A stretch of DNA of 23,869 bases, taken from positions 1 through 23,869 of IMG/VR virus record IMGVR_UViG_3300032296_000267. One strand, written 5' to 3'. Under the pieces are notes generated by a model. The model saw only the letters and a list, made by a program, of their open reading frames with translations. It did no database searches and was not told where the DNA came from. Shown one piece after another: positions 1-23,869 of this stretch. The translations under genes were made by a program, and so were the position numbers. This stretch comes from a virus. Within the stretch, counting starts at the first letter, position 1. Each line of letters starts with the position of its first letter.

Positions 1-1
1 C

Positions 2-892
2 AATGCTGTTCTACAGCGTCTAAATTCAAAGGGCAATGTACGACCCTTCTCAGGCGGTAATGTAATCCTTGAGGAAATCATGTACAACGACCCAGCGACT
101 AATAATGTTAATTCATATCGTGGCTACGAAGTATTGAACATCACCCCTGATAGTCCAATCTCTGCGGCACAGTTCAGCATTACTCAGTACGCTGACTCTG
201 TAACAATGAGTGGTCTAGAAATGCTCCAAAACTCAAGCAAAGAAGCAATCATTGACCTGTTAGATGGTCGTATGCAAGTTTCTGAAGCCCGTCTTTTGAA
301 CCGTATTTCTACCGATATTTATGGTGATGGAACTGGAAATGGTGGCAAGAATATTACTGGTTTGGCAGCTGCCGTTGCTGTTGCTAATACAACTGGTACA
401 TACGGTGGTATTAATCGTGCAAACTGGACGTTTTGGCAAAACCAAAGCTCTACAGGTGCAGATTCTTCTACCCTAATCCAAGCCGCTATGACTTCTGCCG
501 CAATCAAGTCCGTTCGTGGAACTGATAAGGTAGACCTCATCATTGCTGGTAACACCTTGTATCAACGCTATGTTGCATCCTTACAAGCTATCCAGCGTAT
601 TGCTGGTGTAGACGAAGGTGCTGCTGGCTTTGCTTCCTTGAAGTTCTACGGTGGTGGTATGTCTGCTGATGTGGTACTCGGTGGTGGTATTGGCGCACAA
701 GAGAATCCGCTTTATATGTATCTCTTAAACACCAATTACATTTTCTTCCGCCCACACAAAGAGCGTAATTTCGTTCCTATCGGTGGCGAGCGTCAATCGA
801 TTAACCAAGATGCAATCGTGAAGCTGTATGGCTGGGCTGGTAACCTTACCTGCTCTAATGCTTCATTGCAAGGCATCTTGTCAGGCACTTAA
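2..892 (+). CDS. Major capsid protein, 5' partial
   Basis: The reading frame is open from base 2, so the window starts inside this gene. An internal ATG lies at 80, but the upstream residues (NAVLQRLNSKGNV then FSGGNVILEEI) continue the same protein. The visible part is about 296 residues and resembles HK97-fold major capsid proteins of podovirus-like phages; the MSGLEML, DLLDGRMQVSEARL and IYGDGTGNGGK segments are what I recognise. It would form the icosahedral shell. The position directly before connector-type genes fits the order capsid, adaptor, tail hub. The N-terminus and any scaffolding or portal genes lie outside the window. The fold assignment is from family recall and not from an alignment. 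Confidence 0.85.
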   Translation, partial: NAVLQRLNSKGNVRPFSGGNVILEEIMYNDPATNNVNSYRGYEVLNITPDSPISAAQFSITQYADSVTMSGLEMLQNSSKEAIIDLLDGRMQVSEARLLNRISTDIYGDGTGNGGKNITGLAAAVAVANTTGTYGGINRANWTFWQNQSSTGADSSTLIQAAMTSAAIKSVRGTDKVDLIIAGNTLYQRYVASLQAIQRIAGVDEGAAGFASLKFYGGGMSADVVLGGGIGAQENPLYMYLLNTNYIFFRPHKERNFVPIGGERQSINQDAIVKLYGWAGNLTCSNASLQGILSGT

Positions 893-918
893 TCCACTGA
901 TTATAAAAGGAAAATATC

Positions 919-1212
919 ATGGCATATACAACTCTCCCCATCGCTGGTGTAGATTTGGGTGAAAATGCTTACAGCAACCCAAACTCCGCTGGCACAGCAA
1001 TCCCCACCATTGGGCCACTTGGTCTACAGACTTTTGCATCAGATGGCTTACGCTATGTGTTTGCACAAGCTGGTGCAGCAATCGGTGCATCTACCGCAAC
1101 TTGCTCAATTAACGCTTCAACCTTTGTAGCAACTGCTTCAGGTGGCACATACCTGTCAGGTGCTTCAATGGCAAGCGGTGATTATGGCTGGTTTAGCAAG
1201 GCTAGTGTTTAA
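919..1212 (+). CDS. Small virion-associated protein, possibly capsid decoration
   Basis: A 97-residue protein rich in Ala, Gly, Ser and Thr, with no charged stretches and no membrane segment. It begins 26 bases after the capsid stop and has a good ribosome site (AAAGGA) before its ATG. It ends just before a strong terminator, so it is probably made with the capsid protein from the same late transcript. The composition (GASTATCSINASTF and similar) looks like a beta-rich particle protein. A decoration or head-stabilising role is inferred from position only; I do not recognise a named family. Confidence 0.6.
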   Translation: MAYTTLPIAGVDLGENAYSNPNSAGTAIPTIGPLGLQTFASDGLRYVFAQAGAAIGASTATCSINASTFVATASGGTYLSGASMASGDYGWFSKASV

Positions 1213-1234
1213 TAGCTTTTTGTAGTAAAAACGA

Positions 1235-1263
1235 GGGGTTACCTTAACGGGTAGCCCCTTTTT
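1235..1263 (+). terminator. Rho-independent terminator after capsid genes
   Basis: GGGGTTACC at 1235-1243 pairs with GGTAGCCCC at 1250-1258 (one G-T wobble) around a short loop, followed by TTTTT. It lies 23 bases after the stop of the small capsid-linked gene and separates abundant capsid transcription from the connector genes. Confidence 0.85.
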
Positions 1264-1298
1264 CCTTTTAACAACCTAACTACTTAGGAGAATTAAAA

Positions 1299-1946
1299 AT
1301 GGCTTTACCTTCAGATGAGAACCACGCAGACAGCCGTTTACAGGTGCGTTTTTACAAACGACCCGTACAACAAGAGCATGAATCTATAGAAGCTGGCAGA
1401 CCAATATTTAAAGAGTTTGACTTTGTACACATTTGTGTAGCTGGCGATACCCTGACCGAGATCGATACTTATGCGCTACCTAGCCATAAGACCCGTTTCC
1501 CGATCCAGTGGGCTAACTACATGAACCGTGTGGGCGCAAACGAACCTGATATTGTCGGCACTCCCGTATCGGAATGGCCTATCGTGTCAAAAAGCCAAGC
1601 CGAGGAGTTAAGGGCATTGAAGTTCCACACTGTTGAAGCAATTGCACACGCATCTGACCTACAGTTACAGCGCATGGGTATGGCGGCAGGAATGTCACCT
1701 TATGCGTTCCGTGACAAGGCAAAGGCATTTTTAAATCTAGCTACCAATGCAGCAGAAACCGATAAGCGGGAAAGTGAAATTAATTCTTTGAAAGAAGAAC
1801 TTGCCAAAAAGGACTTAGAAACTGCTAAAATAAAGGCAGAAACAGATGCGAAGCTGGCTCAAATGCAGGATCAGATGGCCGCTATACTTGCCGCTGTTGG
1901 TGAAAAGAAAACCCGTAAAAAAGCGGTAGCCACAGAGGAAGTTTAA
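1299..1946 (+). CDS. Conserved phage structural-region protein with C-terminal coiled coil
   Basis: 215 residues, starting after TAGGAG at good spacing. Residues about 85-145 (WPIVSKSQAEELRALKFHTV onward to the RDKAKAFL segment) look like a helix-hairpin-helix-like helical module seen in many phage head-region proteins. Residues about 150-200 are charged heptad-like helix (EINSLKEELAKKDLETAKIK), a predicted coiled coil, and the end is basic (KKTRKK). It sits between capsid and head-tail connector genes, so a head-completion or assembly role is possible. No function is established from the sequence alone. Confidence 0.7.
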   Translation: MALPSDENHADSRLQVRFYKRPVQQEHESIEAGRPIFKEFDFVHICVAGDTLTEIDTYALPSHKTRFPIQWANYMNRVGANEPDIVGTPVSEWPIVSKSQAEELRALKFHTVEAIAHASDLQLQRMGMAAGMSPYAFRDKAKAFLNLATNAAETDKRESEINSLKEELAKKDLETAKIKAETDAKLAQMQDQMAAILAAVGEKKTRKKAVATEEV

Positions 1947-1947
1947 T

Positions 1948-2850
1948 ATGTCATCAACGATGCTCCAACTAGTTCAGCAGACCACTAGCGAACTAAACCT
2001 TGCTATCCCCACTTATGTGGCGGGTAATACAAATCAAGATGTTCAACAGGTTCTAGCCTTAATGAATCGTGTTGGCTATGACTTGGTAAAAGAATACGAT
2101 TGGCAAGCTTTGGAACTGGAGTATCGTTTCTACACCACAGCAATTACTACGACCTGCGACACAATCAACAATACCTATAATTTATTAAATGTTGGTAATG
2201 TCACGGGTCTAAACAGCAATTACTCTGTAGTCGGTACTAATGTTCCACAAGATACTTATGTAGAAAGCGTAGCAGGGTCTACCGTAACTGTTAGCCAGCT
2301 ATCATCGGCTACTAGCGTAGGTGGAACTGTTACCTTCTCACAAACCAAGTATCCATTACCGCCTGACTTTGAAACCATTACGGATAATACCCATTGGGAC
2401 AAAACAAAACATTGGCAGATGCTTGGGCCTGAAGATGCCCAACAATGGCAATGGCTAAAGTCAGGATATATCTCAACAGGCCCACGGATTCGTTGGCGTA
2501 TTTTGGGTAACCAATTTCAAATTTGGCCACCCTACAACACACAAGAGTATCTAGGCTTTGAGTACCGTTCTAAAGGATGGGCTAGAAGTGTCACCGATCA
2601 AGTAAAAAACAGCTTTACTGTAGACACCGATACCACGGTGCTTGATGATACGGTCTTAGTTTTAGGTACAAAACTTAAGTATTTCCAAATCAAGGGGTTT
2701 GATACTACTGCCCTACAAGCTGATTATTACCGCTATTTGAATGTTGCTAAAGCCAACGACAAAGGCTCTGCTACCCTATCGTTTGCACCATACCCAAGCA
2801 AAGTCTTAATTGGTTACGCTAACATTCCTGATACTGGCTACGGGTCATAA
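1948..2850 (+). CDS. Head-tail adaptor protein, P22 gp4-like
   Basis: 300 residues. It has a helical N-terminus (TMLQLVQQTTSELNLAIP, then MNRVGYDLVKEYDWQAL), then a beta-rich centre and a C-terminus rich in aromatic residues. The arrangement resembles the tail accessory/adaptor proteins that bind under the portal and close the head after packaging. A Thr/Ser-rich insertion at about residues 65-130 could be an Ig-like or loop domain. The ribosome site GAGGAAG precedes ATG. The stop overlaps the next start as TAATG, suggesting coupled translation with the gp10-like hub, the usual partner. The assignment rests on order plus general resemblance. Confidence 0.65.
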   Translation: MSSTMLQLVQQTTSELNLAIPTYVAGNTNQDVQQVLALMNRVGYDLVKEYDWQALELEYRFYTTAITTTCDTINNTYNLLNVGNVTGLNSNYSVVGTNVPQDTYVESVAGSTVTVSQLSSATSVGGTVTFSQTKYPLPPDFETITDNTHWDKTKHWQMLGPEDAQQWQWLKSGYISTGPRIRWRILGNQFQIWPPYNTQEYLGFEYRSKGWARSVTDQVKNSFTVDTDTTVLDDTVLVLGTKLKYFQIKGFDTTALQADYYRYLNVAKANDKGSATLSFAPYPSKVLIGYANIPDTGYGS

Positions 2851-4619
2851 TGGCGGTCGCTCAACAAAGAAGGGCAGTTACCGCTTCTCTACCATCCCCT
2901 ATTGGGGGTTGGAACGCTAGGGATTCGCTTGCTGAAATGAACCCCTTAGATGCGGTTCAGATGGTTAACTTCTTTCCTACGCCTACGGATGTAACCCTTA
3001 GAAAAGGGTTCACCAAAGTATCGACAGGTATTACTGGGGCGGTTTTATCCCTAATGAATTACAGTAGCCCAACAGGTAGCAAGTTGTTTGCGTCTACGGC
3101 TACGATTATTTACGATGCAAGTACCTCAACGGCTACCTCTAGTCTTACAGGCAATACCGATGGTAAGTGGATTCATTCCATGATTACGACTGCGGGTGGC
3201 TCATTTATGCCAGCCGTTAATGGGGTTGACCCGATGGTGGTTTATGACGGCACAAGATGGTCTAGAAGTGCTACAACAAACACCGCACAGACTATTTCGA
3301 CCATTACTAGGGGTGGAACGGGCAATTTAACCGCTACCCTAACGACTGCAAGTGCTCATAATCTTGTTACAGGTAACACCATAACAGTCGCAGGTGCAAC
3401 ACCCGCAGAATTTAATGGAACTTATCGCATTACTGTAACGGGTGGATCAACCCTCACTTATACGATGGCTACTGCCCCAAGCGGTGATGCGACTGTTGTA
3501 GGCACTTACACGATTAATTACTTTATTACAGGGCTAAATTCTACTAATTTTGCCTATGTAAACCTGTTTAAAGAGCGTCTTTACTTTGTACAAAAGAATA
3601 GTTTGAGCTTTTGGTACTTGCCTGTTGACAGTATTAACGGGGCAGTAAGCGAATTCCCTCTTGGTGGCATCTTTAAAAAGGGTGGCTACCTACAAGCGAT
3701 GGGAACTTGGACTATTGACGCTGGCTACGGGGTAGATGACCTAGCCGTATTCGTTACAAGTAACGGAGAAGTCGCTGTTTACAAGGGTTCTGACCCATCT
3801 GACCCGAATGATTGGGCATTAGTCGGTATTTGGAACATCGGACAGACTTTTGCCCGTAAGTGCGTGTTTAAATTTGGTGGTGACATCCTACTTTTGACCG
3901 AAGATGGCTTAGTACCCCTATCCGCAGGACTTCAGTCTACCCGCCTAGACCCAAGAGTTAACATTACTGACAAGATTTTCTACGCTATTAATCAAGCGGC
4001 AGACCTTTATGCTACAAACTTTGGCTGGCAAATGAATTACTTTGCTAAACATAATATGTTGATCGTCAATATCCCCGTAACGGGTGGTTCAGAGCAGTAT
4101 GTCATGCACAACATTACAAAATCATGGGCTAGATTTACCAATTTAAACGCAAATTGTTGGGAAACTAGCGGTGATGATATGTACTTTGGTGCAAACGGCT
4201 TTGTGGGTAGGTTTTACGATACTTTTGCTGATGATGGCACAAATATTAAGGGCTTTGTACAGCAAGCCTATTCGTATTTCGAGTCTAGGGGGCAACAAAA
4301 ACGCTTTACCCTAGTACGCCCTATCCTACAGACAGATAACGGCTTACCGACCGTTCTATGCGGTTTAAGCACCGATTTTGATACAGTTGAATTGACTAGC
4401 CAAATATCCTTTAACCCCGCTATTCTACAAACTGGTGAATGGGACTTAGATACATGGGATAACGCTAACTGGGGCGGTGGTTTAGTAATTACTAAGATAT
4501 GGCAAGGCGTGACAGGATTAGGCTATGCAGGATCAGTTAGCCTAAATGTTGCATCGCAAGGTATTGAATTTCATTGGGCAAGTACGGATTATGTAATGGA
4601 AAAAGGTGGAGTTATTTGA
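2850..4619 (+). CDS. Tail hub / packaged-DNA stabilisation protein, P22 gp10-like
   Basis: 589 residues with the N-terminal signature SLPSPIGGWNARDSLAEM, followed by repeated beta-strand units (FVTSNGEVAVYKGSDP, then EDGLVPLSAG) that look like a beta-propeller. This is typical of gp10-like tail hub or nozzle proteins. In P22-type particles this protein sits below the gp4 adaptor, stabilises packaged DNA and connects to the needle and spikes. A Thr-rich stretch at about residues 148-225 may be an inserted Ig-like domain. Its start overlaps the adaptor stop, and its stop overlaps the TTG start of the next gene. Confident as a structural tail protein, less so for the exact family. Confidence 0.7.
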   Translation: MAVAQQRRAVTASLPSPIGGWNARDSLAEMNPLDAVQMVNFFPTPTDVTLRKGFTKVSTGITGAVLSLMNYSSPTGSKLFASTATIIYDASTSTATSSLTGNTDGKWIHSMITTAGGSFMPAVNGVDPMVVYDGTRWSRSATTNTAQTISTITRGGTGNLTATLTTASAHNLVTGNTITVAGATPAEFNGTYRITVTGGSTLTYTMATAPSGDATVVGTYTINYFITGLNSTNFAYVNLFKERLYFVQKNSLSFWYLPVDSINGAVSEFPLGGIFKKGGYLQAMGTWTIDAGYGVDDLAVFVTSNGEVAVYKGSDPSDPNDWALVGIWNIGQTFARKCVFKFGGDILLLTEDGLVPLSAGLQSTRLDPRVNITDKIFYAINQAADLYATNFGWQMNYFAKHNMLIVNIPVTGGSEQYVMHNITKSWARFTNLNANCWETSGDDMYFGANGFVGRFYDTFADDGTNIKGFVQQAYSYFESRGQQKRFTLVRPILQTDNGLPTVLCGLSTDFDTVELTSQISFNPAILQTGEWDLDTWDNANWGGGLVITKIWQGVTGLGYAGSVSLNVASQGIEFHWASTDYVMEKGGVI

Positions 4620-5050
4620 GGACAGTTACGACTGATAATCAACGCTATTTAGGCGAATGGTTGGTCAGAATCCTTAACTTTCCCTTACCTGAAACCACCC
4701 AATGTATCGGGCAGATGAAGGATGGTAATTTAGTAGCAGTAGCGGGATACACCAATTTTATGCCAAAGGCGTGTGAGATTCATATTGGTAGTGTTGGTGA
4801 GCATTGGGCTAGTAAAGATTTTATATGGGCGGTGTTTGATTACCCCTTTAATAAACTCGGTGTTAGCGTTATACTAGGTCAAATCTGTAAGGACAATGAA
4901 GATGCCTTACGATTAAACCGACACCTTGGTTTTAAAGTGGTAGCCGATATACCTGATGCCCACATGAGTGGTGATTTAGTGATTATGGCTATGAGAAAAG
5001 AGGAGTGTCGGTTTCTTAACATCCGATGCTCTCTAAACAAGGGAGAATAG
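4616..5050 (+). CDS. GNAT-family N-acetyltransferase, TTG start
   Basis: 144 residues if started at TTG 4616, which follows AGGTGGAG by four bases and overlaps the previous stop as TTTGA. The in-frame ATG at 4574 has no such site and would add residues encoded inside the tail hub gene. The body shows the GNAT layout: a central strand (LVAVAGYTNFMP), a helix after the acetyl-CoA loop, and the C-terminal NEDALRLNRHLGFKVVADIP segment typical of RimJ/RimL-like enzymes. It would transfer an acetyl group from acetyl-CoA to an unknown amine. Similar genes occur among structural genes of many podovirus-like phages. The substrate cannot be read from the sequence. Confidence 0.72.
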   Translation: MRTVTTDNQRYLGEWLVRILNFPLPETTQCIGQMKDGNLVAVAGYTNFMPKACEIHIGSVGEHWASKDFIWAVFDYPFNKLGVSVILGQICKDNEDALRLNRHLGFKVVADIPDAHMSGDLVIMAMRKEECRFLNIRCSLNKGE

Positions 5051-5051
5051 T

Positions 5052-6338
5052 ATGGGTGGTGGTGGATTTTTAGGATTAGGGCCTGCTCCAAGTGCCCCTG
5101 CTGCTCCTGATTACAGGGCTGCTGCACAAGAAACTTCTGCGGGTAATTTAGAAGCGGCTAGAGCTGCTGCTGCTGCCAATCGTGTAAATCAATTTACCCC
5201 TTATGGTTCGTTGGTATATAGCCAACAAGGTACTTTTGACCCTAGAGCATACGAACAAGCGTATCAGTCTTATCAAAAAGCTCGCCAAGGCGGTGGATTG
5301 CCTGAAGGATATAGTCTAACTGACACTACTGGTGGCCCTAGAACTGCGGTTATGCCACGAGAGGGTTTTCAGTTTGCTTATGGCCCATCAGGTGACCGCA
5401 TTGAAGTACCTTTAGGTGGCGGTGATTTAAAAGCCCCAAGACCTGAAGATTTTTTATCTGCTCCTGCAAATGCCGACCAAGGTTGGACTGCTAGACAGAT
5501 TCTAAGCCCTGAACAACAACAATTATTAGATATTCAAAACAGATTAAGTCAACGCACAGGCGGTTTGGCTGAAACAGGTATTGGTTATCTTGAAAACACA
5601 TTAGCAAAGCCATTTGATACAAGCAAACTGCCATCGACAGGTTTTAATCCTAGTCAGACATACCAAGAAGCCTATATGCAACGGCTTGCCCCACAGCTTC
5701 AACAAGGGCGTGAGCAATTACAGCAACGATTAGCAAATCAAGGCATTGACATTGGCTCTACAGCGTATGACCGAGCCATGATGCAACAAGCCCAGCGTGA
5801 GAATGACTTATTGTTAGGTGCTACCACGCAAGGTTTTGGCGTTGGTCAGCAAGCAAGAACACAAGGTTTACAAGAAGCTGCTTATTTGCGTAATGAACCA
5901 CTAAATATGCTCAATGCGTTGCGTTCAGGTGCACAGGTACAAGGCCCACAATTTGTTAATTCTGCCCAACAAGCTACGACTGCTGGCCCTGACATATTAG
6001 GTGCAGCACAGATGGGATACAACGCCCAAATGGGTGACTTTAACGCTAAACAAGCCGCCCAAGCTAACCTTAATCAAGGTTTATTTCAAATGGGCGCTGC
6101 TGCAATACCTATGTTTTCAGACATAAGACTTAAAGAAAACATTAAGCCTGTAGGCGTAATGCCTAACGGCTTGACCTTATATAGCTTTGAGTATGTTGAT
6201 GAAGTGAAGTCACACCCATTAGCAGGTGATGGCATCCATGTTGGTGTAATGGCACAAGAAGTAGAGCAAGTATTCCCCTATGCAGTTAAAACCCTAGATG
6301 ACGGCTATAAAGTCGTAGATTACGGACTATTACCATGA
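5052..6338 (+). CDS. Virion or ejection-type protein with C-terminal S74 self-cleaving chaperone domain
   Basis: 428 residues. The N-terminus is Gly/Ala-rich (GGGGFLGLGPAPSAPAAP). The centre is Gln/Ala-rich helix with NQFTPYGSLVYSQQ, a segment I associate with phage ejection or tail-associated proteins. Residues 356-428 begin SDIRLKENI and contain VGVMAQEVEQVFPYAV, the mark of the intramolecular chaperone autoprocessing domain (peptidase S74). Ser356 and Lys361 have the five-residue spacing of the Ser-Lys pair that cleaves the chaperone off after folding. GGGAG lies before ATG. The stop overlaps the next start (ATGA). The S74 call is strong; the role of the N-terminal part is inferred from neighbours. 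Confidence 0.75.
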   Translation: MGGGGFLGLGPAPSAPAAPDYRAAAQETSAGNLEAARAAAAANRVNQFTPYGSLVYSQQGTFDPRAYEQAYQSYQKARQGGGLPEGYSLTDTTGGPRTAVMPREGFQFAYGPSGDRIEVPLGGGDLKAPRPEDFLSAPANADQGWTARQILSPEQQQLLDIQNRLSQRTGGLAETGIGYLENTLAKPFDTSKLPSTGFNPSQTYQEAYMQRLAPQLQQGREQLQQRLANQGIDIGSTAYDRAMMQQAQRENDLLLGATTQGFGVGQQARTQGLQEAAYLRNEPLNMLNALRSGAQVQGPQFVNSAQQATTAGPDILGAAQMGYNAQMGDFNAKQAAQANLNQGLFQMGAAAIPMFSDIRLKENIKPVGVMPNGLTLYSFEYVDEVKSHPLAGDGIHVGVMAQEVEQVFPYAVKTLDDGYKVVDYGLLP

Positions 6339-6676
6339 ATATGTACAACCCCTACATTCAGCAGATGCCCCAAACCCAAGATTTAGGTGGGTTATCCCCG
6401 TATATGCAAAACATAGCCGCCCAACAAGCCATGCAACAACAGGCTATGCAACAAGGTATGAATCTGACCAATCAAGCGGGTATGACCGTTGATGGCAAAC
6501 AAGCTGGGGCTGGTTACAGCCAACTAGCTATGGCAAATGCTTTACGCAGACAACAAGACCAACAAAAAATAGACATGGCTAATACAGAAATGTCGGCTTA
6601 TAACCAAAGACCTGCACAGAACTACTATTCTGCTGGTATGAATCCTATGAATATTCAAAGCGATATGGACTATTAA
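6335..6676 (+). CDS. Gln/Met-rich small protein of the ejection gene cluster
   Basis: 113 residues, strikingly rich in Gln, Met, Ala and Asn (QQAMQQQAMQQGMNL), with no hydrophobic segment. It overlaps the S74 protein by four bases (ATGA) and is followed after one base by the next gene, so all are translated as one unit. The composition matches internal head proteins that are extruded with DNA, but no defined family is recognised. Confidence 0.6.
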   Translation: MNMYNPYIQQMPQTQDLGGLSPYMQNIAAQQAMQQQAMQQGMNLTNQAGMTVDGKQAGAGYSQLAMANALRRQQDQQKIDMANTEMSAYNQRPAQNYYSAGMNPMNIQSDMDY

Positions 6677-6677
6677 T

Positions 6678-8105
6678 ATGGCTCAACAAATGCCCATGAT
6701 TAATGTAGGCGGTAATTTACCACCTGAAATCCTACAGCAACAGCAGGCTTTAAACCGCCAACAACAGATGGCACAGTTGCTTATGCAACAGGGTCAATCC
6801 ATGCCGTCAGGACAGATGGTTAGTGGGCGTTATGTTGCACCTAGTTTTTTTCAATACGCTGCACCTTTATTCCAAACCTATGCTGGTACAAAACTTGCCG
6901 AAAAAGGCGATAAAGCTAGTGCAGACTTAGCTAAAGCATTGCGTCAACAATACGCTAACGAAGCCCAACAATATCAAAACATATTGCGTGGTAAAGAGCA
7001 AACATTTGAACAGGCTGGGCCAACCCAAACAGGGGGCAACATTCCTAATCAAACTTATCGTACTGGGGCTGACCCACAAGCAGCATATTTATTTGGTTCT
7101 ACAGCGTATAACCCTGTATTACAACAAGCATCTGCTAAGAAAATGTTAGAAGGGCCAAAATATAAAGAAGTAACTCAATTTAATCAACAAACAGGCAATA
7201 CTGAAATTTATCGGTATGACGAAAATTCGCAAAATCCTAGAGAAACAATGCAATTCTTAGGAATTAGTAAACCTGCTATTAGTCCTGAAGCACAGATTCG
7301 TTTTGGAGATGAAGGTATTGGTATCCCCGCTCAATTTAGAGGTGGTGCTACAACACAAGGTCAACCTATAAGTGCCTATGGTGCTAATGTTCAATTTACC
7401 CCTAACCAAACTAGACCTCAAGGTCAACCTATGGGTCAACCAGTAGGCCAATCTCAAGTAACGCCTACTATTGCTTCTACGCAAGCATATGACCCATTTA
7501 AAGCACCACCTGTACCAGCAGGTTTAAGTGGCAAACAAGCTAGAGAATGGCAAGCAGACCAATCTAAACCTTTAACTGGCGAAGATGCTAAACAAGTTAC
7601 TGGTGCAATTAACTATCAAAAAGCACTAGTTGATGTGCAAAACCTTTTTGATAAACATAAAGGTGTTGATTTATTAAAACCAAATATTAGAGCAGAATTT
7701 CAAGGTGCTGTAGAAAATGCTCGTTTACAAGGTAAAGAAGCAAATCGTTTGGGTGCTTTAACTGGCCCTGATTACGGAATTTTAGAAAAAATTATTGCTG
7801 ACCCAACTGCTTTTGATGCTTTCTTAAAAGATAGAGAAACAATTAACAAACTGTATAACAATCAAAGATTGTTTACTGGTGAAATGATTAAAACAAATTA
7901 TCGTGCTGCTCAAAAAGCTGTGCCTGAAAATCTGCGTGAATTTGTTGATATAAAACCTAAAGAATTATCTACAAACAAACCAAAAGAAGGAAATGCCGAT
8001 ATACAGTCGCAATTAAGGACAAAAGGAATTCCTTACCAACCTAAATTGTATGAATACAGGGTAAACCCTGATGGTAGCGTTGATAGGAAAAGAAAAATTC
8101 TATGA
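6678..8105 (+). CDS. Candidate internal virion / DNA ejection protein, Gln-rich
   Basis: 475 residues. The N-terminal 45 residues are Gln-rich (PEILQQQQALNRQQQMAQLL), followed by a short hydrophobic-aromatic patch and long helical Gln/Ala stretches. Residues about 300-425 form a charged helical domain (ITGAINYQKALVDVQNLFDK-like, then LKDRETINKLYNNQRLF). It lies in a cluster of overlapping genes between tail hub and fibre genes, where podoviruses keep the proteins injected ahead of DNA. Its stop overlaps the next ATG by four bases. No catalytic motif is visible. The ejection role is inferred from place and composition. Confidence 0.6.
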   Translation: MAQQMPMINVGGNLPPEILQQQQALNRQQQMAQLLMQQGQSMPSGQMVSGRYVAPSFFQYAAPLFQTYAGTKLAEKGDKASADLAKALRQQYANEAQQYQNILRGKEQTFEQAGPTQTGGNIPNQTYRTGADPQAAYLFGSTAYNPVLQQASAKKMLEGPKYKEVTQFNQQTGNTEIYRYDENSQNPRETMQFLGISKPAISPEAQIRFGDEGIGIPAQFRGGATTQGQPISAYGANVQFTPNQTRPQGQPMGQPVGQSQVTPTIASTQAYDPFKAPPVPAGLSGKQAREWQADQSKPLTGEDAKQVTGAINYQKALVDVQNLFDKHKGVDLLKPNIRAEFQGAVENARLQGKEANRLGALTGPDYGILEKIIADPTAFDAFLKDRETINKLYNNQRLFTGEMIKTNYRAAQKAVPENLREFVDIKPKELSTNKPKEGNADIQSQLRTKGIPYQPKLYEYRVNPDGSVDRKRKIL

Positions 8106-9757
8106 GCGATTGGGAAAGAATAAGTTCAGCAACACAAACCCAAGCAACGCCTGAACCAAAATCAAGCGATTGGGAAAGTGTTCAAGCTAATGCACCATTG
8201 GGTGCTTATGAACGCTTTTTAGACAGCTTACGCAATCCCCAAACAGGTGGGCGTAGTGGTGTGGTTGGCCCTGCATTAGTAGGCGGTACAGGTGAATTGA
8301 TTAAAGGTGCTGGTGCTTTAACGCAAATGGCGTTTCCTAATGCTGGTACACGCATGGTTGAAGTTGGTGAAGCAATGACTGAGGGTGCTAAAAGCGTAGC
8401 TCCTGTTTCAGGCACAGTCGGGCAAATTGGTTCGTATTTAGTGCCATATGGTGCTGCACAAAAAGCTACAACTGCGTTAGCACAAGTACCACAAGTTGCT
8501 AGACAAATAGGTCAATTACCAAGCTATGCTAGGGCTGTAGGTCAACAAGCAACTATTGGTGGAACTTTAGGCTATGGATTAACGCCTGACCAACAAAATC
8601 GGGAACAAGCCGCCACATTTGGTACTTTAACTGGTGCAGCTACCCCATTTATTGAAAAAGCGGTTCGTGGTACTGTCAATTTATTGCGTGGCACACCACC
8701 AGCACAAGGCACAATGCAAGCCGCTAGAGAAGCCCAAGAAGCAGGTTATGTAATACCCCCAACCCAAGTAAAACCATCGTTGCTAAACCGCTTTTTAGAA
8801 GGTACTGCTGGAAAAATAAGTACCGCTCAAAACGCTAGTTTTAAAAACCAACAAGTAACTAATCAGTTGGCTGCAAAGTCTTTAGGATTACCCGAAGATG
8901 TTGTTATTACCCCTGAAATTCTTACAAACATTAGAGCAAAAGCTGGTCAAGCCTACGAAACACTAGGAGCTACTGGCACAGTTAAAACTAGCCCTAAATT
9001 TATACAAGCATTAGATGAAATAAAACCTTATAAAGATGCTGTTCAAGCGTCAAAAGACTTTCCAACGGCAGATAAAAACCCAATTATTGGCGTTATTGAC
9101 GAATTAAAACAAAAAAGTTTTGATGTAAATTCAGCTATTTCTAAAATTAATGTATTGCGTAATGACGCAGATATAGCCTATGGAACAGGCAATAAAGCAT
9201 TAGGCAAGGCAAACAAAGAAGCAAGCCAAGTATTAGAAAACACTATTGAAAACTACCTTGCTAACACTAAACAAACGGATTTGTTGCAAAGGTTTAGAGA
9301 AGCTCGTCAAACCATTGCTAAGACTTATTCTGTAGAAAACGCTTTAAATGTAAAAACTGGAACAATCGATGCTAAGAAATTAGCTGCCCAATTACAAAAA
9401 GGCAAACCTTTGTCAGGCGAGTTAAAACAAGTGGGTGAATTTGGTACTGCTTTTCCAACAGCAGTTAAAACTCCTGAAACTATGGGTAGTATTCCGCAAA
9501 TTAGCCCACTAGATGTTGGTGGTGCAGTATTAACAGGTGGTGGTGCTTATGTTTCAGGTTCAGGTGCAGAAACTCCAGCAACTTTGGCTGCTTTACTAGC
9601 AAGACCAACGCTAAGAGCCGCAGCACTATCCAAACCTATTCAAAGCAGATTAACTAATCAACAAATGCAAAATTTAAGCCCTGAAACACGCAATTTAGCT
9701 AGAATGTTAATGCTACAAGGGGCAACCAAAGTTGGAGCTAATGAGGAGCAGAAATGA
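8102..9757 (+). CDS. Candidate ejection protein with Gly/Ala-rich membrane-active segment
   Basis: 551 residues. The start has a short repeated motif, SDWERISS at residues 2-9 and SDWESVQ at 22-28. Residues about 50-185 are rich in Gly, Ala and Val (VVGPALVGGTGELIKGAG, then VGQIGSYLVPYGAAQ), resembling segments that can enter a membrane. The remainder is long amphipathic helix with Lys and Gln. This is the pattern of phage proteins that form a channel across the cell envelope during infection. It overlaps both neighbours (ATGA), and GAGGAG near its end serves the next gene. No enzymatic domain such as a lytic transglycosylase is seen. Confidence 0.6.
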   Translation: MSDWERISSATQTQATPEPKSSDWESVQANAPLGAYERFLDSLRNPQTGGRSGVVGPALVGGTGELIKGAGALTQMAFPNAGTRMVEVGEAMTEGAKSVAPVSGTVGQIGSYLVPYGAAQKATTALAQVPQVARQIGQLPSYARAVGQQATIGGTLGYGLTPDQQNREQAATFGTLTGAATPFIEKAVRGTVNLLRGTPPAQGTMQAAREAQEAGYVIPPTQVKPSLLNRFLEGTAGKISTAQNASFKNQQVTNQLAAKSLGLPEDVVITPEILTNIRAKAGQAYETLGATGTVKTSPKFIQALDEIKPYKDAVQASKDFPTADKNPIIGVIDELKQKSFDVNSAISKINVLRNDADIAYGTGNKALGKANKEASQVLENTIENYLANTKQTDLLQRFREARQTIAKTYSVENALNVKTGTIDAKKLAAQLQKGKPLSGELKQVGEFGTAFPTAVKTPETMGSIPQISPLDVGGAVLTGGGAYVSGSGAETPATLAALLARPTLRAAALSKPIQSRLTNQQMQNLSPETRNLARMLMLQGATKVGANEEQK

Positions 9758-10335
9758 GTAGAAACGGGTCAGGCACATATTCTTTACCTGCGGGTAATCC
9801 CGTAGTAACTCAAACCACGATTAGTTCATCATGGGCTAATACCACCATGAATGACTTGGCTTCTGCCCTTACGGACTCGGTTGCCGCAGATGGTCAGACC
9901 CCAATGACGGGTAACTTAGACCTAAACACACATAAAATAGTTAATTTAGTAGCGGGTAGTGTGGCAGGTGATGCAATAGAGTTTGCTCAATTTAAGACAC
10001 CTACCTTTACAGGTAATGTCACCATGTCATCTACTGGGTTTGCCTTAATCCCAGCAGGAACTACCGCAGAAAGACCCGCAAGCCCTGCCAATGGTCAGAT
10101 TCGTTATAACACCACGACTGCTCAGTTTGAGGGCTATCAAGGCGGTGCATGGGGTCAATTAGGTGGTGGTGCTACGGGTGCAGGTGGGGATGAGGTATTC
10201 GTAGAAAACTCAAGAGTCGTAACTACAAACTATACAATTCCTGTAGGCAAATCAGCCGAAAGTGTTGGGCCTATCACAATTAATGCAGGTATTACTGTGA
10301 CAGTAAGTTCAGGCGAAAGATGGGTGGTATTGTAA
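9754..10335 (+). CDS. Tail fibre protein, virion-attachment type
   Basis: 193 residues starting MSRNGSGTYSLPAGNPVVTQ and continuing with SSSWANTTMNDLASALTDSV and DGQTPMTGNLDLNTHKI. This N-terminal arrangement is common in short-tailed phage fibres that attach to the tail and begin a trimeric shaft. The middle ERPASPANGQIRYNTTTAQFEGY is the beta-rich shaft unit seen in many fibres. It lacks a large receptor-binding domain, so the following fibre genes probably supply other parts. The gene overlaps the ejection-protein stop and has GAGGAG before ATG. Confidence 0.75.
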   Translation: MSRNGSGTYSLPAGNPVVTQTTISSSWANTTMNDLASALTDSVAADGQTPMTGNLDLNTHKIVNLVAGSVAGDAIEFAQFKTPTFTGNVTMSSTGFALIPAGTTAERPASPANGQIRYNTTTAQFEGYQGGAWGQLGGGATGAGGDEVFVENSRVVTTNYTIPVGKSAESVGPITINAGITVTVSSGERWVVL

Positions 10336-10371
10336 GATGAAAACCACTAAAATATACAAAAGGAGTAAATA

Positions 10372-10956
10372 ATGTCTATTGTCTTACAAGGCTCAACTTC
10401 AGGTAGCGTTACATTACAAGAACCAGCCGTTGCTGGTACTACTGTATTGACCTTACCAGCCGTATCAGGAACAGTCATTACTACAGGCACTACTGGTCAA
10501 GTTATTGATAGTGGTGCTTTACCAATAGGTAGTGTATTGCAAGTGGTTAGTGCTACTACTGCAACAACAGTAAGTAATTCAACTGGAACTTATGCTGATA
10601 CTGGACTAACTGCAACTATTACTCCTAAATTCTCCACAAGTAAAATTCTTGTTATGGCAACTATTAACGGAACTTTAAAAACCACAAACAATACCAATAT
10701 AAAAACTCAATTAGTTAAAAATTCTACTGCTATTTTAGCCATTGATGATTATGCTGGAATTACTGGAACAACCGCTTCTAATGGTGTTGGTTCTATTTCT
10801 TGTAATTATTTAGATTCACCAGCAACAACTTCTGCCACAACATACAAAGTTCAATTTGCTTCAGATAATGCAAATGCCATTGTCTATGTTCAAGGCTTTA
10901 ACAATGTTACAAACGGCTCTAACTCAACTATGGTTTTAATGGAGATTGCACAATGA
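10372..10956 (+). CDS. Tail fibre-like protein, beta-rich
   Basis: 194 residues dominated by Thr, Ser, Gly and Val, beginning with GSTSGSVTLQEPAVAGTTVL. That segment is a recurring shaft motif in phage fibres and in proteins from metagenomic phages. The C-terminal 120 residues (from DTGLTATITPKF onward) look like a beta-sandwich of the kind used as a fibre head. AAGGAG precedes the start, so it is well translated. It is followed by an overlapping small accessory gene. Receptor binding is the likely role, with the ligand unknown. Confidence 0.65.
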   Translation: MSIVLQGSTSGSVTLQEPAVAGTTVLTLPAVSGTVITTGTTGQVIDSGALPIGSVLQVVSATTATTVSNSTGTYADTGLTATITPKFSTSKILVMATINGTLKTTNNTNIKTQLVKNSTAILAIDDYAGITGTTASNGVGSISCNYLDSPATTSATTYKVQFASDNANAIVYVQGFNNVTNGSNSTMVLMEIAQ

Positions 10957-11237
10957 GTTTAAATATTGACCAAACAAATGCACTCTATAAAATTTATTCA
11001 AATGTAGTCCGCACAGTAGGCAACATTGCTTACGATGCAGACGGCAACGAAGTCGCATACGATAAAGATGCAGTACAGGCTTATGTAGATGCTCATGCTT
11101 ATATTGCTAAAAGAGCATCAGAATACCCGCCCATCACCGATTACATTGATGGTGTAGTCAAGGGTGACCAAGTTCAGATTGATAAATACATTGCTGACTG
11201 CTTGGCGGTCAAGGCTAAGTATAAAAAGGGAGCATAA
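10953..11237 (+). CDS. Small fibre-associated protein, XkdW-like
   Basis: 94 residues overlapping the preceding fibre gene by four bases. The C-terminal part, YPPITDYIDGVVKGDQVQID then YIADCLAVKAKY, matches a short helical motif found in many small tail proteins, some called XkdW or tail fibre assembly-like. The pairing with a fibre gene suggests an assembly or capping role, which is inference. No membrane segment or enzyme motif is present. Confidence 0.6.
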   Translation: MSLNIDQTNALYKIYSNVVRTVGNIAYDADGNEVAYDKDAVQAYVDAHAYIAKRASEYPPITDYIDGVVKGDQVQIDKYIADCLAVKAKYKKGA

Positions 11238-11239
11238 CA

Positions 11240-11866
11240 ATGGCTGTCACACTAAATGCAAGTACATCCACAGGGTTGGTTCAGAGTGCCGACACAAGCG
11301 GTGAGATTGAACTTCAATCTAACGGCACAACTGCTCTAAAAGTAAACACCAACGAGGGTATTCAAATCCTAAACTGCTTGGGTGTGGGTAACGCTACCCC
11401 ATCTACTAGCGGTGCTGGTATTACATTTCCAGCTACTCAATCAGCAAGCACAGACGCTAATACGCTAGATGATTATGAGGAAGGTACTTGGACACCAACA
11501 CTAACTGCTTCATCAGGAAGTGCAACTTATACTTCATCAACCGCAGGAAGTTATCAAAAAATTGGAAATAGAGTTTATTGTTTTGGTGTAATTCAACTTG
11601 CATCAAGTTCATTAAGTGGTCAAATATTTGTTGGTGGATTGCCTTTTACATCAAGTTCAACTTTGACTTTAGCAAGAACTCCTGTTTGCTTAGGAAGGCA
11701 TGATTCATGGAATACAGCACCTATTGGTGGTGCTATTGTCGGTATATCTACAACACAATTTGAATTGTATAAATTTGGCTCAAATTCTAATACTACTGAT
11801 TCAGTTGGTGCTGACACAACTGCAACAAGTGGAATATATTTTTCTTTATCTTACATAACGGCTTAA
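11240..11866 (+). CDS. Tail fibre / receptor-binding-type protein
   Basis: 208 residues. The N-terminal half has the shaft motifs SGEIELQSNGTTALKVNTNE and LGVGNATPSTSGAGITFPAT. These lead to ASTDANTLDDYEEGTWTPTL, which in many phage fibres marks the boundary to a C-terminal beta-rich head. The head here is about 115 residues with many Ser and Thr. AGGGAG precedes its start two bases after the previous stop. It is probably a trimeric fibre whose head contacts the cell surface. Confidence 0.7.
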   Translation: MAVTLNASTSTGLVQSADTSGEIELQSNGTTALKVNTNEGIQILNCLGVGNATPSTSGAGITFPATQSASTDANTLDDYEEGTWTPTLTASSGSATYTSSTAGSYQKIGNRVYCFGVIQLASSSLSGQIFVGGLPFTSSSTLTLARTPVCLGRHDSWNTAPIGGAIVGISTTQFELYKFGSNSNTTDSVGADTTATSGIYFSLSYITA

Positions 11867-11870
11867 TATC

Positions 11871-12131
11871 ATGGCACTTACAGAAAACACAATAATTGAC
11901 CAAATTGAAATAGTAGGCGATTGGAACATTCAAGTTCGCCAAGCTACTATTATTGAGCGTGACGGTGAGTTTGTATCTCGTACCTTCCATCGTTGGGTAT
12001 TAACTCCTGATTCAGACATTAGCGACCAAGAACAAAAGGTTCAAGATATTTGTAATGCCGCATGGACTGATAAAGTTAAAGCCGCATACGAAACATTTAA
12101 GGCTGAACAAGCCAATAGATTAGGAGCGTAA
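11871..12131 (+). CDS. Small conserved tail-region protein
   Basis: 86 residues. The first half is probably beta (IEIVGDWNIQVRQATIIERD) and the second is helical (DISDQEQKVQDICNAAWTDK). I recognise this as a small protein common next to fibre genes in uncultured phages, but it has no assigned function. It begins four bases after the preceding fibre stop, has only a weak ribosome site, and ends one base before the homing endonuclease gene. Confidence 0.55.
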   Translation: MALTENTIIDQIEIVGDWNIQVRQATIIERDGEFVSRTFHRWVLTPDSDISDQEQKVQDICNAAWTDKVKAAYETFKAEQANRLGA

Positions 12132-12132
12132 G

Positions 12133-12831
12133 ATGGCATTTGTGCCTAGCCCTGAAGCCGTTAGCTGTGTTTATTGGGTTCATAGACCCGAACATACTGA
12201 CATATTGCGTCAAGGCTATGTAGGCATTTCTAAGCGGTTTGAACGCAGAATTTGGGAGCATCTTAAATTAACCCAAAACAGATACCTAAAGAACGCAATC
12301 AATAAGTACGGCTGGAATAACTTGGTCAAAGAAAAGGTGCTAATTGGCAAAGAAGATTACTGCCTAGAGATTGAATCCAAGCTACGACCAGCAGATAAGA
12401 TTGGTTGGAACTTGGTCAAAGGCGGTAACAAACCACCAGTTAATCGTTGGAATCTTGGTAAAAAAGGTTTAACTGTTGCTTGGAATAAAGGCTTAAAAAT
12501 GTCGGATGAGGTAAAAGAAAAAGTCCGCAAAGCCGCCAAAGAGCAATGGCAAAGACAGGGTATGCGTGAATTACTTTCTAGTATTAAAAAGGGCAAACCA
12601 TCTAATATGGCTGGTAAAAAACATAGCCCTGAAACGATTGAGCGTATGCGTTTGGTTAAAATTGGTAAACCATCAGGCAAAAAAGGTATGAAAATGTCGC
12701 AAGAGCATAATGACAAAATGAAAAAATTAGCCAAAGCACAGGCTTGGACTTGCCCACATTGCGATACAAGTGGGTTTAGTAAAGGTGCTGGAAATAGATG
12801 GCACTTTGATAACTGTAAAGGAGCAAGATAA
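12133..12831 (+). CDS. GIY-YIG homing endonuclease with NUMOD-type repeats and zinc finger
   Basis: 232 residues. Residues 12-45 hold the GIY-YIG core, with VYW at 13-15 for the first motif, YVG at 29-31 for the second, and Arg38/Arg39 in the following helix. Glu79 or Glu81 is a candidate metal ligand. Residues 105-200 contain Lys-rich repeats of the NUMOD3 type (NLGKKG, WNKGLKMSDEV, GKKHSPETIERM, GKKGMKMSQEH) that bind DNA along the target. Residues 207-228 form a CxxC...HxxxC finger (Cys207, Cys210, His224, Cys228). It is a free-standing gene inserted between tail genes, so it probably cuts fibre loci lacking it and spreads by repair. The stop overlaps the next start (TAATG). Confidence 0.85.
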   Translation: MAFVPSPEAVSCVYWVHRPEHTDILRQGYVGISKRFERRIWEHLKLTQNRYLKNAINKYGWNNLVKEKVLIGKEDYCLEIESKLRPADKIGWNLVKGGNKPPVNRWNLGKKGLTVAWNKGLKMSDEVKEKVRKAAKEQWQRQGMRELLSSIKKGKPSNMAGKKHSPETIERMRLVKIGKPSGKKGMKMSQEHNDKMKKLAKAQAWTCPHCDTSGFSKGAGNRWHFDNCKGAR

Positions 12832-13937
12832 TGCCACCGATTACGCTGAATGGCGATACTGGAATAACAACTCCCATGTACAACGGGAGTATTACTGCTA
12901 ATGCGGTAACTCCATCCGTTAATATGAAGAATCGCATCATCAATGGTGCGATGACTTTAAATCAGCGTGGGTTTAGCGGTGCAAATACCAACAACACCTA
13001 CACCCTTGATAGATGGGTAATGCAAACTGGTTTAGATAATAAGTTTACTGTTGCTCAATCATCAACTGCTCCAACAGGATTTTCTAATTCTTTGTTAGTT
13101 ACTTCTTCTACAGCTTATTCTGTACCAAGTGGCGAATATTACACAATTGTTCAAAAAATAGAGGGTTTTAATACTTCAGATTTAGCTTTTGGTACGGCAT
13201 CAGCCAAGACCATTACCCTAAGTTTTCAGGTGTATTCATCATTAACTGGCACTTTTGGCGGTTCGTTAGCAAATAGTGCAAATAATCGTTCTTACCCATT
13301 TACATACACAATTTCTACTGCAAACACTTGGACTACTGCAAGCGTAACTATTGCTGGTGATACATCAGGCACTTGGATTGGTGCTACAAACGGCATAGGA
13401 TTAAATGTAATATTTGGTCTTGGTGTTGGAACAACTTATAGCGGTACTGCTGGAGCTTGGGCAGGAGCAGATTATCGTTCAGCAACAGGCGCAGTATCCG
13501 TAGTCGGTACAAACGGAGCAACTTTCTACATTACTGGTGTGCAATTTGAGGTAGGCTCTACAGCTACTAGCTTTGATTACAGACCTTATGGAACTGAATT
13601 GGCTTTGTGTCAGCGGTATTATGCAAGATTCAGTACATTATCTGGAAATTATGCAGGTTTTGGTTCTGGAGTAGTTGAAGCATCAACAGGAGCAACAATA
13701 ATTGTTAAATATCCACAAACAATGAGGGCTACGCCAACATTAGCGCAATCAACCACTGGTTTATACGATGGAGCTTCTGTTCAAACGGTCACTAGTTTAG
13801 GAACGGCATATTACGGAAACAATGCGCTAAATGCAAATATTGTTGCAAGTGGCGGCGGTTTGACCCAAGGTAGAGGATGTGTATGGATTGCTGGTAACTC
13901 AACCGCTGGGTATATTGACCTTTCTTCGGAGCTATAA
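12831..13937 (+). CDS. Tail fibre or spike protein, probable receptor binder
   Basis: 368 residues and the largest fibre gene here. It opens with a short shaft motif (GDTGITTPMYNGSI), then NRIINGAMTLNQRG, a motif shared by many phage receptor-binding proteins. A jelly-roll-like central domain runs to TFYITGVQFEVGSTATSFDY, the usual end of a carbohydrate-binding-like module. LCQRYYARF and a variable C-terminal domain follow. AAGGAG lies eight bases before ATG, inside the end of the endonuclease gene. It is the most likely host-range determinant in the window, inferred from these motifs. Confidence 0.7.
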   Translation: MPPITLNGDTGITTPMYNGSITANAVTPSVNMKNRIINGAMTLNQRGFSGANTNNTYTLDRWVMQTGLDNKFTVAQSSTAPTGFSNSLLVTSSTAYSVPSGEYYTIVQKIEGFNTSDLAFGTASAKTITLSFQVYSSLTGTFGGSLANSANNRSYPFTYTISTANTWTTASVTIAGDTSGTWIGATNGIGLNVIFGLGVGTTYSGTAGAWAGADYRSATGAVSVVGTNGATFYITGVQFEVGSTATSFDYRPYGTELALCQRYYARFSTLSGNYAGFGSGVVEASTGATIIVKYPQTMRATPTLAQSTTGLYDGASVQTVTSLGTAYYGNNALNANIVASGGGLTQGRGCVWIAGNSTAGYIDLSSEL

Positions 13938-13939
13938 CC

Positions 13940-14149
13940 ATGTATCAACAGTATCCAATACATCCCGCTTTTGGTAAGTCGCAATCTATTCGTAGATTAT
14001 TAGACGGTGCTTGCATCCCTTTTGCACCTGACAACACAGACTACCAAACCTTTAAAAAAGAAGTCTTAGCTGGTGCAGAACTGCAAGATGATACTGGGAA
14101 TGTGATGACACAGGCTGAAGCCGATGCTTTTATAGCGACCTTGCCGTAA
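13940..14149 (+). CDS. Small tail-fibre-associated protein
   Basis: 69 residues. The centre ACIPFAPDNTDYQTFKKEVL fits a recurring small motif (IPFDP-N-DYQ) found at the ends of phage fibres and in small proteins next to them. It starts two bases after the fibre stop with GGAG upstream. It may assist folding or form the last part of the fibre. No other feature is visible. Confidence 0.55.
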   Translation: MYQQYPIHPAFGKSQSIRRLLDGACIPFAPDNTDYQTFKKEVLAGAELQDDTGNVMTQAEADAFIATLP

Positions 14150-14152
14150 GAC

Positions 14153-14389
14153 ATGGATATGGCGTTTGAGATTGATCCCGTTAAATATGGCGTTCTTTGG
14201 CAGAAGGTAGAAAACTACGAGGCCAAGTTCGATGAAATGTCTAAAAAGATCGACAAGATGGAAGCCAGTATTGATGAACTTGTTGCAATGGCTAATCGCT
14301 CTAGGGGCGGTCTTTGGGTCGGCTTGGGGGTTGTATCTGTTATTAGTTCACTCGTAGGGTTTATTGCACATTGGTTCAGTAAGAGTTAA
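14153..14389 (+). CDS. Small membrane protein, XhlA-like lysis candidate
   Basis: 78 residues. Residues 14-48 form an amphipathic coiled coil (YEAKFDEMSKKIDKMEASID) and residues 53-74 one membrane helix (GLWVGLGVVSVISSLVGFIA), ending with a short basic tail. This layout is that of XhlA/holin-accessory proteins that help permeabilise the membrane. It opens the lysis cassette. A second in-frame ATG at 14159 could also be the start; neither has a strong ribosome site. Confidence 0.6.
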   Translation: MDMAFEIDPVKYGVLWQKVENYEAKFDEMSKKIDKMEASIDELVAMANRSRGGLWVGLGVVSVISSLVGFIAHWFSKS

Positions 14390-14394
14390 TCAAT

Positions 14395-14847
14395 GTGTCA
14401 GATGATCTTGGGTTGTCAGCAGGTGCAAAGGGCATTAGCGAGGGTATAAAGACTGGTCGTGAAGCTGGTCGTGAGATTGGCAAGAACATTGAAGAAGTAC
14501 AGAAAGAAGCGGTAGATGTAGCAAAAGAACGGGCAAACGCAAGAATCCGTGAACGCAGGGAAGCAGAGTTAAAGAAGGAACGGGCGATATTTAAAGCCCT
14601 TGAGGAGTACAAGCACCGTAAACAAATTACGGATGAGGAGTACAAACTAAGGGTGGAGTTTATAAAGAAATTCGGTACTAAAGAGTGGGATAAGGTCATT
14701 CAGATAAAGACCGAGATTGAAAAGATAGAAAAGGCAGACAAAGACTACTTTGATGCCGAGTTGTCAAAGGTTAGATGGGTGCAGTTTTGGTGCTTTTTGG
14801 CGGCAGGTTGGATTGCTTATTTTATTGTATGGGGGAGTAAAAAATGA
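14395..14847 (+). CDS. Coiled-coil tail-anchored membrane protein in lysis cassette
   Basis: 150 residues from a GTG start, five bases after the previous stop, with AAGAG upstream. A short Gly-rich N-terminus (GLSAGAKGISEGIKTGREAG) leads into a strongly charged helix at residues 30-125, predicted to be coiled coil. One membrane helix lies at residues 128-146 (WVQFWCFLAAGWIAYFIVW), followed by GSKK. The membrane segment is at the C-terminus, opposite to a classical inner-membrane spanin. A role in lysis is suggested only by its place between an XhlA-like protein and the holin. I do not recognise the family. Confidence 0.6.
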   Translation: MSDDLGLSAGAKGISEGIKTGREAGREIGKNIEEVQKEAVDVAKERANARIRERREAELKKERAIFKALEEYKHRKQITDEEYKLRVEFIKKFGTKEWDKVIQIKTEIEKIEKADKDYFDAELSKVRWVQFWCFLAAGWIAYFIVWGSKK

Positions 14848-15254
14848 TTCCGCTAATGGCACTAGTCGATGTTGGGATGAAAGTCCTAGACAAGTTTATT
14901 CCTGATCCTGAAGCCAAAGCCAAGGCCCAAGCTGAACTATTAAAGATGCAACAAGAGGGTCGGTTAGCTGAGTTAAACGCTGACATGAACGAGCAGAACA
15001 ATATATCTGACCGCTGGAAAGCTGATCTTGCTAGTGACTCTTGGCTATCTAAAAATATACGCCCTATGTCATTAGTGGCTATTTTTGCTGGTTACTTTCT
15101 TTTTGCCATGATGTCTGCTTTTGGCTACGATGCTAAAGAATCGTATGTAAACCTGCTGGGTCAATGGGGTATGCTAATAATGAGTGCGTATTTTGGTGGC
15201 CGTACCCTAGAAAAAATCATGGATATGAAAGCTAAAAAAGATGAATCTAAGTGA
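14844..15254 (+). CDS. Holin, 3TM GTA/phage type
   Basis: 136 residues. It has an N-terminal amphipathic segment (MIPLMALVDVGMKVLDKFIP), a charged linker rich in Ala, Lys and Glu, then RWKADLASDSWLSKNIRPMS, the hallmark of the GTA_holin_3TM family. Two clear membrane helices follow at residues 74-94 and 101-119, with AYFGGRTLEKI at the end. It would form the membrane lesion that times lysis and releases the endolysin. It overlaps the previous gene by four bases and the endolysin gene by 14, as holin-endolysin pairs often do. Confidence 0.85.
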   Translation: MIPLMALVDVGMKVLDKFIPDPEAKAKAQAELLKMQQEGRLAELNADMNEQNNISDRWKADLASDSWLSKNIRPMSLVAIFAGYFLFAMMSAFGYDAKESYVNLLGQWGMLIMSAYFGGRTLEKIMDMKAKKDESK

Positions 15255-15666
15255 ACACTTCACCCTAGACGAACTGACCCACACAGATCATAGGCAGTTT
15301 GACAATACGCCAAACGCTACCGAGATGGCTAACCTTGTACGCCTAGCGGGGTTCTTAGAGGAAGTTAAGACCGTCTTAGGTGGCAAACCCGTGATGGTTA
15401 ACTCAGCTTTTCGTTGCAAAGAAGTCAATGACGCTGTAGGATCAAAGGACACTAGCCAGCATCGGATTGGATGTGCCGCAGACATAAGAGTACCAAGCAT
15501 GACCCCCGATGAAGTCGTTAAGGCGGTGATCGCATCGGGGATTGGATATGACCAAATTATTCGAGAATTTGACCGTTGGACACATATTAGTATTCCTAAT
15601 ATTGCTGGCACTGCTCCTCGCAGACAAGCACTGATTATTGATAAAGCTGGAACTAGACCGTACTAA
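15241..15666 (+). CDS. Endolysin, peptidase M15 family
   Basis: 141 residues, a single-domain enzyme without signal peptide. Residues 1-15 (NLSEHFTLDELTHTD) and SAFRCKEVNDAVGSKDTSQH match peptidase M15 (subfamily 3, D-Ala-D-Ala carboxypeptidase-like). Zinc ligands are likely His74 (SQH), Asp81 (AADIR) and His115 (WTHISI), with Glu109 as a possible catalytic acid. It would cut peptide cross-links of the cell wall after release by the holin encoded directly upstream. The stop shares bases with the stop of the opposing gene. Confidence 0.88.
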   Translation: MNLSEHFTLDELTHTDHRQFDNTPNATEMANLVRLAGFLEEVKTVLGGKPVMVNSAFRCKEVNDAVGSKDTSQHRIGCAADIRVPSMTPDEVVKAVIASGIGYDQIIREFDRWTHISIPNIAGTAPRRQALIIDKAGTRPY

Positions 15667-16094
15667 AACAGTTCGGTCAGGTCTACGATTTTCCACAAGT
15701 CCTTAGGAACATCGTAAAAGTATTCATCTTGAGCGACTGCCCTGTTTGGTACTTCTATTAACGGGCAATCTTTGATCTTGTTTGCCCTAATCCAGTAAGC
15801 GTGGGTCAAGGGTCGGTTTACTACATACATCGTGGTTCTAGGGTGGTTAAACAGCTTATCCTTCCTGTGGGCTATGTGGATGGTATCAAACGGGCAAAAC
15901 TCCCAATCCCTGACCTCTACCTCAACATACCCTAAATGCTCTCCCTTACGGCTTAATATGAGGTCTACAGCGTACTTATCGGGGTTAGGGGTAGCATCTA
16001 TATACCAAAGGTTTTTGAGCCACCTAGCGACCGCATCACGGGCAGGTGGGTCACAAGCATCGTGCAGGGCTTGGTCAAACTTCTTATATTGCAT
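15663..16094 (-). CDS. Possible PD-(D/E)XK-fold protein, function unknown
   Basis: 143 residues. Residues 36-62 (PNPDKYAVDLILSRKGEHLG, then YVEVEVRDW) fit the order of a PD-(D/E)XK nuclease core with Asp44 and Glu58. The usual final Lys is replaced by Glu60, so activity is uncertain. There is no membrane segment. It is the last gene of the 16.7 kb leftward operon and overlaps the upstream membrane-protein gene by 11 bases with no obvious ribosome site of its own, suggesting translational coupling. It could equally be a non-catalytic relative. Confidence 0.6.
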   Translation of the reverse strand: MQYKKFDQALHDACDPPARDAVARWLKNLWYIDATPNPDKYAVDLILSRKGEHLGYVEVEVRDWEFCPFDTIHIAHRKDKLFNHPRTTMYVVNRPLTHAYWIRANKIKDCPLIEVPNRAVAQDEYFYDVPKDLWKIVDLTELF

Positions 16095-16326
16095 AGCCGT
16101 GCATTAAGTAGTTAGTACCAAAAAACACTACGCAAAATAGGATTGCCGCCAAACCACCAAGCAAGAACATACGGATAGACTCAATACGCTCCTTCTTCTT
16201 TTCTGCGGCTCTTAAGGCGTTATACGCATCTAGGTCACCCCAGCCCTTATCAAGCATCCTTTGGCGGTCAGTAAACTTACGCTGGGCCTCATAAAATAAC
16301 TCTGCATCTTTTTCGCTTTTTAACAT
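16084..16326 (-). CDS. Small single-pass membrane protein
   Basis: 80 residues. A charged N-terminal half (KDAELFYEAQRKFTDRQRML) ends in KKKERIES, followed by one membrane helix at residues 52-73 (MFLLGGLAAILFCVVFFG). The basic stretch before the helix suggests a cytoplasmic N-terminus. TAGGAG lies six bases before ATG. It sits between a coiled-coil protein and the possible nuclease in the leftward operon. Function is not recognised. Confidence 0.6.
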   Translation of the reverse strand: MLKSEKDAELFYEAQRKFTDRQRMLDKGWGDLDAYNALRAAEKKKERIESIRMFLLGGLAAILFCVVFFGTNYLMHGYAI

Positions 16327-16344
16327 GACTATCTCCTAGGGGCG

Positions 16345-16623
16345 TTAACGGGCTGTAACTTTTAAAGTAATAACTGCGGTGGTTTTGGTGTGCTTTTCGA
16401 TTAACTCAGCAGGGATATTCGCTTCTGCATACACAGCCTTGTTATCAACAGTCTTACGCTGGGATAGGGTCACACAGGCTTTATAAAGGTTGCCCTCGAT
16501 GTGACCTTCTTCTTGCTTGAGTTCGGTCTTGAGTGCTTCTGCTTGGGCTTCTAGGTCAGCTATTTGAGCCAAGAGCATACCGAGTTGGTCAACTTTGGTA
16601 ATTTGTAGGTCTAATACTTGCAT
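16345..16623 (-). CDS. Small coiled-coil protein, first gene of leftward operon
   Basis: 92 residues from the ATG at 16623, which follows AAGGAG by six bases. A further in-frame ATG at 16665 lies inside the promoter -10 box and is rejected. Residues 5-45 are a Leu/Ala/Gln/Glu helix (LGMLLAQIADLEAQAEALKT), likely coiled coil. The rest carries YKACVTLSQRKTVDNKAVYA, a segment shared by small phage proteins of this kind. It may be a DNA-metabolism accessory, but no function is known to me. Confidence 0.6.
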   Translation of the reverse strand: MQVLDLQITKVDQLGMLLAQIADLEAQAEALKTELKQEEGHIEGNLYKACVTLSQRKTVDNKAVYAEANIPAELIEKHTKTTAVITLKVTAR

Positions 16624-16644
16624 TTGATTCTCCTTATCTATCTC

Positions 16645-16658
16645 ACTCAACATTGAGT
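16645..16658 (-). promoter_or_regulatory. Palindrome at the start of the transcript
   Basis: ACTCAA-TG-TTGAGT (read on the - strand) is a perfect 6+2+6 inverted repeat placed at about +1 to +14 of the predicted transcript. A diverged version (ACTC-N6-GAGT) sits at the same place in the 19.4 kb promoter. It could be a second operator or a 5' RNA hairpin. Confidence 0.5.
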
Positions 16659-16664
16659 AAGACA

Positions 16665-16694
16665 ATTATAAGTTAAGTAATCTTAATAATGCAA
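16665..16694 (-). promoter_or_regulatory. Early leftward promoter for the 16.6-15.7 kb operon
   Basis: On the - strand TTGCAT (16694-16689) and TATAAT (16670-16665) are separated by 18 bases. The spacer holds the TTAAG-N4-CTTAA palindrome. The predicted transcription start near 16658 gives a leader of about 35 bases before the ATG at 16623. The sequence is closely similar to the promoter at 19387-19416 over about 45 bases. Confidence 0.7.
16673..16686. promoter_or_regulatory. Operator site 1, TTAAG-N4-CTTAA
   Basis: TTAAGTAATCTTAA is a perfect 5+4+5 palindrome between the -35 and -10 boxes of the leftward promoter, where a bound repressor would block polymerase. Confidence 0.6.
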
Positions 16695-16847
16695 GATATT
16701 TTATAGGGATATACCCTTAGAAAACAGGGCAATATTTGGCAGTTACGATCAATAGGGCAGAAAGCCGCAAAACTCCCTAATTACTGCATCCTATTTTGAC
16801 GGCTTAACGCCCTTAAATAAGTGGGGTACTTGCTTGCGCTTTCCCCC

Positions 16848-16863
16848 GTTCCCGTGAAGGAAC
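16848..16863. repeat. Small inverted repeat in the 16.7-16.9 kb gap
   Basis: GTTCC-CGTGAA-GGAAC lies just past the 3' end of the RecB-like gene. It could be a weak RNA hairpin, but on the - strand it is followed by G residues, so it is not a normal terminator. The rest of the 203-base gap holds the 16.7 kb promoter and no other gene that I can support. Confidence 0.3.
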
Positions 16864-16868
16864 TTTAA

Positions 16869-17612
16869 TTATAAGCCGTTCTTTATTTGATAAACCCGCA
16901 GTAGATGCTCAAAACACTCCCAGCCCTTTTGGAGTCGATCCTGCTCAATTTCAATGAGTTTGACCTGATCGGTCGTGCCGTTAACAAAAACAATAGCGCA
17001 CCTAGCCGTTGGAACTCCTAGACCCTCTCGGTAGGCGGCTAACTGCATTTCATGTTCAAAGTACACATCCACCTTATCTAAGTCGGTATCCTTAGTCTTA
17101 AAATCGACTATAAAGCCCCCCCTAGCCATCAAATCACATTTACCACCATACCCTAACGGATGGGCAAAAGACTTCTCTGAGAGCCATAGCTGGCTTCCAA
17201 AGGCATTCTCTAGGGTTTCTATGATGGTATTAATGTACGGGGGTTTTTCAGGCATATAGACCCCCTCAAACCAGCTTTGAATGATGGCGTGAATCGCAGT
17301 GCCTCGTTCTGCCGCTTCCCTGCCCGTAGCCTTGGAATCCTGCATCACCCTAGCTAACCAGTCTGATTCGGGTTCGTCAGGCAGTCTAGGCAGGGTTAAG
17401 GCCGCTAAGAGGACTTGTTGCTGCTTCCATGTATCAAGCCCTGCTTTCGATAGCATTCCGTTAATTGTTGTAACACTAGGCAAAAGTCCGAGCTTCCGTG
17501 CGTCACGGAGCGTTGTTGCCCGTTCCCCAGTTTTGCCGATAGTTGTGTAGGCAGGACTACCATCTTTCTTGTACCAATGACCTGATTCACTTAATTTCTC
17601 CTTAACTATCAT
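16869..17612 (-). CDS. RecB/Cas4-like PD-(D/E)XK exonuclease
   Basis: 247 residues. The motifs of the RecB-like nuclease family are in order: GTAIH (His108), GGKCD (Asp160), VDFKTK (Asp170, Lys172) and QLAAY (Gln190, Tyr194). They support metal-dependent cleavage of DNA, probably as an exonuclease in phage recombination or replication. No cysteine cluster typical of Cas4 is evident. It overlaps the preceding small gene by 11 bases and lies two genes after a ssDNA-binding protein, a usual partner. Confident for the fold, less for the exact reaction. Confidence 0.85.
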   Translation of the reverse strand: MIVKEKLSESGHWYKKDGSPAYTTIGKTGERATTLRDARKLGLLPSVTTINGMLSKAGLDTWKQQQVLLAALTLPRLPDEPESDWLARVMQDSKATGREAAERGTAIHAIIQSWFEGVYMPEKPPYINTIIETLENAFGSQLWLSEKSFAHPLGYGGKCDLMARGGFIVDFKTKDTDLDKVDVYFEHEMQLAAYREGLGVPTARCAIVFVNGTTDQVKLIEIEQDRLQKGWECFEHLLRVYQIKNGL

Positions 17613-17805
17613 TTCGTGCTTTCAACATTGCATCCGCTACCACATAAGCATAAGACCCAATCCAGCCATCAATCTCGTCTATATTTAGACTTTTATCATC
17701 TGATTTGCCAATAATTGCTTGCATAGCTTTAGCCGCAAAATAATCACGAATATTTATTTCATTTTCCATGTCAAAAAAACCTTTATTTTCTGAATAAGCA
17801 ATCAT
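17602..17805 (-). CDS. Small conserved phage early protein
   Basis: 67 residues with INIRDYFAAKAMQAIIG and AYVVADAMLKARNDS, a pattern common in small early proteins of many phages. AAGGAA, which overlaps the stop of the SSB-like gene, lies six bases before the ATG at 17805. An alternative ATG at 17769 (MENEINIRDYF) fits the family start equally well. The function is unknown. It sits between the ssDNA-binding and nuclease genes. Confidence 0.6.
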   Translation of the reverse strand: MIAYSENKGFFDMENEINIRDYFAAKAMQAIIGKSDDKSLNIDEIDGWIGSYAYVVADAMLKARNDS

Positions 17806-17814
17806 TACTATTCC

Positions 17815-18429
17815 TTAAAAAGGTATGTCGGATAAATCATCATCTTGAATCTTAGGCGCATTCTTTTCACGCTCCTGTTGACCCCGCCATTCACTACTCT
17901 CCGCTATCTTTTCCTTATAGTACTTAGGTAGCGCATCGTATTCTTCTTGTTTATAACTTTGCAACCAAAAGATTTTGGTGGGGTTAACGCCTTCAGGCTG
18001 GGCGTTACGCAATGCGCTAGGCACAGGGCTGATACCTGAAATATTAGCGTACTTACCATCCTCAGAGTGCGTAATATTGACCATGCAAAACTTACCTAAT
18101 AAGTTTTTGAGGTCAAAGTTCTTACGATCCTCGGTGGTCATTTTTTTATTCGACCACGCCTCTAAGTCTTGGCGCAAACGGGCCTGATCCCCAAGGCTTA
18201 CCGTATAACGCTTAGATACGATTAACGGCTTGCCATCGTCTGTCTGTAATGGTTTGCCATCCTCATCATCCCCGTGCAGTTCCCAAGTCAATACGACCTT
18301 ATGCATGATTTTGGTTTCCCCAGCCCACTCGGTAGCTTGGTGACCTAGGTCGATAACGGAATAAAGACGAGCCATATGCAAGCCAGCAGGGGCTATTTTA
18401 AAATCTCGTTGAGTATCAGAAATAATCAT
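17815..18429 (-). CDS. Phage single-stranded DNA-binding protein
   Basis: 204 residues. The N-terminal domain (PAGLHMARLYSVIDLGHQAT, later VVLTWELHGD and SKRYTVSLGDQARLRQDLEA) matches a phage ssDNA-binding family with an OB-like fold. The middle has MVNITHSEDGKYANISGISP. The last nine residues, DDDLSDIPF, copy the acidic DxxxxxPF tip by which SSB proteins recruit partner enzymes. It would coat ssDNA in replication and recombination, in line with the RecB-like nuclease downstream. Its ATG overlaps the preceding stop (ATGA) with GGAG upstream. Confidence 0.82.
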   Translation of the reverse strand: MIISDTQRDFKIAPAGLHMARLYSVIDLGHQATEWAGETKIMHKVVLTWELHGDDEDGKPLQTDDGKPLIVSKRYTVSLGDQARLRQDLEAWSNKKMTTEDRKNFDLKNLLGKFCMVNITHSEDGKYANISGISPVPSALRNAQPEGVNPTKIFWLQSYKQEEYDALPKYYKEKIAESSEWRGQQEREKNAPKIQDDDLSDIPF

Positions 18430-18635
18430 ATTGTTCTCCCGTATGGGTTTAAGTCGTTAAATACACCTTGTAAAAAATCACGCTGACGGTTAACTGGCGC
18501 AAAGCCACAGCCATAGCGCAGTAAGTCAATTTGTTCTTTGGATAAGTCTGCGCCACCTTCTAGCACATTAAAGATGCGTTCAAGTTCACCTTGAAGCTGT
18601 AGTAAGTCATTGGTTTGCGATTCTATTTCACTCAT
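18426..18635 (-). CDS. Small early protein, first gene of the leftward SSB-nuclease operon
   Basis: 69 residues from the ATG at 18635, chosen because AGGAG lies seven bases upstream. The longer frame to 18674 would start inside the promoter. Residues 1-30 are helical (SQTNDLLQLQGELERIFNVL), followed by KEQIDLLRYGCGFAPVNRQR and a C-terminus ending NPYGRTI. It overlaps the SSB gene by four bases. No family is recognised. Confidence 0.6.
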   Translation of the reverse strand: MSEIESQTNDLLQLQGELERIFNVLEGGADLSKEQIDLLRYGCGFAPVNRQRDFLQGVFNDLNPYGRTI

Positions 18636-18655
18636 AAGAGTTCTCCTATTAACAC

Positions 18656-18670
18656 GGTACATACCGTACC
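18656..18670. promoter_or_regulatory. Inverted repeat GGTAC-N5-GTACC in the transcript leader
   Basis: A 5+5+5 inverted repeat directly downstream of the leftward promoter, at about +1 to +15. It takes the same place as the ACTC...GAGT repeats at the 16.7 and 19.4 kb promoters but has a different sequence. Confidence 0.45.
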
Positions 18671-18673
18671 ACA

Positions 18674-18702
18674 ATTTTAAGCCAGCTTAATTTATAAAGC
18701 AA
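18674..18702 (-). promoter_or_regulatory. Early leftward promoter for the SSB-nuclease operon
   Basis: On the - strand TTGCTT (18702-18697) and TAAAAT (18679-18674) lie 17 bases apart, followed by TTGTGG as in the sister promoters (AATTGT after the -10). It is back to back with the repressor promoter, whose -35 box starts eight bases away. The spacer contains operator site 2. Confidence 0.65.
18677..18690. promoter_or_regulatory. Operator site 2, TTAAGC-CA-GCTTAA
   Basis: A perfect 6+2+6 palindrome and the most symmetrical copy of the TTAAG-N4-CTTAA element. It overlaps the -10 box of the leftward promoter. Confidence 0.65.
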
Positions 18703-18709
18703 CAACTAT

Positions 18710-18745
18710 TTGTAAATATGTTGGTAAAATGTTAAGATAAATTAA
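18710..18745 (+). promoter_or_regulatory. Repressor-gene promoter, probably giving a leaderless mRNA
   Basis: TTGTAA (18710-18715) and TAAGAT (18733-18738) are 17 bases apart. The expected transcription start falls at 18744-18746, that is, on the ATG at 18745. No ribosome site precedes that ATG, which fits leaderless translation. The -10 box lies inside operator site 3, so the repressor could shut off its own gene. Confidence 0.55.
18732..18745. promoter_or_regulatory. Operator site 3, one mismatch
   Basis: TTAAGATAAATTAA matches TTAAG-N4-CTTAA at nine of ten arm bases. It overlaps the -10 box and the first base of the repressor start codon. Confidence 0.5.
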
Positions 18746-18966
18746 TGAACGCAGCGACACTAATTAAACTTCTCGGTGGCCCTACTCGCATCTCAAAGCT
18801 AGTAGGCGTAAGCGTTCCTGCCGTATCTATGTGGCAAAAAAGCGATATACCGATTGATAAAATGGTCATTTTGGCTGCGACTTTAGAAAAAGAAAGTCAT
18901 GGGTTAATCACCCGAAAAACCCTATTTCCAAATAGCTATAAATTAATTTGGCCTGAATTAGAATAA
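18745..18966 (+). CDS. Cro/YdaS-like transcriptional repressor
   Basis: 73 residues. A helix-turn-helix spans about residues 13-33 (TRISKLVGVSVPAVSMWQKS), as in small Cro-like and YdaS-like phage regulators. The C-terminal LITRKTLFPNSYKLIWPELE fits the short tail of that group. It would bind DNA as a dimer and control early phage promoters. It is transcribed away from the leftward operon in the classical divergent immunity layout, and five related palindromes near early promoters are plausible targets. No CI-type partner is visible in the window. Confidence 0.8.
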   Translation: MNAATLIKLLGGPTRISKLVGVSVPAVSMWQKSDIPIDKMVILAATLEKESHGLITRKTLFPNSYKLIWPELE

Positions 18967-18977
18967 TGATGCATAAT
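18948..18977 (+). promoter_or_regulatory. Possible promoter of the structured RNA
   Basis: TTGGCC (18948-18953) and CATAAT (18972-18977) are 18 bases apart and partly lie inside the repressor gene's end. The expected start, near 18983-18984, coincides with the first base of the predicted RNA fold. The -35 box is weak, so readthrough from the repressor gene is an alternative. Confidence 0.35.
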
Positions 18978-18982
18978 TGAGG

Positions 18983-19122
18983 GGCAGAGTGAAGTCTGTT
19001 TTGTAGTTACCTCTAAGCACAAGACCCCTTCGGTCTGATCTGAGTGTTTAGTAAATGGTTTAGAGGCATTTATTAAGCAACTTCACCTTAGATCAGTCCA
19101 AAGGGGTTTTTCTATTTCTGCC
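18983..19122 (+). ncRNA. Candidate structured RNA A with two pseudoknots
   Basis: Nearly every segment has a complement. A 24-position stem pairs 19021-19044 with 19087-19110, broken by two mismatches. A 13-base stem, 19045-19057 with 19067-19079, continues it. The hairpin loop TTAGAGG (19060-19066) complements CCTCTAA (19010-19016). The internal bulge ACTTCAC (19080-19086) complements GTGAAGT (18989-18995). GGCAGA (18983-18988) complements TCTGCC (19117-19122) and would close the whole. GGGG-TTTTT near 19103-19111 could also end transcription. I cannot assign a known RNA family, and no protein frame is convincing here. The strand is inferred from the flanking genes and U-tract. Confidence 0.55.
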
Positions 19123-19142
19123 GTACTTCTCACGATAGAAAT

Positions 19143-19329
19143 GGGGTTAAATCGCCCGCTAGAAAGAAAAGATGGGCTGGTTTACACCTGACAGCAAGCC
19201 CCGTAGACTTGAGTGGGTACTACACAAGTTACAAGGACAATGGTGATAGACAACCTTGTATCGAATGAACACTACCTTCGGGAGCATTAGTTCAAGATCA
19301 ATTTCTTGAATGGATGGGGTGCTATCACC
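19143..19329 (+). ncRNA. Candidate structured RNA B with a loop pseudoknot
   Basis: Stems visible: GGGCT/AGCCC (19174-19178 with 19197-19201), ACTTG/CAAGT (19207-19211 with 19225-19229), TACAAGG/CCTTGTA (19230-19236 with 19254-19260), AATG/CATT around a CC-TTCG-GG cap (19264-19288), and TTCAAGA/TCTTGAA (19291-19297 with 19304-19310). GGTGATAG (19242-19249), in the loop of the third stem, is fully complementary to CTATCACC (19322-19329), making a pseudoknot. It may be a separate RNA or the second half of RNA A. The family is not recognised, and the 66-codon frame on the opposite strand looks accidental. Confidence 0.4.
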
Positions 19330-19386
19330 TTTGGGGAACTTATGACTAAAAAACAACATATCAGGGTTTTCCTTATAAAATAATCC

Positions 19387-19416
19387 TTGCTATTGTTAAG
19401 ATAACTTAACTATAAT
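19387..19416 (+). promoter_or_regulatory. Early rightward promoter
   Basis: TTGCTA (19387-19392) and TATAAT (19411-19416) are separated by 18 bases, with operator site 4 in the spacer. The predicted start is near 19423. It is nearly identical to the leftward promoter at 16.7 kb from the operator through ATTGTCTTACTCAAT. Confidence 0.75.
19396..19409. promoter_or_regulatory. Operator site 4, TTAAG-N4-CTTAA
   Basis: TTAAGATAACTTAA, a perfect 5+4+5 palindrome between the promoter boxes of the rightward early operon. Confidence 0.6.
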
Positions 19417-19422
19417 TGTCTT

Positions 19423-19436
19423 ACTCAATACCGAGT
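19423..19436 (+). promoter_or_regulatory. Diverged leader palindrome ACTC-N6-GAGT
   Basis: Counterpart of the perfect ACTCAA-TG-TTGAGT repeat at 16645-16658 and at the same distance from the -10 box. The outer four bases of each arm are kept and the inner ones differ. Confidence 0.4.
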
Positions 19437-19457
19437 GAAAAAGAAAAGGAATAGAAA

Positions 19458-19787
19458 ATGGCAAAGCAAACTGTAGATTTCCAAGCAATATACGACCAAG
19501 CCCTAGCTGCTGGTCAAAAAGCCGAAGCAGATTACATAGAAACCGTTGGTGAAGATAACTATTGTGGTTTTGCATGGGTAGAGATTCCTAACGGTCGTAG
19601 CCCGTTTGTAAACTGGTGCAAAAAGAACAATATTGGTAGCAAACATTGGCAAAAAGGCTGGCAGATATGGCGTTGCACCAATAATATGACCCAATGTATG
19701 AATGTATTAGAAGTCGGTGCTAGCGCATTTGCTGGCGTATTAAAAGAACACGGTATCGATTCTTGGTACAACTCAAGAGCAGACTAA
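19458..19787 (+). CDS. Conserved phage early protein, first gene of rightward transcript
   Basis: 109 residues. The segment YCGFAWVEIPNGRSPFVNWC, followed by KHWQKGWQIW and a C-terminal AFAGVLKEHGIDSWYNSR, is a pattern I have seen in many phages without a known function. It has no membrane segment or recognised enzyme motif. AAAGGA precedes the ATG after a leader of about 35 bases from a strong early promoter, and a terminator lies seven bases beyond its stop. It is therefore the one gene certainly expressed from that promoter without readthrough. Confidence 0.7.
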   Translation: MAKQTVDFQAIYDQALAAGQKAEADYIETVGEDNYCGFAWVEIPNGRSPFVNWCKKNNIGSKHWQKGWQIWRCTNNMTQCMNVLEVGASAFAGVLKEHGIDSWYNSRAD

Positions 19788-19793
19788 CTAACC

Positions 19794-19815
19794 AGCCCCC
19801 TCGGGGGCTATTTTT
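19794..19815 (+). terminator. Rho-independent terminator within the early region
   Basis: AGCCCCC (19794-19800) pairs with GGGGGCT (19803-19809), followed by ATTTTTATTT. I see no new promoter before the next gene at 19831, so the downstream operon depends on readthrough or antitermination. Confidence 0.88.
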
Positions 19816-19830
19816 ATTTGAAAGATAAAA

Positions 19831-20094
19831 ATGACCGCAAAAAAAACCCCAAAAAAACCAAAACCGCTAACTAAAGTTCAGCAATTAGAACGCCAAGTCA
19901 GCATTCTAGAATCAGCTATTTATCAGGCCTACAACGATTATGATGAAATATTTGCCCTAATTAGAGTGTTTCGTAGCTACGCAAAAAGCGAAGATTACAG
20001 CAAATATTTAGCTGATGATTACTTGATGGCTATAACTACTAACATTATGTCTAATCAAACCACAATGATGGATTGCGCTGGTTTGGAGTATTGA
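19831..20094 (+). CDS. Small early protein, basic N-terminus and coiled coil
   Basis: 87 residues. The N-terminus is very basic (TAKKTPKKPKPLTKVQQLER), leading into a helix (QVSILESAIYQAYNDYDEIF) that may be coiled coil. It starts just after the terminator U-tract, with only a weak GAAAG ribosome site. Its stop overlaps the next start (TGATG). It may bind nucleic acid, but that rests on charge alone. No family is recognised. Confidence 0.55.
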   Translation: MTAKKTPKKPKPLTKVQQLERQVSILESAIYQAYNDYDEIFALIRVFRSYAKSEDYSKYLADDYLMAITTNIMSNQTTMMDCAGLEY

Positions 20095-20192
20095 TGGTTG
20101 AAACCATAATGACCGTGTTTGCAATATCGACATTTATCATCTTTTCAGCAGTAATGATAATTGCCGCATTTCTTTATTACTGGATGGATTAA
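20094..20192 (+). CDS. 32-residue single-pass membrane protein
   Basis: The ATG at 20094 overlaps the previous stop (TGATG) and the TAA overlaps the next ATG (TAATG), strong signs of a real, coupled gene. After MVET the peptide is almost wholly hydrophobic (TVFAISTFIIFSAVMIIAAF), ending LYYWMD, so it is one membrane helix. Such peptides can alter envelope functions or exclude other phages, but no function can be assigned. Confidence 0.6.
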   Translation: MVETIMTVFAISTFIIFSAVMIIAAFLYYWMD

Positions 20193-20569
20193 TGAGCTTT
20201 CAAGACTTCTACTCCCTATACCCCCGCAAAATGGGGCGCAAAGAGGCCGAGCGTAGCTGGAACAGGCTTACCCCTACACAGCAAAAAGAATGCCTTGAAG
20301 CCCTGCCAAACTACCTTAAATATTGGAAGATCAAGGAAACCCAAAAAGACTATATACCGTATCCCGCCACATTTTTGAACCAAGAACGCTGGACTGACGA
20401 GATTGATCTAGAACCCAATAAAAAGCCCGAACTACCGTGGTACTCCACTGAGGAACTGACCGCCCGTAAAGCGCAGGAAGTCGGATGCCCTGCTTATGCT
20501 GGTGAGGCGTGGCAACAATGGCGGGCTCGGATTAGCCAAAAGATTAAGCAATTAGATGAACAGCTATAA
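20192..20569 (+). CDS. Replication-protein-like (gpO/helicase-loader C-terminal type)
   Basis: 125 residues. FYSLYPRKMGRKEAERSWNR, LPNYLKYWKIKET and YIPYPATFLNQERWTDEI form the segment often found in the C-terminal part of phage replication initiators and helicase loaders. Here it stands alone, without a winged-helix initiator domain or a Walker motif. It may load the host helicase or contact another phage replication protein. It starts in TAATG overlap with the small membrane gene and overlaps the next tiny gene by 14 bases. Confidence 0.6.
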   Translation: MSFQDFYSLYPRKMGRKEAERSWNRLTPTQQKECLEALPNYLKYWKIKETQKDYIPYPATFLNQERWTDEIDLEPNKKPELPWYSTEELTARKAQEVGCPAYAGEAWQQWRARISQKIKQLDEQL

Positions 20570-20726
20570 ACAAAGAATCGAGTATTTAGCCCAATCTTAC
20601 ATAGCCATAGCCCAGCGTTATAGGAACTGGGATATGGTCAAAGAATTAATTGAACGAAATAAAGACACAGAAGCGGATGTAAAAAAACGAATAAAGGAAC
20701 TGTATGCGAGAAATAGACCCCAATAA
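20556..20726 (+). CDS. 56-residue helical protein in the early operon
   Basis: The frame from ATG 20556 to TAA 20726 fills an otherwise empty gap, overlapping the upstream gene by 14 bases and the downstream gene by 23. The product, MNSYKQRIEYLAQSYIAIAQ then RYRNWDMVKELIERNKDTEA, is a regular charged helix with coding-like composition. No family is recognised. Confidence 0.5.
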   Translation: MNSYKQRIEYLAQSYIAIAQRYRNWDMVKELIERNKDTEADVKKRIKELYARNRPQ

Positions 20727-21033
20727 ATGTATAGACTTTATCCTTGATAACGCTGGTAAGTACGCATCTGCCAAGGGTGAGTTAGCCCAGCTAGAAACCT
20801 TCAAAAGCAGTCTTAAAGCCATAATGATGCAGAAGTCAGGTGAGCAGACTATTGGGGCGCAGGAACGGGAAGCATACGCTAGTCAAGATTACCAAGACTT
20901 ATGCAAGGCTATTGGGGTAGCGACCGAGAATGCTGAGAAGCTGAAGTGGGAACTAGAAGCCGCAAGACTACGCCACGCTACATGGCAGACCTTAGAAGTA
21001 TCTAACCGTAACCAAGATCGGATATTAAAATGA
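20704..21033 (+). CDS. Conserved phage early protein, helical
   Basis: 109 residues, almost all helix. The signature is YASQDYQDLCKAIGVATENA, then KLKWELEAARLRHATWQTLE and VSNRNQDRILK, which I recognise as a common uncharacterised family in early operons of many phages. AAAGGA precedes the ATG. Its TGA overlaps the next ATG by four bases. It lies just before the YbcO-RusA pair, so it may belong to the recombination module. This is inference only. Confidence 0.65.
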   Translation: MREIDPNKCIDFILDNAGKYASAKGELAQLETFKSSLKAIMMQKSGEQTIGAQEREAYASQDYQDLCKAIGVATENAEKLKWELEAARLRHATWQTLEVSNRNQDRILK

Positions 21034-21197
21034 TTGAATTACTCAACGAGTTTCAGGTTCTTAGAACCCTAGTCCGTCACTATGACGATGCCCTAAAAAG
21101 CAATAACGCCATACAGATGATGGAAATTGCGGTAGACATCGCAGAATCCGCTGTAAAGCTAGAACAATACAGCGTGGATCATGCCAATGTATCGTAA
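21030..21197 (+). CDS. 55-residue small early protein
   Basis: Starts in an ATGA overlap with the previous gene and overlaps the YbcO-like gene at its end. The product MIELLNEFQVLRTLVRHYDD, then NNAIQMMEIAVDIAESAVKL, is a compact helical protein. The overlaps and the lack of any other use of this stretch support it as real. No function is recognised. Confidence 0.5.
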   Translation: MIELLNEFQVLRTLVRHYDDALKSNNAIQMMEIAVDIAESAVKLEQYSVDHANVS

Positions 21198-21477
21198 TAA
21201 AAGCTTATTGGAGATAGCTAGAAGCTTCCCCTGCACCCATTGCGGGGCTACAGATGGCACAGTGGTTGCCGCACACTCAAATCAACTAAGGGATGGAAAA
21301 GGCCGTGGACTCAAAGCACACGATTACAGAATCGCATCACTCTGCTACACCTGTCACACAGAAATCGACCAAGGTGCAACACTTAGCAAAACAGAGAGAG
21401 TGGGTAGGTGGGAAGAAGCGCACAGAAAAACGATTGCCCTCTTATTCGAGTCGGGGTTTTTATATACCAAGTTTTGA
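21181..21477 (+). CDS. YbcO-like nuclease domain protein
   Basis: 98 residues. Cys18-x2-Cys21, His32 and Asn34 (AAHSNQ), GKGRGLKAHDYRIASLCYTC and Cys55-x2-Cys58-His59 match the YbcO family (formerly DUF1364), an HNH-like metal-binding nuclease domain. In lambdoid elements such as DLP12, ybcO lies beside rusA, as here. It would act in phage recombination or repair. The ATG at 21187 has a better-spaced GTGGA than that at 21181, so the product may be two residues shorter. Confidence 0.75.
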   Translation: MPMYRNKSLLEIARSFPCTHCGATDGTVVAAHSNQLRDGKGRGLKAHDYRIASLCYTCHTEIDQGATLSKTERVGRWEEAHRKTIALLFESGFLYTKF

Positions 21478-21518
21478 ACAAATGACCCAAGACACCGTGG
21501 AATTGTTAAACTCTCTTA

Positions 21519-21887
21519 ATGTTGATTCTAAACCTACCCCTACCCCCATCCGTCAATCATTACTGGGGGAGTCATGGACACAGGCGATTCGTAAGCAAGG
21601 CAGGCAAGGAGTTTAAAGCCCAAGTCAGCGATTATGTGGTGGAGTGGAAAGTTCCCAAATTAGGCACAGCCCGCTTAGAAATGCAGGTCACCCTGTACCC
21701 AAAAGACAGACGCAAGCAAGACATCGATAACCGAATTAAAGCCCTTTGGGATGCCTTAGCGGATGCTGGTGTATTTGATAACGATGAACAGATTGACACC
21801 CTAATTGTTCAGCGTGGCGCAATAAAAAAAGGTGGCGGTTGTCTTGTAGTTATTGATAAAATAGAGGAAACTACACCCATTACATAA
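21519..21887 (+). CDS. rusA: RusA-like Holliday-junction resolvase
   Basis: 122 residues, near the 120 of E. coli RusA. The opening LILNLPLPPSVNHYW and DIDNRIKALWDALADAGVFD are diagnostic. Asp68, Asp70, Asp89 and Lys74 occupy the spacing of the catalytic Asp70, Asp72, Asp91 and Lys76 of E. coli RusA, so the site looks intact. As a homodimer it would cut four-way DNA junctions during recombination or before packaging. No ribosome site is visible before ATG, and an in-frame stop lies four codons upstream, so this is the first usable start. Confidence 0.88.
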   Translation: MLILNLPLPPSVNHYWGSHGHRRFVSKAGKEFKAQVSDYVVEWKVPKLGTARLEMQVTLYPKDRRKQDIDNRIKALWDALADAGVFDNDEQIDTLIVQRGAIKKGGGCLVVIDKIEETTPIT

Positions 21888-21895
21888 GGATTTGT

Positions 21896-22252
21896 ATGGA
21901 AAACTGTGCATTATTCCTAGCAACAATGCTACATTCTGCGACCAACACGCATTTCTTTCATTGGTCAACCGATTCCTACGCAAAACATAAGGCTTTTGCT
22001 AAATACTACGATGGTATTGTTGGCTTAACAGACACCTTTGCCGAATCTTATATGGGCAAATACGGTAAATTTAACGCCTTTCCAAGCGTGTACCACCAGC
22101 CCAAAGACCCAATACGCTACATGGAATCCTTACAGAACTTTGTTAAGGAAGCCCGCCAAGACCTACCCCAAGACCCCGAACTACAAAATATCATTGATGA
22201 GATCGCAGGCCTCATTAACAGCACCGCTTATAAACTTAAGTTTTTGAAATAA
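21896..22252 (+). CDS. Dps-like small ferritin-fold protein
   Basis: 118 residues. The start LFLATMLHSATNTHFFHWST resembles phage proteins I recall as DUF5856. Aligned to Dps with a three-residue gap after HW, His22, His31, Asp46 and Glu50 take the positions of E. coli Dps His51, His63, Asp78 and Glu82, ferroxidase ligands. Asp67 of Dps has no match (Ala35). It is shorter than Dps (about 160 residues) and lacks its DNA-binding N-terminal tail. It may bind iron or be a structural relative. AAGGA precedes ATG. Confidence 0.55.
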   Translation: MENCALFLATMLHSATNTHFFHWSTDSYAKHKAFAKYYDGIVGLTDTFAESYMGKYGKFNAFPSVYHQPKDPIRYMESLQNFVKEARQDLPQDPELQNIIDEIAGLINSTAYKLKFLK

Positions 22253-22260
22253 GGATATTT

Positions 22261-22446
22261 ATGCCACTCGTAAAGTCAGGTAGCGCAGAAGCAGTCGGTA
22301 AAAACATTAAGACCGAGATGAAAGCTGGCAAGCCAAAGAAGCAAGCCGTAGCTATTGCACTTAGCGTTGAGCGTGAGAACGCTAAAGGAAGTCGCAAGGC
22401 AAAGCTAGAGGATGCCTACGCTAAGTACATTGAGGAAAAAACATGA
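22261..22446 (+). CDS. Small basic protein, DUF6496-like
   Basis: 61 residues. PLVKSGSAEAVGKNIKTEMK and GKPKKQAVAIALSVER match a short, common phage/bacterial family I recall as DUF6496, of unknown function. It is basic and helical, and overlaps the next gene by four bases. AAGGA precedes the start. Small basic proteins in such a run may bind DNA. Confidence 0.65.
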   Translation: MPLVKSGSAEAVGKNIKTEMKAGKPKKQAVAIALSVERENAKGSRKAKLEDAYAKYIEEKT

Positions 22447-22745
22447 GTCGTAGGGATGACATTCGTGCGGCAGTAGAAAAGCACGATAAGCCAATCCCCA
22501 AGACTACGACAGGTAAGGATAAGAACTACCTGCCCACAGAACAAGGCGCAGGCATGACCGCCAAAGGGCGTGAAGCGTATAACCGTAAGAACAACGCCAA
22601 TTTAAAAGCCCCCGCCCCAAATCCTAAGACCGATGCCGACAAAGGCAGAAAAGCTAGTTTTTGTGCAAGAATGGGTGGGGTAGTAAAGAACAGCAAGAAC
22701 GCTGAACGAGCAAAAGCAAGCATGAGGAGATGGAACTGTGGCTAA
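22443..22745 (+). CDS. Small basic protein, DUF6321-like
   Basis: 100 residues. EQGAGMTAKGREAYNRKNNA and NLKAPAPNPKT, then ASFCARMGGV and SMRRWNCG, fit a family I recall as DUF6321. Two Cys lie in fixed places (SFCARM and the WNC end). It is strongly basic. It overlaps the upstream gene by four bases and the downstream one by eight. The role is unknown. Confidence 0.65.
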   Translation: MSRRDDIRAAVEKHDKPIPKTTTGKDKNYLPTEQGAGMTAKGREAYNRKNNANLKAPAPNPKTDADKGRKASFCARMGGVVKNSKNAERAKASMRRWNCG

Positions 22746-22923
22746 ACAAGGACTATACGCAAACATTCACGCCAAGCGGGAACGCATTAAGGCTGGATCA
22801 GGCGAGAAGATGCGTAAGGTAGGTAGCGAAGGCGCACCATCCGCTAAAGACTTTAAAGAATCTGCTAAGACTGCTAAACCTACACGCAGAGAGATGATTG
22901 CTTCTAAGATGAAGGATATGTGA
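22738..22923 (+). CDS. Small basic conserved protein, GTG start
   Basis: 61 residues starting at GTG 22738 after GGAG, overlapping the preceding stop. KQGLYANIHAKRERIKAGSG and EKMRKVGSEGAPSAKDFKES match a widespread small phage protein usually next to the two preceding families. Very basic, with no hydrophobic core, so probably extended or DNA-bound. The function is unknown. Confidence 0.65.
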   Translation: MAKQGLYANIHAKRERIKAGSGEKMRKVGSEGAPSAKDFKESAKTAKPTRREMIASKMKDM

Positions 22924-23069
22924 TGTTTAAAAAAGAAAAGATTAAGCCTGAAAACAGCTTATTACAGACCCATAAAGAATCCACGCTAGAAAAACAACAG
23001 AGATTGCGCCTAGAGCGTAGGGCCATGCTTGCCAACAAACTGAAAGACATGGATAAAGAAGTAAAATAG
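22923..23069 (+). CDS. 48-residue basic helical protein
   Basis: ATG 22923 overlaps the previous stop (TGATG). The product MFKKEKIKPENSLLQTHKES, then KQQRLRLERRAMLANKLKDM, is a charged helix. It closes the run of small basic genes before an intergenic promoter-like gap. Confidence 0.5.
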   Translation: MFKKEKIKPENSLLQTHKESTLEKQQRLRLERRAMLANKLKDMDKEVK

Positions 23070-23078
23070 TAGTAGAAT
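23050..23078 (+). promoter_or_regulatory. Possible promoter for the ParB-like gene
   Basis: TGGATA (23050-23055) and TAGAAT (23073-23078) are 17 bases apart. The -35 box is weak and lies in the preceding gene's end. Operator-like site 5 overlaps the expected start point. Confidence 0.35.
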
Positions 23079-23091
23079 TAACTTATCTTAA
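23078..23091. promoter_or_regulatory. Operator-like site 5, one mismatch
   Basis: TTAACTTATCTTAA matches TTAAG-N4-CTTAA at nine of ten arm bases and sits in the 40-base gap before the ParB-like gene. Confidence 0.4.
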
Positions 23092-23109
23092 TCAACCACT
23101 TGGTTAAAT

Positions 23110-23700
23110 ATGAAAATTCAAGATGTTGCTGTAAACAAGCTAATCCCTTATGCCAAAAACAGCCGAACACATAGCGATCAACAGGTCGCACAAATTGCCG
23201 CCAGCATTAAAGAGTTTGGTTTTCGCAACCCAATCTTAGTCGATGGAGTAGGCGTTATTGCAGGCCACGGAAGGCTATTAGCCGCCCAAAAGCTAGGCCT
23301 AGACAAAGTTCCAACCATAGACTGTTCAGACATGACAGAAAGCCAAAAGAAGGCTTATATCATTGCAGACAATAAGCTGGCATTAAACGCTGGATGGGAT
23401 AACGACCTATTAAAACTTGAGATTGGCGATTTGCAAGACGAAAACTTCAATATCGACCTTTTGGGCTTTGATGTATCTGAACTCAATTTCACCGAGGTAG
23501 ACTATTCAATCCTTGATGACGAGGATGTTAGTAAACAACTATCGGATATGGCAAATGGCGTAAGAAAAGCTATTCAGATTGAATTTGAACCCGAACATTA
23601 CGATGAGGCTTTTGAACTAGTCAAGTTTTGGCGGGATGAAAAAGCCTATGTAGGCATGATGCTGGTCAACTACTTGAAGGCTGAGAAAGCCAAGCTATGA
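23110..23700 (+). CDS. ParB/sulfiredoxin-fold N-terminal domain protein
   Basis: 196 residues. LIPYAKNSRTHSDQQVAQIA, SIKEFGFRNPILVDG and AGHGRLLAAQKLG (GHGR at 52-55) are the ParB N-terminal domain, which in ParB binds nucleotide and in phages often precedes a DNA methylase. LADNKLALNAGWD-like residues (IADNKLALNAGWDNDLLKLE) continue the phage variant. No DNA-binding HTH or methylase domain is fused; the C-terminal 70 residues are acidic and helical. It overlaps the next gene by four bases. Likely roles are DNA modification or gene control, not partition. Confidence 0.8.
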   Translation: MKIQDVAVNKLIPYAKNSRTHSDQQVAQIAASIKEFGFRNPILVDGVGVIAGHGRLLAAQKLGLDKVPTIDCSDMTESQKKAYIIADNKLALNAGWDNDLLKLEIGDLQDENFNIDLLGFDVSELNFTEVDYSILDDEDVSKQLSDMANGVRKAIQIEFEPEHYDEAFELVKFWRDEKAYVGMMLVNYLKAEKAKL

Positions 23701-23869
23701 TCCTTAAACAGGGCGAAACGAAAGGTATCAAATTCTATTACCGAGAGGGTTTTTCGGATCAAAAAACCTTTGAAGAAGTAATCGGGAACGATACATATCA
23801 GAAAAAAGGGTTCAAAATCCTACCCGATGAGAACTGGATGGATTGCGGGGGCAATGTAGGGGCGTTTAC
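23697..23869 (+). CDS. FkbM-type SAM-dependent methyltransferase, 3' partial
   Basis: Open from ATG 23697 (ATGA overlap with the ParB-like gene) to the window end, 57 residues visible. The last residues, NWMDCGGNVGAF, match motif I of FkbM-like methyltransferases (usually VDxGANxGxF), which binds S-adenosylmethionine. The substrate cannot be judged from the fragment. Pairing with a ParB-like protein recalls phage loci where a ParB domain is beside a methylase. Confidence 0.65.
   Translation, partial: MILKQGETKGIKFYYREGFSDQKTFEEVIGNDTYQKKGFKILPDENWMDCGGNVGAF

What the first reader, a model, noticed from the sequence alone, without database searches (positions are those of the whole stretch)
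18983..19122. Compact RNA with two pseudoknots downstream of the repressor
Within 140 bases a 24-position stem stacks on a 13-base stem; the hairpin loop and an internal bulge are each exactly complementary (7 bases) to two upstream segments; and 6-base ends close the whole. The upstream segments appear in the right order for a double pseudoknot. This is unlikely for a neutral spacer and fits no RNA family I know. A CATAAT box places a start at its first base.
Basis: partly seen in the sequence, partly recalled or inferred. Interest (0 to 1): 0.8.

Follow-up and report, generated by a model that had tools for sequence, protein, structure and literature searches.

The report
Swappable double-pseudoknot RNA in freshwater phages
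A family of lake and river phages carries, next to its Cro-like switch gene, a non-coding RNA whose first 140 bases fold into an intricate double knot that is preserved while its letters change quickly, and this knot is joined to one of at least four different RNA tails, which points to a widespread phage RNA device whose job is still unknown.

Summary
About 80 distinct relatives in IMG/VR keep every helix through compensating changes: 95.0% of cells pair (shuffled control 82.4%), 29 pairs have double changes, PK1 is 98.8% paired, and PK2 complementarity is far above its controls. The two pseudoknots diverge 4-5 times faster than the other helices yet stay paired. A -10 box lies 6-9 bases before the first helix in 72 of 75 loci, whatever gene is upstream. 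Rfam has no match for the element.

Directly 3' comes one of at least four different conserved domains. One is Rfam RF02932 (Betaproteobacteria-1); the window's own type is structured and unlisted. Identical 5' modules occur with different 3' domains.

The phages look lytic, with lambda-like early gene order, and probably infect Burkholderiales.

Most likely function: a free-standing, trans-acting ncRNA whose 5' module is a folding or capping unit (about 0.45). The main rival is a put/EAR-like cis antitermination element (about 0.25). Transcription was not observed and no molecular function is shown.

The parts
18745..18966 (+). Cro-like HTH gene (73 aa) directly upstream; a homologue lies upstream on the same strand in 73 of 82 loci
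   Evidence: P22_Cro E 3.9e-6 and YdaS E 6.6e-5, both below Pfam cut-offs; PHROG 35 repressor E 9.6e-8; neighbourhood clusters; homologue annotated as Cro in Acinetobacter phage Ab1656-2
18972..18977 (+). -10 box CATAAT of the RNA's own promoter
   Evidence: TATAAT-like hexamer 6-9 nt before the first G of GCRGA in 72 of 75 loci; 70 of 75 with at most 1 mismatch, against 12 of 75 in a control stretch
18983..19122 (+). Double-pseudoknot 5' module (140 nt), the finding itself
18983..18988 (+). P1 5' strand GGCAGA, pairs with 19117-19122
   Evidence: GCAGA/TCTGC changes to GCGGA/TCCGC; helix 1, 95.1% of cells paired
18989..18995 (+). PK1 5' strand GTGAAGT, pairs with 19080-19086
   Evidence: helix 2: 98.8% of cells paired, 6 of 7 pairs with double changes; 16 distinct fully paired arms
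19010..19016 (+). PK2 5' strand CCTCTAA, pairs with hairpin loop 19060-19066
   Evidence: register-free test: mean score 17.2, against 10.2 with shuffled partners and 10.0 with shuffled letters; 50 distinct pairs
19021..19044 (+). P2 5' strand (24 positions, 22 pairs with 19087-19110)
   Evidence: 98.0% of inner-half and 93.9% of outer-half cells paired; 5 inner pairs with double changes, none in the outer half
19045..19057 (+). P3 5' strand, pairs with 19067-19079
   Evidence: 9 of 13 pairs with double changes, 96.6% of cells paired
19060..19066 (+). PK2 3' strand TTAGAGG in the hairpin loop
19067..19079 (+). P3 3' strand
19080..19086 (+). PK1 3' strand ACTTCAC, bulge directly 5' of P2b
19087..19110 (+). 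P2 3' strand
19107..19116 (+). U-rich linker TTTTTCTATT between P2 and P1 (terminator-like U tract inside the RNA); partly overlaps P2b because the outermost A-U pairs are optional
   Evidence: sequence; its conservation is partly forced because it was the search pattern, but it was seen first in loci found through a neighbouring protein
19117..19122 (+). P1 3' strand TCTGCC; the swap point between 5' and 3' modules
19123..19364 (+). 3' domain, type A (the window's type), a further structured stretch of the same RNA; 3' end inferred from the end of conservation
   Evidence: 28 loci; 16 of 31 predicted pairs with compensating changes over 25 sequences; also in phage ctn9Y15 at 72% identity
19387..19416 (+). 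Promoter of the next gene with operator-like TTAAG..CTTAA in the spacer, after the RNA
   Evidence: alignment
19794..19809 (+). First intrinsic-terminator-like site downstream of the RNA on the + strand

Best explanation
The finding is the 5' module of a free-standing, non-coding phage RNA of about 380 nt (18983 to ~19364). It is transcribed from its own sigma-70-type promoter between a Cro-like gene and the replication genes. The 5' module folds into P1-PK1 next to a long P2/P3 hairpin whose loop is pinned by PK2, so the 5' end is buried in a helix. The 3' domain (at least four alternative types, one of them Betaproteobacteria-1 RNA) is the interchangeable part. Most likely the whole RNA acts in trans as a structured RNA during infection: the 3' domain engages the target, and the 5' module protects the 5' end and nucleates folding. 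Shown here: structure, conservation, promoter-like box, modular swapping, synteny. Inferred: transcription, trans action, which domain is the effector. Unknown: the target.
For: Covariation in all helices. Conserved -10 box directly before the RNA whatever gene lies upstream. Structured 3' domain with compensating changes. Identical or nearly identical 5' modules joined to different 3' domains, for example L004 type A and L111 type C with 0 of 140 differences. Type B 3' domain is RF02932, curated by Rfam as an sRNA gene. Chromosomal RF02932 copies without the 5' module lie next to convergent or opposite-strand genes, so a cis role is not needed there (L184, L186). The window's next gene has its own operator-bearing promoter.
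Against: No intrinsic terminator within 700 nt after the module in 66 of 75 loci, so the transcript may continue into the next genes. No transcript data. No target found. The early-operon position would also suit a cis element.
Confidence: 0.45

Rival explanations
1. A cis-acting leader RNA that modifies RNA polymerase (put- or EAR-like processive antitermination), made at the start of the rightward early transcript so that polymerase reads through later terminators.
For: Sits where lambdoid phages have nutR, between cro and the replication genes. RNA starts at +1 of its promoter. No terminator within 700 nt in 66 of 75 loci; the window has a terminator-like site at 19794-19809 that such a polymerase would have to pass. 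In G066 the RF02932 copy follows repeats that look like operators, in a prophage-like region with a CI-like gene.
Against: One copy per phage and none in the leftward operon, whereas put elements come as a left and right pair (own knowledge). Terminators are rare in the right arm. Some chromosomal RF02932 copies have no co-directional gene just downstream. The window's next gene has its own promoter.
Confidence: 0.25
2. A conditional intrinsic terminator (attenuator): P2 plus the U tract stops transcription at about +130 unless the pseudoknots or a bound factor prevent it.
For: P2 base AAGGGG/CCCCTT is followed by UUUUUCUAUUUC in all relatives.
Against: P1b and the 3' domain lie beyond the U tract and are conserved and covarying, so the product of read-through is under selection. 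The stem is long, bulged and pinned by two pseudoknots, unlike an ordinary terminator.
Confidence: 0.1
3. A 5' protective element that shields the early transcript from 5'-end-dependent decay.
For: The first base is paired in P1 and held by a pseudoknot network.
Against: Does not explain the varied 3' domains, or the stand-alone RF02932 RNAs that have a simple hairpin in the same place.
Confidence: 0.1
4. A homo-oligomeric RNA scaffold (works like GOLLD or ROOL) in which PK1 or PK2 pair between molecules.
For: PK1 and PK2 strands diverge 4-5 times faster than the other helices but remain complementary, as expected for a self-recognition code.
Against: The pairings also fit within one molecule. 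No sequence match to GOLLD or ROOL. About half their size.
Confidence: 0.1

Closest known systems
Betaproteobacteria-1 RNA (Rfam RF02932)
   Same: It is the 3' domain directly after the double-pseudoknot module in 18 of 82 loci (8 of 18 sources scanned exceed the gathering score; type assignment). Both start near a -10 box, and a P1-like hairpin GCAG/CTGC occupies the 5' position in the chromosomal copy L177.
   Different: The window's RNA has no RF02932 match even at E 5. RF02932 does not include the 5' module, and chromosomal copies and Acidovorax phage AP1 lack it.
HK022 put RNA (and B. subtilis EAR)
   Same: Structured RNA in the early region of a lambda-like genome; put acts on RNA polymerase in cis (PMC9378689, abstract).
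   Different: Different size and structure; only one copy per phage here; no functional data.
GOLLD and ROOL RNAs
   Same: Elaborate phage or prophage RNAs with pseudoknots and unknown function; GOLLD also has one conserved and one variable region (PMC12286853).
   Different: No Rfam match; about 380 nt rather than 600-800 or more; not seen beside tRNA genes in the window.
Corresponding RNA of podovirus ctn9Y15 (MW202674, Manatee Spring)
   Same: Same place after a Cro-like gene, TATAAT then 6 nt, P1 GUUGU/ACGAC, PK1 UUGGCGGA/UCCGCCAA placed directly 5' of P2b, long P2, U tract, then a type A 3' domain.
   Different: 5' module sequence is unalignable and is not found by model R1; extra hairpin before PK1b; PK2 only about 4 bp.

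Membership tests
Betaproteobacteria-1 RNA (RF02932) | Covariance-model score above the gathering threshold 49.4 | tested here: not met
   No hit in the window at gathering or at E up to 5 for 18660-19480. Met by the 3' domain of type B relatives (88-107 bits), not by the 140-nt module.
HK022 put-type antitermination RNA | One element in each early operon (left and right) | tested here: not met
   R1 finds a single copy in the window and in each relative searched, apart from the weak antisense self-match. A leftward element of unrelated sequence is not excluded.
HK022 put-type antitermination RNA | Suppresses pausing and termination in cis through RNA polymerase | not testable with these tools
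   Needs transcription assays; activity described in PMC9378689 (abstract).
HK022 put-type antitermination RNA | Located in an early operon of a lambdoid genome | tested here: met
   Between a Cro-like gene and replication genes.
GOLLD / ROOL | Match to the Rfam models | tested here: not met
   No gathering hits in the window or in 18 relatives.
GOLLD / ROOL | Homo-oligomeric nanocage | not testable with these tools
   Needs cryo-EM or native gel.
Any Rfam 15 family (ribozymes, riboswitches, introns included), for the 140-nt module | Gathering-level match | tested here: not met
   the weak mir-944, sok and mir-73 hits are far below threshold

The most novel reading that the evidence does not exclude
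A new phage RNA architecture: a constant-topology double-pseudoknot cap with a fast-evolving, always self-complementary code in PK1 and PK2, plugged onto any of several unrelated RNA effector domains. It would be a modular RNA device of lytic phages used in trans against host machinery or defence, or for self-recognising assembly.
Probability: 0.35. Interest if true: 0.88.

Novelty: new variant of a known kind. Interest (0 to 1): 0.74.

Why it matters
Few phage RNAs outside tRNAs and small antisense RNAs are understood. This one is common in freshwater phage contigs, absent from Rfam as a 5' module, extremely well supported by covariation, and joined to a known but unexplained Rfam RNA. It gives that RNA (Betaproteobacteria-1) a phage early-region setting, shows that RNA domains are exchanged in phages like protein domains, and supplies clean mutants from nature (same RNA, different pseudoknot code; same 5' module, different 3' domain) for testing what such RNAs do.

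Tried and rejected
Chance fold: rejected (z -5.65, then covariation). Antisense strand as the RNA: rejected (G-U pairs, promoter, weaker z). Known Rfam family for the 140-nt module: none. A coding function for the downstream stretch: I first took 19164-19237 for a small ORF, but compensating helices there favour RNA; the minus-strand ORFs annotated over the corresponding region of MW202674 look spurious. An H-type pseudoknot GTAG-ACTTG/CTAC-CAAGT in the 3' domain: dropped, a plain hairpin covaries better. Lysogenic immunity RNA: less likely, since no Phage_integrase match was found in 18 related records, several of 33-37 kb, although fragments could miss it. Bacterial chromosomes: of 23 pattern hits only L165, a 3.5-kb contig binned as Bacteroidota, is real, the rest are chance terminators or coding DNA; R1 in 399 Burkholderiales-order genomes gave one marginal hit, which is a terminator. 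About 40 pattern hits in IMG/VR and genomes were unrelated terminators or chance matches. Searching phages and plasmids with the type C, D and window 3' domains gave no clear homologue beyond ctn9Y15 and AP1. An empty 6-genome search with a type C sequence is uninformative. Paper searches found nothing on Betaproteobacteria-1 RNA in the held library; the 2017 discovery paper is not held.

Full report
WHAT WAS CHECKED. The element lies on the + strand at 18983-19122, starting 16 bases after the stop codon of a 73-aa Cro-like gene. The free energy is -52.6 kcal/mol against -31.1 +/- 3.8 for dinucleotide shuffles (z = -5.65); the opposite strand is weaker (z = -4.19). No tRNA and no Rfam gathering hit occur in the window, and nothing credible appears at E up to 5.

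RELATIVES. Loci carrying the next gene's relatives already showed the element with compensating changes. After removing unrelated terminators, 82 loci remain with 77 distinct 5' modules. The U-rich linker is partly conserved by construction, because it was the search pattern; the helices are not.

STRUCTURE. On 61 sequences, 95.0% of 3182 cells form standard pairs (shuffled 82.4 +/- 0.4; partners slid by one column about 55%). 29 pairs have changes on both sides and the covariation score is 0.342 against 0.140. PK1 is 98.8% paired with double changes at 6 of 7 pairs; P3 has 9 of 13 and inner P2 has 5 of 12. PK2 is misregistered by the sequence alignment and still scores 78.5%. In a register-free test PK2 scores 17.2 on average against 10.2 with partners shuffled among sequences, with 50 distinct PK2 pairs. 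The outer part of P2 shows no double changes, and the outermost A-U pair is absent in 19 of 61. Caveat: the sequences are related, so cells are not independent events; the slid control keeps relatedness and is far lower. Among close relatives, PK1, the PK2 loop and the 5' variable stretch (holding PK2a) differ at 17-19% of columns, whereas P1, P2 and P3 differ at 4-6% and the U linker at 0.3%. The pseudoknots therefore diverge about 4-5 times faster while staying complementary.

PROMOTER. A TATAAT-like hexamer lies 6-9 bases before the first G of GCRGA in 72 of 75 loci; 70 of 75 have at most one mismatch, against 12 of 75 in a control stretch. This holds when the upstream gene is cro-like (ending 13-26 bases before the RNA), a 184-aa glycosyltransferase-like gene, or another gene. 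The 5' end of the RNA is therefore inferred to be the first base of P1.

THE RNA IS LONGER. Directly after P1 every locus continues into conserved non-coding sequence. There are four main types: A (28 loci, the window's), C (22), B (18) and D (11 plus L068); two further loci carry a short fifth type. Type B is Rfam RF02932, Betaproteobacteria-1 (88-107 bits). Type A has compensating changes in 16 of 31 predicted pairs over 25 sequences and stays conserved to about window 19364. The same 5' module is found with different 3' types: L004 (A) and L111 (C) are identical over 140 bases, L086 (A) and L095 (D) differ by 2, L065 (A) and L099 (B) by 3. The junction is the 3' strand of P1, so the 5' module is a self-contained, exchangeable unit.

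OUTSIDE THE PATTERN. The circular podovirus ctn9Y15 (MW202674) has at the same place (Cro-like gene 44% identical) a 5' module of unalignable sequence but the same topology: TATAAT, 6 nt, P1 GUUGU/ACGAC, an 8-bp PK1 directly 5' of P2b, long P2, U tract, then a type A domain (topology read by eye). RF02932 without the 5' module occurs in Acidovorax phage AP1 between primase and the next gene and in 4 of 399 genomes of one bacterial order above the cut-off (the centre is Limnobacter, order Burkholderiales). In L177 a simple hairpin GCAGTCC..GGACTGC takes the place of the module right after a -10 box, as if the module were an expansion of that hairpin; this is inference. L184 lies beside HmaB/HmaC defence genes, and L183 lies in a prophage-like region.

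HOST AND LIFE STYLE. None of 18 related records has a Phage_integrase domain, and R1 is absent from 399 Burkholderiales-order genomes apart from one marginal terminator match. Lytic phages of freshwater Betaproteobacteria are therefore likely but not proven. The gene order is lambda-like: leftward recombination genes, cro, RNA, replication genes.

FUNCTION. Stand-alone trans RNA is favoured (0.45) because of its own promoter, the RF02932 link, and chromosomal RF02932 copies that are not followed by a co-directional gene. A cis antitermination leader (0.25) is favoured by the nutR-like position and the general lack of a terminator after the RNA (66 of 75 loci). It is disfavoured by the single copy per genome and by the separate operator-bearing promoter of the next gene. 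The attenuator, 5' protection and oligomer readings are kept at about 0.1 each. That the sequence is a real, selected, structured RNA is close to certain; what it does is open.

Noticed in passing
window 19363-19450; inverted copies in L002 (689-775), L003 (1174-1260), L006 (1369-1455): A promoter-operator element (TTGCTA, GTTAAGATAACTTAAC, TATAAT) is repeated in inverted orientation near the leftward operon of close relatives, probably the Cro-like protein's sites.
   Followed up: partly
L016-L021, the ~250 bases before the match at 4001 (L020: before 1519): A different conserved, RNA-like non-coding stretch (GGGGATAAGTTCTAGGCTACTGATCAAAGTCCTAGTGAGACAGAG...) precedes the relatives of the 109-aa gene in phages that lack this RNA.
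   Followed up: no
L184:8146-8264 and L187:9664-9783: Chromosomal Betaproteobacteria-1 RNAs lie beside defence genes (HmaB/HmaC in L184; weak ZacB-like match in L187), so this RNA may be linked to defence islands as well as phages.
   Followed up: partly
L171, L177, L178 (G265): One genome carries three Betaproteobacteria-1 matches, two above the Rfam cut-off and one just below it.
   Followed up: no
L179:2737-3233 (MW202674): Four tiny minus-strand hypothetical genes in the GenBank record lie wholly or largely over the structured RNA and are probably spurious.
   Followed up: no
L165: A 3.5-kb contig binned as a Bacteroidota MAG carries the module and a type C domain; probably a phage contig binned wrongly.
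   Followed up: no
L028, L029, L034, L059, L060, L067, L093, L130 and others: An unrelated phage group has a conserved terminator ending GGGGGGTTTTTTCTATTTCTGC directly after a conserved gene end; it matches the search pattern but is not this RNA.
   Followed up: no
L012, L032, L036, L049, L057, L106, L116, L127, L133, L136, L141, L143: A 184-aa glycosyltransferase-like gene, with other cargo in further loci, is inserted between cro and the RNA, ending just before the RNA.
   Followed up: partly
L051, L064: Two loci carry a short fifth type of 3' sequence (GGAAAACAYCAGTTTTC...GATGTTTTC) after the same 5' module.
   Followed up: no
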